DNA from: Allorhizobium pseudoryzae
GTDB lineage: Bacteria; Pseudomonadota; Alphaproteobacteria; Rhizobiales; Rhizobiaceae
Direction: 5' to 3'
DNA: 64,000 nucleotides
Assembly: GCF_011046245.1 (NCBI RefSeq)
Contig: NZ_CP049241.1
Coordinates: forward strand, 2,310,001 to 2,374,000
This document shows positions 1 through 64,000 of the stretch, piece by piece; the first letter of the stretch is position 1, and every line of letters starts with the position of its first letter. A program made the position numbers and the translations under genes. The notes beneath the pieces were generated by a model. It searched no databases and was not told where the DNA came from. It saw only the letters and a list, made by a program, of their open reading frames with translations.

Positions 1-1
1 G

Positions 2-655
2 GCGCAGGTGCTGATCGCGGAAGGCAGGGTGCGCCTCGGCAGCCGTCTCGTGACCGATCCGGAGACCTGGGTGGATCTTGCGGCAGACGTCATCTTCGTG
101 GATGGCAAACGGGTCGCGGCGGAAAAGCGGCTCTACCTGATGCTGAACAAGCCGCGCGGGCTCGTCACCACACGGCATGATCCGCAAGGCCGCCCCACCG
201 TCTTCGACTGCCTGCAGCAAGTGGACGCCACGCACCTCTCCGCCGTCGGGCGGCTGGACAAGGCGAGCGAAGGCCTGCTGCTCTTTACCAACGACACCGA
301 TTTCGCCAACCGCCTGATGGACCCGAAAACCCATGTGGCAAAAACCTATCACGTGCAGGTGGAGGGGCAGGTGGACCCGGAGACGCTTGCCCGCCTTGCC
401 GCCGGCGTCGAACACAAGGGCGAATTCCTGAGTGCCGAGCGCGTGACCCTGATCCGCGAGGGCGAGAAGAACAGCTGGCTGGAATTCGTGCTGACCGAAG
501 GCAAAAACCGCCAGATCCGCCGCATGCTGGAGGTGGAGGGCATCCCCGTGCTGCGCCTCATCCGTATCGCCATCGGCCGCCTGGAACTGGGGACGCTGGA
601 AAAGGGCGCGGTGCGGGAACTGACGGAGGCGGAGCTGCGGGGGCTCGGGGGGTAA
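2..655 (+). CDS. RsuA/RluB-family rRNA pseudouridine synthase (5' end outside window)
   Basis: Converts a specific uridine in ribosomal RNA to pseudouridine. The reading frame is open to the left edge, so the N-terminal S4 RNA-binding domain is only partly present. The catalytic signature GRLDKASEGLLLFTND is intact (catalytic Asp in GRLD), and so is the C-terminal EGKNRQIRRML block typical of the RsuA/RluB/RluE/RluF group as opposed to RluA/C/D. An internal GTG lies at position 8, but the upstream residues still fit the S4 domain, so the true start is probably outside the window. Subfamily (RluB versus RluE/RluF) and hence the exact target uridine cannot be decided here. The gene ends 62 bp before an unrelated ATPase gene and no operon partner is visible. 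Confidence 0.85.
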   Translation, partial: AQVLIAEGRVRLGSRLVTDPETWVDLAADVIFVDGKRVAAEKRLYLMLNKPRGLVTTRHDPQGRPTVFDCLQQVDATHLSAVGRLDKASEGLLLFTNDTDFANRLMDPKTHVAKTYHVQVEGQVDPETLARLAAGVEHKGEFLSAERVTLIREGEKNSWLEFVLTEGKNRQIRRMLEVEGIPVLRLIRIAIGRLELGTLEKGAVRELTEAELRGLGG

Positions 656-680
656 CAAGTCTAGATCAAGCGCCGATTAA

Positions 681-717
681 CCTTGCAATTCTGGAACTGT
701 TCTCCATAATTGCAAGG
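681..717. promoter_or_regulatory. 37-bp near-perfect palindrome abutting an ATPase start codon
   Basis: Perfect 10-bp arms, ccttgcaatt (681-690) and aattgcaagg (708-717), enclose a further imperfect inverted repeat built around gaac-t-gttc (694-702). The last base is immediately followed by the ATG at 718, so the only SD-like bases (aagg) sit inside the right arm. It could act as an operator for autoregulation, as an RNA hairpin that hides the initiation region, or both. The structure is read directly; the function is inferred. Confidence 0.6.
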
Positions 718-1887
718 ATGATACCGCGACGAAAATCCGCCGAACTGTTCGCCCTGCTGGACAGCAATCCTGCTGTGGTGCTGCTCGGCCCGCGGCAGGT
801 CGGGAAAACGACCTTGGCTCTCGACATTGCAGAGCAACGTCCCTCCATTTATCTCGACTTGGAATCCGATGCAGATCGTGCAAAGCTCGCGGAGCCCGAA
901 CTCTATCTCACCGGGCATGAGGACAAGCTCGTCATACTTGACGAAGTGCATCGTGCGCAGGGTTTGTTTCTGAATCTGCGTGGCCTGATCGATAAAGGGC
1001 GCCGGAAGGGTTTGCGCAGCGGTCGCTTCCTGCTGCTGGGATCGGCGTCCATGGATCTCCTGAAACAGTCCGGGGAGAGCCTCGCTGGACGGATCGCTTA
1101 TTTGGAACTAACTCCGATCCATGGCCTCGAAGTTGCGCCCGATGATCTCAACCAGCTTTGGGTGCGAGGCGGTTTTCCGGACAGTCTGTTGGCCGGGACC
1201 GATTCGATCAGCCAACGCTGGCGCATCGATTTCATCCGTACCTATCTGGAACGCGATATTCCGCTGCTCGGCCCGCGTATTGCGGCGGAGACACTGCGCC
1301 GCTTCTGGACGATGCTCGCCCATCATCAGTCCGCTCTCCTCAATGCAGCGGAACTTGCGCGCTCCCTCGGTGTGGACGGCAAGACGGTGGCCGCCTATCT
1401 CGATTTGATGGTCGACCTGCTTCTGGTGCGTCGGCTGGAACCCTGGCACAGCAATGCCGGCAAGCGGCTGGTCAAGGCACCACGGGTGTATGTGCGCGAT
1501 ACAGGTCTGCTCCACAGCCTGCTCGGTCTGACAACTATTGAGGATGTTCTGGGCCATCCTGTTGCGGGGGCAAGTTGGGAAGGCTTCGTCATCGAAACCC
1601 TTCATGCGGTTATGCCTGAGGGCGCGCGTCCCCACTTCTATCGCAGTTCGGCCGGTGCGGAAGTTGATCTCGTCATTACACTGCCTGGCGGTGGTCGATG
1701 GGCGATCGAGATCAAGAGAAGCCTTGCGCCGACGGTCGAACGCGGTTTCCACCACGCCTGCCTCGATCTGCAGCCGGACCGCCGCATCGTCGTCTACCCC
1801 GGACGCGAGGCCTATCCTCTCGGCAATGGCATCGAGGTGCTTTCATTGCCGGAACTTGGGGTACAGCTTGCATGGAATGGGAGGTGA
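718..1887 (+). CDS. AAA-type ATPase with C-terminal DUF4143 nuclease-like domain
   Basis: Member of the large, poorly understood ATPase/DUF4143 family. Walker A is GPRQVGKT at residues 24-31 and Walker B is LVILDEVH near residues 71-78 (D75, E76). The C-terminal third carries DUF4143 with a PD-(D/E)XK-like pattern around residues 310-335 (AEVDL, then EIK). Length (389 aa) is normal for the family. No transmembrane segment or signal peptide is seen. The ATG at 718 is the first in frame but has almost no free leader: a 37-bp palindrome ends at 717. The gene stands alone, 30 bp before the IS630 element, in a neighbourhood that otherwise encodes housekeeping proteins, so recent arrival is likely. 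The biological role of these ATPases (possibly mobile, toxin-like or defence-related) is not established. Confidence 0.8.
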   Translation: MIPRRKSAELFALLDSNPAVVLLGPRQVGKTTLALDIAEQRPSIYLDLESDADRAKLAEPELYLTGHEDKLVILDEVHRAQGLFLNLRGLIDKGRRKGLRSGRFLLLGSASMDLLKQSGESLAGRIAYLELTPIHGLEVAPDDLNQLWVRGGFPDSLLAGTDSISQRWRIDFIRTYLERDIPLLGPRIAAETLRRFWTMLAHHQSALLNAAELARSLGVDGKTVAAYLDLMVDLLLVRRLEPWHSNAGKRLVKAPRVYVRDTGLLHSLLGLTTIEDVLGHPVAGASWEGFVIETLHAVMPEGARPHFYRSSAGAEVDLVITLPGGGRWAIEIKRSLAPTVERGFHHACLDLQPDRRIVVYPGREAYPLGNGIEVLSLPELGVQLAWNGR

Positions 1888-1919
1888 GGTATGTCGAAGC
1901 TGTGCACGCACAGAGGCTA

Positions 1920-1930
1920 AAGCGTGTCGC
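1920..1930 (+). repeat. IS630 terminal inverted repeat, left
   Basis: AAGCGTGTCGC, matched perfectly in inverted orientation by 2954-2964. The TA duplication lies immediately outside at 1918-1919. Confidence 0.9.
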
Positions 1931-1932
1931 AT

Positions 1933-2451
1933 TTATTTTGCCTCATATCCTGCTGCGCGGAAAAAGTTTCTGCATTCGGTGACGGAGAAGAGGCTGATGA
2001 TGTCGCCGAGGGCTTGGGCAATCGCATCGAAGCTTCTGGCGGCTCGCTTTCGTAAGAGCGCCTTGAGCTTTGAGAACGCCATTTCGATGGGGTTCAGGTC
2101 CGGTGAATAGGGCGGCAGGAAGAGCAGCCAGGCGCCCTTTGCCTTGACCAGCTGCTCGGCTTTCTCGCTTTTGTGGAAGCCGACATTGTCGAGGATGACA
2201 ACATCGCCGGGCGACAGTGTCGGCGCAAGCTGTGTTTCGATCCATGTTTCGAAGATGCGGCCGTTCATGGGCCCCTCGACGATCCACGGCGCGGTCAGGC
2301 CATGGCAGCGCAGTCCGGCGATGAATGTCTGCGTCTTCCAGTGGCCAAAGGGAGCGTAAGCCGCAAAGCGGCTGCCTTTGGCAGACCATCCGGTGCGCTT
2401 CGTCAGGCGGGTATTCGTGGACGTCTCATCGATAAAGATGAGCCGGGACAA
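1933..2451 (-). CDS. IS630 transposase, OrfB (DDE catalytic domain)
   Basis: Catalytic part of the transposase. All three acidic residues of the DDE triad are present: D8 (IFIDET), D88 (VILDNVGFHKS) and E123 in SPDLNPIEMAFSKLK, the signature of the IS630/Tc1-mariner superfamily. The 172 residues counted here start at the first ATG (2451), but the same frame stays open upstream to the A8 run near 2541-2548 and there resembles the OrfA-OrfB linker. Expression is therefore more likely as an OrfA-OrfB fusion than from this internal ATG. The frame ends 13 bp inside the left terminal repeat boundary. No catalytic mutation is seen, so the element may still be active. Confidence 0.88.
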   Translation of the reverse strand: MSRLIFIDETSTNTRLTKRTGWSAKGSRFAAYAPFGHWKTQTFIAGLRCHGLTAPWIVEGPMNGRIFETWIETQLAPTLSPGDVVILDNVGFHKSEKAEQLVKAKGAWLLFLPPYSPDLNPIEMAFSKLKALLRKRAARSFDAIAQALGDIISLFSVTECRNFFRAAGYEAK

Positions 2452-2491
2452 CGCTTTGTTGAAGAACCGCTTTCGGCGGTTGATCCAAAGA

Positions 2492-2884
2492 TCACGCGCC
2501 TTGGCGATCTCCGGTCTGCGCTGCTCGCTTGCCTTGAGGCTTTTTTTTATTGCTCAGCCCAAGCTGGTGTAGAAACCGCCCGACGGTGGCGCGGTGGACG
2601 TCGATACCGCGCTCGGCCAGTTCGAGACACAGTTCGTCCAGGGTCACTTCGCCATGCAGAGCAACGCGCTCGCTGATCCACTCCGCATGAGGCGAAAGTT
2701 TACTGCCAGGCGGATGGCCCTGTCTGGCGGGGCGAAGAGAACCAGAGGAACGGTGCAGGATCATCATGTTGTTGACGAACCGGGGCGAAACCCGGAAATG
2801 CCGGGCGGCTTCCCGATTGCTATTGCCTTCGTTCACAAATGCAACGACACGCTCACGCAACTCCATCGGATGCGGCTTGCCCAT
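2492..2884 (-). CDS. IS630 transposase, OrfA (HTH DNA-binding part)
   Basis: 130-residue N-terminal part of the transposase. It starts MGKPHPMELRERVVAF and contains the helix-turn-helix region NREAARHFRVSPRFV typical of IS630 OrfA, followed by a second winged region ending HQLGLSNKKK. The frame runs out shortly after an A8 stretch (minus-strand reading of T2541-2548). The following ORF (OrfB) continues the usual IS630 protein in another frame, with a homologous-looking linker (KASEQ) directly after the A run. OrfA to OrfB is a +1 (or -2) frame relation, so a full transposase would need slippage or realignment on the A run. Either this is programmed, as reported for many IS630 elements, or one A has been gained. 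Confidence 0.85.
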   Translation of the reverse strand: MGKPHPMELRERVVAFVNEGNSNREAARHFRVSPRFVNNMMILHRSSGSLRPARQGHPPGSKLSPHAEWISERVALHGEVTLDELCLELAERGIDVHRATVGRFLHQLGLSNKKKPQGKRAAQTGDRQGA

Positions 2885-2953
2885 GGCGCTTCTCCTTCCA
2901 TGGGCAAATGAATCATAAATCCAAACAAACCGGAATACCGAATCTGGTTTGGC

Positions 2954-2964
2954 GCGACACGCTT
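2954..2964 (-). repeat. IS630 terminal inverted repeat, right
   Basis: GCGACACGCTT is the inverted copy of the left end. Including the duplicated TA and outer c/g, the match extends to 14 bp (1917-1930 versus 2954-2967). Confidence 0.9.
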
Positions 2965-3122
2965 TAGACTTCACTAGCATTGCCGACCGTATTTTTGTCG
3001 ATGGTGACAGAGACCCTCGGGACTTCGCCCTGAGCAGACGACGGAGGGGCGTTGTCGGCAACGAAAAACTCCGCCGAATTCCTCCAGCGGGGTTGCATCT
3101 TTCATCCCATCCCGAACGCCGA

Positions 3123-4361
3123 TCAGAACTCCACAGCCCGGTCGCCATCCTCGTCCTGAATCCGCGTCGGCAGGCCGATCTTGTTGAGCAGATTGATAAA
3201 CGGCTTCGGCGGCAGTTCTTCCACGTTCGCCATCTTCTTCACGTCCCATTCGCCGGTGGCGACGAGCATGGCGGCCGCAACCGGGGGAACGCCGGCGGTG
3301 TAGGAGATGCCCTGGCTGCCCACTTCGTTGTAAGCTTCCTTGTGGTCGGCGACGTTGTAGAGGAAGACGGTCTTTTCCTTGCCGTCCTTGAACCCCTTCA
3401 CGTAGTCGCCGATGCAGGTCTTGCCTTCGTAGTTGGGGGCAAGCGAGGCGGGATCCGGCAGGCAGGCTTTCACCACCTTGAGCGGCACGACTTCGGAACC
3501 GTCGGCCAGCTTGACCGGCTGTTCGGACAAGAGGCCAATCGACTTCAGCACGGTGAAGACGTTGATGTAGTGATCGCCAAAGCCCATCCAGAAGCGCACG
3601 TCGGCGCCGTCCATGTTTTTGGCCAGCGAATGCACTTCGTCATGGCCGCAGAGATAGGCGCGGCGCGTGCCGACGACCGGCAGGTCGTAGTCCTTGCCGA
3701 TCTCGAACATCTTGTTGACCTTCCATTCGCCGCCCTGCCAGGAATAGACGACGCCGGTGAATTCGCGAAAATTGATTTCCGGGTCGAAGTTGGTGGCGAA
3801 GTATTTGCCGTGGCTGCCGGCATTGATGTCGACGATATCGACATCGGTCACCTTGTCGAGATATTCGTCCTTGGCAAGCCGTGCATAGGCGTTGACGACG
3901 CCCGGATCGAAACCTGCACCGAGAATGGCGGTCACGCCCTTTTCCGCACATTCGGCGGCGCGCTTCCATTCGTAGTTGCCGTACCACGGCGGGGTTTCGC
4001 AGATCTTGTTCGGCTCTTCATGGATCGCCGTGTCGATATAGGCGACGCCCGTGTCCATGCAGGCGCGCAAGACCGACATGTTGAGGAAGGCGGTGCCGAC
4101 ATTGATGACGATTTGCACGCCAAGCTTGGTGATCAGCGCCTTGGTGGCGTCGATGTCGAGGGCGTCGAGCGCATGGGCTTCGAGAACGCCTTCGCTCTTC
4201 ATCGCCTTCTTCTCGTGGACCGAGGCAATGATGGCGTCGCACTTCGCCTTGGTGCGCGATGCGATATGGATATCGCCCAGCACGTCATTGTTCTGTGCGC
4301 ATTTGTGCGCCACGACCTGCGCGACGCCGCCGGCGCCGATGATGAGGACGTTCTTTTTCAT
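3123..4361 (-). CDS. Carboxy(nor)spermidine dehydrogenase, saccharopine dehydrogenase family
   Basis: Condenses aspartate beta-semialdehyde with putrescine (or diaminopropane) and reduces the imine with NADPH to carboxyspermidine (carboxynorspermidine). This is the first step of the alternative spermidine pathway used by Agrobacterium and many alphaproteobacteria in place of SpeD/SpeE. The N-terminal dinucleotide-binding loop is GAGGVAQ (residues 9-15) and the body matches the saccharopine-dehydrogenase-like fold throughout, 412 aa. The start at 4361 is chosen over an in-frame ATG eight codons upstream because GGAG lies about 10 nt before it and the protein then begins directly at the Rossmann strand. 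It follows the decarboxylase gene by 52 bp on the same strand and is most likely co-transcribed with it. Confidence 0.88.
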   Translation of the reverse strand: MKKNVLIIGAGGVAQVVAHKCAQNNDVLGDIHIASRTKAKCDAIIASVHEKKAMKSEGVLEAHALDALDIDATKALITKLGVQIVINVGTAFLNMSVLRACMDTGVAYIDTAIHEEPNKICETPPWYGNYEWKRAAECAEKGVTAILGAGFDPGVVNAYARLAKDEYLDKVTDVDIVDINAGSHGKYFATNFDPEINFREFTGVVYSWQGGEWKVNKMFEIGKDYDLPVVGTRRAYLCGHDEVHSLAKNMDGADVRFWMGFGDHYINVFTVLKSIGLLSEQPVKLADGSEVVPLKVVKACLPDPASLAPNYEGKTCIGDYVKGFKDGKEKTVFLYNVADHKEAYNEVGSQGISYTAGVPPVAAAMLVATGEWDVKKMANVEELPPKPFINLLNKIGLPTRIQDEDGDRAVEF

Positions 4362-4413
4362 GATGGGGACCAACTCCTTGTCCAATCGTCAGAAACCTTG
4401 ACCCTGAGGAATT

Positions 4414-5511
4414 TCAGGACAGGCTTTGTTCGTAGTCCGCGTAAGAAAATTCACGGACCGTCCTGAGGCTGCCATCCAGTTCGCGGATGGCGATTGCCGG
4501 CATTTTCACGCCGTTAAACCAGTTTTTCTTGACCATCGTGTAACCGGCGGCGTCCTGGATCGAGATCCGGTCGCCGACATTCAGCTCGCTCGGAAAATCG
4601 AACTCGCCAAAAATGTCGCCGGCCAGGCAGGACTTGCCGCAGACCATGTAACGATGTGGTCCCTGGTTGGGGGAAACCTTCGCGCTTTCACGGTAGATCA
4701 GAAGATCCAGCATGTGCGCTTCGATGGATGAATCCACCACGACAAGGTCCTTGCCGTTATAGAGCGTGTCGAGCACGGTGACTTCGAGCGTCGTCGATTT
4801 GGTGATCGAGGCCTCGCCGGGCTCCAGATAGACCTCTACGCCGTAGTCTCCGGCAAAGCGCTTCAGGCGTTCGGCGAATTTTTCGAGCGGATAGTCTTGG
4901 CCGGTAAAGTGGATGCCGCCGCCAAGGCTCACCCACTCGGCCTTCTTCAGAAGCGGCGCGAACTTTTGCTCGATCTGGCCGAGCATGGTGTCGAAGAGAT
5001 CGAAATTGCCGTTTTCGCAGTTGTTGTGGATCATGAAGCCGGAGATCAGATCCATCACCGGCTCGACCTGGCTCACATCCCATTCGCCCAACCGCGAGAA
5101 GGGGCGGGCGGGGTCGGCTAGGTCGAAGCTGGAGGATGATATGCCGGGGTTCAGCCGCAGGCCGCGGATAATGCCGGCGGATTGTTGTTCAAACCGCTGC
5201 AGCTGGCCGATCGAGTTGAAGATGATCTTGTCGGCGTGGGACACCACCTCGTCGATCTCGTAATCGGCATAGGCCACCGAATAGGCATGCGTCTCCTTGC
5301 CGAACCGCTCGTGGCCAAGGCGCACTTCGTTGAGCGAGGACGACGTCGTGCCGTCCATGTAATCGCGCATGAAATCGAACACACCCCAGGTGGCAAAACA
5401 TTTGAGCGCCAGAAGCGCCTTGGCACCGGAGCGTTCGCGCAGCCACGCGATCTTCTCCATGTTGGCGAGAAGCTTTGACTTGTCGATGAGGTAATAGGGA
5501 GTCTGGATCAA
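4414..5511 (-). CDS. nspC: Carboxy(nor)spermidine decarboxylase, PLP-dependent
   Basis: Decarboxylates carboxyspermidine/carboxynorspermidine to spermidine/norspermidine. It is a fold-III (alanine racemase-like) PLP enzyme; the predicted PLP lysine is K37 in LLALKCFATWG, and the C-terminal Cys/Asp region is CGKSCLAGDIFGEFD. The start is set at TTG 5511 because it gives the family-typical beginning MIQTPYYLIDK and 365 aa, and a good SD (aagga) sits 7 nt upstream. The longer open frame to 5718 would add 69 unrelated residues. It is first gene of a two-gene operon with the dehydrogenase. The 275-bp upstream divergent region contains two strong hairpins. Symbol follows the Vibrio gene; the rhizobial enzyme probably prefers carboxyspermidine (knowledge of the family, not visible here). 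Confidence 0.88.
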   Translation of the reverse strand: MIQTPYYLIDKSKLLANMEKIAWLRERSGAKALLALKCFATWGVFDFMRDYMDGTTSSSLNEVRLGHERFGKETHAYSVAYADYEIDEVVSHADKIIFNSIGQLQRFEQQSAGIIRGLRLNPGISSSSFDLADPARPFSRLGEWDVSQVEPVMDLISGFMIHNNCENGNFDLFDTMLGQIEQKFAPLLKKAEWVSLGGGIHFTGQDYPLEKFAERLKRFAGDYGVEVYLEPGEASITKSTTLEVTVLDTLYNGKDLVVVDSSIEAHMLDLLIYRESAKVSPNQGPHRYMVCGKSCLAGDIFGEFDFPSELNVGDRISIQDAAGYTMVKKNWFNGVKMPAIAIRELDGSLRTVREFSYADYEQSLS

Positions 5512-5612
5512 GGCTTTATCCTTCGTGAACCCAGCCGTTTCCGGCGGAAGTGAACGGGACGCCCCGAATGCGTCGGAGGGGGTCCTATGCAAAAGGGGGG
5601 CGCAAAGCAAGA

Positions 5613-5659
5613 GGCAAAGCGGGCCTTTGCCTTGCAAATGCGTGTCAGGGTAAACCCTG
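5613..5659. other. Two adjacent inverted repeats in the nspC/benE divergent region
   Basis: First repeat: ggcaaag (5613-5619), 5-nt spacer, ctttgcc (5625-5631). Second repeat: cagggt (5646-5651), aa, accctg (5654-5659). They lie 100-150 nt upstream of the polyamine operon start and a similar distance upstream of the BenE-type gene. Neither is followed by a convincing U tract on either strand. They may be operators or 5'-leader hairpins of the polyamine operon; function is unknown. Confidence 0.4.
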
Positions 5660-5786
5660 GTTGCCCTGCGCGGGTTCTGGCTGGCCGGATCTTCGTACGG
5701 AGTGTGCCGGTTTTGCACTTGTCCGCCGCGGCGGATTCTGGTTGCAGTCGCAGACTTATTTCCAGTTGCCGCCCGGATCGCCTCGC

Positions 5787-6965
5787 ATGCTGAAAGATTT
5801 CTCCGTTCAAGCCATGGTCATGGGCCTGCTTGCTGCCTTTGTCGGCTTCGTCAGCTCGTTTGCTGTCATCATGCAGGGGCTGACGGCCATGGGGGCGGGG
5901 CCGGATCAGGTGGCCTCGGCGCTTCTGGTGCTGTCGGTGCTGATGGGCGTGCTCGGCATCCTGCTGCCGCTCTGGTATCGCATGCCGATCAGCATTGCCT
6001 GGTCGACACCCGGGGCCGCCCTGCTGACGGGCGTCGGACTGATCGAGGGTGGTTTTCCGGTCGCTGTCGGCGCCTTTATTCTCTGTGCCGGGCTGATCGT
6101 GATTTCCGGCCTGTTTTCACCGCTTGGCCGCGCCATCCGTCTCATCCCGGCGCCGCTTGCCAATGCGATGCTGGCCGGCATTCTCGTCAACCTGTGCCTT
6201 GCCCCGGTGAAGGCTGTCGCCTTCAATCCCAGTCTCGGGCTGCCGATTGTCGCTACCTGGATGTTGGTGGTGATCTGGAAGCGGTTGTGGGCGGTGCCGG
6301 CGGCGCTTCTTGCCTTCGCGCTGGTGCTGGTCTTCGGTGTGGAGCTACCTGATGATGTGCTGTCGCAACTTGGCCAGTCCATTCATCCGCAACTGCTTCT
6401 GGTGGCGCCGGTCTTTACTCTGCACGGCTTCATCTCGGTTGCCGTGCCGCTCTTCATCGTCACCATGGCCTCGCAGAACATTCCGGGGATCGCGATCCTG
6501 AAGGTGAACGGCTATGAGCCGGCGCCGAACTCCCTCTTCGTGGCGTCCGGCCTGTTCTCCGGCCTTGGTGCGGCCTTCGGCGCAGTACCAGTCAATCTCG
6601 CAGCGATCACCGCGGCCATGTGCGCCAGCGAAGAGGCCCATCCCGATCCGGCGCGGCGCTACTGGTCGGCAATCGTTGCCGGCATCGGCTATATCCTGCT
6701 TGGCCTTCTGGCGTCGGGAATCATCGCTTTCGTGGCGCTGTCACCGCCGATCCTGTTGCAGGCGGTGGCGGGGCTTGCCCTGATCGGGGCATTCTCAGGC
6801 GCCGCGCAGGCGGCCTTCCGCGATGCCGAGAGCCGCGAGGCCGCGGCCATTACCTTCCTCGTCACAGCGTCCGGCACGGCCTTTGCCGGCGTCTCCGGCG
6901 CTTTCTGGGGGCTTTTGGCAGGGGCTGTCATGCTGGGATTAAAGCGCGTGGCGGAGAAAGGTTGA
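5787..6965 (+). CDS. BenE-family benzoate/H+ symporter-like membrane protein
   Basis: Predicted multi-span (about 11-12 segments) inner-membrane transporter of the BenE family, 392 aa. The whole protein is strings of hydrophobic segments with family-typical pieces such as PISIAWSTPGAALL near residue 70 and AFGAVPVNLAAITAA in the second half. Start at 5787 (MLKDFSVQAM) gives normal family length; upstream residues in the same frame are low-quality and Arg/Gly-rich. BenE proteins were defined with benzoate, but many rhizobial homologues sit away from aromatic-degradation genes, as here, so the substrate is open. It is divergent from the spermidine operon and shares its 275-bp intergenic region. 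Confidence 0.85.
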   Translation: MLKDFSVQAMVMGLLAAFVGFVSSFAVIMQGLTAMGAGPDQVASALLVLSVLMGVLGILLPLWYRMPISIAWSTPGAALLTGVGLIEGGFPVAVGAFILCAGLIVISGLFSPLGRAIRLIPAPLANAMLAGILVNLCLAPVKAVAFNPSLGLPIVATWMLVVIWKRLWAVPAALLAFALVLVFGVELPDDVLSQLGQSIHPQLLLVAPVFTLHGFISVAVPLFIVTMASQNIPGIAILKVNGYEPAPNSLFVASGLFSGLGAAFGAVPVNLAAITAAMCASEEAHPDPARRYWSAIVAGIGYILLGLLASGIIAFVALSPPILLQAVAGLALIGAFSGAAQAAFRDAESREAAAITFLVTASGTAFAGVSGAFWGLLAGAVMLGLKRVAEKG

Positions 6966-7005
6966 AGTTCTCGATTTCACCGAGAGGTTGTGCTTTGATG
7001 CGGAT

Positions 7006-7275
7006 ATGGAATTCGAGTTCGATCCGGCAAAGAACGCTGCAAACCAGGAAAAGCATGGGATCGACTTTGTCGAAGCCCAGGCGTTGTGGTACGATGATTT
7101 TCGTATTGATGCCGAAGCGAACCATGATCTGGAGTTGAGACGGATCACCATTGGCCGTATTGGCGAAAAATTTTGGACCGGTATCTATACGATGCGCGGG
7201 GATGTCGTCCGGATCATATCGGTGAGGCACGCCAGACCGGCGGAAAGGCTTCGTTATGCAGAAAATAACCGCTGA
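7006..7275 (+). CDS. brnT: BrnT-family ribonuclease toxin
   Basis: 89-residue type II toxin of the BrnT family (RelE/barnase-like fold RNase that cleaves mRNA). Typical blocks are FDPAKNAANQEKHGIDF at the N terminus, W-x-D-F in the middle and the C-terminal IISVRHARPAERLRYAENN. The start at 7006 gives MEFEFDPAKN, the usual family N terminus; a TTG six codons upstream is less likely. It overlaps the brnA antitoxin start by 20 bp, the usual toxin-first order for BrnTA, which implies translational coupling and autorepression of the pair by BrnA. It lies just downstream of the BenE-type gene, on the same strand. Confidence 0.9.
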   Translation: MEFEFDPAKNAANQEKHGIDFVEAQALWYDDFRIDAEANHDLELRRITIGRIGEKFWTGIYTMRGDVVRIISVRHARPAERLRYAENNR

Positions 7276-7504
7276 GGAATTTGACCGGAAGTTCGATAAT
7301 GGCGAGGATATCAGCGCCTATGTCGACTGGAGCAAGGCCACTCGACCCAATCTGGAACCGGTGGAGATGACCGTTGTCGTGAAGCGTGGAACACTGCTGC
7401 GATTGGATAGGCGTGCCAAGGAGCTTGGGCTTTCGCGCGACTCTCTTTTGGAAAGCTGGCTGACGGAAAAGCTGGAAGACCAGCGGAAAGATGCCGCCGA
7501 ATAA
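7256..7504 (+). CDS. brnA: BrnA-family antitoxin
   Basis: 82-residue partner of BrnT. It has a short acidic N-terminal region that would bind the toxin and a C-terminal ribbon-helix-helix-like segment (KRGTLLRLDRRAKELGLSRDSLLES) expected to bind DNA as a dimer and repress the pair. The ATG at 7256 overlaps the end of brnT by 20 bp. No other mobile-element remnant touches the pair. It ends 40 bp before the leuA leader peptide and only 5 bp before the proposed leuA promoter. Confidence 0.88.
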   Translation: MQKITAEEFDRKFDNGEDISAYVDWSKATRPNLEPVEMTVVVKRGTLLRLDRRAKELGLSRDSLLESWLTEKLEDQRKDAAE

Positions 7505-7509
7505 CCTGC

Positions 7510-7537
7510 TTGCACTCTCTTCAGTCCCGCGTTATCA
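7510..7537 (+). promoter_or_regulatory. Proposed sigma-70 promoter of the leuA leader
   Basis: -35 ttgcac (7510-7515), 16-bp spacer, -10 ttatca (7532-7537). The predicted transcription start falls at about 7544-7545, on the A of the leader peptide ATG. That would make the peptide leaderless, as described for the trp leader peptide of Sinorhizobium meliloti. Confidence 0.5.
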
Positions 7538-7544
7538 CATCTCC

Positions 7545-7670
7545 ATGACGATCAACGGCACATCCATAGCTGCGACGAAGATAACGGACCGCCCCGCGGT
7601 CGGTTTCGTCGCGTCGGTGCCAAACTCGCTTCTTCTCCTCGGCCTTATCCGCGGTTGCCGGGTCCTTTGA
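7545..7670 (+). CDS. leuL: Leucine-rich leader peptide of leuA (41 aa)
   Basis: A 41-codon ORF whose codons 29-34 read Leu-Leu-Leu-Leu-Gly-Leu (7629-7646), with another Leu as the last sense codon before TGA at 7668-7670. No SD precedes the ATG, which fits a leaderless mRNA starting at the ATG from the promoter just upstream. The stop codon lies inside two mutually exclusive hairpins (7657-7682 and 7669-7713). The ORF sits 159 bp upstream of leuA on the same strand. This is the textbook layout of ribosome-mediated attenuation: with scarce Leu-tRNA, ribosomes would stall at codons 29-34 and change the downstream fold. Attenuation of leuA is known in proteobacteria; this specific peptide is read from the sequence and its function is inferred. 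Confidence 0.72.
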   Translation: MTINGTSIAATKITDRPAVGFVASVPNSLLLLGLIRGCRVL

Positions 7671-7713
7671 GGAGCGCCCGGCGGCCGATCAAGCCTGCCG
7701 GCATCAGCTCCTC
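7657..7713 (+). promoter_or_regulatory. Attenuator-like alternative hairpins upstream of leuA
   Basis: Hairpin A pairs gccggg (7657-7662) with cccggc (7677-7682), with an inner tcct/agga stem. Hairpin B pairs gaggagc (7669-7675) with gctcctc (7707-7713), with an inner ccggc/gccgg stem (7678-7682/7697-7701). They share 7669-7682 and cannot form together. Neither has an obvious U tract, so the output may be Rho-dependent or translational and not a classic intrinsic terminator. Confidence 0.55.
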
Positions 7714-7829
7714 GCACAAAATCCCCGTTTGAAGACCAAAAGCCTCACCTGAGGCCTTGATCCACCGTTATGGCGCTGTCACAGGCTTTTGCCACAAGCG
7801 CCGACGCTGGACGCGAAGGAGAAGAGACC

Positions 7830-9554
7830 ATGGACGCCAACCATTCCGCCACAGCTGTGACCGCTTCCGGCAAAAAGGGCATGCCCGATGCCGCCCGCAA
7901 ATATCGTGCTTACCCCACCATCAACATTCCGGATCGCACCTGGCCGTCGAAGGTGATCGACAAGGCGCCGATCTGGTGCTCGGTGGACTTGCGCGACGGC
8001 AACCAGTCGCTGGTCAATCCGATGGGCCATGACCGCAAGGCGCGCATGTTCAAGCTGTTGCTCGACATGGGCTTCAAGGAAATCGAGATCGGTTTCCCGT
8101 CAGCCTCGCAGACCGATTTCGATTTTGCCCGCTGGTGCGTGGAAGAGGGTGGTGTGCCGCAGGATGTCTCCCTGCAGGTGCTGGTGCAGTGCCGTCCCGA
8201 ACTGATTACGCGGACCTTCGAGGCGCTGGAAGGTGCGCACCAGCCGATCATCCACTTCTACAACTCGACCTCGGAGCTGCAGCGCCGGGTGGTGTTTGCG
8301 AAGGATGTGCCCGGCATCAAGCAGATCGCCGTCGATGCGGCCAAGATGATCATGGACATGTCCCAGAAGGCCGGCGGCGGGTACCGCTTCGAATATTCGC
8401 CGGAAAGCTTTACCGGCACGGAACTTGAGGTGGCGCTGGAGGTCTGCAACGCCGTCATCGCCGAAGTGAAGCCGACGGCGGAGAACAAGCTGATCCTCAA
8501 CCTGCCGTCCACCGTCGAAATGGCGACGCCGAACATCTATGCCGACCAGATCGAGTGGATGTGCCGCAACATCGACAACCGCGACAACGTCATCATCTCG
8601 CTGCATCCGCACAACGACCGGGGCACCGGCATTGCCGCGACCGAACTCGGCCTGATGGCCGGTGCCGACCGCGTCGAAGGCACCTTGTTCGGCAATGGCG
8701 AGCGCACCGGCAATGTCGATGTGGTGACGCTGGCGCTCAACATGTTCACGCAAGGCGTTGATCCGGAACTGGATTGCACCGACATCGAGCGCATCAAGGC
8801 GGTCTATGAATATTCCAACGAGATGACGATCCCCGAGCGTCATCCGTATGTTGGCGAACTGGTCTACACGGCGTTTTCCGGCTCGCACCAGGATGCGATC
8901 AACAAGGGCATGAAGGCGATCAAGTCGGCCAATTCGCCGGTCTGGGAAGTGCCCTACCTGCCGATCGACCCGCAGGATGTCGGGCGCACCTACGAGGCGA
9001 TCATCCGCATCAATTCGCAGTCCGGCAAGGGCGGTATCGCCTATATCCTGCAGCAGGATCATGGCATCAACCTGCCGCGCAACCTGCAGGTGGAATTCCG
9101 CGAAGACATCCAGCGCATTACGGATGAGGAAGGCAAGGAACTGCCCTCCAAGCGGATCTACGAGCGCTTCATCGAGCGCTACGTGGAGCAGCCGGAAGGC
9201 CGCATCAAGTTCGTCGATCACCACACCTATCCGGCCGGCATGGACCAGAAGGGCATCCGCGTGGTCGCGGCCGAGATCACCGACAAGGGCGAGACGAAGC
9301 GGATCGAGGGCAAGGGTACCGGCCCGATCGACGGTTTCATCAACGCGCTGTCGATCTATCTCGGGGTGGAGCTGTCGGTCGCCGATTATTCCGAACATTC
9401 GCTGCAGCACGGCTCGAACGCGTCTGCCATTGCCTATGTGGAAGTCGAGCATGCCGGCGGAAAGCTGTTCGGCGTCGGCATCAACAAGAACATCGTGGCC
9501 GCCTCGCTGGAGGCCATCGTTTCTGCGGCAAATCAGGTGATCGCTGGAAAGTAA
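7830..9554 (+). CDS. leuA: 2-isopropylmalate synthase (LeuA type 2)
   Basis: Catalyses the first committed step of leucine biosynthesis, condensing acetyl-CoA with 2-ketoisovalerate. 574 aa, the length of the longer type-2 enzymes. The TIM-barrel catalytic domain carries the metal-binding start WCSVDLRDGNQSL and the HPHNDRGTG His pair; the C-terminal LeuA dimer/regulatory domain (leucine feedback) includes the GKGTGPIDGFINAL region. Start at ATG 7830 is chosen for the clear aaggag at 7817-7822; in-frame ATGs upstream lack an SD. It is preceded by a leucine-rich leader peptide and competing hairpins and followed by a strong intrinsic terminator, so it is probably monocistronic and controlled by leucine at both enzyme and transcript level. 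Confidence 0.95.
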   Translation: MDANHSATAVTASGKKGMPDAARKYRAYPTINIPDRTWPSKVIDKAPIWCSVDLRDGNQSLVNPMGHDRKARMFKLLLDMGFKEIEIGFPSASQTDFDFARWCVEEGGVPQDVSLQVLVQCRPELITRTFEALEGAHQPIIHFYNSTSELQRRVVFAKDVPGIKQIAVDAAKMIMDMSQKAGGGYRFEYSPESFTGTELEVALEVCNAVIAEVKPTAENKLILNLPSTVEMATPNIYADQIEWMCRNIDNRDNVIISLHPHNDRGTGIAATELGLMAGADRVEGTLFGNGERTGNVDVVTLALNMFTQGVDPELDCTDIERIKAVYEYSNEMTIPERHPYVGELVYTAFSGSHQDAINKGMKAIKSANSPVWEVPYLPIDPQDVGRTYEAIIRINSQSGKGGIAYILQQDHGINLPRNLQVEFREDIQRITDEEGKELPSKRIYERFIERYVEQPEGRIKFVDHHTYPAGMDQKGIRVVAAEITDKGETKRIEGKGTGPIDGFINALSIYLGVELSVADYSEHSLQHGSNASAIAYVEVEHAGGKLFGVGINKNIVAASLEAIVSAANQVIAGK

Positions 9555-9578
9555 TTCGCCTGACGGTGACTTGAATGA

Positions 9579-9608
9579 CGCCCGGCGTTCGACGCGCCGG
9601 GCGCTTTT
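9579..9608 (+). terminator. Intrinsic terminator of leuA
   Basis: Perfect 9-bp stem cgcccggcg (9579-9587) / cgccgggcg (9595-9603) with a 7-nt loop, followed by c-tttt. It lies 24 bp after the leuA stop and just before the convergent regulator gene. Confidence 0.85.
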
Positions 9609-9613
9609 CGTTG

Positions 9614-11005
9614 TCAGGGAACCTCCCGCAGGGCTTCCGCCAGCACCGTGTCGATGCGCCTGTCCTGCATCTGCGCCACGTTGAAGCGCATGAGATTGCC
9701 GGCGCTTTGGCTGAGACTGAAGACATTGCCCGGTGCCAGCACGACGCCCTTTGCCAGCGCCTGTTGGGCGACCCTCGCAGCATCCACCCCGTCCGGTAGC
9801 CGGCACCAGAGATAGAAGCCGCCGCGCGGGCGCAGCACCGGCTCGATGCCAAGCGCTGCCAGACGCTGTTCGACCTCGCGCCGCGCATGGCCGAGCCGCC
9901 GGCGCAGCAGATCCATGTGCTTGCGATAACCGCCGCCTGCGAGAACGAGCGCGACGATCTCTGCGGCGATGGGGCTCGGCCCGCCGAAATTGGTGGCGAC
10001 CTGCAGATCGACAAGGCCTTCGATCCAGTCGGCGCGCGCGGCGATATAGCCGCAGCGAATGGAGGCCGAGAACGTCTTCGAAAAGCTGCCGATGCGGATG
10101 ACATGGGTCAGGCCATCGAGGGCGGCGAGCCGCACCGAGGCCTCCGGCTCGAAATCGGCAAAGATGTCGTCTTCGACGATCGTGACGCCGTGGCGGGTGG
10201 CCAGCGTGAGGAGACGATGTGCGACCGGCGCTGAAAGACTGGCGCCCGTCGGATTGTGAAGGGCGGAATTGGTCAGGTAGAGGCGGGGGCGCTCGGCCTC
10301 CAGAACCGCCGCAAACCTGTCCGGATCCGGTCCGGCGGGCGTATAGGGCACGCTCACCACCTTGACCTGGTGCGCCTTCAGCAGTGCCTGGAAGTTGAAA
10401 TAGCACGGATCGTCGATCAGCACCGTATCGCCGGATCTCAGCAGGAAGCGGCAGGTGAGATCCAGCGCCTGTGTGCCCGTGCTGGTCAACATCAGCTGGT
10501 CCGGCTGCGCCACAATTCCGCCTTCGGCAAAACGCGAGAGCAGCAGGCGCCGAAGGGACTGCGAACCGCGGGTGCTGCCGTAATCAGCCAGGAGTTCCGG
10601 TGTCGCCCGCGCCACCTGCCGCATGGCTCGGCCCAGCGCCTCCTGCGGCATCCAGTCGGCCGGAAGCCAGCCGCAGCCGGGGCGGAGGATGTCCTCGCCC
10701 GCATCGAGCGACTGGCGCGAGACCCAGAAGGGATCGACGGCGCGTGCCTGCGGGGTCGAGGACTGCATCAGCGTCAGCGGCTGCAGAAGGCCTTCCGTGA
10801 CGTAGAAGCCTGAGCCGCGCTGAGCCCGGATCAGACCTTCCGCCGCCAGCCGTTCATAGGCATCCACCACGGTTGCGGGCGCGACTTTCATCGTCGCTGC
10901 AAAACCGCGCACCGAGGGCAGGCGATCGCCCGGCAGGAGCGTGCGTGCGGCTATGCGGGTGCGGATTGCCTCCATCACCACCTGCCTGCGTGTCCCTGTC
11001 TCCAT
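9614..11005 (-). CDS. MocR-type regulator (GntR wHTH fused to PLP aminotransferase fold)
   Basis: Transcription factor of the MocR/PdxR class, 463 aa. Residues 1-70 form a GntR winged helix (PGDRLPSVRGFA near 25-36). Residues ~100-463 are a fold-type-I aminotransferase domain with the cofactor-binding HNPTG (250-254), D279 in EDDIF, and the PLP lysine K310 in GSFSKTFSAS. It is divergent from an EamA-family exporter (103 bp between starts), the usual arrangement in which the MocR protein controls its neighbour in response to an amino acid or PLP adduct. The small AT-rich stretch between them is the only obvious binding region. PdxR is a possible alternative, but no pyridoxal genes are nearby. 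Confidence 0.9.
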   Translation of the reverse strand: METGTRRQVVMEAIRTRIAARTLLPGDRLPSVRGFAATMKVAPATVVDAYERLAAEGLIRAQRGSGFYVTEGLLQPLTLMQSSTPQARAVDPFWVSRQSLDAGEDILRPGCGWLPADWMPQEALGRAMRQVARATPELLADYGSTRGSQSLRRLLLSRFAEGGIVAQPDQLMLTSTGTQALDLTCRFLLRSGDTVLIDDPCYFNFQALLKAHQVKVVSVPYTPAGPDPDRFAAVLEAERPRLYLTNSALHNPTGASLSAPVAHRLLTLATRHGVTIVEDDIFADFEPEASVRLAALDGLTHVIRIGSFSKTFSASIRCGYIAARADWIEGLVDLQVATNFGGPSPIAAEIVALVLAGGGYRKHMDLLRRRLGHARREVEQRLAALGIEPVLRPRGGFYLWCRLPDGVDAARVAQQALAKGVVLAPGNVFSLSQSAGNLMRFNVAQMQDRRIDTVLAEALREVP

Positions 11006-11026
11006 CTGTGCTACCTGTGGCTCCAG

Positions 11027-11046
11027 TACAGTTTGTGTAAATTGTA
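11027..11046. promoter_or_regulatory. Candidate MocR operator between the divergent genes
   Basis: An AT-rich island in a GC-rich background, with inverted TACA (11027-11030) and TGTA (11043-11046) around gtttgtgtaaat. It lies between the regulator (start 11005) and the exporter (start 11108). Binding is inferred from position only. Confidence 0.35.
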
Positions 11047-11107
11047 TCTGTCTGTGCCTGTCATTGCCAGAGCCGGCGCCTATAAACGGAGGCGAAAGCG
11101 AGGGATC

Positions 11108-11971
11108 ATGAAGGCGTCAATGGATGGCTGGCTCAGCGGCCTCACGGGTGTGGTGATCTTCAGCGGATCGCTGCCGGCAACGCGCGTGGCGGTGGCGGAT
11201 CTGTCGCCGCTGTTCTTGACCTCGGCCCGGGCGGTGATTGCGGCGCTTCTGGCGGCAGCATTGCTGGCGGGGCTTCGGGAGGCGCGACCGGCGCGCAGTG
11301 ACCTTATCCCGCTTGCCGTCATCGCAGTTGGTGTGGTCGTCGGTTTCCCACTTTTCACGGCGCTGGCGCTGCAAAGCATCACCTCGGCCCGGTCGATCGT
11401 CTTCATCGGCCTTCTGCCGCTGGCCACCGCGATCTTTGGTGTGCTGCGCGGAGGCGAGCGGCCAAAGCCGCTGTTCTGGCTCTTCTCCTGCCTCGGCAGT
11501 GCGGCGGTGGCGGGTTTTGCGCTGCAGTCGGGCGGAGCGGCGAACCTCAAGGGCGATCTGCTGATGCTGGCGGCGATCATCGTCTGCGGCCTGGGCTATG
11601 CGGAAGGGGCGCGCCTTTCCCGGCGGCTGGGCGGTTGGCAGGTGATTTCCTGGTCGCTTCTTCTGGCCTTGCCGCTGATGCTTGCGCTGGCGCTCAGCCA
11701 ATTCCCGGCAGACTGGTCGGTGATCGGTGCCGGCGCCTGGGGCGGACTGGCCTATGTTTCCGTGTTCAGCATGCTGGTGGGTTTCGTCTTCTGGTACCGA
11801 GGCCTTGCGATCGGCGGGATCGCCGCTGTCGGCCAGTTGCAACTGCTGCAGCCCTTCTTCGGGCTCCTGCTGGCGGCTCTGCTGCTCGGTGAGCCGGTCA
11901 GTCCCGCCATGCTGGCCGTCACGGTGGGCGTGGTGTTCTGCGTGGCGCTTGCGCGCCGGTTTGCGCGCTGA
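11108..11971 (+). CDS. EamA/DMT-family transporter
   Basis: Ten-segment drug/metabolite-type inner-membrane protein of the EamA family, 287 aa, with the expected internal duplication of two five-helix halves (second half begins near the LLMLAAIIVCGLGY segment). The start at 11108 is preceded by aggga at 11101-11105 and skips 25 positively charged residues that do not fit the family. Probably exports a small metabolite or amino acid, and its transcription is probably controlled by the divergent MocR-type regulator. The substrate cannot be told from sequence. Confidence 0.88.
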   Translation: MKASMDGWLSGLTGVVIFSGSLPATRVAVADLSPLFLTSARAVIAALLAAALLAGLREARPARSDLIPLAVIAVGVVVGFPLFTALALQSITSARSIVFIGLLPLATAIFGVLRGGERPKPLFWLFSCLGSAAVAGFALQSGGAANLKGDLLMLAAIIVCGLGYAEGARLSRRLGGWQVISWSLLLALPLMLALALSQFPADWSVIGAGAWGGLAYVSVFSMLVGFVFWYRGLAIGGIAAVGQLQLLQPFFGLLLAALLLGEPVSPAMLAVTVGVVFCVALARRFAR

Positions 11972-12095
11972 TGCGAGTTGAGAAAGGCGAGACTACAACT
12001 TTTGACATATCATTTCATGATGCTGAAATTTAGCAAATCGTAAATCCCCCATGGGTTGAATGCCGTGTGGAAATTCCACGGATCCGGAGGGTATG

Positions 12096-13790
12096 ATGTC
12101 GTGGCGTAGTCTGTTTAATGCCTCGAAACTTGCGGATGATCTGGATGCCATTTCCGCCTCACAGGCGATGATCTGGTTCAAGCCCGACGGCACCGTGCTC
12201 AGTGCAAATGAGAATTTTTGCAAGACCCTGGGCTACCAACTGTCCGAGATTCTCGGCAAGCATCATCGCATCTTCTGTGAAGATGCCATCCGCAATTCTC
12301 CGGATTACGTTTCCTTCTGGAATGACCTCGCGAAAGAGAATTTCAAGAGCGGACAATTTCGCCGCCAGTCCAAAACATCGCAGGACGTCTGGATCGAAGC
12401 GACCTACAACCCGGTCTTCCACGGGAACAAGGTTGTCCGCATCCTGAAGCTCGCAAGCGACATTACGAAAACAAAAATCCAGGCGCTGGACGATAACAAC
12501 CGTCTTCGCGCGATCGATCAATCGCAAGCCATCATCGAGTTCGAACCCGATGGTCGCGTGTTCAAAGTCAACGACAATTTCCTCTCGGCCATGGGCTATC
12601 AGGAAAATGAGGTCTTGGGGCAACATCACAGCATGTTCTGTGATCCGGTCTATCGCAACAGCAGTGACTACCAGCGGTTCTGGGAAAGGTTGAGGGCCGG
12701 CGAATATATTGCCGACAACTTCATGCGTGTCGGCAAAGGCGGACGCAAGGTCTGGATTCAGGCGGCCTATACGCCGGTCTTTTCCTCCCGCGGCGTGGTC
12801 TACAAAGTCGTCAAGGTTGCCACCGACATTACCGCTCGGATGGTTGCCGTCGAAACCATCGGCAAGGCGATCGGGCGTCTGGCGAGTGGCGACCTGACGG
12901 TCGAGATCACGGACAAGATCGACATGGCCCTTGAGCAGACGCGTCTGGACTTCAACAATGCGGCTCGGTCCCTGGAATCGACGGTGGGGTCCATCCAGCA
13001 TTCGGCCGAAGTGCTTGCCGCCAATGCCGAGGTCATTCGCTCCGTGTCCGATAACATTGCGCGCAATACCGAACAGCAGGCCGCCTCTGTCGAGGAAACG
13101 GCGGCGGCCATCGATCACATCACCACCACGGTGCGCGACTCGAGCAGTCGGGCGGCGGAAGCGAGCCAACTGGTTGCCGCAACCCGGACCTCGGCTGAAG
13201 TGTCAGGCCAGATCGTCGATGATGCGACCAACGCGATGGGCAAAATCGAAGAGTCATCCAAGGAAATCGAGAACATCATTTCCGTGATTGATGAGATCGC
13301 CTTCCAGACCAATCTGCTGGCCCTGAATGCGGGAGTGGAAGCGGCTCGGGCGGGCGAGGCGGGCAAGGGCTTTGCGGTGGTTGCGCAGGAAGTGCGGGAA
13401 CTGGCCCAACGCTCCGCCAAAGCTGCAAAAGAAATCAAGGCGCTCATTGCCGCGTCTGCGGGCTCGGTGGATCACGGCGTGAAGCTTGTGGCACAGACCG
13501 GCGATGCCCTGCGGGATATTGTCCAGAAGGTGCTCGAAGTGGATGGCAATGTGCAAGCCATCTCCGCGGCGGCGCGGGACCAGACTATCGGCATCAACGA
13601 GATCAACGCTTCGATCGGCACCCTCGACAAGGGGGCGCAGACCAATGCCGCCACCGTGGAAGAGGCCAATGCCGCCGCGCAAACCCTCGCCGAAGAAGCC
13701 TCGCATCTCTACGACATGATTGCGCGCTTCAAGGTCGCGCGCAAAGCACCGGTCGAGCAAAGGATCACACGAAAGGCGAACGCCGCCTGA
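12096..13790 (+). CDS. Soluble methyl-accepting chemotaxis protein with two PAS domains
   Basis: Cytosolic chemoreceptor, about 564 aa, without transmembrane segments. Two consecutive PAS domains (about residues 20-130 and 140-250), each with the GY-x-E/LGQHH-type motif seen in heme- or flavin-binding PAS receptors of the BdlA/Aer-like group, are followed by a short HAMP-like link ([13 protein letters not shown]) and the MCP signalling domain. The signalling tip [20 protein letters not shown] is intact. No CheR-docking pentapeptide is seen at the C terminus. Two adjacent ATGs are possible; 12096 is favoured because ggagg (12086-12090) is 5 nt away, while 12093 is only 2 nt away. Likely senses redox or oxygen. 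It is convergent with the anti-sigma gene, 10 bp apart. Confidence 0.9.
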
Positions 13791-13800
13791 GGCAGGACGT

Positions 13801-14634
13801 TCAGATGATCCGCGCCACCTTGGCGGCGAGCGTATCGAGGAAGGCGTCGGAGGAGGGGCCAGTCAACACATAGCTCGCCTGCAGTCCCTGCCAGGTCACG
13901 AGGCCGATGTCGTCGCGGATCACTTCCCGCATCTCGGTGTCGCTCGGCGCCATGCTCTTGGCAAACGAGATCGCGATGACCTCCGACTCGCTGTTGCGGT
14001 ACACGAGCTGTCCGACCGGACGGCCGCCCGCGGAATAAAGGCGGGCGCCGATAAATTCCAGCCCATCCTCCGTCAGGTCCGGTATCCGGAAGGAGACGCC
14101 CGTGGTCGCCATCAGCCACTCGACGATATGAGCGGATTCATTGGCTGGCAGCTCGACAAGATGGCGCGACTGGCGGGAAAACAGCCGGTAATGCGAGGTC
14201 ACGTCATCGAGCCAGGCCTTGCCCGGATCGCCGGCGAGATCGGCAAAGGTGGTCATGCTGGGACGGGCGCCGAACATGTAACCGGCACCGGCGCCCAGTC
14301 CAAACATCAGCAAGGACGAGGCGACCACCGTTGCCAGCGTCGGCTTTATTCTCACCTTGACCTTGTCAAGCGGCGTCTCGGGCAGCTGCACAACGCGGCG
14401 CGGCTCCGATGCCGTCTTGATCGAGCGCACGAGATCAAGCGAGACCGGTTCCTTCAGCATGGCCTCGAACTGTTGGCGTCCCAGATCGTTGGCGTAGCGA
14501 AGCGCATCCATCTTGGCCCGTGTCGCAGGATCATTGTCCAGCAGCGCATCCAGCGCGGCACTTTCCGTCTCGGAAAGCTGGCCGTCCAGCTGTGCGGAAA
14601 ACTGCGATTCGGGGTTTTTGCGATTGTCAGCCAT
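13801..14634 (-). CDS. Membrane anti-sigma factor
   Basis: 277-residue partner of the preceding sigma factor. A cytoplasmic N-terminal domain of the kind that clamps ECF sigma factors (FSAQLDGQLSETESAALDAL, reminiscent of RskA/RsgI-like openings) is followed by one transmembrane segment at residues ~98-122 and a periplasmic C-terminal domain of unknown fold. There is no HxxxCxxC zinc motif, so redox sensing through zinc, as in ChrR/RsrA proteins, is unlikely. Its ATG overlaps the sigma-factor stop codon as TGATG at 14632-14636, which implies translational coupling and near-stoichiometric production. The trigger is unknown; cell-envelope stress is a guess from the periplasmic domain. Confidence 0.8.
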   Translation of the reverse strand: MADNRKNPESQFSAQLDGQLSETESAALDALLDNDPATRAKMDALRYANDLGRQQFEAMLKEPVSLDLVRSIKTASEPRRVVQLPETPLDKVKVRIKPTLATVVASSLLMFGLGAGAGYMFGARPSMTTFADLAGDPGKAWLDDVTSHYRLFSRQSRHLVELPANESAHIVEWLMATTGVSFRIPDLTEDGLEFIGARLYSAGGRPVGQLVYRNSESEVIAISFAKSMAPSDTEMREVIRDDIGLVTWQGLQASYVLTGPSSDAFLDTLAAKVARII

Positions 14635-15116
14635 CAGGCCCTTCGCTCTTCGGTGTTGGATGCCAGCGCAGACAGCGCACAACGGGCGGTGAACATGGAT
14701 TTGGCGATGTGGTCTTCCGTGCTTCCCATGACGGACGCGGCCTCCCGATAGGTGAGGCCCTCGACCGCGCAAAGAAGGAAAACGGCGGCAGAATCGTTCG
14801 GAAGCGTGTCGATTATGAGGCGGTGCGTCGGCTGGGTTCGCGGTGTGCGGCCCCTGGCGGATGTCTGCTCGTCGCCCGCCTTGCGCCTCTGCGCATCCTT
14901 GCGCGCGATGAGCCGCAGCCCTGTAAACAGGCGGATCTCCAGACGGATATCCCCGCGCCACGACGACGATTTGAGCACCGCCTCCTCGCAGGCGAAGGTC
15001 ACCAGCCCGTCAACCCGATTTTCATCCCGGCAGAGCGCCAGCGCAAAACGCCGCAGCCTCGGCAAAATGGCGACGAGGTCGCGGCGGATGTCCGGTCGTG
15101 CGGGCGCAGGTTCCAT
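14634..15116 (-). CDS. ECF-like RNA polymerase sigma factor
   Basis: Small group IV (ECF) sigma factor, about 160 aa. Region 2 is recognisable but divergent (RDLVAILPRLRRFALALCRD, then weak acidic/DV residues), and region 4 has the usual LTYREAASVMG helix-turn-helix. The start is uncertain: ATG 15116 gives the usual sigma N terminus; ATG 15182 and GTG 15149 are in-frame alternatives without a better SD. The stop overlaps the anti-sigma ATG (TGATG). An autoregulated ECF promoter is expected upstream of 15225, but I could not find a convincing GAAC/CGTC pair. Confidence 0.78.
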   Translation of the reverse strand: MEPAPARPDIRRDLVAILPRLRRFALALCRDENRVDGLVTFACEEAVLKSSSWRGDIRLEIRLFTGLRLIARKDAQRRKAGDEQTSARGRTPRTQPTHRLIIDTLPNDSAAVFLLCAVEGLTYREAASVMGSTEDHIAKSMFTARCALSALASNTEERRA

Positions 15117-15281
15117 ATGCTCGTCTGTCTTTTCTCGCTGGCTGTTCACGTCGTCTGGGAAAGTCGGACCACAGATAAGCATATCGGGCTTTCGCCAAGC
15201 TAGCGGAATATCGTTGTTCAGCAAGAGGACGGCGCGAAAGGCGCACTTGGCCGCCGAAACGGGACAAACGCTCGTGTATGA

Positions 15282-16235
15282 TTAGAGATCGAGCGCCAGC
15301 GGCGGCGGTTGTGGCACAGCATCGCCGCTGCCCAACAGAATGCGCCGCTGCTGGTGTTCGATGGCATCCGCCGTTTCGGTGAGGCCGTAGCGGTCGCAGG
15401 CGAGATTCCAGGCGCCGGGCTTCCCCGACAGGGTGAAGAAATTGTAGGCGGCGCGCGGTTTGTGTCCGCCGGGCCCTTGCGAGGCCGATGCGATGCCGAC
15501 GACCGGCACGTCACCGTGATGGGTCTTCAGCGTGTAGACGGTGTTCAGATGCGTGTGCCCGTGCAGCACGAGTTCGGCGCCACCGACAGACAGGGCCGCG
15601 GCAAAACGCCGGATGCCGATCATGCGTTTATGCGAGGGCGCCGCGCCGCGGATTGGCGGATGGTGGATGAGCACGACGCGGAAGAGACCGTCCGCCTTGG
15701 CCCGCTTCAGAAGATTGGCCGTTTCGCGCGCCTGGCGGGCGCTGAAATAACCGCCGGCAGAAAACGGCAGCGTTGCATTGGAGGTCGAACAGCCGATGAT
15801 CGCGATCGGGCCGCGCTGGCGGTAGGTCGGGAAAACGTGTTCCTCGTCCGGCCAGTCTTCCGGAGACTCGTCGCCGGCGATGAAGGGATACCACGCGCGG
15901 ACGGACCGATCGTGCGCGCCCGGCACATAGGCATCGTGATTGCCCGGCACGACGGTCGTTTCCAGGGGCTTGCCGATGCTGTCCAGCCACTCGCCGGCCA
16001 GCCTGATCTCGATCGGCGTGGCGAGATTGACGAGATCGCCGGTGACCATCAGATGTTCGGGCCCGCGCAGGCGCATGTCGCTCAACAGCAGATCCAGCGT
16101 GTTGACCAGCAAATGCTTGCGTCGGTTCCGGTGCCAGTTGATAAAGCCGGTGATCCGTTTCGATGCCAGTTCACGCAATGTGAGGCGCGGCAGCGGTCCT
16201 AGGTGAATATCGGAAATATGCGCGAACGTGAACAT
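15282..16235 (-). CDS. Calcineurin-like metallophosphoesterase
   Basis: 317-residue cytosolic phosphoesterase of the class III cyclic phosphodiesterase/Mre11-like superfamily. All metal-binding blocks are present in order: ISDIHLGPLP at residues 7-16, GDLVN, PGNHDAY, HHPP and GHTHLN. The start at 16235 (MFTFAHISDIHLG) is chosen because the motif begins at residue 7, as in homologues; the in-frame ATG 16 codons upstream would overlap the divergent Nudix gene start. The substrate may be a cyclic nucleotide or other phosphodiester. It is divergent from the Nudix gene with only 40 bp between starts, so the two promoters must overlap. Confidence 0.88.
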   Translation of the reverse strand: MFTFAHISDIHLGPLPRLTLRELASKRITGFINWHRNRRKHLLVNTLDLLLSDMRLRGPEHLMVTGDLVNLATPIEIRLAGEWLDSIGKPLETTVVPGNHDAYVPGAHDRSVRAWYPFIAGDESPEDWPDEEHVFPTYRQRGPIAIIGCSTSNATLPFSAGGYFSARQARETANLLKRAKADGLFRVVLIHHPPIRGAAPSHKRMIGIRRFAAALSVGGAELVLHGHTHLNTVYTLKTHHGDVPVVGIASASQGPGGHKPRAAYNFFTLSGKPGAWNLACDRYGLTETADAIEHQQRRILLGSGDAVPQPPPLALDL

Positions 16236-16275
16236 GGCGCAGACATAGAGCCAAGAGGCCAAGGGGGCAAGACGC

Positions 16276-16764
16276 ATGGCCAATCAAGGCATTCCCGAAA
16301 TCAGCGGCATCAGGACGCGCATCACCGTTTTTCTGCTGCATCGTCTGTTTGCGTTGACGCGCGGCATGACGATGGGCGTGCGGGCCGCCTGCTTTGATGA
16401 AGCGGGCCGCATCTTCCTGGTGCGCCATACCTACGTGCCCGGCTGGTACATGCCGGGCGGTGGCGTGGAGCGGGGCGAGACGGTAAGCGCCGCGCTGGCA
16501 AAGGAGTTGCGGGAGGAGGGCAATCTCGACATCGTCGGGGAGCCGGAACTCTACCATGTCTACCAGAACGCCAAAGCGAGCCGCCGGGATCACGTCGTCT
16601 TCTACAAGGTGACCGTGCGGCAGGTGGCGCCCCGCTCGCCCGACCGGGAAATTGCAGAGAGCGGCTTCTTCGCGCTCGATGCCCTGCCGCCGGACGTGAC
16701 GGCGGCGACGCTTGCCCGCATTCGGGAAATCTCCGGACAGCAGCCGAAGGCGGACCACTGGTAG
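16276..16764 (+). CDS. Nudix hydrolase
   Basis: 162-residue pyrophosphohydrolase. The Nudix box is GGVERGETVSAALAKELREEGNL; the usual RE dipeptide is KE here, but the two metal-binding glutamates of REEG remain. The N-terminal ~30 residues are basic with a hydrophobic stretch, then MGVRAACFDEAGRIFLV begins the Nudix fold. The substrate cannot be assigned. It is transcribed away from the metallophosphoesterase and converges on the glutathionyl-hydroquinone reductase gene 21 bp downstream. Confidence 0.85.
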   Translation: MANQGIPEISGIRTRITVFLLHRLFALTRGMTMGVRAACFDEAGRIFLVRHTYVPGWYMPGGGVERGETVSAALAKELREEGNLDIVGEPELYHVYQNAKASRRDHVVFYKVTVRQVAPRSPDREIAESGFFALDALPPDVTAATLARIREISGQQPKADHW

Positions 16765-16785
16765 GCCGCCTTCGGTGAACGCCTG

Positions 16786-17772
16786 TCAGCCGAGCGCTTC
16801 GCGCCCGTGCGGGGACTGAAGATCAAGTGCCGGGCCGAGCGGCACGACCCCGGTCGGATTGATCGTCTTGTGGCTCCGGTAATAATGCTCCTTGATGTGG
16901 CGCATGTTCACCGTCTCAGCGACGCCGGAAACCTGATAAAGATCACGCAGATAGGCCGACAGGTTACGGTAATCCGCGATGCGGCGGATGTTGCACTTGA
17001 AGTGGCCGACATAGACCGGATCGAAGCGGACGAGCGTTGTGAACAGCCGCCAGTCCGCCTCCGTCAGCCGGTTGCCGACGAGATAACGCTGCGTTGCCAA
17101 TCGTTCATCGAGCGTGTCCAGGGTTTCGAACAACCGCGTGACGTTTTCCGCATAGGCCTCCTGGGTCGTGGCAAAACCCGCCTTGTAGACACCGTTGTTG
17201 ACGCTGTCGTAGACCAGTGCATTTACCTCGTCGATCTCGGCCAGGAGGTCCGCCGGGCAGAAGTCGTCGGTCGAACCGGTGAGACCATCGAAGGCGGAAT
17301 TGAACATCCGGATGATCTCCGCCGATTCATTCGAGACGATCGTGGTCTTCTGCTTGTCCCAGAGGACGGGGACGGTCACCCGACCGCTGTAGTGCGGATC
17401 GGCATTGACATAAACCTGCCAGAGGGTCTTTGCGCCAAAGAGCGGGTCATCCGTGGCGTCGGCATCATCGTCCGGGCGAAATTCCCAGCCCTGTTCCAGC
17501 ATCAGCGGATGCACGACGGAGACCGAGATCAAATTCTCGAGCTTCTTCAGCTTGCGGAAGATCAGCGTGCGGTGCGCCCAGGGACAGGCCAGCGACACGT
17601 AAAGGTGATAGCGTCCGGCCTCCGCCTTGAAGCCGCCATCGCCGGTCGGGCCCGGTGCGCCATCGGCCGTCACCCAGTTGCGGAAGCTCGAATCAGCGCG
17701 TTTGAAATGGCCGCCTGTCGATCGCGTGTCGTACCAGACGTCCTGCCAGACGCCATCTACCAACCTGCCCAT
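16786..17772 (-). CDS. yqjG: Glutathionyl-hydroquinone reductase (Xi-class GST)
   Basis: Reduces glutathionyl-hydroquinones using glutathione, releasing GSSG and hydroquinone. It serves quinone recycling and xenobiotic breakdown in the cytosol. 328 aa, normal for the YqjG/ECM4 family. The catalytic cysteine is C63 in the family-specific CPWAHR motif; VPVLWDKQKTTIVSNES marks the glutathione-binding region and the C-terminal helical GST domain follows. It stands alone, about 250 bp from the divergent acetyltransferase gene; nothing else is recognised in that gap. Confidence 0.9.
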   Translation of the reverse strand: MGRLVDGVWQDVWYDTRSTGGHFKRADSSFRNWVTADGAPGPTGDGGFKAEAGRYHLYVSLACPWAHRTLIFRKLKKLENLISVSVVHPLMLEQGWEFRPDDDADATDDPLFGAKTLWQVYVNADPHYSGRVTVPVLWDKQKTTIVSNESAEIIRMFNSAFDGLTGSTDDFCPADLLAEIDEVNALVYDSVNNGVYKAGFATTQEAYAENVTRLFETLDTLDERLATQRYLVGNRLTEADWRLFTTLVRFDPVYVGHFKCNIRRIADYRNLSAYLRDLYQVSGVAETVNMRHIKEHYYRSHKTINPTGVVPLGPALDLQSPHGREALG

Positions 17773-18019
17773 GCGTTCTTCCTTCCTGTTCCTATTCGTC
17801 GGGCGAATGTGGCAGCAGGCATCGAAAATTTCGACCCCTGCGCCGGTAGACAGTGTGTTTTTCGTGGACGACCGGAAAAAATCTTGTTATTGCGCTCGGT
17901 CAATTGGAGACATTCATGACTGAAGCCCGGACCCTTCGACGACGCTGATTGAGCCTGACGGTGCGAAAACGCGCCGTGCCGAACCGTTGTCCTGTCCGCT
18001 TATCTGGTTTCAGCTATCC

Positions 18020-18553
18020 ATGCACGCTCACGAACTCGTCTACCTCACCGAGGACGCGTCGCACGACGCCATCATCGAGATCATCAATGCCGAGGCCTTT
18101 GGCCCTGGCCGATTCACCAAATCATCGGCGCGGATCCGCGAGCAGGGACCGCACGACCGGTCGCTCTCCTTCGTCTGTGCCGATCGGGGCGAAACGATCG
18201 CCTCGGTCAGGATGACGCCTGTCCGGGCGGGCGACGTGTATGGCCATCTTCTCGGACCGCTTGCCGTGCGGCCCTCGCACAAGAACATGGGGATTGGCCG
18301 TGAACTGGTGCGCATCGCCATCGAGGCGGCGCGGCGGAAGGGTTCGGAAGCGGTGATCCTGGTGGGTGATCCGCCCTATTACATGCCGCTCGGTTTCGAG
18401 AAGGTCCGCTACGGCGCGCTCACCTTCCCGGGCCCGGTCGATCCCGGCCGTGTCCTGGTGGTGCCGTTGGTGGGGGATGTTCACACCCGGCTGAAGGGCG
18501 TGATCGCCTGGGACGGCTGGCAGCCACAGGCACTGGCCGCCGCCGCCGAGTAA
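18020..18553 (+). CDS. GNAT-family N-acetyltransferase (YhbS-like)
   Basis: 177-residue acetyl-CoA-dependent acetyltransferase. The GNAT core is visible as GHLLGPLAVRPSHKNMGIGR (motif A, with the acetyl-CoA pyrophosphate loop NMGIGR) followed by VILVGDPPYYMPLGFEKV, which is characteristic of the COG3153/YhbS branch. The start at 18020 gives MHAHELVYL; no good SD is visible. The substrate is unknown. It ends 4 bp before the convergent methyltransferase gene. Confidence 0.85.
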   Translation: MHAHELVYLTEDASHDAIIEIINAEAFGPGRFTKSSARIREQGPHDRSLSFVCADRGETIASVRMTPVRAGDVYGHLLGPLAVRPSHKNMGIGRELVRIAIEAARRKGSEAVILVGDPPYYMPLGFEKVRYGALTFPGPVDPGRVLVVPLVGDVHTRLKGVIAWDGWQPQALAAAAE

Positions 18554-18557
18554 GGCC

Positions 18558-19283
18558 TCACGGCTTCGTCCATTCCATCAGATGCGCATAGGGCACGCGG
18601 TTGTAGGCCTCGCGTGCCGGCGGCGGACCGCCGATCGCCGGCGGTTCCTCGAACCGCACCAGTTGAAGCCCTGCCGCCAGAAGCAGCGTCATGTAGCGGC
18701 TCATCGGGCGGTGATGGTTGAGAATACGGATGCCGCGCCAGGCCTGCCAGTCCGCATGGTCCTCCAGATAGCGATCGACCCGCACGAACTGTTTGCGACC
18801 GGCGCCATCCTTGACCCAGGCGGTGCCGCCGCAGGCCGTGATGAAAGAGTTGAGGTTGGCAATCAGCAGCGTTCCCTTCGGGCGCAGCACGCGGGCCATT
18901 TCCGAGATCGCCTGCGGCAGATCAGGGATGTCGATCAGAGACAGGTAGCTCACCACGAGATCAAAGCTCTCGTCGGGAAAGGGCAGGGCTTCCGCGTCCG
19001 CCTTGAGATAGGTGCCTTGCGGATCCCTTGTCCGGGCCGCCGCCAGCAGCGGTTCCGTCGGGTCGATGCCGGTGACGGACGCAATCCCGTACCGGGTCCG
19101 CATCCGCCGGCAGAAGCGTCCTTCGCCGCAGCCGACATCCAGCGCCCGGTCGAACCGGCGTCCGGCCATCAGCGTGTCGATTGCCGGATCGAGCACGAAT
19201 TCGCGGCTGAAATCGCCCTCGCTTCCCTGACTTTCGATCCAGGCCGGCGCCGATTGCGACCAGCCGTTTTCCTCGTCGTTCAT
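18558..19283 (-). CDS. Class I SAM-dependent methyltransferase
   Basis: 241-residue methyltransferase with the SAM-binding motif I ALDVGCGEGRF (residues ~47-57), acidic motif at GIDPTEPLL, ADAEALPFPDESFD and the post-motif ARVLRPKGTLLIANLN, i.e. the UbiE/Methyltransf_11 type. No quinone-pathway genes are near, so the substrate is not assignable. Its start overlaps the end of the upstream acetyltransferase gene by 4 bp (19280-19283), so the two are co-translated. Confidence 0.88.
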   Translation of the reverse strand: MNDEENGWSQSAPAWIESQGSEGDFSREFVLDPAIDTLMAGRRFDRALDVGCGEGRFCRRMRTRYGIASVTGIDPTEPLLAAARTRDPQGTYLKADAEALPFPDESFDLVVSYLSLIDIPDLPQAISEMARVLRPKGTLLIANLNSFITACGGTAWVKDGAGRKQFVRVDRYLEDHADWQAWRGIRILNHHRPMSRYMTLLLAAGLQLVRFEEPPAIGGPPPAREAYNRVPYAHLMEWTKP

Positions 19284-19717
19284 GCCGCGCTTCCCTCGTC
19301 AAATCGTTTGCTGAGCCAGGAGATCCTCATATCGCCCGTCAGCGGGCCGTGCTGCCCGATGAGCCGATAGCCGCAGCGTTGATAGGTCTTCAGCGCCTCC
19401 GGGTTCATCGTATCGAGATAGGCGCCAATGCAGCCGCGGCGTTTGGCCTCCTCTTCCGCCATGGCGAGAAGTCGGGACGCAAGCCCCTGTCCGCGTGCCG
19501 CTTCGGGGATGAACAGAAGCCGGACATAAAGCCAGCCGCGCGCGGTATAGCCGACCAGCCCGCCCTCGACCGCGCCCTCTGCATTGCGCAGCGGAATGTT
19601 GAGGTCGCGCTTGTCGCTCTTGCCGAAGGTCGCGATGTTATAGGCAATCAGCGGCACCTCGATCGCCTTTTCGTCCTCCGAGGTGATCGCGTCCGTGACC
19701 GTCAGGTCATAAGCCAT
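19280..19717 (-). CDS. GNAT-family N-acetyltransferase
   Basis: 145-residue acetyltransferase. Motif A is LLFIPEAARGQGLASRLLAM (acetyl-CoA loop RGQGLA), followed by GAYLDTMNPEALKTYQRCGY, the alpha4/beta7 region common to GNAT enzymes. First gene of a two-gene unit with the methyltransferase, which it overlaps by 4 bp. The substrate is unknown. Confidence 0.87.
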   Translation of the reverse strand: MAYDLTVTDAITSEDEKAIEVPLIAYNIATFGKSDKRDLNIPLRNAEGAVEGGLVGYTARGWLYVRLLFIPEAARGQGLASRLLAMAEEEAKRRGCIGAYLDTMNPEALKTYQRCGYRLIGQHGPLTGDMRISWLSKRFDEGSAA

Positions 19718-19800
19718 GAGAGTGCCTCAGCCTCCGTGAAGATCGGAAGCGCGGTGTAGCAGACCAAGAGGCGGGCGAAAACCCGGTGTTCGATGGGGTG

Positions 19801-20112
19801 TCAGGTTTGGGAGGCCGTCTCTTCCAGCGGACGAACCGAAAGCCGCAGCCCCATGCTGCGCAGAAGAGCGCTCAGGCTGCGCAACTCCGGATTACCGCCC
19901 TCCGAAAGGGTTCGGTACAATTGGGTGGGGTTCAGTTCGGCAGACCGAGCCACCGCCGGAACCCCGCCGAATGCCTTCGTCATCTGCCGAAGCGTCACCA
20001 GCAATTCGCCCTGATCGCCCTCGGCCAGGATGGCATCCAGCGTTGCCGCGGCAAGATCCGGGCTCTCCCGGAAGAAATCCGCCATGGCGTCGTCATGGCT
20101 GCGGTCCTTCAT
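19801..20112 (-). CDS. Orphan antitoxin-like HTH protein (HI1420/HigA-type addiction module family)
   Basis: 103 residues containing an Xre-like helix-turn-helix in the C-terminal half (FGGVPAVARSAELNPTQLYRTLSEGG) and an acidic helical N terminus, the layout of addiction-module antidote proteins. The ATG at 20112 has a ggag-gagg type SD upstream. These antitoxins normally follow a RelE/HigB-like toxin gene, but only 44 bp separate this start from the end of the large membrane protein gene and no toxin ORF is present on either side. It may be a solitary regulator or the remains of a TA pair. Confidence 0.75.
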   Translation of the reverse strand: MKDRSHDDAMADFFRESPDLAAATLDAILAEGDQGELLVTLRQMTKAFGGVPAVARSAELNPTQLYRTLSEGGNPELRSLSALLRSMGLRLSVRPLEETASQT

Positions 20113-20156
20113 GATCCTCGTCTCCAAACCGTCCGTCCGCCCAGGCATCATAAACC

Positions 20157-22223
20157 TCACCGCCCCTCGCGCCACCACATGGCGGAGATGGCCATCAGCA
20201 GCACGGCAAGGCCGGCGAAACCGGCAAACAGCGGGGTCGTGTCGATGCCGCGCAGCACGGTCTCGTCCGTCATGCGGATCACCATGCGGTTCGGGTCGCT
20301 GATGCGCACTTCGCCGCGCACCGGCAGGATGTCCGGCAATTGCACGCTGTCACCATCCTCGACGCGGGTCACAAGGCCGCGGGTCTTCTGGGCATAGGGG
20401 GCGAGCGTATCGGTGGTCGAGATCATCGCCTTGAATTCCGGCGCATCCACCGTGCCGATGTGAACGAGCGTGGAAAACTCGCCGTTCGAGACTTCGAACA
20501 GGCCGGTCTCCTCCATCCGCTTTTCGATGCGGTAAAGGCCGGGGCCGGCGGCGGTGAATGCAACGGTCTCCGTGCGGCCGGAGGGATAGCGGATCGTCGC
20601 CGGGCCAGGATCGTCGCCGATCGTCTGGCGGGTCGCCTCCAGCGTGCGGCCAACGGCGCGTGCGGTGAGCGCCTCTTCTTCCAGCTCCGGCTCCTTCATC
20701 AGCCAGTGGGCGATGCGGCGATAGAGCGCCACATGCGGGCCGCCGCCTTCGAAACCGCGGGCCCAGAGCCAGCCCTGGTCGGAAAGAAGCATGGCGACGC
20801 GACCTTCGCCCGCCCGGTTCAGCACCAGGAGGGGGCGGTCGCCGTCGCCCTGCATCACGGTTTCGCCTTCCGGCTGGGTCACGTCGATCGTGCGGAACCA
20901 GCGGCCCCAGGCGGGCGGTTCGCTGCCGGAGCCATCAAGGCCGCGGGTCACCGGATGTTTCTTGCCGAGCTCGGAGAGACGCGGGAAAAAGCCCGCTTGA
21001 TGAATGTCCCCAGTGGGAGCGGCCGGCAGAACGGTGGCGAGCGGCGTCGAGGCGATCGAATCCTGACCGGCATGTTCGGGGCCGGCGGCGATGAGAAGCG
21101 CGCCTCCGTTTTCCACGTACTGGGCGATGTAGTCGTAATAGAGGATCGGCAGCACGCCGCGGTGCTGGTAGCGGTCGAAGATGATCAGGTCGAAATCGTT
21201 GATCTTTTCGACGAAGAGCTCACGCGTCGGAAAGGCGATCAGCGACAGTTCGTTGATCGGCGTGCCGTCCTGCTTTTCCGGTGGGCGCAGAATGGTGAAA
21301 TGCACCAGATCCACCGAGGCATCGGATTTCAGCAGGTTACGCCAGGCGCGTTCGCCGGCATGCGGTTCGCCGGAGACGAGCAGCACGCGGAGATTCTGGC
21401 GGATGCCGTCGATCACATGGACGGCGCGGTTGTTGGCGGTCGTCACTTCGCCCGGCAGTTCGGCGACGGAAAACTCCATCACATTGCTGCCGCCGCGCGG
21501 CACGGTAAAGCTGAACGGGATCGGTGCGCCGGGTGTCGCCGGCAGATTGGCAATGATTTCGCCATTCATGCGCACCGTCACGGGGGCAGAACCACCCTGG
21601 GCGCGTCCGTCATCGAAAACCCGGAGCGTCATCTGCTGTTCTTCGCCGACGATGCCGAAGCGCGGCGCGCGCACCACTTCGACGCGGCGGTCGAACTCGT
21701 TGGCGCGGCCGGTGATCAGCCCGTGGATCGGCGCGTTGAAAGGCAGCGCCTGATCGACACCCGGCAGATCGTGGATCTGGCCATCGGTCAGGAAGACTGC
21801 GCCGCCGACACGACCGGGCGGCACATCCGCGGTGGCGGTGGAGAGCGACGAGAACAGGCGGGTGGAGGGCGTGTCGGAATTTTCGTCATCCCGCACCTCG
21901 ACGATGCGGGGCTCGATGCGGGGGAAGCGCGAAAATCGGTCCTGCAGCTGCGCCAGCGCCTCGTTCGTCTGGGCGACCCGCTCCGGCGTATCCTGGCTCT
22001 GCGAGCGGTCGACAATGACCGGAACGATGGTGGAGAGCTGTTCGCGGTCCTCCTGGGTCAGCGTCGGGTTGGTGAGGGCCAGGAGCAGCGCCGCGAGCGC
22101 GAGTGCGCGCAAGACACTGCCGCGCAGGCCCCGCCACAGGGAGAGGACGACGAGGATGGCCGCGAATGCGGCCAGAACGGCCAGAACGGGCAGGGGCAGA
22201 AAGGGCGCAAACTGAATGTCCAT
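20157..22223 (-). CDS. Large membrane protein of the BatA/DUF4159 operon (glutamine-amidotransferase-like fold)
   Basis: 688 aa. Two N-terminal transmembrane segments (about residues 8-27 and 34-50), a long periplasmic region with a von Willebrand/GATase1-like stretch (PVIVDRSQSQD; AVFLTDGQIHD; YVENGGALLIAAGPEH), and one C-terminal transmembrane segment (LFAGFAGLAVLLMAISAMWW). The start at 22223 (MDIQFAPFLPL) is chosen because the upstream gene ends 11 bp before it and the hydrophobic N terminus follows directly. It is the last gene of the MoxR-DUF58-DUF4159 cluster. Such operons resemble Bacteroides/alphaproteobacterial aerotolerance (Bat) clusters, and a role in envelope integrity or metallochaperone-like assembly is suspected but unproven. 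Confidence 0.82.
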   Translation of the reverse strand: MDIQFAPFLPLPVLAVLAAFAAILVVLSLWRGLRGSVLRALALAALLLALTNPTLTQEDREQLSTIVPVIVDRSQSQDTPERVAQTNEALAQLQDRFSRFPRIEPRIVEVRDDENSDTPSTRLFSSLSTATADVPPGRVGGAVFLTDGQIHDLPGVDQALPFNAPIHGLITGRANEFDRRVEVVRAPRFGIVGEEQQMTLRVFDDGRAQGGSAPVTVRMNGEIIANLPATPGAPIPFSFTVPRGGSNVMEFSVAELPGEVTTANNRAVHVIDGIRQNLRVLLVSGEPHAGERAWRNLLKSDASVDLVHFTILRPPEKQDGTPINELSLIAFPTRELFVEKINDFDLIIFDRYQHRGVLPILYYDYIAQYVENGGALLIAAGPEHAGQDSIASTPLATVLPAAPTGDIHQAGFFPRLSELGKKHPVTRGLDGSGSEPPAWGRWFRTIDVTQPEGETVMQGDGDRPLLVLNRAGEGRVAMLLSDQGWLWARGFEGGGPHVALYRRIAHWLMKEPELEEEALTARAVGRTLEATRQTIGDDPGPATIRYPSGRTETVAFTAAGPGLYRIEKRMEETGLFEVSNGEFSTLVHIGTVDAPEFKAMISTTDTLAPYAQKTRGLVTRVEDGDSVQLPDILPVRGEVRISDPNRMVIRMTDETVLRGIDTTPLFAGFAGLAVLLMAISAMWWREGR

Positions 22224-22233
22224 CGTCGCGCTC

Positions 22234-25044
22234 CTATTGTCCCAGCCGCTCGAGCAAAGCCGGCACATGCACCTGGTCGGCCTTGTAGTTGCCGGTCAGC
22301 ATATACATCATGATGTTGACGCCGGCGCGGTAGGCATATTCGCGCTGCATCTCGTCCGGCGGAACCGTGGGCAGAACCGCGCGGCCCGTGTCGTCGATCG
22401 CCCAGGCGCCGGCAAAATCATTGCCGGTGATGAGCAGCGGCGTCACGCCGTCGCCGGTTGAGGACAGCTGGCTGCCGGAATTGCGCGCGTCCTGGCGCGC
22501 CTCCACCCAGAGCGGGCTGCCGGAATAGCGGCCGGGGAAGGACGAGAGCAGATAGAAGGTGCGGGTCAGCACATGGTTTTCCGGCGTCGGCTCCAGCGGC
22601 GGAATGTCGATATTGGCAAGGATTTCCTGCAGCCGCTGGCCATTGGCATTCGGTGCCCCACCGGCATCCAGCGAACTCAGCTGGTCACGCGTATCGAACA
22701 GCACCGTGCCGCCATTGCGCATATAGGCATCGATGCGGGAAATCGCCGCCTGGGTCGGCATCGGCGCGGTGGCCGAAATCGGCCAGTAGATGATCGGGTA
22801 GAAGGACAGCTCGTCCTTGGTGATGTCGAGACCGACCGGGGCGCCGGGCTCCAGCGTCGTGCGGTAGGTGAGGAACTGGCTGAGGCCTTCCAGGCCCTGT
22901 TCGGACAGCGTGTCGACATCCGCCTCGCCGGTGACGACGTAAGCCAGGTGCGTGGTGTCCAGCCGCTCGAGCGCCTGTTCGTCGCCCGGTTTCAGATCCT
23001 GGGCCCGGCCTTCGGTCGGGGCGAATGCGAAGGGGAGGAGGGCGAGCATCAGCATGGCCGCGGTGGACCGAGCCGCACGCGGAGTTCTGGCAAAGGCGCC
23101 GTTCATGAACAACACAATCAGGCTATCGAGGAGAAGCATCAACAGCGCCGCGGTGAAAAGAGCGGGCCTGAGAGAGATCGCCTCGCGTCCGATCAACGCC
23201 TCGCGCGTCACGGTCATGCCGGTGCCGTTGAGGGCAATCGGGTTGAGCTCCGTATCCGCCGGCAGCAGGTTGACGGCGGTGAAGCCATCTTCGGAACCGT
23301 AGAGACCGGGTGGATGGTCAAGGCTTGCGACCGGCACCTGGCCGGCGGTGAGGGTGATGGGTTTCGCCGCGGCAGTATCCGCCGTCAGCACGCCGGTGGC
23401 GTTCAGCAGGCGATAGGGCGGCAGCGCGGCTGCGGCTTCTGCCGACTGCCCGGTCGATTGTGCCCCGCCGGCACGCGAGAGCTGGACGATCCGGCGCAGC
23501 ATTTCAACGAAGGTGCCCGACAGCGGCAGATCCGACCAGGTCGCCTCGGCGCTGACATGGAAGAGCACGATTCGGCCCGCATCGATCTGCTGAGTCGTCA
23601 CCAAAGGCGTGCCGTCGGCCAGGCTTGCCCAGGTGCGCTCAGCCAGATCCGGCGTCGGTTCGGCCAGCACCTGGCGTTTGACTGTCACATCCGTTGCGCG
23701 CGGCATGCCGGCGAACGGGCCGAAAGTCGGGAAATCAGCCAGCGGCTGCGGTTCAGCCCAGGAGAGCGCGCCGCCAAGCGCGCGCTCGCCGCGGCGCAGG
23801 ATGACCGGCACCAGCGGATCGTCGGTCGGGGCGGCAGCGAGGCGCGGGCCGGCAAACCGGATCAGCATGCCGCCCCGGGCGATCCAGCGCTGCAGCGGCT
23901 CATAGGTTTCCGCCGGCAGGCGACCGATGTCGGCCATGATGATGGCAGACGGGTTCTGCTGCAGGATGTCCGGGATCGAGGCGGCGAGATCGGCGCCTTT
24001 CGGTTCGATGAGGTCCGCATAGGGCTGCAGTGCGCGGCTGATGTAATAGAGCGGCAGCAGAAGCGGCTGCATATCATTGCCGCCATCGCCGGCAATCAGC
24101 GCCACACGGCGGCGCTTGAAGCCGTCATCCAACAGATGCACGGCGCCGGCGCTTGCGGCATTGTCGATCGACAGCCGTGCGAAATCGTTGCGCAGTTCGA
24201 AGGGAGCGGAAATCTCCGCGGTCGCCGTGGCGGCGCCGGGCGCGAAGGAGAGGGCGCCGGTGGCGAGCGAGCGCCCCTGCTGGTCGAGCGCGTTGACGGT
24301 GTAGGTGGCAGACGCCTCCCGAGTCAGCCGGGCCGCCGTAACGCTCATTGCGCCGGCATTGTTGGTGGCGCTTGTCAGCGCGACGGCCTGCCCGCCATCG
24401 CCCTCGATGAGGCGCATGTCGGCAGGCGAGAGGCTTTCAAGAGCGGACATCATGTCGGGATCCTGTGGCGTCGCCACACCATCCGACAGCAATGCGACGG
24501 TACCGGGGCGGGTGCCGTTAAAGGCTTCGGTGAGCGCCGCGGCGGCCCGTTCGCGATCCGGCACCAGCGGCTTCGGCCGTGCCGCCATCAGCTTTTCGCG
24601 GGCGGCAGCGGCACTGCCTGGCACCGCGTCGTGGTTCGCATCGGCGGTGAAGACGATCGCGACCGGCAGGTCGGCATTTTCCGCATCGCCGATCAGCATG
24701 TCGGCGGTCTCCACACGCCGCTCCCAGTCGCGCGCCGTCGACCAGCTGTTGTCCACGACCAGCGCCAGCGGCCCGACGGTCGACAGCGACCCGGTGCGCG
24801 GGTTCATCACAGGATCGGCGATCGCAAAGATGAGCGCGGCGGCCATCAGCATGCGCAGCAGCGTCAGCCACCACGGGCTTTTCGCCGGCGTTTCCTGGCG
24901 TTTCAGCACCGAGGCCAGGATGGCGAGCGGCGGGAAGACTTCTGCTTTCGGACGCGGCGGGGTGAGCCGCAGCAGCCACCAGATGGCCGGCAGCGTCACG
25001 AGAGCGATCAGGATGAGGGGGCTGGCAAAGGCAAGGGCACTCAT
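22234..25044 (-). CDS. BatA N-terminal / DUF4159 membrane protein
   Basis: 936 aa. The N terminus is BatA-like (LRLTPPRPKAEVFPPLAIL, then two transmembrane segments and a vWA-like VDNSWSTARDWERR with a partial MIDAS DxSxS). A long central extracytoplasmic region follows, then a transmembrane segment (LMLLLDSLIVLFMNGAF) and the C-terminal DUF4159 domain (about residues 700-915, with GTVLFDTRDQ). The ATG 25044 overlaps the end of the DUF58 gene by 4 bp. With DUF58, MoxR and the downstream GATase-like protein it forms a compact four-gene unit, probably one envelope-located complex matured by MoxR. Confidence 0.87.
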   Translation of the reverse strand: MSALAFASPLILIALVTLPAIWWLLRLTPPRPKAEVFPPLAILASVLKRQETPAKSPWWLTLLRMLMAAALIFAIADPVMNPRTGSLSTVGPLALVVDNSWSTARDWERRVETADMLIGDAENADLPVAIVFTADANHDAVPGSAAAAREKLMAARPKPLVPDRERAAAALTEAFNGTRPGTVALLSDGVATPQDPDMMSALESLSPADMRLIEGDGGQAVALTSATNNAGAMSVTAARLTREASATYTVNALDQQGRSLATGALSFAPGAATATAEISAPFELRNDFARLSIDNAASAGAVHLLDDGFKRRRVALIAGDGGNDMQPLLLPLYYISRALQPYADLIEPKGADLAASIPDILQQNPSAIIMADIGRLPAETYEPLQRWIARGGMLIRFAGPRLAAAPTDDPLVPVILRRGERALGGALSWAEPQPLADFPTFGPFAGMPRATDVTVKRQVLAEPTPDLAERTWASLADGTPLVTTQQIDAGRIVLFHVSAEATWSDLPLSGTFVEMLRRIVQLSRAGGAQSTGQSAEAAAALPPYRLLNATGVLTADTAAAKPITLTAGQVPVASLDHPPGLYGSEDGFTAVNLLPADTELNPIALNGTGMTVTREALIGREAISLRPALFTAALLMLLLDSLIVLFMNGAFARTPRAARSTAAMLMLALLPFAFAPTEGRAQDLKPGDEQALERLDTTHLAYVVTGEADVDTLSEQGLEGLSQFLTYRTTLEPGAPVGLDITKDELSFYPIIYWPISATAPMPTQAAISRIDAYMRNGGTVLFDTRDQLSSLDAGGAPNANGQRLQEILANIDIPPLEPTPENHVLTRTFYLLSSFPGRYSGSPLWVEARQDARNSGSQLSSTGDGVTPLLITGNDFAGAWAIDDTGRAVLPTVPPDEMQREYAYRAGVNIMMYMLTGNYKADQVHVPALLERLGQ

Positions 25045-25961
25045 GGGCGTGCTCCCGACAGCACCGGCGGATTGCCCGAAAGATAGCCGTGAATAGCGGC
25101 CAGTGCCTCGGAGGCGAGGTGGTCCGTGCGGTGGAAGACGAAGTTCCAGCCCATATGGCGCAGCGACTGGCCAAGGCTTTCGCGCCGCGCCAGATAGGCT
25201 CGTTGATAATCGTCCTTCAGCGTTTCGGCGCGGCCGGAGACCAGCTTTTCGCCGGTTTCCGGATCGGTGAACTCGGTGCGACCGCTATAGGGAAAAATCT
25301 CTTCGGCGGGGTCCGCCACTTCCACCACATGGCCGCGCAGGTTGCGCCGGGCAAGCGGCGTGATCTTCTCCATGATCCGGTCGGCATCGTCCAGGAAATC
25401 GCCGATCAGGACGATATCGCTCGCCCCACGGATCATGCCGGTATCCGGCATACCTTGCGTCGGCGGGGCGTGCATGATGGCGGTTGCCAGCCGTTCGGCG
25501 GCATTGCGTGCCGCGACCGGCTCCATGACGCCGGGGCAGCCGATGCGCTCTCCGGAGCGGGCCAGGATTTCCGCCAGCGCCAGCATCAGCACCAGCGCGC
25601 GGCTTTCCTTGGATACTGTCCCATAGGTTGATTTGTACATCATGGAGGCGGACATGTCGGCCCAGAGCCAGACGGTGTGCGCCGCTTCCCATTCCCGGTC
25701 GCGCACATAGGTATGGTCGTCGCGGGCGGAGCGACGCCAATCGATGCGCGACAGGCTCTCGCCTTCGGAATAGGGGCGGAACTGCCAGAAGTTTTCGCCG
25801 ATGCCGCGCTTGCGCCGGCCGTGCCAGCCGGCGATCACGGTGTTGGCGATGCGGCGCGCCTCGACCATGCAGTCCGGCACCAGGATGGCGCGCTGCCGGG
25901 CGCGTGCCAGCACCTCGCTGCCGGGGGTCTGCGGAACGATCTGGCCGATGGATGATGCCAC
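25041..25961 (-). CDS. DUF58 domain protein (vWA-like, MoxR partner)
   Basis: 306 aa. It contains the DUF58 signature EGESLSRIDWRRSARDD near residues 70-90, followed by a vWA-type sheet (WLWADMSASMMY). DUF58 proteins are encoded next to MoxR ATPases in most bacteria and are thought to be their substrate adaptors. It is soluble, with no signal peptide. It overlaps the DUF4159 gene by 4 bp and follows moxR after 46 bp. Confidence 0.9.
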   Translation of the reverse strand: MASSIGQIVPQTPGSEVLARARQRAILVPDCMVEARRIANTVIAGWHGRRKRGIGENFWQFRPYSEGESLSRIDWRRSARDDHTYVRDREWEAAHTVWLWADMSASMMYKSTYGTVSKESRALVLMLALAEILARSGERIGCPGVMEPVAARNAAERLATAIMHAPPTQGMPDTGMIRGASDIVLIGDFLDDADRIMEKITPLARRNLRGHVVEVADPAEEIFPYSGRTEFTDPETGEKLVSGRAETLKDDYQRAYLARRESLGQSLRHMGWNFVFHRTDHLASEALAAIHGYLSGNPPVLSGARP

Positions 25962-26007
25962 GCCTGCTCCTTCGAATTCGTCTATGAGTGTGTTGCGGAC
26001 CGCGGCG

Positions 26008-27021
26008 TCAGCCGCGGGCCTGCTTCACCAGTCCCTGGATCACGTCGCGCACGCTCATGCCTTCGGCGCGCGCCGCAAAGGCGAGCGCCATGCGGTGTTC
26101 GAGAACGGGTTCTGCGAGTGCGTGCACGTCATCGATCGACGGCGCGAGCCGGCCTTCGTACAGCGCGCGGGCGCGGGCGCAGAGCATCAGTGCCTGGCCG
26201 GCGCGCGGGCCGGGGCCCCAGGCCACGTGCCGGTCGGTCAGCGTATTGCCCTGGCCGGGACGGGCCGAGCGGACGAGCGATAGGATGGCATCGACCACGC
26301 TGTCGCTCACCGGCATCTGGCGGATCAGGCTCTGGATCTCCTGCAGCCGCGGCGCATTGATCACGCCACGGGGCTTCGCTTCGGAAATGCCGGTCGTTTC
26401 AAGCAGGATCTGCCGTTCGGCGGCGAGATCGGGGTAAAGCACATCCACCTGCAGCAGGAAGCGGTCGAGCTGGGCTTCCGGCAGCGGATAGGTGCCTTCC
26501 TGCTCCAGCGGGTTCTGGGTGGCCAACACATGGAAGGGGGCAGGCAGATCATAGCGCTGTCCGGCCACCGTGATGTGGTACTCCTGCATGGACTGCAAGA
26601 GCGCCGACTGGGTGCGGGGCGAGGCGCGGTTGATTTCATCGGCCATCAAAAGCTGCGCGAAGACCGGCCCCTTGACGAAGCGGAAGGAGCGCCGACCGGT
26701 TTCGTCCTGGTCCATTACTTCCGTGCCGAGGATATCGGAGGGCATCAGGTCGGGCGTGAACTGGATGCGGTTGGCATCGAGCCCCAGCACCGCGCCGAGC
26801 GTCGTGACCAGCTTGGTCTTGGCAAGACCCGGCACGCCGACAAGCAGCGCGTGGCCGCCGGAGAGGACCGCGATCAGGGTGTTTTCCACCACCTGTTCCT
26901 GGCCGAAGATGACCTTGCCCACTTCGGCGCGGATGGCGGCGATATCGGCAAGCGCCTGTTCGGCCGCGGCAATGATCGCCTTCTCGTCGAGCGGAGTTTC
27001 GGTGGAAGTCATGACGCCCAT
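26008..27021 (-). CDS. MoxR-family AAA+ ATPase
   Basis: About 337 aa. Walker A is GVPGLAKTK, Walker B is LLMADEINRASPRTQ (D and E intact), with sensor and lid regions of the MoxR branch. It acts as a chaperone-like ATPase for a vWA-domain partner, here most likely the DUF58 and DUF4159 proteins. Three in-frame ATGs lie close together (27033, 27021, 27012); 27021 is chosen for GGAGA six nt upstream, but the choice makes little difference. First gene of the four-gene operon; the 161-bp divergent region contains a 17-bp perfect palindrome. Confidence 0.92.
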   Translation of the reverse strand: MGVMTSTETPLDEKAIIAAAEQALADIAAIRAEVGKVIFGQEQVVENTLIAVLSGGHALLVGVPGLAKTKLVTTLGAVLGLDANRIQFTPDLMPSDILGTEVMDQDETGRRSFRFVKGPVFAQLLMADEINRASPRTQSALLQSMQEYHITVAGQRYDLPAPFHVLATQNPLEQEGTYPLPEAQLDRFLLQVDVLYPDLAAERQILLETTGISEAKPRGVINAPRLQEIQSLIRQMPVSDSVVDAILSLVRSARPGQGNTLTDRHVAWGPGPRAGQALMLCARARALYEGRLAPSIDDVHALAEPVLEHRMALAFAARAEGMSVRDVIQGLVKQARG

Positions 27022-27082
27022 GTCGGTCTCCATCAGGCTTTCTCACCGGCATCCTGCCGGGGAAACGCGAATCGCTGCGGTT

Positions 27083-27099
27083 GCACGATCTCATCGTGC
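27083..27099. promoter_or_regulatory. Palindrome between moxR and the DUF1285 gene
   Basis: gcacgat-ctc-atcgtgc, perfect 7-bp arms with a 3-nt centre, in the 161-bp divergent intergenic region. It is placed where it could control both operons. Which protein binds it, if any, is unknown. Confidence 0.35.
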
Positions 27100-27182
27100 T
27101 CTTGAACTTATTCCCACGCCAGCCGCTGACAAGAACGATCGAAATGACTATCTCGTGAGAGAGATGCGCATACACGGCAACC

Positions 27183-27818
27183 ATGAATGAAATTATGGCA
27201 GGCGAAACGATAAACACCGCGACCGATGCTGCAGGCCGTGCTGCGATGATTGCCCGTGCCGCCGAGCAGACGGGCGAGGGCAAGCGCGGCTTACCCCCCG
27301 TAGAGCGCTGGAATCCGCCGTTTTGCGGCGATCTGGACATGGAAATCCGCGCCGACGGCACCTGGTTCTATCTCGGAACGCCGATTGGCAGGCCGGCTCT
27401 GGTGCGGCTGTTTTCCACGGTTTTGCGCAAGGATGAGGACGGCAAGACCTATCTCGTCACGCCTGTGGAAAAAGTCGGAATTCGCGTCGAGGATGCGCCC
27501 TTCCTCGCCGTTGAAATGTCCGTGACCCATAGTGAGGAGGGTCCGGTGATCACCTTCCGCACCAATCTCGGCGATGTGATCGAGGCTGGCCACGAGCATC
27601 CGCTGCGCTTCGAGATCGTTGGCGAGGAGCGTCGGTTGAAGCCCTACCTGCATGTCCGCGGACGCCTCGAAGCGCTCGTGTCGCGTGCCGTCATGTATAA
27701 TCTGGTGGAGCTCGGCGAGGAGATCGAGGTGGATGGGGTGATGATGTTCGCCATCCGCTCCGGCGGCGCGGTGTTTCCCGTGATGCCGGCGGACGAACTG
27801 GATGCGGCTTCCCGATGA
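27183..27818 (+). CDS. DUF1285 domain protein
   Basis: 211 aa, matching the rhizobial DUF1285 family in the order ERWNPPFCGDLDMEI, then GTWFYLGTPIGRP and KVGIRVEDAPFLAV. No catalytic residues, signal peptide or membrane segments are recognisable. The first of three genes read together with the Nudix/CoA hydrolase (4-bp overlap) and the CCA-adding enzyme (ATGA overlap). The N-terminal 25 residues (before RGLPP) are weakly conserved, so a later start is possible. Function unknown. Confidence 0.85.
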   Translation: MNEIMAGETINTATDAAGRAAMIARAAEQTGEGKRGLPPVERWNPPFCGDLDMEIRADGTWFYLGTPIGRPALVRLFSTVLRKDEDGKTYLVTPVEKVGIRVEDAPFLAVEMSVTHSEEGPVITFRTNLGDVIEAGHEHPLRFEIVGEERRLKPYLHVRGRLEALVSRAVMYNLVELGEEIEVDGVMMFAIRSGGAVFPVMPADELDAASR

Positions 27819-28459
27819 GTGACGTGCTGATGCCGCCGACGTTTACGGCCGAGGATTTTCGCCGTCGTGCCCTTAACCAGACGGGCGCTTCGCTGGCCGA
27901 GGCGGTGCATGATCATGGCGATCATCTCCTCAATCCGGGCATCGTCCGGCATGTCGAGGGGATGGTGCTGAAAAATGCCGCCGTGCTCGTGCCGGTCGTC
28001 GATGACGAGGATGGCGCGAAGATCATCCTCACCCAGCGCACCACCGGTCTTCGCAAGCATTCAGGCCAGATCGCCTTTCCGGGCGGTGCCATCGACCCGG
28101 AGGATGGCGGGCCGGAAACCGCGGCACTGCGCGAAGCGGAGGAGGAGATCGGCCTCGACCGACGTTTTGTCGAACCGGTCGGCCGGCTGCCGGATTATTT
28201 CGCCGCAAGCGGTTTTCGCATCACGCCGGTGCTCGCCGTCGTCCAGCGCGGCTTTAATCTGACGCTCAACCCCACCGAGGTGGAACACGCCTTCGAGGTG
28301 CCGCTCTCCTTCCTGATGGACCCGGCCAATCACAGCCAGGGCAGCCGGGAGTGGCAGGGCGCGATCCGTCATTTCTACGTGATGGCCTATCGCGACTGGC
28401 ATATCTGGGGCATTACCGCCGGAATCCTGAGAACGCTTTACGAAAGGCTATACCGATGA
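27815..28459 (+). CDS. Nudix hydrolase of the CoA pyrophosphatase type
   Basis: 214 aa. It has the family-specific UPF0035 motif LTQRTTGLRKHSGQIAFPGG immediately before the Nudix box (AALREAEEEIGL), the combination that marks CoA-cleaving pyrophosphatases (NudL/NUDT7-like). Expected to split CoA into phosphopantetheine and 3',5'-ADP. It overlaps the preceding DUF1285 gene by 4 bp and the following CCA-adding gene by ATGA, so the three are one translationally coupled operon. Confidence 0.9.
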   Translation: MSDVLMPPTFTAEDFRRRALNQTGASLAEAVHDHGDHLLNPGIVRHVEGMVLKNAAVLVPVVDDEDGAKIILTQRTTGLRKHSGQIAFPGGAIDPEDGGPETAALREAEEEIGLDRRFVEPVGRLPDYFAASGFRITPVLAVVQRGFNLTLNPTEVEHAFEVPLSFLMDPANHSQGSREWQGAIRHFYVMAYRDWHIWGITAGILRTLYERLYR

Positions 28460-29718
28460 CGAGCCTCGCCGGTCAGACCTGGCTCACCGATCCCGCCGTG
28501 CAGGCGGTGTTTTCGCTTCTGAACGCCGATGGCGGGGAGGGGCGGATCGTCGGCGGCGCCGTCCGCAATGCGCTAATGGGATTGCCGATTTCGGATGCCG
28601 ATTTCGCCACCACCCATCTGCCGGACGTGGTGATGGCGCGGGCGAAACAAGCCGGCATCAAGGCGGTGCCGACCGGCATCGACCACGGCACCGTGACGCT
28701 TGTCATTGATGGCCGCGGCTTCGAGGTGACGACACTGCGCCGCGATGTGGCAACTGATGGACGCCATGCGACAGTGGCCTTCGGCACCGACTGGCAGGCG
28801 GATGCCGAGCGGCGGGATTTCACCATGAATGCGCTCTACGTGACGGCGGACGGCGTGGTGATCGATCTGGTCGGCGGCCTGAAAGATATCGAGAGCCGCA
28901 CGATCCGCTTCATCGGCGACGCTTCGGCCCGAATTGCCGAGGATTACCTGCGCGTTCTGCGCTTCTTCCGCTTCTTTGCCTATTACGGCTCTGGACGACC
29001 GGATGCGGATGGACTGCGCGCTTCGGCCAAGGCGAAGGATCGGCTCGACCATCTGTCGGCGGAGCGCGTCTGGGCCGAAATGCGCAAGCTGTTTTCCGCG
29101 CCCGATCCGGCGCGTGCGCTGTTGTGGATGCGCACATCCGGCGTGCTCACCGCCATCCTGCCGGAAACGGAAAAATGGGGCATCGACGCCATCCACGGGC
29201 TGGTGGCGACCGAACAGGCGCTCTCCTGGACACCGGACCCGCTTCTGCGGCTCGCAGCCATCATTCCGCCCGATGCGGAGCGGGTGGGGGCGCTGGCGAA
29301 GCGTCTGAGGATGTCGAATGCTGAGGGTGAACGGCTGCTGGAATGGGCCAAGGCGCCGCCGGTGACGGCGGATCTGGCGGAAACCGCTCTCGACCGTCTG
29401 CTCTACCGGCATCAAAAACCCGCTCTGGTGGCAAGGCTGAAACTCGCACTCGCCGCAGCCAGGGCAAGTGCCGTCACGAACGATCAGGACATGCTGAAGG
29501 CGGCGAAGCTCTCCACGCTGCTGTCGCGTGCCGAACGGTTTGAGAAGCCGGTCTTTCCGCTCGGCGGCAGCGATGTCATGCAAGCCGGGGTGCCTGCCGG
29601 TCCGCGCGTGGGGGAACTGCTGCGGGAGCTTGAAACCCTTTGGGTGGACCGCAATTTTACCCTTGACCGGGCAGCGCTTGCCGCCCGGTTGCAGAAGATG
29701 ATCGAAGATCGGGGCTGA
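28456..29718 (+). CDS. cca: CCA tRNA nucleotidyltransferase (class II, PcnB/Cca type)
   Basis: 420 aa. Adds or repairs the 3' CCA of tRNAs. N-terminal nucleotidyltransferase: VGGAVRNALMG at residues ~27-37, with the catalytic DxD as DADFAT, then RRDFTMNAL and the RRF-type motif LRVLRFFRFFAYY, followed by helical neck/body and tail domains. The start at 28456 forms an ATGA overlap with the stop of the CoA Nudix gene; a longer open frame upstream lies inside that gene. The C-terminal domain is normal length and no HD phosphohydrolase domain is attached. No terminator is visible before the next convergent gene. Confidence 0.92.
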   Translation: MTSLAGQTWLTDPAVQAVFSLLNADGGEGRIVGGAVRNALMGLPISDADFATTHLPDVVMARAKQAGIKAVPTGIDHGTVTLVIDGRGFEVTTLRRDVATDGRHATVAFGTDWQADAERRDFTMNALYVTADGVVIDLVGGLKDIESRTIRFIGDASARIAEDYLRVLRFFRFFAYYGSGRPDADGLRASAKAKDRLDHLSAERVWAEMRKLFSAPDPARALLWMRTSGVLTAILPETEKWGIDAIHGLVATEQALSWTPDPLLRLAAIIPPDAERVGALAKRLRMSNAEGERLLEWAKAPPVTADLAETALDRLLYRHQKPALVARLKLALAAARASAVTNDQDMLKAAKLSTLLSRAERFEKPVFPLGGSDVMQAGVPAGPRVGELLRELETLWVDRNFTLDRAALAARLQKMIEDRG

Positions 29719-29776
29719 CCGACAGGCAACCGGATCGGCGCCGCTCTCAGGGCGATCTCCGGCAATTGTGTTCGGT

Positions 29777-29971
29777 TCAGACCGTCGCCTTGGCCGGATC
29801 GTCGGTTCGGATCCGCTCCTTGATGTTGTCGATCATGTTCTCGCGGATAAAGGTTTCGCCGTGCACGGAGCGCATATGCTCGACCGCTCGGCGCACCACT
29901 TCCGCATCCTCATCCGCCCGGGTGTGCCAATCACAACCCGGAACCAGGGTTCCACATTCGAAACGTCGCAT
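29777..29971 (-). CDS. Small DUF1059 family protein
   Basis: 64 residues with two histidines and two cysteines: ECGTLVPGCDWHTRADEDAE is the recognisable family block, then VVRRAVEHM and ENMIDNIKERI. A strong SD (ggagg, 6 nt before ATG) supports the start. DUF1059 proteins are small soluble proteins of unknown role, common in rhizobia. It follows a second small gene by 107 bp. Confidence 0.8.
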   Translation of the reverse strand: MRRFECGTLVPGCDWHTRADEDAEVVRRAVEHMRSVHGETFIRENMIDNIKERIRTDDPAKATV

Positions 29972-30078
29972 AGGAAGCCTCCATCCGTTGATGATGGGCG
30001 GCCGCTTCCTCCAAGCGGTTGCGCCCTTGGCACAACGGACGAGAGCTGGCTGTGTTCCGTTCGGCAGTCGTCGAAGGT

Positions 30079-30363
30079 CTATTCCGACAGAGCCCAGGCG
30101 TGAAAGACGGAGGGATGCGCCTGTCCGCTGCGCGCCGCGATACTTCCGTCGTCATTCGCCGCCGCCGATCGGGTGCGGGCCTCACCGGCCAGTTGCCGAC
30201 GCACCTGCTCGACATAAAACGAATGCGGCAGATCGGAATCGCTGCGAGCACGAAGCTCCGCGGCCATCCGGTCGATCATTTCGGGGGTTTCAATCAAACG
30301 CGCCTTGTCAGGACCAGTCGATCCTGGCGCAGGGGGTACTGGCACGCTCCTTGATGTAACCAT
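30079..30363 (-). CDS. Small hypothetical protein
   Basis: 94 residues, Pro-rich at the N terminus (SVPVPPAPG) and then helical and acidic (IETPEMIDRMAAELRARSDS). It is preceded by a perfect SD (gaggagga) and an ATG at 30363; an in-frame ATG 21 codons further upstream lacks one. No family was recognised. The C-terminal 30 residues look weakly structured. It is probably a real gene because of the SD and because the reading frame shows the local codon bias; a longer open frame on the other strand is not credible. Confidence 0.6.
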   Translation of the reverse strand: MVTSRSVPVPPAPGSTGPDKARLIETPEMIDRMAAELRARSDSDLPHSFYVEQVRRQLAGEARTRSAAANDDGSIAARSGQAHPSVFHAWALSE

Positions 30364-30468
30364 GACATCCTCCTCCGGTGCAGTCGTTCGAAAACTACCA
30401 CCGCAGCCTTGATTCGGATATGTCAAATGTCAAATCAACAGAGTGTCACATTTTCGCAGGGTGATGCA

Positions 30469-31377
30469 TCACGGCCACCGCACCAGTGGCGGCAGGGACG
30501 ACAGGATCGACTCCACATTGCCGCCGGTCTTCAGGCCAAAAATCGTGCCGCGGTCGTACAACAGGTTGAACTCCACGTAACGTCCGCGCCGCATCAGCTG
30601 CTCGTCCCGGTCCGCTTCGGTCACGGGTGTTTCGAGATTGGCACGGACGATCTGCGGGTAGACGGCGTGGAAGGCGCGACCGACATCCTGCACGAAGGCG
30701 AAGTTGGCATCCCAGCCGCCCTTGTCCGCCTCCGGGTACAGCCAGTCGAAAAAGATGCCGCCGATACCGCGCGCCTCGTTGCGGTGCGGCAGGAAGAAAT
30801 ACTCGTCGCACCAGGCCTTGTAGCGGTCGTAATCGGCAACGGTCTCGTGCCGCCGACAGACTTGCTCCATCGCCGCATGGAAGGCTTTGCTGTCGTTGTC
30901 CTCCTGCGTCCGGCGCCGGTTCAACATCGGCGTCAAGTCCGCGCCGCCGCCAAACCAGAGGCCGGTGGTCGCCACCATGCGTGTGTTCATGTGCACGGTC
31001 GGAACGCTGGGGTTGACCGGATGGGCGATCAAAGAGATGCCCGAGGCCCAGAAGCGCGGGTCTTCGGCAGCGCCCGGCATCTGCTTGCGAAACTCCGCGG
31101 AAAACTCGCCGTGGACGGTGGAGGTGTGCACGCCGACCTTTTCGAAGACGCGGCCTTCCATCATCGACATCACGCCGCCGCCGCCCTTGCCATCCTCGCG
31201 CAGCCAGGGCTTTCGGGTGAAACGACCGGCGGGCCGCTCGGATCCGGAGAACGCATCCTCCAGCGCCTCGAAGGTGGCGCAGATCTCGTCGCGCAAGGTC
31301 TCGAACCAAGCGCGTGCCGCGGCCTTCTTCTCCTCGATATCATGCGGCAGGCCAACGGGGATCTGCGGTCTTTCCAT
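30469..31377 (-). CDS. hemF: Oxygen-dependent coproporphyrinogen III oxidase
   Basis: Converts coproporphyrinogen III to protoporphyrinogen IX using O2, in heme biosynthesis in the cytosol. 302 aa from the ATG at 31377, the usual length. Conserved pieces are [23 protein letters not shown] and [14 protein letters not shown], the last near the C terminus. An in-frame ATG 7 codons upstream (31398) is an alternative. It is divergent from an 85-residue hypothetical protein. An oxygen-independent HemN counterpart is not in the window. Confidence 0.95.
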
Positions 31378-31540
31378 GGGCTTCCCATCCTCTGACATCC
31401 GAAGGCTGCGGCTGCAGCGGTTTACTCCCATGGGCTTTAACCAAGGCTTTGCGCCGGTGCAACCGGGCAGGTTGGCACAGCCGATTCGACTCGTGCGCCT
31501 GCTTGTGCAACACTGGGGGACATCCGCAGAGGTAGAACGC

Positions 31541-31798
31541 ATGGCAAAGTTCTCACCGCCGCCGCTTGCCGGGCTGAAGCGCAGGATCGATCGCCACCGC
31601 CAGGAAAAGGCCGGTGATGCGCAGGGGCTGTTCGTCCGGCAAACCTATACGCTGTCACGCGAAGATGCGCGCCAGAAGGCCCGCGAATGGTTCGATGCCT
31701 TTCCCAAGGCCGCCTATTGGACGGAAGTGGAAAGCTGGCGCCAGCTGGACGGTGACCAGATCGAATTCACCATGCGGCGGCTGCCGACCGCGGATTGA
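31541..31798 (+). CDS. Small conserved hypothetical protein next to hemF
   Basis: 85 residues, basic N-terminal half ([17 protein letters not shown]) then [24 protein letters not shown] and a Trp-rich C-terminal part. A soluble helical protein without recognised domain. The SD (agagg, about 8 nt) supports ATG 31541. It is divergent from hemF with 163 bp between starts. I do not recognise a function; the codon use is like its neighbours, so it is likely real. Confidence 0.65.
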
Positions 31799-31960
31799 TG
31801 GCGGGCGCGCATCCTGCCGCCTGGCCGAAGCGATCCTTCAAATCCACGCCTTTGCTAAAATTCTAAAGTTTCGAGAAATCGAACTGCAAAACCTCCCCGC
31901 TAAAGCTGTTGGTGAAGACGGAGATTACTCCCGTTTTCGGACAGGCGCACAGGGGGGCAG

Positions 31961-32920
31961 ATGTCAACAACCTCAGTCAATTCGACAGCAGCTTCGGCGC
32001 TTGCCCTGCTTGGCGGGACGACGCGGGCACTGAGCGAAAACACGACGCGCGTCGCGTCGGGACGTGAGGTCCAGTCGGCATCCGACAATGCGGCGTACTG
32101 GTCGATCGCGACGACGATGAAGTCGACCAATCTGTCGCTGTCGAGCGCCGAAGATGCGCAGGCCTTTTCTGCCGCGATTGCCGATACGGCGGCTCTCGGC
32201 ATGGCTGAGGCGGGCGACATCATGTCGGAGATCCAGTCGAAGCTCATTCTCGCGAAGACGCCGGGCATCGACAAGGATGCGCTGAATTCCGAGATCTCGC
32301 AGCTGAAGGAGCAGCTGGGCACGGTGATCGATTCCAGTTCGTTCAACGGGCAGAACTGGCTGAAGACGTCGGCGACGAAGAACCCCAAGATGGAGAGCAT
32401 GGTCGGCTCCGTCACCAGCAATGCGCGGGGCGACGTCTCGGTCAATGTCATCAACTTTGACCGTGCCACGTCGAACCTCGTTGCGGAAGGCGATGCGAGC
32501 GACGGCCTTTTGACGCGCTCCTATTCCGGTATCACCAGATCCGGGGCCGCGTATGATTATTACCTTCTCGATGCCGGCTCGACGACGCCTGCCGGCGGTT
32601 CGGCGCGGGAGATCGGCCTGTCGAGTTCGACGACGGATGACGAGATCGACGGCATGATCTCCGCCATGAACAGCATGATGAAGGGCATGACCGACGGCGC
32701 TGCCACCATCGGCGCGACGAGCAAGCGGATCGACAGCAATGCCGATTTTCTTGCCACCCTTCAGGACGTCACCGAAATCGGCATCGGCTCCATGGTCGAT
32801 GCCAATCTTGAGGAAGAGGCCGCGCGCCGTGCATCGCTTGTGGTGCAGCAGCAGTTGCAGACCTTTGGCCTCAACATCACCAATGCATCCATGGCGGGAG
32901 GACTGAAGATCTTCGCCTGA
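31961..32920 (+). CDS. Flagellin
   Basis: 319 aa with a typical flagellin N terminus (NSTAASALALLGG, then TRVASGREVQSASDNAAYW) and C terminus (LVVQQQLQTFGLNITNAS, ending LKIFA) that form the D0/D1 coiled-coil domains, and a short variable centre (residues ~130-240). No signal peptide; export is via the flagellar type III system. The SD (gggggg, 5 nt before ATG) is good. It stands alone, far from any flagellar cluster in this window; in Agrobacterium flaD is also separate from flaABC, so this may be the flaD-like copy. It is followed by two hairpins, one with GAAA tetraloop and U tract, so it is monocistronic. Confidence 0.9.
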   Translation: MSTTSVNSTAASALALLGGTTRALSENTTRVASGREVQSASDNAAYWSIATTMKSTNLSLSSAEDAQAFSAAIADTAALGMAEAGDIMSEIQSKLILAKTPGIDKDALNSEISQLKEQLGTVIDSSSFNGQNWLKTSATKNPKMESMVGSVTSNARGDVSVNVINFDRATSNLVAEGDASDGLLTRSYSGITRSGAAYDYYLLDAGSTTPAGGSAREIGLSSSTTDDEIDGMISAMNSMMKGMTDGAATIGATSKRIDSNADFLATLQDVTEIGIGSMVDANLEEEAARRASLVVQQQLQTFGLNITNASMAGGLKIFA

Positions 32921-32937
32921 TGCCAGGATTTTGCTTT

Positions 32938-32994
32938 GGCGGGTGAGAGAGGGAAGGCTTTCTAGTCCCTTGTCGTCTCTTCCTCTCTCCCGCC
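32938..32994 (+). repeat. Long imperfect inverted repeat after the flagellin gene
   Basis: ggcgg-gagagag-gaag arms (32938-32956 and 32979-32994) pair with two small bulges around a 22-nt loop. It immediately precedes the true terminator; perhaps mRNA protection or a backup terminator. Confidence 0.5.
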
Positions 32995-33001
32995 AGACCC
33001 G

Positions 33002-33035
33002 AAAATGCCGGTGGGGAAACCCGCCGGCATTTTCA
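33002..33035 (+). terminator. Intrinsic terminator of the flagellin gene
   Basis: Stem aaaatgccgg (33002-33011) / ccggcatttt (33024-33033), extended inward by T-G and GGG/CCC pairs to a GAAA tetraloop (33016-33019). The 3' side ends in ttt and the 5' side starts with aaaa, so it can serve both directions toward the convergent gene. Confidence 0.85.
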
Positions 33036-33107
33036 CGTTCATGCCTATTCCATGGAGCCGGCGACCGGCCGGTCGAGCGTCTGTTCAGGCGCCTGTTCGG
33101 CGCTTCT

Positions 33108-34382
33108 CTAACGCTTGCGGCTTCGTGATGCGCGTCTGGCGGTTGCCGGCTTGTCCGCGGGTGGCGGTGGCGGCACCGGTTCGATGGCGATCGCGGCGGC
33201 CCCGTCGATGGTGGCCATCGGCTGTGCCTCTTGCAGGATGGCGTTCTGCGGGACCGGCTGCGGGACTGGCACTGAGGCCTGATCGACGACGGGCGAGGCA
33301 AGCACCGGCGCCGGCAGCGGCGGCTCGGCAACGACGAGCGGCAGGTTCGCCGCCTTGGCGACGGGAGACGGGATCGGGCCGGCTGTTGTGGTCAACTCCG
33401 GCTCTGCCGGCAGCGGTTCGTTCGTGTTGCTGGCCGTGCGGTTGATCGCGCGTGCCATGATCTTCTGCACCACCTCGGTCACCGGCAGGTGATTGGGCAG
33501 ATCCGTATTCGTGTGATGCAGCGCGTTCGGCACGATCTCGTCGGTCTCGAGGAAGCGGCGGGAATTCAATTCACCGAACCAGTCCCATTCGCCCATCACG
33601 TCGATCACCGACTTGAACATCGGCGGCATGGCGATGCGGGCGCTGAGGGTGATGAGGGTGGCGCGGGCGGCCAGTTTCTCGGCCTGCGTGTGCTCGTCCT
33701 TGACCAGGCTGTAGAGCGCTTCGGAAATGATCAGGTTGCCCTTGGAATGGCCGACGAGCAACGAGAAGGCGAGGCGCGGATCGTTGAGCAAAGCGCGCAC
33801 CGTCTGCGTGTCGAGGCTGCGCTCCTGCAGGCGCTCGGCCGAAAGACGGGTGGCCGCGCCGAATTGCGGGCGCCCGAAGAGTTCGTCCAGCACCTCGAAG
33901 GAGTGGCGAACGCTGTTTAGGGTTCCGAAGAAGAAATACCCGCCCAGCGCTTCCGTCACGACATCGGCGAGGCCGTAACCGGAAATGACCGCCGCGACCG
34001 GTTTGCCGATCGCATCGGCGACGTTGCGGGCCAGCGCTGCGGAACCGAGCGCCGAACTGCCAACACCGGCCACCACCAGCGTATCGATCATGCGTCCGCC
34101 GCCGATGACGAAGTCATCGATCGTGTCGCAGAGCGTGAGAGGGGAGCCGCCGGTGGGCGGCACGATGAGGATCGCCCCTTCGGCGGCGAGACAACCGCTG
34201 ATATAGAAGACCTCGTCCGCCGTGATGGTCTTCACGTCGTAGAACATCGCGTCGAGCGAGGTGTTGCGGCGACGCAGTCCCTCCAGCGTCAGATTGCGCA
34301 CGGGGGAGTGCTGAATCCGTTCGGGAAGGCTTAAAGTGCGGGCAAACTGGGTGACGCTGTGCGTGAATGCTGTGGGGAACAT
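33108..34382 (-). CDS. Alpha/beta-hydrolase-like protein with proline-rich tail
   Basis: 424 aa. Residues ~30-310 look like an alpha/beta hydrolase: the nucleophile elbow GHSKG at 211-215 (S213), an earlier strand-loop TLVVAGVGSSALGS near 101-114, and plausible acid/His partners D261-W268 region and H289/H290. Residues ~320-424 are a low-complexity tail rich in Pro, Ala and Val (PVPQPVPQ, PPPPP) that ends in a basic RRASRSRKR. No signal peptide. It is seen in Rhizobiaceae but has no known function to my knowledge. It converges on the flagellin terminator and is transcribed toward it. Confidence 0.6.
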   Translation of the reverse strand: MFPTAFTHSVTQFARTLSLPERIQHSPVRNLTLEGLRRRNTSLDAMFYDVKTITADEVFYISGCLAAEGAILIVPPTGGSPLTLCDTIDDFVIGGGRMIDTLVVAGVGSSALGSAALARNVADAIGKPVAAVISGYGLADVVTEALGGYFFFGTLNSVRHSFEVLDELFGRPQFGAATRLSAERLQERSLDTQTVRALLNDPRLAFSLLVGHSKGNLIISEALYSLVKDEHTQAEKLAARATLITLSARIAMPPMFKSVIDVMGEWDWFGELNSRRFLETDEIVPNALHHTNTDLPNHLPVTEVVQKIMARAINRTASNTNEPLPAEPELTTTAGPIPSPVAKAANLPLVVAEPPLPAPVLASPVVDQASVPVPQPVPQNAILQEAQPMATIDGAAAIAIEPVPPPPPADKPATARRASRSRKR

Positions 34383-34482
34383 GATCCGTCTCTCTTAAGG
34401 CTGGGAGTGTTCATGGCATGCATTCGTGTGAGCATCTTCGCATAAAGATCAGGGTCTGCCAACGCCACTTCAGGCTGTATCG

Positions 34483-34944
34483 TCAGACCCAGGCAATTTG
34501 CCGCATGGCCTCGCCGGCCATCATCGCTGCCGACATGGCCACGTTGATGGACCTTTGCCCCTCGACCATCGGAATGATGAGGCGGGCATCGGCGAGTTCA
34601 TGGACGTGATCCGGCACGCCGGCGCTCTCGCGCCCGAACATCAGGATGTCATTGGGCGCAAAGCGGAAACCGGTATAGGGCGTGGCGGCCTTGGTGGAGG
34701 CGAGAACGAGGCGACGGCTTTCCTGCCGGCGCCAGGCGTCAAAGCTTTCAAAGTTGACGTGACGCGTTATCGCAACGCTGGCGAGATAGTCCATGCCGGC
34801 GCGGCGCAGGTTCTTGTCCGACAGCACGAAGCCGGCGGGCTCGATGATATCGACCTTGAGGCCGAGACAGGCGGCGAGCCTGAGGATCGTGCCGGTATTG
34901 CCCGGAATATCAGGTTGATAGAGAGCGATACGCAACTGGTTCAT
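34483..34944 (-). CDS. trmL: tRNA (cytidine(34)-2'-O)-methyltransferase, SPOUT family
   Basis: 153 aa. Methylates the wobble nucleotide (C34/cmnm5U34) of tRNA-Leu. SPOUT knot motifs: IALYQPDIPGNTGTILRLA at the N terminus (first block) and FGRESAGVP, then RSINVAMSAAM at the C terminus (knotted SAM site). Length is normal for TrmL/YibK, which lacks the extra N-terminal domain of TrmH. It is transcribed away from the 384-bp region in front of the ABC exporter. Confidence 0.93.
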   Translation of the reverse strand: MNQLRIALYQPDIPGNTGTILRLAACLGLKVDIIEPAGFVLSDKNLRRAGMDYLASVAITRHVNFESFDAWRRQESRRLVLASTKAATPYTGFRFAPNDILMFGRESAGVPDHVHELADARLIIPMVEGQRSINVAMSAAMMAGEAMRQIAWV

Positions 34945-35328
34945 CAGGTTCTCCGGCGGGTTCCGACAGCATGTCCCGCCGCTATCTCATCCACAGGCGG
35001 TGTGATGCAACCGTCACATATCGGTCCGGTCTTCAAAGGCGATGAGATTGGCCCTTTTCACGGACGGTTGTTGCTGCTAATGCGTGATCATCTTCAACGC
35101 CCGCACAAGGAGGCAGACATGGACATGACCGTGATGACGCGCCTCCGCCGCCCAGCCTGGTTGCTGTTGGCCTGAGGCGTTCGCGGTTTCCGCATATCTC
35201 CCGCAAAAATTATCTTTCGTGGCCGGCACTCGGCCTCGTACTGTGAATTTCCTCCCGTTGACGACCATGTCTTTTGGCGCGCTTGCGCAAGGGTCGGTTG
35301 CGACGGTCTTTGATGACGGAGCATTCTG
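34945..35328. other. 384-bp intergenic region between trmL and the first ABC exporter
   Basis: Contains a small ORF with a very good SD (35119-35175, listed separately). Two further inverted repeats are ggccg/cggcc (about 35221-35235) and cttgcgcaag (35283-35292). No tRNA, no strong intrinsic terminator and no known riboswitch was recognised by eye. Confidence 0.6.
35119..35175 (+). CDS. 18-residue small ORF with strong SD upstream of the ABC exporter
   Basis: ATG at 35119 preceded by aaggagg (35107-35113) at 5 nt spacing, by far the strongest SD near here. It encodes 18 residues (MDMTVMTRLRRPAWLLLA) with an Arg cluster and a terminal Trp-Leu-Leu-Leu. The stop codon and 3' half overlap an inverted repeat cgcctc (35140-35145) / gaggcg (35174-35179). 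The next gene starts 153 nt downstream on the same strand. This is a layout seen for regulatory leader peptides of exporters and resistance genes, but no function is established. Confidence 0.45.
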   Translation: MDMTVMTRLRRPAWLLLA

Positions 35329-37185
35329 ATGTTTGCCTGGTTTGAACAGCGCGTGAACCCCTATCCGACAGACGCGCCGCAACTGCCGCCCAAGGGCCTG
35401 TTTGCCTTCTGCTGGTATTATACGAAACCGGTCTGGCCCTGGCTGGTGGTGCTCGGCTTCTGCTCGATGGGCATCGCCGTGATCGAGGTGTTTCTCTACC
35501 AGTTTCTCGGCAATATCGTCGATTGGCTGAGCAGTGCCAACCGCGAAACTTTCTTGGCAGACGAGGGCTGGCGGCTGGCCGGCATGGCGGCGCTTTTGCT
35601 GATCGGCCTGCCGTTCATCGGTTTCTTCCATACGCTGACCATGCATCAGGTGCTGGCCGGCAGCTTTCCGATGATTGCCCGCTGGCAGATGCACCGTTTC
35701 CTGCTGCGCCATTCGATGACCTTCTTTGCCAACGAGTTTGCCGGGCGGGTCTCGACCAAGGTCATGCAGACGGCGCTTGCGGTGCGCGATGTGGCGATGA
35801 AGATCATCGATGTCTTCGTCTATGCCATCAGCTTCTTCGTCTCGATGCTGGCGCTCGTCGCCGCCGTCGATTGGCGGCTCGGCATTCCGCTGCTCGTCTG
35901 GCTGATCTTCTACATCCTCATTCTGCGGCACTTCATCCCGAAGCTGAGGAAGCTTTCGAGTGCGCAGGCGGATGCCCGTTCGATGATGACGGGCCGGATC
36001 GTCGACAGCTACACGAACATTGCGACGGTGAAGCTCTTCTCGCATGCCGGACGCGAAGAGACCTATGCCAGGGAGGGCATGGACGAGTTTCTGGGTACCG
36101 TGCATGGCCAGATGCGGCAGATCTCGCTCCTCAACATCGCGGTCGATATCAACAACGTGCTCGTGCAGTTCTCGGTGGCGGCGCTCGGCATCTGGTTCTG
36201 GCTGGGCGGCGATGTCAGCATCGGTGCGCTGGCGGTCGCGATCGGGCTTTCGATGCGCGTCAACGGCATGTCCAACTGGATCATGTGGGAAGTGGCGGCG
36301 CTGTTCGAAAGCATCGGCACGGTCTACGACGGCATGGGCATGATGACGAAGCCGCACGACATCCTGGACAAGCCGCAGGCGACACCGCTTGCCGCCCCGC
36401 GTGGCGAGATCGTCTACGAGGATGTCCGCTTCCACTACGGCAAGCAGAAAGGCGTCATCGAGGACTTCTCGCTCACCATCAAGGCGGGCGAGAAGGTCGG
36501 GCTCGTCGGTCGCTCCGGTGCCGGCAAGACGACGCTGATGAACCTGCTCCTGCGGTTCTACGATGTCGAGAAGGGCCGCATCCTGATCGACGGCCAAGAC
36601 ATCGCCCAGGTTTCGCAGGACAGCCTGCGGGCGCTGGTCGGTGTGGTGACGCAGGATACCTCTCTGCTGCACCGCTCGATCCGCGACAACATTTCCTATG
36701 GCCGTCCCGAGGCCTCCGATGAGGAGGTGATCGAGGCCGCCAAGCGCGCCAATGCCTGGGACTTCATCCAGGGCCTGGCGGACCAGCAGGGCCGCACCGG
36801 TCTCGACGCACATGTCGGTGAGCGGGGCGTGAAACTCTCCGGCGGCCAGCGGCAGCGGATCGCGATCGCGCGTGTCTTCCTGAAGGACGCGCCGATCCTG
36901 ATCCTCGACGAGGCGACCTCGGCGCTCGATTCGGAAGTGGAAGCGGCGATCCAGGAGAGCCTGTTCAAGCTGATCGAGGACAAGACGGTGATCGCGATTG
37001 CCCACCGGTTGTCGACGCTGACGCAGATGGACCGGCTGATCGTGCTCGACAAGGGGCGGATCATCGAGGAGGGGACGCATACCGAACTCGTCTCGCATGG
37101 CGGCATCTATGCGGACCTCTGGAACCGCCAATCGGGCGGTTTCCTCGCCGACCAGACCACGCAGGAGCCGGAGGCGGCGGAGTAA
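35329..37185 (+). CDS. ABC exporter, fused membrane and ATPase domains (paralog 1)
   Basis: 618 aa. Six-helix ABC transmembrane domain (residues ~30-330), then a nucleotide-binding domain. Walker A GRSGAGKTT, Q-loop, signature LSGGQRQRIAIARVFLKDAP, Walker B ILILDEATSALDSEVE and H-loop AIAHRLST are all intact, so the ATPase should be active. A half-transporter that must dimerise; related to MsbA/HlyB-type exporters. The start at 35329 follows ggag with 7 nt spacing. A close paralog lies 1.3 kb downstream, separated by a degenerate GGDEF gene. The substrate is unknown (lipid or drug); the upstream small ORF may regulate it. Confidence 0.92.
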   Translation: MFAWFEQRVNPYPTDAPQLPPKGLFAFCWYYTKPVWPWLVVLGFCSMGIAVIEVFLYQFLGNIVDWLSSANRETFLADEGWRLAGMAALLLIGLPFIGFFHTLTMHQVLAGSFPMIARWQMHRFLLRHSMTFFANEFAGRVSTKVMQTALAVRDVAMKIIDVFVYAISFFVSMLALVAAVDWRLGIPLLVWLIFYILILRHFIPKLRKLSSAQADARSMMTGRIVDSYTNIATVKLFSHAGREETYAREGMDEFLGTVHGQMRQISLLNIAVDINNVLVQFSVAALGIWFWLGGDVSIGALAVAIGLSMRVNGMSNWIMWEVAALFESIGTVYDGMGMMTKPHDILDKPQATPLAAPRGEIVYEDVRFHYGKQKGVIEDFSLTIKAGEKVGLVGRSGAGKTTLMNLLLRFYDVEKGRILIDGQDIAQVSQDSLRALVGVVTQDTSLLHRSIRDNISYGRPEASDEEVIEAAKRANAWDFIQGLADQQGRTGLDAHVGERGVKLSGGQRQRIAIARVFLKDAPILILDEATSALDSEVEAAIQESLFKLIEDKTVIAIAHRLSTLTQMDRLIVLDKGRIIEEGTHTELVSHGGIYADLWNRQSGGFLADQTTQEPEAAE

Positions 37186-37300
37186 TCCGCCGCATTCCCG
37201 GCCCTTGCGAGGGCCTTTGCTCGCATTTTAACGAAGCGTTTAAACTCTTGGATCGGTCCCCGGCCTTAAGATGGTCCGGTCACGATTCGGGAGTTTGCCT

Positions 37301-38407
37301 ATGTCGATCACCGCGTATGGAAGCACCAATGAGGCCTCGATCGGCCGCCAGGCCTCCGTTGTCCTGACGAGGCTCGGCCTCGATCTGACGCCTGCCAACT
37401 TTCATCTCGTCTGCCTGCTGTTGAAGGGAGACAATGCGGATTTGAAGCAGAGCTTCCTGCTTCTGAAGCGTCCTGTCTCGCAGGCGGATCTCACGGATCT
37501 GGCGCAGCGTTTCCTGCCCTTCCTGTTCGAGCCGGTCCAGCAGGTGGTCGATGCGCTGGCGCTCGCCCCGGTGCTGCCGAAGGTGGAAACCTCGCTCAAA
37601 GACATGCAGGTCTCGCTGCAGGACTTCGAGGCGCAGCTTGCCAAGGCGCAGGCGGTGTTTGCCGCGGCGCCGGAACCGGCCGCCGCGCCGCTCGCGCATA
37701 TGGTCCATCTGCTGAAACAGTCTGCCGGCGAGCAGGTCAACGTGGTGGCCGATCTGCAGGCCTCGGTGGCGCAATGGCTGGCGGAGGTTGCGCCCGTGGC
37801 GCCGCAGGATGATGCGTCGCAGGTGGCTGCCGGTCCGCAACCGGCTCCTTCGATGCCGGACAGCATCATCAGCCACGGACTGGGCGAACGGGCCACCATG
37901 ATGGGCCGTCTTCAGGCGCTGCATTCGGGCGAGCAGCATCTGGATGGCTACAGTCTGATGTTGTGTCGCGTCAGCGGTTTCGATGCCTATCGCGGCCCGG
38001 TGATGGCCAAGGCCCGCGACTATCTGCTCGACACGATCGGCCAGCAGACGGGTCGCCTGATCGGCAAGGATGACAGTGCCTGCTGGATGTCTGCGGATGA
38101 ACTGGGGCTGCTGCTGAATTCCAACACCGAAATCCATCTCACCGATGTCAGCAACCGGTTGCGGCATGTGGTGGACGGCGCACTCGGCCACGCACGGCGC
38201 ACGGTCAAGGATCTGCCATCGCTCAATTGCCGCTTCGGCTGCGCCACGGCCTATGGCACGGCGTCTCCCGCCCAGCTTTACGGCAGCGCGCGGCTGGCGC
38301 TGCAACGGGCGGAACTGACGGAGGACGAGACGCTGGTGATCAACGCCGTCTCGCCGCCCGTGGGCAACCGCCGCTACCACGCGATCTATGGCCGCTATTA
38401 CCAGTAG
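37301..38407 (+). CDS. Protein with degenerate GGDEF-like domain
   Basis: 368 aa. The N-terminal half (residues ~10-165) is alpha-helical with an LLLKGDNADLKQSFLLLK-type opening like other rhizobial diguanylate-cyclase N domains. The C-terminal half (~205-360) aligns with GGDEF enzymes: the DxxxFK strand reads CRVSGFDAYRG at 222-232 (metal Asp missing), and the GGDEF loop position holds SADEL (264-268). The active site is therefore lost and the protein probably binds another partner or nucleotide instead of making c-di-GMP. No transmembrane segment. It sits between two paralogous ABC exporters on the same strand with short gaps (115 and 98 bp), so co-expression is plausible. Start at 37301, gggag 8 nt upstream. 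Confidence 0.75.
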   Translation: MSITAYGSTNEASIGRQASVVLTRLGLDLTPANFHLVCLLLKGDNADLKQSFLLLKRPVSQADLTDLAQRFLPFLFEPVQQVVDALALAPVLPKVETSLKDMQVSLQDFEAQLAKAQAVFAAAPEPAAAPLAHMVHLLKQSAGEQVNVVADLQASVAQWLAEVAPVAPQDDASQVAAGPQPAPSMPDSIISHGLGERATMMGRLQALHSGEQHLDGYSLMLCRVSGFDAYRGPVMAKARDYLLDTIGQQTGRLIGKDDSACWMSADELGLLLNSNTEIHLTDVSNRLRHVVDGALGHARRTVKDLPSLNCRFGCATAYGTASPAQLYGSARLALQRAELTEDETLVINAVSPPVGNRRYHAIYGRYYQ

Positions 38408-38505
38408 CGGTCCCACCGATGCGAAGACAGCATGGCGTTTGAAGATTGCCAAGTTTTAAGGTGGGTCCTTCTTGTTGCATCCGCGAAAGAGCCTATACCC
38501 ATCTT

Positions 38506-40368
38506 ATGATCGACGCCCTGTTCCGCTTCTTCGAAAACCGCATCCAACCCTTTGCGCCGCGCGCTGATCTGAGGCCGCCCAAGGGCACGATCGCCTTCAT
38601 CTGGTTCTATGTGCGCCAGGCGAAATTCCCTTTCTTCGCCATGCTGGTTCTGGGCGGCATGACGGCGGCGATCGAGGCGGCGCTGTTCTGGTTCGTCGGG
38701 CGGCTGGTCGATATCCTGGCGAGCGTCAACAAGGCGGAGGGCTGGAGCGGTCTTCTGGCTGCGCACGGGTGGGAACTCGCTGGCATGCTGGTGCTGATCG
38801 GCCTCGTGCGCTTCCTGGTGACCATGGCGACCGCGGTCGTCGACCAGCAGATCATCACGCCGGGCTTTTACAATCTCGTCCGCTGGCAGTCCTACCAGCA
38901 CGTGGCGCGGCAAACGATCTCCTTCTTCCAGAATGATTTTGCCGGTCGCATCGTCACCAAGGTGTGGTCCGGCGGGCAGTCGGCGGGCGATCTCGTCACG
39001 TCGCTGATGGAAAGCGTCTGGTTCGTGCTGATCTATGCGGTCTCGATGCTGACGCTGATCGGCGGGCTCGACTGGCGCCTCGCGATGATCGTCGTTCTCT
39101 GGGTGGTGATCTTCTCCTTCCTTGCCCGCTATTTCGTGCCGCGCATCCGGTATCATTCGCGGGAGACGGCGGAGGCGGCCTCGATGCTGAACGGCCGCAT
39201 GGTGGACAGCTACAGCAACATTCAGACGCTCCGGCTCTTTGGCCGCGACGAGGTGAACGACCGCTACATGCGGGAAGGCTTCGACACCTTCCAATCGACG
39301 ACCATGATGTTCACCCGCTTCATCACCGGTGTCAGGGCCTCCATGGCGCTGCTCTCCGGCATCATGATCACCAGCATGGCGGCCCTCTGTATTCACCTCT
39401 GGCTGGATGGCCGTATCAGTTCCGGTGCCGTCGCCTTCACGCTGGCGCTCGTACTGCGCCTGAATTTCCTGCTCGGGCGGCTGATGACCCAGTTCAACGG
39501 CATCATGCGCAATTTCGGCACCGTGCAGAATGCCGCCGAACTGATTTCCCAGCCGATCGGCCTGACGGATGCCACGGACGCGCGGGATCTCGTCGTTGCG
39601 CGCCCCGAAATCCGCTTTGAGAATGTCAGCTTCCATTACGGTCGCGGCAAGGGCGTGATCGACAGCCTGAACCTCACCATCGCGCCGGGCGAAAAGGTCG
39701 GCATCGTCGGACGTTCGGGGGCGGGCAAGTCGACGCTCGTCAACCTGCTCTTGCGCTTCTACGATGTGGAGAGCGGGCGCATCCTGATCGATGGCCAGGA
39801 TATCGCCAAGGTCCGCCAGGAAAGCCTCCGGGTCCAGATCGGCATGGTGACGCAGGATACCTCGCTCCTCCACCGCTCGATCCGCGACAACATCCTCTTC
39901 GGACGGCAGGATGCCACGGATGCGCAGCTTCTGGCCGCCGCACGGCGGGCCGAGGCGGATGGGTTCATCCAGGCGCTGGAAGATCAGCGCGGCCGGAAGG
40001 GTTTTGACGCGCATGTCGGCGAACGGGGGGTGAAGCTCTCCGGAGGGCAGCGCCAGCGCATCGCGATTGCCCGCGTCATGCTGAAGGATGCGCCGATCCT
40101 GGTGCTGGACGAGGCGACCTCGGCACTTGATTCGGAAGTGGAAGCGGCCATCCAGTCCAATCTGGACGAGCTCATGAAGGGCAAGACGGTGCTGGCGATC
40201 GCCCATCGCCTGTCGACGATTGCAGCCCTCGACCGGCTGATCGTGATGGACAAGGGCCGCATCATCGAACAGGGCACGCATGCGGAACTCGTCGCGTCCG
40301 GCGGGCTTTATGCCGAACTTTGGTCGCGTCAATCCGGCGGCTTTCTGGCGGTCAACGAACCCGCCTGA
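38506..40368 (+). CDS. ABC exporter, fused membrane and ATPase domains (paralog 2)
   Basis: 620 aa, same layout as the gene at 35329: transmembrane domain, Walker A GRSGAGKST, signature LSGGQRQRIAIARVMLKDAP, Walker B VLDEATSALDSEVE and H-loop AIAHRLST. The ATPase halves are nearly identical in motif regions (QDTSLLHRSIRDNI; DAHVGERGVKLSGGQRQR) while the membrane halves differ more. This indicates tandem duplication with divergence of substrate recognition, or a heterodimeric pair. The start at 38506 is chosen because the frame above it (20 residues) is unlike the paralog and lacks an SD. Followed by a 448-bp gene-free stretch. Confidence 0.92.
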   Translation: MIDALFRFFENRIQPFAPRADLRPPKGTIAFIWFYVRQAKFPFFAMLVLGGMTAAIEAALFWFVGRLVDILASVNKAEGWSGLLAAHGWELAGMLVLIGLVRFLVTMATAVVDQQIITPGFYNLVRWQSYQHVARQTISFFQNDFAGRIVTKVWSGGQSAGDLVTSLMESVWFVLIYAVSMLTLIGGLDWRLAMIVVLWVVIFSFLARYFVPRIRYHSRETAEAASMLNGRMVDSYSNIQTLRLFGRDEVNDRYMREGFDTFQSTTMMFTRFITGVRASMALLSGIMITSMAALCIHLWLDGRISSGAVAFTLALVLRLNFLLGRLMTQFNGIMRNFGTVQNAAELISQPIGLTDATDARDLVVARPEIRFENVSFHYGRGKGVIDSLNLTIAPGEKVGIVGRSGAGKSTLVNLLLRFYDVESGRILIDGQDIAKVRQESLRVQIGMVTQDTSLLHRSIRDNILFGRQDATDAQLLAAARRAEADGFIQALEDQRGRKGFDAHVGERGVKLSGGQRQRIAIARVMLKDAPILVLDEATSALDSEVEAAIQSNLDELMKGKTVLAIAHRLSTIAALDRLIVMDKGRIIEQGTHAELVASGGLYAELWSRQSGGFLAVNEPA

Positions 40369-40589
40369 TCATCATTCGTGAAAAAGGCATGCCCGCATCG
40401 GCGCGAATCATGGTCAACTCCGCTCATCGCGGGGCTTGGTCAGCGCGGGATGATGCCGTTGGGGCAGGTGACCCGTTTCGGGCATCTCCTGCGCGTCGAC
40501 AGGGCCCATCGGTGCCGTAGGAATGCGATGATTTTGACCTGAGGCCGAATCGGCAGCCCCTGCGTGCAGTGCAACATCGCGGGTGCGCC

Positions 40590-40603
40590 TTGATCTGGCG
40601 CAA
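40590..40603. promoter_or_regulatory. Weak FNR/FixK-like box
   Basis: ttgatctggcgcaa, i.e. TTG-N8-CAA with the left half perfect (TTGAT) and the right half cgcaa against atcaa. 214 bp upstream of petA, which is far for direct activation. Confidence 0.25.
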
Positions 40604-40686
40604 GGCAAATGGGGAAAATCTCTGCATATGCAGGACTTCCGAGCTTTGTTGACCCGCGACAATGTGCCCATAGGCTGTTGGGGAGG

Positions 40687-40715
40687 CTAGACTTATTGTT
40701 GCGCGACGCTTAAAA
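40687..40715 (+). promoter_or_regulatory. Candidate promoter of petABC
   Basis: -35 ctagac (40687-40692; consensus CTTGAC of rhizobial sigma-70), 17-bp spacer, -10 ttaaaa (40710-40715). It would give a start near 40722, about 95 nt before petA. Confidence 0.4.
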
Positions 40716-40734
40716 AATTTGCGGGAGATGAGAG

Positions 40735-40755
40735 GCCGGTTGCGTCCAGACCGGC
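40735..40755 (+). other. 5'-UTR hairpin before petA
   Basis: gccggt (40735-40740) / accggc (40750-40755), 9-nt loop, within the predicted leader of the pet mRNA. It could influence stability; no function known. Confidence 0.35.
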
Positions 40756-40816
40756 TTCATGAGGGGCGAGGGGCAATGCAATACAATCACATTTCTGTGC
40801 AGAGGATGGTTTGACC

Positions 40817-41395
40817 GTGAGCGAGCACGACACGACGAGCGGAACCGTGGGCGAGCCCACTCGCCGCGATTTCCTTTATCTGACGACCGGCATGGCGGGT
40901 GCGGTGGGGGCCGCCGCCGTGGCCTGGCCATTCATCGACCAGATGCGGCCGGATGCCTCCACATTGGCGCTGGCCTCGATTGAGGTGAATGTCGCGAGCC
41001 TGGAGCCCGGCATGTCACTGACGGTGAAATGGCGCGGCAAGCCCGTCTTCATCCGCAACCGGACGGCAAAGGAAATCGAAGAAGCAAAGGCCGTTCAACT
41101 GGCTGAGCTGAAGGATCCGGTCGCCCGCAATGCGAATATCCCGGCAGACTCCCAGGCGACCGATCTTGATCGTTCCGCCGGCGAGGGCAAGGAGAACTGG
41201 ATCGTCATGATCGGCTCCTGCACCCACCTCGGCTGCGTGCCGCTCGGCCAGTCCGGGGATTTCGGCGGATGGTTCTGTCCCTGCCATGGCTCGCATTACG
41301 ATACGGCGGGCCGCATTCGCAAAGGTCCGGCGCCGCAGAATCTCGCCATCCCGACATTTACTTTTGCAAGCGATACCGTGATCCGGATCGGCTGA
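40817..41395 (+). CDS. petA: Ubiquinol-cytochrome c reductase Rieske iron-sulfur subunit
   Basis: Electron-transferring Rieske subunit of the cytochrome bc1 complex in the inner membrane. 192 aa with the GTG start at 40817, which gives MSEHDTTSG; TTG 40811 is also possible since agagga (40801-40806) is close to both. A twin-arginine type sequence TRRDFLYLTTG precedes one membrane anchor (about residues 21-40). The 2Fe-2S ligands are present in CTHLGC and CPCHGSH. Tandem petA-petB-petC spacing (12 and 26 bp) marks one operon. Confidence 0.96.
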   Translation: MSEHDTTSGTVGEPTRRDFLYLTTGMAGAVGAAAVAWPFIDQMRPDASTLALASIEVNVASLEPGMSLTVKWRGKPVFIRNRTAKEIEEAKAVQLAELKDPVARNANIPADSQATDLDRSAGEGKENWIVMIGSCTHLGCVPLGQSGDFGGWFCPCHGSHYDTAGRIRKGPAPQNLAIPTFTFASDTVIRIG

Positions 41396-41407
41396 GGGGA
41401 CTAATCA

Positions 41408-42679
41408 ATGAGTGGGCATTCCAGTTATCAGCCTTCCACGGGCTTGGAAAAGTGGATCGACGCGCGGCTTCCCCTGCCGCGCATGATGTATGACAGCTTC
41501 GTGGCCTATCCGGTGCCGCGCAACCTTAACTACGCCTATACCTTCGGCGCCATGCTGATGGTGATGCTGGTGGTGCAGATCCTGACAGGGGTAGTGCTCG
41601 CCATGCACTACGCGGCGGATACGACCGTCGCCTTCAACTCCGTCGAAAAGATCATGCGCGACGTTAACCACGGCTGGCTGCTGCGCTACATGCATGCCAA
41701 CGGCGCCTCCTTCTTCTTCATCGCCGTTTACCTGCACATTGCCCGTGGTCTCTATTACGGTTCCTACAAGGCCCCGCGTGAAATCCTCTGGATTCTCGGC
41801 GTCGTGATCTTCCTCCTGATGATGGCGACCGCCTTCATGGGCTACGTTCTGCCCTGGGGCCAGATGTCCTTCTGGGGCGCGACCGTCATCACGGGCTTCT
41901 TCTCGGCCTTTCCGCTGGTCGGCGAGTGGATCCAGCAGTTCCTGCTGGGCGGTTTTGCCGTCGATCAGCCGACGCTGAACCGCTTCTTCTCGCTGCACTA
42001 CCTGCTGCCCTTCATGATCGCCGGTGTCGTCATCCTGCACGTCTGGGCGCTGCATGTGACCGGCCAGACGAACCCGACCGGCATCGAGGTGAAGACCAAG
42101 ACCGATACGGTTCCGTTCACCCCTTACGCGACACTGAAGGATGCGCTCGGCCTTTCGATCTTCCTGATCGTCTATGCCTGGTTCATCTTCTACATGCCGA
42201 ACTTCCTCGGCCATCCTGACAACTACATCATGGCGGACCCGCTGAAGACCCCGGCGCACATCGTTCCGGAATGGTACTTCCTGCCCTTCTACGCCATGCT
42301 GCGCGCCATCACCTTCAATGTCGGCCCGATCGATTCCAAGCTCGGCGGCGTGCTCGTGATGTTCGGTGCGATCATCGTGCTGTTCTTCCTGCCCTGGCTC
42401 GACACGTCCAAGGTGCGCTCCGCCGTCTACCGTCCGTGGTACAAGCTGTTCTTCTGGATCTTCGTGGCAAACTCCATCATGCTCGGCTGGCTCGGCGCCA
42501 TGCCTGCGGAAGGCATCTATGTCATCCTGTCGCAGATGGGCACCGCCTATTACTTCGGCTTCTTCCTCGTTCTGATGCCCGTTCTGGGCCTGATCGAAAC
42601 GCCGAGGCGCATCCCCAACTCGATCACGGAGGCCGTGCTTGCCAAGAATGGCAATGTCACCGCCGACATGCGCGCCTGA
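41408..42679 (+). CDS. petB: Cytochrome b of the bc1 complex
   Basis: 423 aa, about eight transmembrane helices. Contains the heme-ligand histidines (for example in [18 protein letters not shown]), the Qo-site PEWY motif ([16 protein letters not shown]), and ends with the extra C-terminal helix of alphaproteobacterial cytochrome b. Carries two b hemes and the quinol-oxidation and reduction sites. ATG 41408 lies 12 bp after petA, with agggg a few nt upstream. Expressed with petA and petC. Confidence 0.97.
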
Positions 42680-42705
42680 GCCAGAAGACGGAGAGGACCA
42701 ACCAA

Positions 42706-43566
42706 ATGAACAAGCTTGTAAAAAGCCTCCTGTCTCTGGCGCTGCTGACCGGTCTTGCGACCGGCGTGCAGGCCGCTGAAGAAGGCGCGCATGCCGAGGG
42801 CGGCACGCCGCATTACCCGATCCACAAGCCGCACAATCTGGACTGGAGCTTTGCCGGCCCCTTCGGACACTATGACAAGGGACAGCTGCAGCGCGGCCTG
42901 AAGATCTACACCGAAGTCTGTTCGGCCTGTCATTCGATGAACCTCGTCTCCTTCCGCACGCTGGAGGGGCTTGGCTATTCCGAAGCACAGGTGAAGGCTT
43001 TTGCCGCGAACTACGAAGTGCAGGACGGCCCGAATGACGACGGCGAGATGTTCACCCGCAAGGGTGTGCCGTCCGACCATTTCCCGTCGCCCTTCTCGAA
43101 CGTGCAGGCGGCAGCGGCGGCCAATGGCGGAGCGGCTCCGCCCGACTTCTCGCTGATTGCCAAGGCGCGCGGGATTACCCGCGGCTTCCCGCAGTTCGTC
43201 TTCGACATTTTCACCCAGTACCAGGAAGGCGGCCCGGATTACATCTACTCGCTGCTGACCGGTTACCAGGAGCCGCCGGCTGGTGTCGAGGTCGCACCGG
43301 GGACGCATTACAACCCGTATTTCGCCGCCGCCGCTTCGCTGGCCATGGCCCCGCCGCTCTCCGACGGTCAGGTGACCTATGACGATGGTGCGCCGCAGAC
43401 CCTCGACCAGTACGCCAAGGACGTGTCCGCCTTCCTGATGTGGGCCGCCGAGCCGCACCTGGAAGACCGCAAGCGCACCGGCTTCATGGTCATGGTGTTC
43501 CTGGCGATCTTCACGATCCTCATCTACCTGACGAAAAAGTCGGTCTACGCCAACAAGGAGCATTGA
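42706..43566 (+). CDS. petC: Cytochrome c1
   Basis: 286 aa. Signal peptide (KSLLSLALLTGLATGVQA, about residues 5-22), heme c site CSACH in EVCSACHSMNLV, an axial Met in the C-terminal half, and a C-terminal membrane anchor (GFMVMVFLAIFTILIYL). Transfers electrons from the Rieske protein to cytochrome c or a quinol-independent acceptor. Start at 42706 with gagagg 10 nt upstream. Followed by a bidirectional terminator. Confidence 0.97.
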   Translation: MNKLVKSLLSLALLTGLATGVQAAEEGAHAEGGTPHYPIHKPHNLDWSFAGPFGHYDKGQLQRGLKIYTEVCSACHSMNLVSFRTLEGLGYSEAQVKAFAANYEVQDGPNDDGEMFTRKGVPSDHFPSPFSNVQAAAAANGGAAPPDFSLIAKARGITRGFPQFVFDIFTQYQEGGPDYIYSLLTGYQEPPAGVEVAPGTHYNPYFAAAASLAMAPPLSDGQVTYDDGAPQTLDQYAKDVSAFLMWAAEPHLEDRKRTGFMVMVFLAIFTILIYLTKKSVYANKEH

Positions 43567-43590
43567 GCTTCCGGCGCAGGTTCGCGTATG

Positions 43591-43616
43591 AAAGGCGGCT
43601 TTCGGGCCGCCTTTTT
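43591..43616. terminator. Bidirectional terminator between petC and the MazF-like gene
   Basis: aaaggcggc (43591-43599) / gccgccttt (43606-43614), loop tttcgg, followed by ttttt on the plus strand and preceded by aaa for the minus strand. It overlaps the 3' end of the toxin gene. Confidence 0.85.
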
Positions 43617-43948
43617 CATGGCAGGATGTTTGCAAGTTCCCGCTCGCAGGCGAGCCTGTCCACGCCAGACAGCACACCCAGTCGCCGCAGAACAAGCTCG
43701 TTCGGAATCGTCGCGAGCCGCCAGCGGATGACACATGGTGTCTCGAGGCTCGCGGACTCCAGGTCGCGGATCAGGATGTTGCTCGGCCAGGCCGATTCCT
43801 TCGCGGTCGTGATCATGGCGACGATGGTGGCCTTGTTGGCCTCGTTGAAGCCAGGGCCCGACAGGATGACCACCGGGCGGCGCTTCAGCACCGGCTGTTC
43901 CGCAAAGGGGAAGGGCACGACGGCGGTGTCGTAGCGCTCACAGATCAC
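43616..43948 (-). CDS. MazF/PemK-family toxin
   Basis: 110-residue endoribonuclease-like toxin. The fold is recognised from TAVVPFPFAEQPVLKRRPVVILSG at the N terminus (written in part), NKATIVAMIT and the C-terminal LGVLSGVDRL. The critical Arg/Thr region of MazF is partly conserved. It overlaps the upstream antitoxin by 11 bp (43938-43948), normal for a type II module. It sits between petC and apt, genes that are usually adjacent in Rhizobiaceae (from memory), so the module is probably acquired. Confidence 0.82.
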   Translation of the reverse strand: MICERYDTAVVPFPFAEQPVLKRRPVVILSGPGFNEANKATIVAMITTAKESAWPSNILIRDLESASLETPCVIRWRLATIPNELVLRRLGVLSGVDRLACERELANILP

Positions 43949-44288
43949 GAAATGCCGCCTCGTCCTCGGCGCTCGCCCATTCTGGAAACAGCGACGCGAT
44001 TGTAGGCTCGCGAGGGTTTTCGTCAGGGACTTCGCGGACCGTCAGCCTGTCGCCCCGCTTGGAGCCATACCATGCGCTCCAGATGTCTCGCATGGCGCCG
44101 CTTGGCTTCAGCCCGTCGGTCGGGCGTGCATCCACGCCACTTCTCATGCGTTTCCAGCGTCCGACAACACCACCGATTTCCAGGTGGATCTCCTCTTCCG
44201 CCTGTAGTGCCTTGAGGCGTTCCAACAGCGTCTTGCCTTCGATATGCTTGAACCAGATGACCTGATCCGTTAATCGGACATGCTGCAT
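43938..44288 (-). CDS. Putative antitoxin of the MazF/PemK-like toxin
   Basis: 116 residues. The start at 44288 ([13 protein letters not shown]) follows a strong SD (ggagg, 7 nt). The middle of the protein is basic ([14 protein letters not shown]) and the C terminus acidic ([15 protein letters not shown]), suited to bind a toxin. No AbrB/MazE motif was recognised, so it may be a novel antitoxin type or an unrelated upstream gene; the 11-bp overlap with the toxin argues for a real pair. 144 bp separate it from apt. Confidence 0.65.
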
Positions 44289-44432
44289 GTGCGACCTCCA
44301 AACCTGCGCCATGATAATCGAAGACGGCAGCAGGTTCCAACGAGGGCAGGCTATTGCAGATCACGGTGTCGTCGTATCGCGACGCAGGGATTAACAATCG
44401 CCGCTTATCTCCCGAACGCAGGATCCAAACCG

Positions 44433-44975
44433 ATGACAACTGCCGATCAAACGCTGGCCGCTTCCATCCGTGCCATTCACGACTATCCGAAGCCGGGCAT
44501 CATCTTCCGCGACATCACCACGCTGCTCGGCGATGCCAAGGCCTTCCGGCAGGCGGTGGACGAGTTGGTGCGGCCCTATCAGGATCTGTCCGTCGACCAG
44601 ATTGCCGGTATCGAGGCGCGAGGCTTCATCCTGGGCGGCGCCATGGCGCATCAACTGTCGGCGGGCTTCGTGCCGATCCGCAAGAAGGGCAAGCTGCCGC
44701 ACGCCACCGTCAGCGTGGCCTACAGCCTCGAATACGGCGTCGACGAGATGGAGATGCATGTGGATGCGGTGAAGCCCGGCGAAAAGGTCATCCTCTGCGA
44801 CGACCTGATCGCCACCGGCGGAACGGCTGAAGGGGCGGTCAAGCTGCTGCGGCAGATCGGCGCCGAGGTGGTGTCCGCATGCTTCGTCATCGACCTTCCG
44901 GAGCTCGGCGGTCGCCAGAAGCTTGAGGCGCTCGGTGTCGAGGTGCGCACGCTCGTCTCCTTCGACGGGCATTGA
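44433..44975 (+). CDS. apt: Adenine phosphoribosyltransferase
   Basis: 180 aa. Salvages adenine to AMP with PRPP. PRPP-binding motif [18 protein letters not shown] (near residues 118-135), adenine-specific flexible loop around [19 protein letters not shown] and N-terminal [18 protein letters not shown] are all typical. Start at 44433 with agga upstream. The preceding 144 bp hold nothing else recognisable. Confidence 0.96.
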
Positions 44976-45073
44976 TCCGGCCCTGATCCGTCTTCTCACC
45001 CGTTGGTGCCGGGTGCTTGCCAGCCGGCAGGCCGAGGCGTAGCGTCGGCTCTGGAACAAGACGGGGAACGACA

Positions 45074-45688
45074 ATGGATCTTTCGACGCTGGTCGCCTTC
45101 GGGGCGACGTTTTTCGTGTTTGCCGCCAGCCCCGGCCCCGACAATATGACGATCCTGGCGCGCACCGTACACGGCGGTGCGGCCTCCGGCATTGCCTATG
45201 GCCTCGGCACCGTCACCGGCATCCTGATCTTCCTGGCACTGGCCGCCTTCGGCCTTTCGGCGGTTGCAGCCGAGATGGGGACCGGCATGACGGTGCTGCG
45301 CTATGCAGGCGCCGCCTATCTGATCTGGATGGGCATTCGCATGTGGACGGCCCCGGCTGTTGTCCCGCAGGCACGGGCGGGTGTTGACGGACGCGATCTC
45401 GGGCGCGGCTTCCTTGCCGGCGTCGTGCTCAATCTTGGCAATCCGAAGATGCCGCTGTTCTATATCGCGCTTCTGCCGCATGTGGTCGGCCCCAACCTTT
45501 CGGTGGGTGACGTCTTCAACCTTGGCTTCGTCATCCTGCTGGTCGAAGTCCTCGTGATCGGCGGGCATGTGGTGCTGGCCAGCCGCGCCCGGCGCCTGCT
45601 TTCCACGCCACGCGTGGTGCGCACCGTCAATCGGGGTGCAGGCACGCTGATGGTGGGCGCGGGTGTTGCCGTGATCGCCACCCGCTGA
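45074..45688 (+). CDS. LysE/RhtB-family amino acid exporter
   Basis: 204 aa with six hydrophobic segments; opens with STLVAFGATFFVFAASPGPD, the LysE signature. Probably exports an amino acid or homoserine-type compound. The start at 45074 is supported by gggga-acgac. It converges on the MaoC-like pair. Confidence 0.88.
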   Translation: MDLSTLVAFGATFFVFAASPGPDNMTILARTVHGGAASGIAYGLGTVTGILIFLALAAFGLSAVAAEMGTGMTVLRYAGAAYLIWMGIRMWTAPAVVPQARAGVDGRDLGRGFLAGVVLNLGNPKMPLFYIALLPHVVGPNLSVGDVFNLGFVILLVEVLVIGGHVVLASRARRLLSTPRVVRTVNRGAGTLMVGAGVAVIATR

Positions 45689-45734
45689 GCTGTCTGCTCC
45701 AGCGTGTGGCGCAGGGCCGTGAGGGGCTGATCCC

Positions 45735-46202
45735 TCAGGTGAATTCCATCACGCTGCTTTCGAACTGCAGAACCGTTTCGCCGTTCTGGTTCACTCCCTC
45801 GTTGAAGGTCGAGTTCAGCCAGGTTCCCGGCCGCGAGGCGAGTTCCCGCGTCTCCGTCAACGTGACGAAATAGGTCACGCAGTCGCCGGCATAGACCGGA
45901 CGGAGCCACTTGAGGTTCTTGAAACCGGGGGAGGGGCCGAGCTTGGGCGGTTCGATGCCCTGTTTCACCAGGCGCAGATGCTCCTCCTGCCAGTGGGCGA
46001 GAAACATTTTCATCCAGCCGGCGCAGGTATGCCAGCCGGAGGCGCAGAGCCCGCCGAACACATAGGATTTCGCCGCTTCTGCATCCATGTGAAAGGGCTG
46101 CGGATCAAATTTCGTGGCGAAACGGATGATGTCGTCTGCGGTGAATTCCAGTGTGCCGGTTTCGATGCGGGTGCCGACCGGGTTGAGCTCCGTCAGTCTC
46201 AT
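45735..46202 (-). CDS. MaoC-like hotdog-fold dehydratase (second of pair)
   Basis: 155 aa. MaoC/(R)-specific enoyl-CoA hydratase fold with the catalytic D and H of the motif FDPQPFHMD (about residue 35) followed by GLCASGWHT. It starts 4 bp before the end of the upstream homologue (ATGA type overlap). The two may form a heterodimeric hydratase, as known for two-domain MaoC enzymes. Substrate unknown; no fatty-acid genes nearby. Confidence 0.87.
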   Translation of the reverse strand: MRLTELNPVGTRIETGTLEFTADDIIRFATKFDPQPFHMDAEAAKSYVFGGLCASGWHTCAGWMKMFLAHWQEEHLRLVKQGIEPPKLGPSPGFKNLKWLRPVYAGDCVTYFVTLTETRELASRPGTWLNSTFNEGVNQNGETVLQFESSVMEFT

Positions 46203-46669
46203 GATGCCACCTCCGTCGTCTCCCGCATGCCGAACATGATGACCTGGTCGGCCACGCAGACACTCTGATCCCGTTGGTTACTGAGTTCGGTGCGAATGCG
46301 GACCAGGCCAATGCCGGGGCGGGATTTCAGGGCCCGCGCTTCCAGCACGGTCGCGGTGCCTTTCAGCGTGTCGCCGGCCAGAACCGGCTTCTTCCACTCC
46401 ATCAGATCGATGCCGGGAGCGCCCTGGCAGGAGGAATTGAGGATATAGGAATCGATGATCATCCGCATCAGCATGGACGAGGTGTGCCAGCCGGAGGCGG
46501 CCAGCCCGCCGAGAATGCTGGCGCGGCCCGCCTCTTCCGAAAGATGCATCGGCTGCGGATCGAATTCTTGCGCGAATTCAATAATTTCCTCGGCGCTGAC
46601 CGTTTTGGGGCCCAGCGGGAACTGCCGTTCGGGACGGAAATCCTCGAAATATAATCTGTCTGCCTGCAT
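46199..46669 (-). CDS. MaoC-like hotdog-fold dehydratase (first of pair)
   Basis: 156 aa with catalytic motif FDPQPMHLSEEAGRASILGG (about residues 35-54; the Asp and His are both present) and GLAASGWHTS. ATG 46669 with a weak SD gaggaaag upstream. Likely forms a heterodimer with the overlapping downstream homologue. Divergent from the Crp/Fnr gene; 65 bp separate the two starts. Confidence 0.87.
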   Translation of the reverse strand: MQADRLYFEDFRPERQFPLGPKTVSAEEIIEFAQEFDPQPMHLSEEAGRASILGGLAASGWHTSSMLMRMIIDSYILNSSCQGAPGIDLMEWKKPVLAGDTLKGTATVLEARALKSRPGIGLVRIRTELSNQRDQSVCVADQVIMFGMRETTEVAS

Positions 46670-46734
46670 CCGCTGTTCTTTCCTCCTCAGAATATGCAGA
46701 ATGCGTCTTATGCCCCTAATTGAAGAGAGGGTCC

Positions 46735-47391
46735 ATGATGACGTGGCTCCATGACGCAGGTTTTCTTGCCGCACTGGAACCGGAGTGGCGGCGGGAGCTG
46801 GAGGGACTGAAACCCGTGCATGTGCCGGCGCGCACCACGCTGTTTCGCCCCGGCGATGCGGCGCAGAGCTTCGTCATCCTGCTGTCGGGGCGGATCGGCG
46901 TTTATCTCACCGGGCGCAATGGGCGCGAACTGCTGCTCTATGCCGTGACGCCGGGAGAAACATGCGTGCAGACGACGCTCGGCGTGCTGGGCGGCGCGCC
47001 CTATACGGGCGAGGCGATCGCCGAGACGGATCTGGTGGCGGTCATGGTGCCGCCTCTCGTCTTCGAGCGGCTGATGGCGGGATCTCCGTCCTTCCGGCAG
47101 TTCGTCTTTCGCGCCTTTGCCGCGCGGCTCGGCGATCTGATGTTCGTTCTGGAGCAGGTGGCCTTCGTCAAGGTAGAGCAGCGCCTTGCGCATGTGCTTC
47201 TCGATCGCGCTGATACGAGCGGGGAGGTGTCGGCCACTCACCAGGATCTCGCGGTGGCAATCGGCACGGCCCGCGAGGTAGTATCGCGCCGGCTGGAGGC
47301 TATCGCCTCCAAGGGGTGGATTGCAAACGAGCGCGGGTCGATCCGCATCCTCGACCGGGCGGCGCTGACAAAAATGGCCGCCCAGCCCTGA
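46735..47391 (+). CDS. Crp/Fnr-family transcription regulator
   Basis: About 218 aa: N-terminal cyclic-nucleotide-type double-psi beta domain (RTTLFRPGDAAQSFVILLSG), dimerisation helix, and a C-terminal winged HTH with SATHQDLAVAIGTAREVVSR. The recognition helix E (REVVSRRL) is conserved with Crp/Fnr regulators. No N-terminal cysteine cluster for an FNR iron-sulfur site, so oxygen sensing is not direct. Start at 46735 or 46738 (gagaggg just upstream). The palindrome 15 bp after it and the DUF2892 gene behind it fit regulation of that gene. Confidence 0.88.
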   Translation: MMTWLHDAGFLAALEPEWRRELEGLKPVHVPARTTLFRPGDAAQSFVILLSGRIGVYLTGRNGRELLLYAVTPGETCVQTTLGVLGGAPYTGEAIAETDLVAVMVPPLVFERLMAGSPSFRQFVFRAFAARLGDLMFVLEQVAFVKVEQRLAHVLLDRADTSGEVSATHQDLAVAIGTAREVVSRRLEAIASKGWIANERGSIRILDRAALTKMAAQP

Positions 47392-47405
47392 CATCCTGCC
47401 GGATC

Positions 47406-47422
47406 CGGTGACTTAGTCACCG
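47406..47422. promoter_or_regulatory. 17-bp perfect palindrome in front of the DUF2892 gene
   Basis: cggtgact-t-agtcaccg, perfect 8-bp arms around a single central base (47414). A -10-like taacct at 47443-47448 puts a start near 47455, which places the centre of the palindrome at about -41, the position of Crp/Fnr class II activator sites. The arm ggtga/tcacc resembles the Crp half site, but with an odd (N5) spacing. Confidence 0.5.
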
Positions 47423-47485
47423 AGCGGCAAAAAGCGGCGCGCTAACCTTGTGATCATCCACTCAAAGATCCCAAGGGAGAAGGCC

Positions 47486-47692
47486 ATGTTTGCCAAGAAT
47501 GTCGGATCTATCGATCGGTTGCTGCGCATCGTTGCGGGTATCGTCCTGCTGTCGCTGTTCTTCATCTTTCCGGACGCCTCGTGGCGTTACGTCACACTGA
47601 TCGGCGTGGTGCCGCTCCTGACCGGGCTGATGTCGTCCTGTCCGCTCTACAGCCTGTTCGGCCTGTCCACCTGCCCGGTCCGCAAGGCCTGA
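47486..47692 (+). CDS. DUF2892 (YgaP-like) inner-membrane protein
   Basis: 68 aa with two transmembrane segments (about residues 16-33 and 36-54) and the C-terminal Cys-rich end SSCPLYSLFGLSTCP of the DUF2892 family. ATG 47486 follows agggag. The family is often associated with sulfur-transfer (rhodanese) proteins. It is downstream of a Crp/Fnr gene (95 bp) and of the palindrome at 47406. Confidence 0.88.
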   Translation: MFAKNVGSIDRLLRIVAGIVLLSLFFIFPDASWRYVTLIGVVPLLTGLMSSCPLYSLFGLSTCPVRKA

Positions 47693-47809
47693 AACAAGAC
47701 CCACAGGGGAGGGCACCGGCGCCACAGAGCGCAGTTGTCACCCGGCGTGACGTCCCCTAAGGTCGCGACGACCCCGGAGACTGCGGGGACGGCGGGAGTA
47801 AAGAGTGAC

Positions 47810-48901
47810 ATGACAGGTCTCAGAGGCGCATTGGACGGCGCGGTTGCCAAGGGGCTTGTTGAACCGGGAAAGCGCGATGCGCTGGAGGCGCATCTCGTGG
47901 CTTTAATGCCGCATCTCAAGGAGACGCGCAGCGATCCGGAAAGTGCTGCGCGATCCGCCGTCGTCGAAACCGAGACGCCGCGGTTCATCCGCGGTTTCCA
48001 TGATGTGTTGATCACCCTTGGTCTGACGGTTCTTCTGATCGGCGTCGGCGGGCTTGGTGCCATCATCGGGCTGTTGCCGGTCGTCATCATTCTTGCGGAG
48101 ATCCTGGTGCGCCGGCAGCGGCTGGCGCTTCCGGCGGTGGCGCTCACCATCGCCATGGCGATCTGGTCGGTGGTTATCTGCCAGTTGATTGCGGATAATA
48201 TGGGATGGTCCGGTGACGGCTATCTGCTGCTGGCGCTGCGATTCCTGGCTTTCCCGCTGATGATGCTCGCATTCTACGCCCGCTACCGCATACCGGTGGC
48301 GCTCGCCGTCGTCATCCTGTCCTTCTTTGCCGTGCTGTTCCTCACTCTGATCGGCCTGTTGGAGATCGGGCTTCGCTCGGCGAATATCCTGATCGACCAC
48401 CCCTCGATCGTGCTGGTCATGGGCATCCTTGCCGCACTCGGCCTGTTTGGCGTGGCGATGACCTACGATTTGTCGGACCCGGCGCGGCAGACCCGCCGCT
48501 CCGACATCGCCTTCTGGCTGCATCTGGCGGCGGCGCCGGCGCTGCTCTATGCGGGGCTCGCAACGCTCTTCCTCGTCTCCTTCGGAACGCTGTCCGATTT
48601 CGACGACCAGATGCGCGACGCCTCGACGCCCGGCGTGATCGCGATCGTTGCCATCCTGATGCTGATCGGTGTCGTGATCGATCGCCGCGCTTTTGTGACC
48701 TCCGGTCTCATCACCCTGATCGTCACGGTGACGACGCTTCTGCGCAACAGCGCGATCGAGATGGACAATGTCATATTCCTGGCGCTGATCACCGTCGGCA
48801 TCATCGTGCTGTCGGTCGGCATCGGCTGGCAGCCGCTGAGGCGCGTCGTGGTCGGCGCTCTGCCGCCGGAGCTGAAAGCAAAACTGCCGCCCCTGCAATG
48901 A
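47810..48901 (+). CDS. DUF2157-like membrane protein
   Basis: 363 aa. N-terminal cytosolic helical part (MTGLRGALDGAVAKGLVEPG) followed by about ten hydrophobic segments. Start at 47810 is preceded by gggag about 10 nt upstream; a 25-residue in-frame extension is possible but Thr/Pro-rich. Function unknown. The stop codon lies inside the hairpin that terminates the convergent ychF gene. Confidence 0.75.
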   Translation: MTGLRGALDGAVAKGLVEPGKRDALEAHLVALMPHLKETRSDPESAARSAVVETETPRFIRGFHDVLITLGLTVLLIGVGGLGAIIGLLPVVIILAEILVRRQRLALPAVALTIAMAIWSVVICQLIADNMGWSGDGYLLLALRFLAFPLMMLAFYARYRIPVALAVVILSFFAVLFLTLIGLLEIGLRSANILIDHPSIVLVMGILAALGLFGVAMTYDLSDPARQTRRSDIAFWLHLAAAPALLYAGLATLFLVSFGTLSDFDDQMRDASTPGVIAIVAILMLIGVVIDRRAFVTSGLITLIVTVTTLLRNSAIEMDNVIFLALITVGIIVLSVGIGWQPLRRVVVGALPPELKAKLPPLQ

Positions 48902-48911
48902 GGGACGGCAG
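48880..48911 (-). terminator. Terminator of ychF, overlapping the DUF2157 stop
   Basis: Minus-strand stem from ctgccgcccct (48884-48894) and agggacggcag (48901-48911), one mismatch, loop gcaatg, followed on the minus strand by TTTT (48883-48880). Confidence 0.75.
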
Positions 48912-48940
48912 CAAAAGTCTGGCACTGAACGCGGAAGCGA

Positions 48941-50044
48941 TCAGGTGTTGAAGCGGAAGTGGATCACGTCGCCGTCCTGGACGACATATTCCTTGCCTTC
49001 GTCGCGGCCCTTGCCGGCTTCCTTGGCGCCCACTTCACCCTTGAAGGCAACGTAATCGTCATAGGAAATGGTGAAGGCACGGATGAAACCGCGCTCGAAA
49101 TCCGTATGGATCACACCGGCCGCCTGCGGTGCCTTGGTGCCGCGGACAATCGTCCAGGCGCGGCATTCCTTCGGGCCGACGGTGAAATAGGTGATGAGGT
49201 CGAGCAGGTGGTAGCCGGCGCGGATCAGACGGTCGAGGCCGGCCTCCTCCAGACCGAGCGCCGAGAGGAACTCGCGGGCTTCCTCTTCCGGAAGCTGTGC
49301 GACCTCGGCCTCGATGGCGGCGGAGATGATGACGCATTCGGCTCCCTGCGTCTCTGCCATGGCGGCGACGGCCTGCGTATGGGCATTGCCGGTCGAGGCA
49401 TCGCCTTCCGCGACGTTGCAGACGTAGAGGACCGGGTGCGAGGTCAGAAGGTTGAGGCCCTTCAAGATTTCGATCTCTTCCGGCGCAAGCGTCTTCAGAA
49501 GCAGGCGGGCGGGCTTGCCTTCGTTCAGCAGCTTGACGACCGCTTCCATGATCGGAAGCTGGGCCATCGAATCCTTGTCCTTGCCTGTGGCGCGCTTGCG
49601 GGTCTGCTCAACGCGGCGCTCCAGGCTTTCGAGATCGGCGAGCATCAGCTCGGTCTCGATCGTCTCGGCGTCACCGACCGGATTGATCCGGCCTTCGACG
49701 TGGGTGATGTCGTCATCCTCGAAACAGCGCAGCACATGCACGACGGCATCGACTTCGCGGATATTGGCGAGGAACTTGTTGCCGAGACCTTCGCCCTTCG
49801 AGGCGCCGCGCACGAGGCCGGCGATATCGACGAAGGAAATGCGGGTCGGGATGATTTCCTTCGAGCCGGCAATCGCCGCCAGCTTCTGCATGCGCGGATC
49901 CGGCACCGCCACTTCGCCGGTATTCGGTTCGATGGTGCAGAAGGGATAGTTGGCTGCCTGCGCTGCGGCCGTCTTGGTGAGCGCGTTGAAGAGGGTCGAC
50001 TTGCCGACATTCGGCAGCCCGACGATACCGCATTTGAAGCCCAT
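48941..50044 (-). CDS. ychF: Redox-regulated ATPase YchF (Obg-related)
   Basis: 367 aa. G1 GLPNVGKSTLFNALTK and G3 DIAGLVRGA are standard; the G4 position NVAE is the ATP-selecting change typical of YchF/OLA1. C-terminal TGS domain (AWTIVRGTKAPQAAGVI). Binds ribosomes and is involved in stress control. On the minus strand, it is divergent from clpS with 246 bp between starts; that gap contains repeats of gatggtc/tccc but no gene. Confidence 0.95.
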   Translation of the reverse strand: MGFKCGIVGLPNVGKSTLFNALTKTAAAQAANYPFCTIEPNTGEVAVPDPRMQKLAAIAGSKEIIPTRISFVDIAGLVRGASKGEGLGNKFLANIREVDAVVHVLRCFEDDDITHVEGRINPVGDAETIETELMLADLESLERRVEQTRKRATGKDKDSMAQLPIMEAVVKLLNEGKPARLLLKTLAPEEIEILKGLNLLTSHPVLYVCNVAEGDASTGNAHTQAVAAMAETQGAECVIISAAIEAEVAQLPEEEAREFLSALGLEEAGLDRLIRAGYHLLDLITYFTVGPKECRAWTIVRGTKAPQAAGVIHTDFERGFIRAFTISYDDYVAFKGEVGAKEAGKGRDEGKEYVVQDGDVIHFRFNT

Positions 50045-50290
50045 AAGGGTTCACCCGTCCTTGAGTTTTCGATTGTGGTGTGGCTATGGGGGAAAGCTGC
50101 CAGACGGTCAAGGGTTCGATGGGGATCAGGGCGCATCGGTGAGCGTTTCGATGGCCTTGCCATTGGCGCGAGGCTCCGTTTGTCCTATCTTTCGTCAAAC
50201 TGGCACATGGTTCTGGCAAGCCTGCCGCCACACGAGGGACCTCGCCATCACGATGGTCAGGGTCCCGATGGTCCCAGGGAATAATCTGTC

Positions 50291-50599
50291 ATGGCAAATC
50301 AGGTCGGTCTCAAACAACAAACGGCAACGAAGCCCAAGGTGGAGCGTCCGAAGCTCTACAAGGTGCTTTTGCACAATGATGATTATACGCCGCGCGAATT
50401 CGTCGTGCTGGTGCTGAAGGTCGTCTTCCGCATGGGCGAGGAGGCGAGCCAGAAGGTAATGATCACCGCCCACCGCATGGGCTCCTGCGTCGTGGTGGTC
50501 TGCCCGAAGGATGTGGCCGAAACCAAGGTCACGGAAGCGATGGATCTTGCCAAGGACGCCGAGTTTCCGCTGATGTTCACGGCAGAGCCGGAGGAATAG
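50291..50599 (+). CDS. clpS: ATP-dependent Clp protease adaptor ClpS
   Basis: 102 aa. N-degron adaptor for ClpAP; the N-degron pocket motif is LHNDDYTPREFVV (near residues 27-39), with the downstream MGEEASQKVMITAHRMG region. Length and N-terminal tail resemble the second (ClpS2-type) copy of Rhizobiaceae, but the distinction is not certain. The ClpA partner is not in the window. ATG 50291, weak SD aggga. Confidence 0.93.
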   Translation: MANQVGLKQQTATKPKVERPKLYKVLLHNDDYTPREFVVLVLKVVFRMGEEASQKVMITAHRMGSCVVVVCPKDVAETKVTEAMDLAKDAEFPLMFTAEPEE

Positions 50600-50620
50600 G
50601 CAAGGCCGGACCGTCCCGCG

Positions 50621-51079
50621 TCAGTCGTTGCGGATCTGGAAACCCGTCTTGTCCTGCACGAAGCCGCAGCCTTCGTAGAAGCGATGCACCTCTGCGCTGT
50701 GCCGGCCCGTCAGCAGCATCACCTTGTAGCAGTTCGCCGCAAAGCCAACGCCGATCGCATGGCGCACCACCGCCCGGCCAAGCCCGCCGCCTCGCATCCG
50801 AGATAGCGTCACCACATTCTCGATCAAGCCATAGGGCCGGGCGGAGCGGGTGAGGTTGGGGATGACGATGAGCGTGGCCGTCGATACGACACGGTCATCC
50901 TGCTCGGCGATGAAGACGGTAAGGCCGGGCTGCGTGAGCATCTGCGCGAAGGCGTTCTCCGCGGTTTCCCGGGGCAGGGCCGGGTCTGAAGGATTGAGCT
51001 CGCGGTAGAGCGTCAGCAGACCGTCCAGATCACCGATGTCGGCCGGGCGGATCGTCACGTCCGGCGGCATCGCCATCAT
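50621..51079 (-). CDS. GNAT-family N-acetyltransferase
   Basis: 152 aa. Acetyl-CoA loop in [17 protein letters not shown] and the terminal [23 protein letters not shown] block identify the fold. It overlaps pth by 4 bp (51076-51079) and is thus co-translated with it. Substrate unknown. Confidence 0.87.
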
Positions 51080-51813
51080 CCGTCATCCTTCTTCGAAAAC
51101 ATCCGCTTCAGCATGTCGGCCATCGGGCCGTTCGTCGGCAGTGCCTTGGGCTGGTTGAAATTGCGGGCCTGGCGGATGTGCGACTGACCGGCGGGCTTCG
51201 GGTCCTTTGCGGCCTTGGCGGGTTTCGCCGTCTCCTCGTCCGCCTTAGCCCCGACGGCGAGCGCCAGCTTGTTCATCAGCTGGCTGTCTTCGTTCTTCAC
51301 CAGCATCTCGGCATTGTCGGCAATTGCATCGAGAAGCGGCTCCAGCCAGTCGCGGTCCACCTTGGCGAAATCGCCGAGCACATAGCCGTGTACGAGATCC
51401 TTGTTGCCCGGATGGCCGATACCGAGGCGCAGGCGCCGGTAGTCCTTGCCGCAATGCGCGTCGAGCGATTTCACGCCGTTGTGGCCGCCATGGCCGCCGC
51501 CGACCTTGATGCGGGCTTTCGCCGGTGCGAGATCCAGTTCGTCATAGATGGCGACGATGTTCTCAGGCCCGAGCTTGTAGAAGCGCATGGCCTCGCCGAC
51601 CGCGTCGCCCGACAGGTTCATGAAGGTCTGCGGCTTCATCAGCAGCACCTTGTCGCCGGCCAGTTCACCTTCGGAAATCTCCGCCTTGAACTTCTTCGAC
51701 CACGGTGAAAATCCCGGCCGGCGCTGGATGGCATCCACCGCCATGAAGCCGATATTGTGGCGGTTGCCGGCATATTTGCCGCCCGGATTGCCGAGACCTG
51801 CGATGATGAGCAT
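51076..51813 (-). CDS. pth: Peptidyl-tRNA hydrolase
   Basis: 245 aa. Cleaves peptidyl-tRNAs released from stalled ribosomes. Motifs are [18 protein letters not shown] (catalytic N and H20 region), YDELDL (catalytic Asp) and [12 protein letters not shown]. The C terminus carries an extra ~50-residue Lys/Ala-rich extension, known in rhizobial Pth. Start at 51813 (MLIIAGLGN). GNAT and pth are coupled; in most rhizobia pth is followed directly by ychF and preceded by rplY, and here 3.5 kb of unrelated genes separate pth from rplY. Confidence 0.96.
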
Positions 51814-51906
51814 GGAAAACGATCCTTCTGCCGTCTGACCGCCTTGCACCGCGAAACGGCGGGGAAGTCAAGCCGTTCCCGACTTGCGGAGCCAGATGGC
51901 CGGATG

Positions 51907-52635
51907 TCAGGGGTTTTGCGGCAAACCGAAGCGGCTGAGGATGCGGTTCTGCTCACCGGAGGTCCGCAGGCGATCGAGTGAGGCCTGCATGGCGGCGATT
52001 ACGGTGTCGGCAACGGTCCTGTTGCAGGCAATGCCGAGTTCCTGGCGCGACAGCTCGGCGACGGACTGGATCGGCGAGCCCTGGGCAAGCAGGGTTTCAT
52101 AAACCCCCTGCGACATGGTCATCAGATCGATGCGCTTGCCGAGAAGCTTGGCGAGTGTCAGGTCAAAGCTGTTGCTGAGATCGATCTTGTCGAACCCTTT
52201 CGCGCGCAGCAGGCTCTCGGTATAGTCCTCGCGTTGCGTGCCGACCGAGAGCGACTTGGCCTTCTCGATCGACTGCACATTCCCGGCTGCATCCTTGCGG
52301 GTCACCAGAAGATTGATGTCGAAGAGCAGGGGGCTGACCCACTTGAAGCGGCCTTCCCGTTCCGGCGTGCGGGCGGCGGCAAAGGTGCAATGGTCGGGGC
52401 GGGTTTCGGCCAGCGCGATGGCCCGCGCCCAGGGCATGACGTCGATCGAATAATCGGTCCTTGAATCCAACCCGTCCATCATCGCGCGGACCTGCTCGAC
52501 ACCGGCGCCCCTGGCCGTTCCATCGTCATCCGCATAGGAATAAGGTGGATAAGGCTCCGTCGCGAAACGAATCTCCTGCGCCTGCGCGCCGAAAGCGACC
52601 AGGGTCAATGTCAGGGTCAGAACAACAGGCGTCAT
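51907..52635 (-). CDS. Periplasmic solute-binding protein (SBP_bac_3 type)
   Basis: 242 aa. N-terminal signal peptide ending at AQA|QE (about residues 1-19), then the SBP_bac_3 domain (EIRFATEPYPPYSYADDDG). No ABC permease is next to it, so it may be a ligand sensor for the neighbouring GGDEF-EAL protein, or the remnant of a transporter. It starts 36 bp after the GGDEF-EAL gene on the same strand, so co-transcription is likely. Ligand unknown. Confidence 0.85.
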   Translation of the reverse strand: MTPVVLTLTLTLVAFGAQAQEIRFATEPYPPYSYADDDGTARGAGVEQVRAMMDGLDSRTDYSIDVMPWARAIALAETRPDHCTFAAARTPEREGRFKWVSPLLFDINLLVTRKDAAGNVQSIEKAKSLSVGTQREDYTESLLRAKGFDKIDLSNSFDLTLAKLLGKRIDLMTMSQGVYETLLAQGSPIQSVAELSRQELGIACNRTVADTVIAAMQASLDRLRTSGEQNRILSRFGLPQNP

Positions 52636-52671
52636 GTTCCCCTCATCTACAGATATTGGTAGAGTATGACG

Positions 52672-55059
52672 CTAACCTGCACGCGTTTCCAGAAGATTTA
52701 AATCCTTCCGAATATTCGCAACAATTTCGTTGATCGCGAGCGGGCGGGAGAACAGGTAACCTTGGGCGAAATCAATACCGATCTCGTTCAGGAGCGAGAA
52801 CTGATGTTCGGTTTCAACGCCTTCTGCCACAACGGCGCAGTTCATCTTGTGGGAGATGGCGCTGATACCCTCGACCAACATGCGGCTCTTGTGCTGCACG
52901 TCCTCGGCATCCTGGCCCAGCGAGCGGATGAAGGACTGGTCGATCTTGACGATATCGACGGGGAAGCGGCTCAGATAGCTGAGCGAGGAATAACCGGTGC
53001 CGAAATCGTCGAGCGCGATGCGATAGCCGAAGCTGTGCAGCGTATCCAGAACCGTGCGGATCTGCGGATTGTCGTGCATCAACACGGCTTCGGTGATTTC
53101 AATGACGAGGCGCTGCGGGGCAATGGCATAGCGTGCCATCAGCGATGTCAGGCGGATCGGCAGGCTCGGTTCGAATTGCAGCGGCGAGAAGTTGACCGCG
53201 ACATAGGCGTTTTCCATGCCGGGAAGCCGCGACAGCTGCGCGAGATTGGCCAGCGAATCCTCCAGGATCAGGTTGCCGATCTGGCCGATGGAGCCGGTTT
53301 CTTCCGCGACATCAATGATGCCGGCCGGTGACATCAGGCCCTTTCGCGGATGGCGCATGCGCATCAGAGCCTCGAAGCCAACGATCCGCCGCTCTGCTAC
53401 GTCCATGATCGGCTGGAAATGCGCCTCGAACCAGTTGGCGGCGATGGCGACTTCGATATCGCTTTCGATTTCCGCGCGCTGGCGGGCCCGTTCGGAAATC
53501 GAGTTGTCGAAGATGTTGGCGCCGTTCTTGCCCTCGCGCTTGCGGGCATACATGGCCATGTCGGAACGCTGCAGCAGTTCGCTGGCACTGGCGGCATGGC
53601 GCGGGTAGAAGGCAAGCCCGATGCTGGCGCTGAGACGCACGCTCGTGGTTTCCGTCCGGAACGGCAGTTCGAAGTGATCCACGATCCGCTGGGCGATCTC
53701 GACGGCGCGCCGTTCTGCCCCTTCGCCGGTAATGAGGATGGCGAATTCATCGCCACCCAGCCGCGCGGCGGCATCGTCGCTTTGCATCAGCGGCTGGATG
53801 CGTTCGACGAACTGGCACAGGACGCTGTCGCCGGCGGCATGGCCGAGCGTATCGTTGATCTGCTTGAAACGGTCGAGATCGACGAAGAGGCAGGCCACCT
53901 CGCTCTGTTGGCGGTCGGCGGCGGCAATCTTTTCATCCAGGACCGCCTCGAAGCCCTGGCGATTGAGCAGGCCGGTCAGGTGGTCGGAAATCGCCTGGCG
54001 GCGATTGCGGGTTTCCGACTGCTTCAACTCGGTCACATCGGTCATGACGCTCAGCGAGGCCGGAAGATCGTCGCCCGACGAGGTCAGCGCGGTTTCCAGG
54101 ATGAGGACGTCCATGGTCCGCCCATCGGCACACAGAAACCGCACGGTGACCTCGCAGACGCCGGCAATCGAGCGCGTCATCTGCTTGCGGTTCTTATAGG
54201 TCTCGTGATCCTGCGGCACGACGAGATCGACGAAGGGGCGCCCGAGAACCGTGTCGCGGGCATACCCGGTTGCCAGGAGCCAGTAATCGCTGACAGCGAA
54301 GATCATGTCGTTCCCATCCAGCGAGAACAGCATGGCCGGCGTCAGGTTGTAGATTTCCGTCGTCTGCTGGTGCGCGCGCTTCAGTTCGCGTTCTTCGCGC
54401 TCCAGCTGGATCTGCATCTGGTTGAAGCTCTTGGCGAGCCGCCCCATTTCGTCTGCCGAACGCCAGTCGACATGGTGGCGCGATCCGAGCTGGCGTGTCG
54501 CCTCCACGGCGGCGGTCAAACGCATCAGCGGACGGATGACCATGGTCCGGTTGCCGAGGATCGCGGCGCCGACGACGGTCAGGATGGCGACGGCGAAGAT
54601 GGAGATGAGGGCGATCTCCATGCTGGTGAGGGCGGAGAACAGGCCGACCTTCTCGTACCGAACGACGAGTGTGCCAACCGTCTGGAACCCTTCGTTCGTG
54701 CGGTAGAAGATCTGGCGGCTGACCGGCTGCAATTGTTCGGACGCATCCCGGACACGGCTTTCCACCACGTCCAGCTTGCCGAGCGTATCGGTGACCTGAA
54801 CGACCTGGATTCCGCGTTCGTTGAGGAGCGCGCCGGTGATCTGGCGGATGCTTTCGACGTCGAGATCCCAGAGCGGTTTGGCAAGGGCCTGGGCATTGGC
54901 CGCAATGATGACCTCGACATGCTCCTTGAGGCTTTCGGCAACCTGGCGGGACGAGAGCGCAAGGAACAACGTAAAGAGCGGCGCAACCACGATCAGCAGC
55001 GCCGCGATGATGATTGCAATAAAACGGCTCTCGACTGAACGAGTCACGTTATGCCTCAT
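52672..55059 (-). CDS. Membrane GGDEF-EAL protein with periplasmic sensor, HAMP and PAS
   Basis: 795 aa. Two transmembrane segments (~14-36 and ~150-175) enclose a periplasmic sensor region; then HAMP, a PAS domain (YNLTPAMLFSLDGND), a GGDEF domain with intact RLGGDEFAIL, and an EAL domain with FEALMRMRHP and the downstream DDFGTGYSSL. Both cyclase and phosphodiesterase motifs look complete, so it may be bifunctional with a dominant activity set by its sensor. The start at 55059 follows no strong SD. The adjacent solute-binding protein may supply its ligand. Confidence 0.92.
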   Translation of the reverse strand: MRHNVTRSVESRFIAIIIAALLIVVAPLFTLFLALSSRQVAESLKEHVEVIIAANAQALAKPLWDLDVESIRQITGALLNERGIQVVQVTDTLGKLDVVESRVRDASEQLQPVSRQIFYRTNEGFQTVGTLVVRYEKVGLFSALTSMEIALISIFAVAILTVVGAAILGNRTMVIRPLMRLTAAVEATRQLGSRHHVDWRSADEMGRLAKSFNQMQIQLEREERELKRAHQQTTEIYNLTPAMLFSLDGNDMIFAVSDYWLLATGYARDTVLGRPFVDLVVPQDHETYKNRKQMTRSIAGVCEVTVRFLCADGRTMDVLILETALTSSGDDLPASLSVMTDVTELKQSETRNRRQAISDHLTGLLNRQGFEAVLDEKIAAADRQQSEVACLFVDLDRFKQINDTLGHAAGDSVLCQFVERIQPLMQSDDAAARLGGDEFAILITGEGAERRAVEIAQRIVDHFELPFRTETTSVRLSASIGLAFYPRHAASASELLQRSDMAMYARKREGKNGANIFDNSISERARQRAEIESDIEVAIAANWFEAHFQPIMDVAERRIVGFEALMRMRHPRKGLMSPAGIIDVAEETGSIGQIGNLILEDSLANLAQLSRLPGMENAYVAVNFSPLQFEPSLPIRLTSLMARYAIAPQRLVIEITEAVLMHDNPQIRTVLDTLHSFGYRIALDDFGTGYSSLSYLSRFPVDIVKIDQSFIRSLGQDAEDVQHKSRMLVEGISAISHKMNCAVVAEGVETEHQFSLLNEIGIDFAQGYLFSRPLAINEIVANIRKDLNLLETRAG

Positions 55060-55325
55060 TCAAGCATCCAGACATTGCGGGCGAGTTCTCCTGTGCGATG
55101 CCCGTTATGCTTTCACTCATTCATTAAACATTGCTGAACCGGGCGGCCGAGAACTGGAGGTGCTGCCGGGAAAACTGTCCTGTTTCGGAGCTTTTGCAAA
55201 GGTTCCCTAATTTTTCGTTGCCGGCGATCCTGTTGCCCGTCAACCGGTCTTTGCGTCCGGCGTCAGGGGCCGGTGCTGCGGGTGCTGCGCCTTGCGCGAC
55301 CTGTCCGGATGGGCCTTATGCCACG
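55060..55325. other. Gap between the GGDEF-EAL gene and the rplY terminator
   Basis: About 266 bp (323 bp including the terminator at 55326-55355 and its short spacer). I see no gene or known RNA here. It likely carries the promoter of the GGDEF-EAL gene on the minus strand, but no convincing -35/-10 pair was found. Confidence 0.5.
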
Positions 55326-55355
55326 AAAAAACCCGCCGCGGTTTCCCGGGCGGGT
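55326..55355 (-). terminator. Terminator of rplY
   Basis: On the minus strand: stem acccgcc (55331-55337) / ggcgggt (55349-55355), followed by a U run (aaaaaa at 55326-55331 on the plus strand). It lies 28 bp after the rplY stop. Confidence 0.85.
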
Positions 55356-55382
55356 TGTCTTTTCCGTACCCGTAAACGGGAC

Positions 55383-55979
55383 TTATTCGGAGGCTGCTTC
55401 TTCAGACGTGCCGCCAGCCGGTGCAACGATCGTCGCGATTGTGAAGTCGCGATCGGTGATCGTCGGCTTGGCGCCCTGCGGCAGCTTGACATGCGAGATG
55501 TGAATGCTGTCGCCGATCTTGAAGCCGTCGAGATCGACGGTGATGAATTCCGGAATGTCGTTGGCCGGAACCAGCATTTCGACTTCGTGACGAACGATGT
55601 TCAGCACGCCGCCGATCTTGATGCCGGACTTCTCTTCGTTGACGAAGTGAACCGGAACGTTGACGGTGACCTGGCTGTCAGCCGAGACGCGCAGGAAATC
55701 GACGTGCAGGACGAAGTCGCGCACCGGATCCAGCTGGTAGTCCTTCGGAAGAACCGAGATCTTGCCGCCGTCGTAGTCGATCGTGGCAACCGTGGTCATG
55801 AAACCGCCGGCGTGGATGCGCTTTGTCACTTCGTTGGTGGACAGAGCGATGGAAATCGGGGCCTGCTTGTCACCATAGATGACAGCGGGAATCAAACCGT
55901 TGCGGCGAAGTTCACGGGAGGACCCCTTACCAACCCGTTCGCGCGCCTCGGCCTTGAGCTCGTAAGATGCGTGGCTCAT
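55383..55979 (-). CDS. rplY: Ribosomal protein L25/Ctc
   Basis: 198 aa, the long CTC form with an N-terminal L25 domain that binds 5S rRNA ([21 protein letters not shown]) and a C-terminal TL5-like beta domain ending in an acidic tail (SEEAASE). Start 55979. A canonical promoter on the minus strand lies about 130 bp upstream and a terminator follows directly, so it is a monocistronic unit. Confidence 0.96.
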
Positions 55980-56105
55980 GGCATATCCTTTCGAGGTTAT
56001 TGGAGAAACTCAACCGGCTGCACAGGTGCGGTCGGGTGAGTTTGAAGGACATCGTCCGATGCGCTTCATCCGCGTTGCCTCCAAGGGTGTCTGCGCGGAC
56101 GGGGC

Positions 56106-56134
56106 TCCATAGACCATACGGGCTGGGCTTGCAA
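56106..56134 (-). promoter_or_regulatory. Candidate rplY promoter
   Basis: Reading the minus strand: -35 TTGCAA (56134-56129), 17-bp spacer, -10 TATGGA (56111-56106). It would start near 56099, about 120 nt before the rplY start. Placement is fair, -10 is only a partial match. Confidence 0.45.
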
Positions 56135-56257
56135 GGCATTTGCCGGCCACGCGTCACGCGGCGCAGCGGGTCTTACATCCGGTTTACCATGTCTCCCAAG
56201 CATTCCTACAGCTTTGCTGATTAAGAACTTGATGAAACGCAATATCAGGTTGACCAC

Positions 56258-58348
56258 ATGCTCACACTTCTCACCTGCCTGGTGAACGACCACTCGCTTG
56301 CTTACGTGGGTGCGGCGGCAATTATGTGTATCCTCGGGTCCTATCTCACGCTGCGCCTGTTTGCGCGAGGGCGTCGGGCGAGGGGCACCGAGCGGATGGT
56401 GTGGATCGGCCTGTCCGGCTTCGTCGGCGGCTGCGCCATCTGGACGACGCACTTCATCGCCATGCTCGGTTATACGGCGGGTGGACCCGCGGCTTATGAA
56501 CCGCAAAAGACGCTGCTCTCGCTCGTGATTGCCATCGCGGCCTCGGTGATCGGACTGGGCATTGCGGCGGCCGGGGATCGCAGCTTTCTGGCGGAAGCCG
56601 GCGGCGCGGTGATGGGGCTTGGCATTGCGGCAATGCACTATACCGGCATGGCCGCCTACCGGATCTCCGGCACGATCCTCTGGGACGAACGCTATGTCGT
56701 TGCGTCCGTCGTGCTGAGTATCGTTTTCGGTGCGATCGCGGTCGACCGTGTCGTGCGGCCGTGGACGCGGTTCTGCAAATATGGCGGTGCGCTGGCGCTG
56801 ATCCTCGGTATCGTCCTCACGCACTTTACGGGCATGGCGGCTGTCCGTCTGGTGCTCTTGCCGATGACCCCGCCACCCGACGGCGTTCTCTCGGACCAGA
56901 TTCTCGGACTCTCCGTGCTCGGCATCATGATCGTGCTTCTGGCCCTGGCGGCGGCGACCTATCTGCTCGATGCAAGCAACACCAATGCTGCCGTGGCCCG
57001 TTACCGCCATCTCTCCCTGCATGATGCGCTGACGGGCCTGCCGAACCGGGCAGGGTTCCAGGAAGAACTGGAGGCGCTGCGGGCGCTTGCACCGCAACTG
57101 CCCGGCAAGATCGCGATCCTCTCCTTCGACCTCAACCGCTTCAAGGAGATCAACGACGTTCACGGGCATCTGGCCGGTGATGCGGTGCTGCAGACAATCG
57201 GTGCGCGGCTCGGCGCCGTGGTCGCAGCCGACGAGTTCCTCGCCCGCGTCGGCGGAGACGAGTTCGTCGCGATCAGCCGTCGGTATTACGGACGGTATGA
57301 CGCGACCAGTCTTGCCAACCGGCTGCTGGCGGAAATCAACAAGCCCATCGAGTGGGAAGGGCACCTGTTCTCGGTGTCGTCCAGCGTCGGGATTTCTCTG
57401 CACGGAGACGCGGGAAGTCCGCTGGAAGAGGTGCTGGCGCAGGCGGATGTCGCGATGTACCGGGCAAAGGCCAGCGGACCAAACAGCGTCTGCTTCTATG
57501 ACCCTTCCATGGATCAGGCGGCGCGTGAGCGCAATGCGCTTGCCATGGATCTGCGGACGGCGCTGGCCAAGAACCAGTTCGAGCTGTTCTACCAGATGCA
57601 GAACGATACCGCGACCAGTGAGGTGGTTGGCTTCGAGGCGCTCTTGCGCTGGAACCACCCGCAGCGCGGCAAGGTTTCACCGGCCGATTTCATCCCTATC
57701 GCGGAACGGACCGGCCTCATCATCGATATCGGAGAATGGGCTCTGTGCGAGGCCTGTCGCCAGGCCGCCGCCTGGGCGCGTCCCTACCGGATTGCGGTCA
57801 ACGTTGCGACGGCGCAGCTGGCGGATCTCAGCTTTCCCGACAAGGTGAAGCGGATTCTCGCGGAAACCGGCCTGCCGGCCACGCGTCTCGAGCTGGAGAT
57901 CACCGAATCCGGCATTATCGACGACCAGAACCGGGCCTTCCTCATCGTCAGTCAGTTGAAGGACCTCGGCGTTCAGATCGCCATGGATGATTACGGGACC
58001 GGCTATTCGTCACTCTCGACGCTGATGCGGTTTCCCTTTGACAAGATCAAGATCGATCGCTCCTTCATCGACAAGGTGGATCGGGACGCGCAGTCGGCGG
58101 CCATCGTCCGCTCGACGCTGATCCTTGCCCAAAGCCTCAACATTCCGGTCCTGGCGGAAGGGGTGGAAACGCTCCAGCATCTGGATTTCCTGAGGCGGGA
58201 AGGGTGCTCGCAGGTCCAGGGTTATCTCTACAGCAAGCCGGTGCCGTTGATGGCGATCGCCTCGCTGGTCAACACGGTGCAGAGCGAGGAGAAACAACAC
58301 GCCGCTGTGCCTTCTGCTGAGCCACCAGCGGGCCGACGCGTCGCCTGA
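56258..58348 (+). CDS. MHYT-GGDEF-EAL membrane protein
   Basis: 696 aa. Seven-helix MHYT sensor (residues ~5-240) with three copper-binding-like motifs THFIAM, MHYTGM and THFTGM, a GGDEF domain with RVGGDEFVAI and an EAL domain with FEALLRWNHP and DDYGTGYSSL. Predicted to sense a gas or metal and turn over c-di-GMP. ATG 56258 follows no strong SD. Ends before the strong bidirectional terminator. Confidence 0.93.
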   Translation: MLTLLTCLVNDHSLAYVGAAAIMCILGSYLTLRLFARGRRARGTERMVWIGLSGFVGGCAIWTTHFIAMLGYTAGGPAAYEPQKTLLSLVIAIAASVIGLGIAAAGDRSFLAEAGGAVMGLGIAAMHYTGMAAYRISGTILWDERYVVASVVLSIVFGAIAVDRVVRPWTRFCKYGGALALILGIVLTHFTGMAAVRLVLLPMTPPPDGVLSDQILGLSVLGIMIVLLALAAATYLLDASNTNAAVARYRHLSLHDALTGLPNRAGFQEELEALRALAPQLPGKIAILSFDLNRFKEINDVHGHLAGDAVLQTIGARLGAVVAADEFLARVGGDEFVAISRRYYGRYDATSLANRLLAEINKPIEWEGHLFSVSSSVGISLHGDAGSPLEEVLAQADVAMYRAKASGPNSVCFYDPSMDQAARERNALAMDLRTALAKNQFELFYQMQNDTATSEVVGFEALLRWNHPQRGKVSPADFIPIAERTGLIIDIGEWALCEACRQAAAWARPYRIAVNVATAQLADLSFPDKVKRILAETGLPATRLELEITESGIIDDQNRAFLIVSQLKDLGVQIAMDDYGTGYSSLSTLMRFPFDKIKIDRSFIDKVDRDAQSAAIVRSTLILAQSLNIPVLAEGVETLQHLDFLRREGCSQVQGYLYSKPVPLMAIASLVNTVQSEEKQHAAVPSAEPPAGRRVA

Positions 58349-58385
58349 GCAATCTCTGCTGTGGGGTTCCGAAGACGAAGAAAAG

Positions 58386-58416
58386 CCCGCCAGACGTTTG
58401 GGTCTGGCGGGTTTTT
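58386..58416. terminator. Bidirectional terminator between MHYT-GGDEF-EAL and chemoreceptor genes
   Basis: Perfect 10-bp stem cccgccagac (58386-58395) / gtctggcggg (58402-58411), 6-nt loop, ttttt (58412-58416) on the plus strand and aaaa (58381-58384) for the minus strand. Confidence 0.9.
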
Positions 58417-58446
58417 CATGCAAACGCTGTTCGTTTCGAACCTGCC

Positions 58447-60702
58447 TCAGGCGACGCGACGGATCTCGCCGCCGGAGAGCGAGAAATGCGAGATGCGGTT
58501 GCCGAGTTCATCGGCCTCATGCGACAGCGAGAAGACCGCTGCGGTGGTTTCCTCCACCATGGCGGCGTTCTGCTGGGTCATCTGGTCGAGATCCGTCACC
58601 GATGACGAGATCTCCCGCAGGCGGCTCGACTGTTCGCGCGAGGAGTCGGCAATCACGCCGATCGTCTGGTTGATCGACGCGATGCTCTTCTGGATCATGG
58701 TCAGGCTGTCGCCGGTCTTCAGCACCAGGGTCACGCCGTTTTCCACATCCGAGGCGGAGGTGTTGATCAGCGTATTGATGTCGCGGGCGGCGCCGGCGGA
58801 TTTTTGGGCGAGTTCGCGCACTTCCTGGGCGACGACGGCAAACCCCTTGCCGGCTTCCCCGGCACGCGCCGCCTCGACACCGGCATTCAGCGCCAAAAGG
58901 TTGGTCTGGAAGGCGATCTGGTCGATCACGTCGATGATCTGACGGATCTTGGCAGAGGAATCCTCCAGCCGCTCCATGGCAACGATGGCGTCCTGAACGA
59001 TGCTGGCCGACGACTTTGCACTTGTCAGTGCCGTGGCTGCCGCATCGACGGCCGTATCGCACTGCTGCAGGGTCTCGGACACGGACCCGTTCATTTCCGC
59101 GAGTGCCGCTGCGGCTTCCTCGAGCGAGGCGGCCTGCCGTTCCGTGCGGTGGGCGAGATTTTCCGACGCGCTGCGCAGATCGACGGCGCCTGCACGGATG
59201 GTGTCGGCGCTCGAGGTCACCGACTGCATGGTGGCTTCCAGCTGCTGAACGGAATCGTTGAAATCGATGCGCAGCTGGTCGAGCGACCCGGCAAAGGGCT
59301 GGTTGATGACGACGTTCAGCTCGCCGTTCGAAAGGCGCTTGAGACCGCCGGCAAGCGCGGCAATCGCCCGCTCGAGCTCTTGCGCGCTGCGCGCCTTTTC
59401 CTCTTCGCGCTCACGGCGTTCGACGTCGAGCTGCTGATCGCGTTCTCTCGCGGTCGCTTCCATCCGTTCCTTGTCCAGTGCGCTGTCGCGGAAGGAGGCG
59501 AGCGCCCGGGCCATGGTGCCGATCTCGTCGCCGCGATCGGCGGAATCGACCTCGATCGACTTGTCGCCGTCGTTGAGGCGGTTCATCAGAGCCGCGAGCC
59601 GGGTCAGCGGCTTGGTCAGCGACGAAGAGACGAGGAGACCGACGAGCCCCATCGACAACAGGATTGCGACGGTCGCAAGTGTCGCCCAGGTGGCAAGGTC
59701 ATTTGCCGGCGCCAGGACCTTGGCTTCCTTCTGACCGATGGCGAGCAAGTTCGGCTGGCCGAAGACGGAAACCGGCAGATAGGAATAGAAAAGACGTGCA
59801 TCGCCGGAGCCGGCAAAGGTCGATCCGGCCTGTGCGGTCTTGCCGGCCTGCAGGAGTTCGGCCGGGACATCGCTTGCGGCACCGGTGCCGGCGCGAACGG
59901 TTCCGTCCGCGGCAATCAGGTAGGCGGCGTCCGTACCGGCACCGTCTGGGATGACGGCCGGGGCGAGCTTGTTCGGCCCGATGCGGAAGATGATGGCGCC
60001 CTTGACCTTGATCTCTCCCCAGTTGCTGACGGCAAGGGCGCGCCCAACGAAGGCAGACGTCTGAGAGTCTTCCGCTGCAAAGGGCATGAAGCCGGTAGAG
60101 TAGGTCTGACCGACGGTCCCCTTGCTGATCTGATCGTAGATCGCCTTCAGGCTGGCATTGCTGTTATCGCTGACATTGGTGGTAAATTCGCGACCCTTGG
60201 TCACGGAATAGATGATCGTTCCGTTCGGATCGATCACGTAGATATCGCTCACACCGGTATTGCGCCAGGCGCTCGACAATGTGCCGTGGATGCCGGCATG
60301 CTGCACGCCATAGAGAAGCTTGGTGCCATTGCCGTCGAAGGCGGCGCGCTGCTCCGGTGTCTTCGATTTGTCCTGGAAGGCTTCGAGGATCTTGTCGCCC
60401 TCGATATTCAGGAAGTTGGCGACGAGATCGCTCGCATCGCCAATGGCGGTATTCTGGGACAGCTCGGCGAGGCTCTGGTCAATACGCGCCGAAAAGCGCT
60501 GCAGGGCTTTCGACTGATTGTCCGCGACCGACGCCAGCCGCAATTGACTGGCATCGATGAGGCCACTCTTGCCGATCTGGTAACTGACGATACCGACCGA
60601 GAGGCAGGAGACCAGCGTGGCGCCCAGCACGAGCGATGCGACCTTGGTCTTGACGGTCCATAAGGACCCTGCGTTTCCCTTGGAAATAATTGTTGAAAAC
60701 AT
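58447..60702 (-). CDS. Methyl-accepting chemotaxis protein (transmembrane)
   Basis: 751 aa. N-terminal transmembrane segment (~22-42), large periplasmic sensor with Cache-like features ([19 protein letters not shown]), second transmembrane segment (~345-365), HAMP, and the MCP signalling domain with the intact [20 protein letters not shown]. It contains an unusually long helical linker rich in EREREEE-type residues after HAMP. No CheR pentapeptide. Convergent with the MHYT gene. Confidence 0.93.
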
Positions 60703-60800
60703 CTGAACTCCTCCGAAGATGGCGAAGTTTAGGAGGGTTCAACTTTATATCTGATTAACCTACATGATTTCCTGCGATCGAAAGCAACAGGACAGGCAGC

Positions 60801-61733
60801 TTAATCGAAGAGGCTGGATACGGATTCTTCGAGAGCGGTCCGGTTGATCGCTTCGCCCAGAAGACCGGCGGTAGAGACCACACGGATGTTCGGGGCGGAT
60901 TGAACGGCCGTCGTCGGCTGGATCGAGTCCGTGATCACCAGTTCACGCAGCTTCGAGGAACTGATGCGCGCAACCGCACCACCCGACAGGACGCCGTGGG
61001 TGATGTAGGCCGTGACGCTGGTCGCGCCGTTCTTCAGCAGCGCTTCGGCGGCATTGCAGAGCGTGCCGCCGGAATCGACGATGTCGTCGATCAGCAGGCA
61101 ATCCTTGCCGGTCACGTCGCCGATGACGTTCATGACTTCGGATTCACCGGCGCGTTCGCGGCGCTTGTCGACGATCGCCAGCTGACAGTCGAGGCGTTTG
61201 GCCAGGGAGCGGGCACGCACCACGCCGCCGACGTCGGGCGAAACGACCATGACGTTCTTGAGGTCGTAGTGTTCCTTGACGTCGCGCGCCAGGATCGGAA
61301 CCGCATAAAGATTGTCAGTCGGGATGTCGAAGAAACCCTGGATCTGTCCGGCGTGCAGGTCGAGCGTGAGGACACGGTCGGCACCGGCTTCGGTGATAAG
61401 GTTGGCAACGAGCTTGGCGGAGATCGGTGTGCGGGGGCCGGCTTTGCGATCCTGGCGTGCGTAACCGAAATAGGGAAGCACGGCGGTGATGCGGCGTGCC
61501 GAGGACCGACGGAACGCGTCGATCATGATCAGCAGTTCCATCAGGTGGTCGTTGGCGGGAAATGATGTCGACTGGACGACGAAGACGTCTTCACCGCGCA
61601 CGTTTTCCTGGATTTCGACGAAGATTTCCTGGTCTGCAAACCGTCTGACGCTGGCTTTTCCGACTGGAACGTTGAGATAGGAACAGATCGCGTCGGCCAG
61701 ATGCCGGTTCGAATTCCCTGCGAAAACCTTCAT
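60801..61733 (-). CDS. prs: Ribose-phosphate pyrophosphokinase
   Basis: 310 aa. Makes PRPP from ribose-5-phosphate and ATP, feeding the apt-type salvage and purine, pyrimidine, His and Trp synthesis. Class [19 protein letters not shown] and the PRPP loop [20 protein letters not shown] 7-bp inverted repeat (61737-61767) lies directly before the start codon, only 3 nt away. Confidence 0.96.
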
Positions 61734-61736
61734 TGG

Positions 61737-61767
61737 GGCCCGCCTGTTTTTACGCTGGATGCGGGCC
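61737..61767 (-). promoter_or_regulatory. Inverted repeat abutting the prs start codon
   Basis: ggcccgc (61737-61743) / gcgggcc (61761-61767), perfect 7-bp arms, 17-nt loop. On the mRNA the 3' arm ends 3 nt before the ATG, so the hairpin would cover the only purine-rich region (ggcggg) available as SD. Role unknown. Confidence 0.45.
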
Positions 61768-61864
61768 TTTTAACGAGGACGAGCCCGAATGCAAGGCCTC
61801 AAGCCAAAAGCCCTGAGTTTTTTGTGAATACAGCGTGAAGGTCAGCATCATCTTCCGACCTTTC

Positions 61865-62647
61865 TCAGCCGCTGCGGCTTTGGCGCCACTGCAGGTACTC
61901 CGTCATGGTCTTCTGTCCGATCAGCTGCATGGTCGCGGCAGGAACGGCAGCCCAGGGTTCGCCTCCCGAGGCTGGAACGGTCTCCTGTCCCTGGATGCGG
62001 TGAAGCCGCGCGCCGCCGGCATCCAGCACATCCCACACATAGACGACCGTGACCTTGCCCTCGTTGTCGAAGGCGGAGAGATAGCCTTTGAGGATGTGCT
62101 CGCTGGAGGTGTCGCTGGAGGATTTGATGGTCAGGCCGCCGGCGCGGGCCGATGCGCCGAGCTGGCGGGAGAGCGGTGTGACGGCCTGCACCGGCGCGCC
62201 GATGATCGGCAGAAAACGGATGGTTGCCCCGGATGCCTCTCCAGATGCCGCCGGATCGAGGGTTGCCGTCTGAGAAGGACCGGTTGGCGGTGGAGCGGCT
62301 GCCGCGGCTGGAGGCGCCGACGGTGGGGAAGCGGGTGGTGGCAGGGGCGAGGTCTGGACCGGCGAGAGGTCGCCGGCATCCATGGCCTGCGCCTGCGCCT
62401 GCATCGTGTTCTGCGGTGGCAGCCGGTTCGTCGCCGCAGGTGCAGCCGGATAGGAACCGACGTTCGGCGCATCGGCGGTCGCTGCCAGCCGCCTTGCCTC
62501 ATCCTGCGAAACCGGTGTGGAGCGTGTCGAGGACGGAAACAGTCCGCCGCCCACATCGACCTGTGGTGTCAGCGCATCCGTGGTATTGCACCCTGCCAGA
62601 GTGGCCGCCAGGCTGGCGATCAGAAGTGCAACTCCCCAACGGTGCAT
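61865..62647 (-). CDS. Lipoprotein with proline-rich middle
   Basis: 260 aa. Lipobox LAGC (about residues 17-20) directly after a hydrophobic signal (WGVALLIASLAATLAGC). A Pro/Ala-rich low-complexity segment (about residues 90-130) precedes a folded C-terminal domain (about 135-255, VYVWDVLDAGGARLHRIQGQE). Start at 62647. Not recognised beyond being a rhizobial lipoprotein; located outside the inner membrane. Downstream of the M24 peptidase and pgeF; probably in one operon with them. Confidence 0.7.
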   Translation of the reverse strand: MHRWGVALLIASLAATLAGCNTTDALTPQVDVGGGLFPSSTRSTPVSQDEARRLAATADAPNVGSYPAAPAATNRLPPQNTMQAQAQAMDAGDLSPVQTSPLPPPASPPSAPPAAAAAPPPTGPSQTATLDPAASGEASGATIRFLPIIGAPVQAVTPLSRQLGASARAGGLTIKSSSDTSSEHILKGYLSAFDNEGKVTVVYVWDVLDAGGARLHRIQGQETVPASGGEPWAAVPAATMQLIGQKTMTEYLQWRQSRSG

Positions 62648-62724
62648 CCGACGTCCTTTCCCGTTCCTCACGGCCCACGCCAGATTAGAAGCCGGCTTTC
62701 CGTGGTGTCAACCTCGGGTGGCGG

Positions 62725-63876
62725 TCAGCGGACGATCAGGTCGAGATCGTGGCGGGAGAGCGAGAGCGGTGCGTCCTCGGTCGTCAGATAGGTCTGGCCA
62801 AGCGTCATCGCAGCACCACTGTCGGAATCCATGATGATCATGTGCACGAAGAGCGACATGTCGGGCAGGATCTCCTGCGGATTGCCGGCATGGAACATCT
62901 GGTGCTCCATCCAGGAGGGCGAGAAGCGGGCACCGAGTGAATAACCGCAGGCATTCAGGCGATGGCGCGTCAATCCCCTCTCGTCGATGATGCGGGCATG
63001 GGTGTCGAAGACATCGCCGAAGGTATGGCCGGGCTTCAGCACGGTCTCGATCGCCAGGATGGTTTCGCGGCAGGCATTGTAGAGTTCGCGGTGGCGGCCG
63101 GTTGGCTCGCCCACCAGAACGGTGCGCATCATCGCTGCATGGTAATGGGCGCTGACGCCCGCCCATTCCAGCGTCAGCTGGTCCTGCGCATCGAGCGTGC
63201 GTCGTCCGGCCTTGTAGCGGCAGAGAAGTGCATCGGGACCGGACCCGATGATGAATTCGTTGGCCGGATAATCGCCACCGCCGGCAAAGACGGCGCCTTG
63301 CATGGCGGCCAGAATATCCGCCTCGCTGCCCCCGGCCGCAATGAAGGGGAGTGCGGCATCCAGCGCATCATCGGCAAGTTCGGCGGCGCGCTTGACGTGG
63401 ACGATTTCCGCGGCGCTCTTGCGCAGCCGCAGGCGGCTGACGAGGTAGGACGCATCCGAGACCTGGCAGAAGGAGGAGAGCTGGTCATCCAGCAGGCGGG
63501 CAACGCGGCCGGTCATGCCGTGGGTGTCGTATTCGATGCCGATCTTCGCGCCGAGCAGGTCCATCTCGCTCAGCAGGTTCTTCAGATCGACGCTCGGATC
63601 GGCGTTCACCCGATCGACCCAGATGTGGATCTTGTCGAGGACGGAGGTGTGACGGGCCTGGCGCAGATCGGCGGAGCGGGTGAGGAGCGCCATCTCGCCA
63701 TCCGCCTTCACGATCAGGCACTGGAAGAAGCAGTAGCCGAAGGTGTCGTAGCCGGTCAGCCAGTACATGCTTTCCTGGGCGAACAGCAGCATGGCATCGA
63801 GCTTCTCCTCGCGCATGGCCTCCTTCAGGCGGTCCAGGCGTGCGGCAAACTCGCTTCTGTCGAAATGCAGGCCCAT
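62725..63876 (-). CDS. M24-family aminopeptidase (Xaa-Pro-like)
   Basis: 383 aa. N-terminal creatinase-type domain followed by the pita-bread catalytic domain (HAAMMRTVLVG, PGHTFGDVFDTHARII). The expected five metal ligands are only partly conserved by eye, so the exact specificity is uncertain. The start 63876 lies 1 bp after the stop of the partial pgeF gene, a close operon arrangement. Confidence 0.85.
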   Translation of the reverse strand: MGLHFDRSEFAARLDRLKEAMREEKLDAMLLFAQESMYWLTGYDTFGYCFFQCLIVKADGEMALLTRSADLRQARHTSVLDKIHIWVDRVNADPSVDLKNLLSEMDLLGAKIGIEYDTHGMTGRVARLLDDQLSSFCQVSDASYLVSRLRLRKSAAEIVHVKRAAELADDALDAALPFIAAGGSEADILAAMQGAVFAGGGDYPANEFIIGSGPDALLCRYKAGRRTLDAQDQLTLEWAGVSAHYHAAMMRTVLVGEPTGRHRELYNACRETILAIETVLKPGHTFGDVFDTHARIIDERGLTRHRLNACGYSLGARFSPSWMEHQMFHAGNPQEILPDMSLFVHMIIMDSDSGAAMTLGQTYLTTEDAPLSLSRHDLDLIVR

Positions 63877-63877
63877 T

Positions 63878-64000
63878 TTATTCCTCCGTGATGGCGATGG
63901 CGGAAATCTGGCGCCCGTAATCCGCTTCGGCCAGATGGGTGGTGCGGCGATAGGAGAAGAACCTCTCCTGGTCCGGATAGGTGTCGAGAGCGAGGTTTTC
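63878..64000 (-). CDS. pgeF: Peptidoglycan editing factor PgeF/YfiH, C-terminal part
   Basis: The frame is open to the right edge and ends at TAA 63880-63878. The 40 visible residues end in ERFFSYRR-THLAEADYGRQISAIAI, the C terminus of the laccase-domain (multi-copper-oxidase-like) YfiH/PgeF family, which removes non-native L-Ser-containing muropeptide precursors. The catalytic Cys/His residues lie outside the window. Confidence 0.75.
   Translation of the reverse strand, partial: ENLALDTYPDQERFFSYRRTTHLAEADYGRQISAIAITEE

Follow-up and report, generated by a model that had tools for sequence, protein, structure and literature searches.

The stretch of DNA analysed here (hereafter the window), 64,000 nucleotides from the 5.4 Mb genome of Allorhizobium pseudoryzae, carries the gene leuA and, in front of it, a short open reading frame (ORF) with a cluster of leucine codons and a segment predicted to fold into either of two hairpins. 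The leuA product is a 2-isopropylmalate synthase of the long (leuA_yeast) type, scoring 759.7 bits with the model TIGR00970 (cut-off 697.4). The start of leuA was set at 7830 by its Shine–Dalgarno (SD)-like sequence; an alternative in-frame ATG lies further 5′, at 7770. The features of the region are:

7510–7515, + strand: −35-like hexamer, TTGCAC
7533–7538, + strand: −10-like hexamer, TATCAC, its final base 7 nt 5′ of the ATG
7545–7670, + strand: leader ORF of 41 codons, probably leaderless, from ATG at 7545 to TGA at 7668–7670
7629–7640, + strand: four consecutive Leu codons, CTT CTT CTC CTC, kept as Leu among relatives
7644–7647, + strand: final Leu codon CTT and the following base A (CTTA), in 75/75 rows of the family alignment
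7652–7663, + strand: hairpin 1, 5′ arm, within the leader ORF (fold, covariation)
7676–7687, + strand: hairpin 1, 3′ arm (fold, covariation)
7668–7675, + strand: hairpin 2, outer 5′ arm, starting at the leader stop codon (fold, covariation)
7707–7714, + strand: hairpin 2, outer 3′ arm (fold, covariation)
7678–7685, + strand: hairpin 2, inner 5′ arm, overlapping the 3′ arm of hairpin 1 (fold, covariation)
7693–7701, + strand: hairpin 2, inner 3′ arm (fold, covariation)
7715–7739, + strand: G-poor linker without a U tract (composition across 78 loci)
7742–7755, + strand: small third hairpin, GCCTC/GAGGC (fold)
7816–7821, + strand: SD-like sequence of leuA, AAGGAG
7830–9554, + strand: leuA, long type (TIGR00970)

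Upstream, a gene for a BrnA-type antitoxin (7256–7504) ends 40 nt 5′ of the leader ORF and is preceded by an ORF (6988–7275) that has no NCBIfam match and presumably resembles BrnT. The gene tables of Sinorhizobium meliloti and Rhizobium leguminosarum (one record each, with incomplete tables) list no gene between leuA and its upstream neighbour. DNA resembling the window is found in plasmid records of Sinorhizobium, Shinella and Rhizobium. The S. meliloti record CP090106.1 (3.7 Mb), which carries leuA, is labelled plasmid pSymB, and its size looks chromosomal; we take SMc02717 to be the locus tag of S. meliloti leuA. Rfam 15 gives no match above its gathering threshold in the window, and at a relaxed threshold only a chance-level tRNA-Sec match on the opposite strand.

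To follow the element among relatives, we used the regions upstream of leuA from 90 genomes, 87 of the same family and 3 of other families (L088–L090). A single-sequence nhmmer search with 7540–7760 located the element in 84 of these regions, missing L079, L083, L087 and the three from other families; by eye, a related leader is present in L079, L083, L087 and L089, and L088 has a leader with a different hairpin. Nine of the 84 loci, identical to others over 110 nt, were dropped, which left an alignment of 75 distinct sequences, with the anchor shifted by one codon in L082 and L084. A leuA start could be placed in 81 of the 84 loci, SD accessibility was computed in 72 and the composition of the tail in 78.

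The leader ORF ends approximately 160 nt 5′ of leuA, and its codons 29–34 read LLLLGL, with Leu at codons 29–32 and 34, so the original prediction of a 41-codon ORF bearing this motif is borne out in its coordinates. An in-frame ATG precedes the leader stop by 38–41 codons in 79/84 loci (range searched, 36–43). The N-terminal half of the peptide is highly variable and the final 14 codons are nearly constant. Among 36 distinct sequences, a tally that omits the anchorless L065, the first four positions of the run encode Leu in 27, 33, 31 and 35. The fifth and last Leu is CTT in all 75 alignment rows, a count free of the anchor that demanded CTTA and thereby made the corresponding 36/36 tally true by construction. 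The proposed check on conservation of the Leu codons among relatives is thus passed, most clearly at the fourth and last positions. The choice of codons is also skewed: CTT (68) and CTC (46) far outnumber CTA (7) and CTG (5) among the 126 Leu codons found at the first four positions, unlike 33 long ORFs of the window, taken mechanically, in which 48% of the 1559 Leu codons are CTG. CTT and CTC are decoded by tRNA-Leu(GAG), so the leader would mainly demand this tRNA. As in amino acid attenuators, the leader ORF appears to carry a run of control codons for the product of the downstream pathway.

A lone 41-codon ORF is unremarkable in high-GC DNA, and it is conceivable that this one lies by chance beside a conserved RNA of different function. 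The openness of its frame partly reflects how the loci were chosen: because all 84 were selected by the ORF, frame 0 is open in 83/83 by construction and carries no evidence. The other two frames, as opposed to it, are open across the leader span in only 5/83 and 21/83 loci, the Leu codons are kept, and the spacing between promoter and ATG described below favours the leader frame over both others, all of which leaves a chance ORF with hardly any credibility.

The two promoter-like hexamers are separated by a 17-nt spacer, and they had been proposed to place the transcription start on the leader ATG. A strict promoter scan of the window reports no promoter, and the hexamers are weak, so that this part of the proposal fares poorly on the window by itself; what stands is the spacing among relatives. 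In 74/84 loci, an in-frame ATG lies 7–9 nt past the −10 of the best promoter-like site, as opposed to 0 and 0 loci for ATGs in the other two frames and 41/840 when the upstream sequence is shuffled. An SD-like purine stretch lies 5′ of the leader ATG in 3/79 loci and of the leuA ATG in 40/81. An SD in front of the leader had been named as an observation that would count against the prediction; it was looked for, and 76/79 loci are without one. A −10 at 7–9 nt and no SD are the traits of a leaderless ORF of the trpL type, and by these traits the leader ATG probably starts the transcript. For the window, this reading is supported by the conserved promoter–ATG spacing and not by its own hexamers.

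Hairpins 1 and 2 have predicted energies of −26.4 kcal/mol (z −3.3) and −27.1 kcal/mol (z −3.5). They had been predicted to be mutually exclusive through 7669–7682; the paired bases common to both are 7678–7685, close to that segment, and the exclusivity holds. Across the family alignment, hairpin 1 is paired in 99.2% of cells and shows 18 double changes against a mean of 4.0 in shuffled alignments, and no control in which the arms were slid exceeds 55.3% of cells or 6 double changes; the cells here count related sequences and not independent events. One pair of hairpin 1 is G-C in 56 sequences and A-U in 16, and 3 of its 12 pairs are invariant. For hairpin 2, 97.0% of cells pair in the outer stem, where 4 of 7 pairs show double changes; the inner stems, paired in 87.2% and 80.9%, are less regular. 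Both stems therefore covary above shuffles and slid controls, the outcome that the family-wide check had been designed to look for, and the pair of exclusive, covarying hairpins expected of an attenuator is present. With no ribosome on the leader, neither fold is clearly favoured, hairpin 1 being lower in 27/72 loci. We saw no conserved upstream segment able to protect the 5′ arm of hairpin 1. The small third hairpin, at roughly the same place as one in relatives, was considered as a terminator and set aside, since no U tract was seen and the alignment is poor in that part.

A covariance model built from the 75 sequences, searched with strict filters at E 0.01, has a single match in the A. pseudoryzae genome, with no further copies found there, and matches 88/90 genomes of the family, in 32 genera of the sample, and 0/60 genomes of other families of the order among those listed. 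The model misses two family genomes: in G061 leuA itself has no match, and the 1.1 Mb G062 carries a degenerate copy. Among the fetched family leuA regions, 86/87 are matched, although 75 of these sequences also built the model, and the sole miss is the degenerate copy of G062. Scores with the model are good for L079 and L083; L087, in which by eye the frame continues beyond the usual stop, scores weakly (E 0.029, no match at 0.01). There is one element per genome except in G008, where two copies of leuA (contigs C25 and C41) each have their own leader element. In a pattern scan of named genomes, at least 118 stretches were found, and 112 of these 118 are followed on the same strand by leuA, no more than 400 nt away; for the other 6 only 8–161 nt of downstream sequence are available. 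As the pattern demanded CTTA, these loci say nothing on its conservation. Rhizobiaceae and their relatives make up most of the named carriers, which include, among the matches listed, Rhizobium, Agrobacterium, Sinorhizobium, Mesorhizobium, Brucella, Ochrobactrum, Phyllobacterium, Martelella, Hoeflea, Shinella, Aureimonas, Aurantimonas and Pleomorphomonas. The element also occurs, together with a leuA that shares 83.7% identity with that of the window, on a contig assigned to a Dechloromonas metagenome-assembled genome (L110); this contig is probably misbinned alphaproteobacterial DNA. The covariation of both stems across the family, together with the position of the element next to leuA in relatives, lifts it above chance.

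Judged on these conserved features, the element is probably a ribosome-mediated, leucine-responsive attenuator, in which starvation would favour hairpin 1 and leuA expression. The transcript would begin at or beside the leader AUG, so that translation of the leader would be leaderless. A shortage of charged leucyl-tRNA would stall the ribosome within the Leu run (7629–7646), its front edge not reaching, or only just reaching, hairpin 1, which could then form, block hairpin 2 and allow leuA to be expressed. When leucine is plentiful, the ribosome would continue to the stop codon (7668) at the bottom of hairpin 2, masking the 5′ arm of hairpin 1; hairpin 2 would form, and the transcript would most likely end ahead of leuA. 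Release at hairpin 2 without a U tract might be Rho-assisted, in the G-poor linker, as one candidate route. Sequence comparison establishes the ORF, the promoter spacing, the Leu codons, the two covarying and mutually exclusive hairpins and the lack of a U tract; from these we infer that the ribosome stalls, which way the response runs and that transcription ends at hairpin 2 or directly 3′ of it.

The layout of the leader is consistent with this geometry. The first four Leu codons end at least 11 nt 5′ of the hairpin 1 arm at 7652, and the interval from the Leu run to this arm is gap-free in the 75 alignment rows. Given the size of the ribosome footprint and the position of the ribosomal helicase, a stall at any of the first four codons would keep the 5′ arm of hairpin 1 free, as in attenuators whose control codons are positioned to release the antiterminator arm; with the last Leu codon in the A site, the hairpin base would lie 8 nt past the first base of the codon, approximately where the helicase starts. 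Because a stalled ribosome would leave this arm clear, starvation should favour hairpin 1 and deny hairpin 2, and the biosynthetic role of leuA makes hairpin 2 the expected off state. Several points count against this reading: a ribosome at the stop codon also covers the outer 5′ arm of hairpin 2 until it departs, and the stretch with both hairpins (7650–7716), when folded jointly, is not unusually stable for its composition (z −1.0) and has hairpin 1 as its best fold. The missing U tract, the lack of a clearly preferred fold on ribosome-free RNA and the less regular inner stems of hairpin 2 weigh on the same side. The original reading as a leucine attenuator nevertheless gains from the retained Leu codons, the two covarying stems and the missing leader SD. 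If it is true, leucine control of leuA joins the attenuators of rhizobia, agrobacteria, brucellae and their relatives.

The intrinsic terminator of a classical attenuator, a GC-rich hairpin with a U tract, is absent. The window has neither a U tract nor a terminator-like site on the + strand, and between the leader stop and the leuA ATG, tracts of 6 T in 7 occur in 2/81 loci and of 5 in 7 in 11/81. For comparison, 24 matches to a trp leader pattern in 60 genomes yielded 21 leaders with a stop codon and an in-frame ATG (those with WWWAR among L211–L232, the leader of A. pseudoryzae itself being L217). A T tract follows in 20 of these 21 same-genus leaders, own genome included, and the only one without, L216, has 5 T. 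Set against this ratio, the 2/81 among leuA leaders show that the U tract is missing as a conserved trait instead of through a local defect, which strengthens the earlier suggestion that it hints at an unusual output. In L085 (genome G082), GCCTCTTTTTCC at the end of hairpin 2 is a real U tract; it may be an ancestral or a regained intrinsic terminator. By its anatomy the element is an attenuator, and it would work like one; on the U tract it falls outside the intrinsic-terminator class. Across the 32 genera of the sample the hairpins are kept and the U tract is not, beside same-genus trp attenuators that have one, and the contrast between the two kinds of leader makes the mode of transcription end in them directly testable.

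How transcription would end is where two further explanations come in, both of which retain the same sensor. In the first, termination would be Rho-dependent, or hairpin pausing would act together with Rho, instead of release at hairpin 2. The 25 nt 3′ of hairpin 2 have a mean G content of 0.15 against 0.31 in controls, with C exceeding G in 72/78 loci, which along with the missing U tract counts in favour of this route, and Rho-dependent attenuation after an upstream ORF (uORF) has been inferred for an S. meliloti DUF1127 gene in the parts of that report consulted (PMC12218461). Hairpin 1, however, leaves more C-rich RNA unpaired, the wrong direction for a simple masking of a rut site. We hold this route to be a realistic option, though less likely than not.

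In the second, the output would be translational, as the original prediction had also suggested, with the switch hiding or freeing the leuA SD. The GCUCCUC arm of hairpin 2 is complementary to the SD, and the predicted accessibility of the SD does shift when hairpin 1 is forced, but with the wrong sign: the mean unpaired probability of the SD is 0.585 when hairpin 2 is in place and falls to 0.433 under hairpin 1, which cuts accessibility by more than 0.1 in 47/72 loci and raises it in 6. The distance from leader stop to leuA also ranges from 95 to 194 nt. Sequestration of the SD by the 3′ arm of hairpin 2 was rejected on its direction and on the weak co-variation of arm and SD, whose own pairing lies within the best 10% of cross pairs in 22/78 loci. 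A translational output is disfavoured by these folds and appears unlikely; with a translational off state disfavoured, we favour an output at the level of transcription, presumably by an unusual route.

E. coli leuL, trpL and hisL are ribosome-mediated attenuators of amino acid operons, and the leuA element is similar to them in having a leader rich in codons for the pathway product, two exclusive hairpins and a biosynthetic gene downstream. Unlike these, the leuA leader appears leaderless, has 41 codons and lacks a U tract after hairpin 2. Its Leu codons are mostly CUU or CUC (114/126 at the first four positions), whereas the control codons of E. coli leuL are CUA. We saw no paper on the rhizobial leuA leader among the titles and abstract openings listed by word-match searches of the open-licence literature; a 2004 study by Vitreschak et al. 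(FEMS Microbiol Lett 234:357) is a likely earlier source. A term search of the main texts of two S. meliloti sRNA surveys (PMC2873474, PMC2573895) returns neither leuA nor SMc02717, and the same kind of search of the main text of an S. meliloti small-proteome paper does not return leuA (PMC10117765). That paper, in the portions available, treats trpL as leaderless (PMC10117765). The leucine leader resembles Sinorhizobium trpL (rnTrpL, peTrpL) in its putative leaderless ORF with control codons near the end (PMC10117765, as far as seen), and differs from it in having a longer peptide and in the T tract that trp leaders keep.

Two other systems share parts of this architecture. According to the sections consulted, the Caulobacter ilv attenuator, a branched-chain leader in the same class, is described with a Rho-independent terminator and so differs in this as well as in its gene (PMC4117421). 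The S. meliloti DUF1127 system, similarly seen in part, resembles the leuA element in uORF-dependent premature termination without an intrinsic terminator, but senses the inhibition of translation and not a single amino acid, as opposed to the one amino acid that the leuA leader would sense (PMC12218461).

The actinobacterial LEU element likewise precedes leuA and combines a Leu leader ORF with a conserved RNA, and no terminator is reported for it in the part of the source seen (PMC1262725). An element of this type, in which the Leu run would pair with the leuA SD, is suggested by the window itself, where 7629–7640 can pair with 7816–7825 at −20.8 kcal/mol, a value matched by 4% of 51 control SD regions. 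Among relatives, only 26/81 loci fall within the best 10% of controls, the SD lies approximately 150 nt downstream, and it is other stems that covary. The pairing was set aside as strong in the window's own lineage and missing from most relatives, and the conserved base stem of Leu run and SD that marks the actinobacterial element is lacking, which makes a LEU-type explanation very improbable.

A feature that the original prediction had not foreseen is CUUA, the last Leu codon with its next base, invariant in 75/75 family rows. The residue following the last Leu varies, being mostly Ile, Thr or Ser, so the A appears to be kept as a base and not for the amino acid. A long LeuA is encoded in 82/289 genomes of the class at E 1e-150, own genome included, and we inspected the best 29 loci outside the family (L234–L262) together with L088–L090. 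By a criterion of 4 Leu in 6 codons near the end of a short ORF, a leader is found in 13/29 loci, with 1/29 on the reverse strand; with a CTTA anchor and at least 2 Leu in the six preceding codons, it is found in 27/32, with 2/32 on the reverse strand. Rival anchors on the same 32 loci give 12 (CTTC), 4 (CTTG), 3 (CTTT), 2 (CTCA), 1 (CTCG), 1 (CTGG) and 0 (CTGA).

The CTTA anchor was chosen after viewing the 29 loci, and a set with a short LeuA served as the test on unseen loci: 20 loci from other Hyphomicrobiales (L263–L282), with LeuA approximately 29% identical, picked by hand among 60 listed genomes of other families before their leaders were seen, the best match being assumed to be leuA. 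All 20 have a CTTA-anchored leader, as opposed to 0/20 on the reverse strand. Most of these leaders form one strong hairpin, CCCCUGAGC...GCUCAGGGG, which encloses the stop codon, and a T tract is flagged in 1/20, within the loop. A stricter, exact pattern of this other-Hyphomicrobiales element matches 5 of the 289 class genomes. Because the 20 loci fold mainly as one hairpin in single-sequence folds, the two-hairpin switch cannot be the whole story across the class.

The sequence of the hairpin differs among the groups, whereas CTTA and its spacing are constant: the base of the best stem lies 3–5 nt past CTTA in 68/69, 25/31 and 20/20 leaders, against 17–22% of shuffles, several members of the 31-leader set being near-identical or sharing a locus. 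Pairing of CUUA with the stop codon and a G was rejected by eye, as several loci break it. The invariant CUUA and its near-fixed distance to a variable hairpin hint at a rule of ribosome–hairpin geometry that the amino acid sequence does not explain. A recoding site, at which a frameshift would yield a longer leader product, could in principle account for an invariant CUUA with a GC-rich hairpin 3–5 nt downstream. In classic frameshift sites, the hairpin is farther downstream than here, and over 60 distinct loci the other frames end at scattered positions, the commonest length recurring in 8/60 and 14/60; we regard frameshifting as highly improbable.

Returning to attenuation, CUUA and its spacing raise a broader and more tentative possibility, to which we give rather less than even weight: that there is one old, Alphaproteobacteria-wide leuA leader, in which a ribosome paused at CUUA does or does not unwind the next hairpin, and termination without a U tract sets expression. 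Such a leader would apply whichever type of LeuA follows, and its only fixed parts would be the Leu-rich ORF, CUUA and a GC-rich hairpin of freely varying sequence, beginning 3–5 nt past CUUA and enclosing the stop codon. The switch would sense whether a ribosome with CUU in its A site, standing at the hairpin base, unwinds the hairpin. As read from the alignments, the features that would set the leuA element apart as a variant attenuator are its leaderless start, the kept lack of a U tract and this near-fixed CUUA–hairpin geometry. At four of the loci outside the family (L235, L239, L247 and L258), two CTTA-anchored leaders stand in tandem ahead of leuA.
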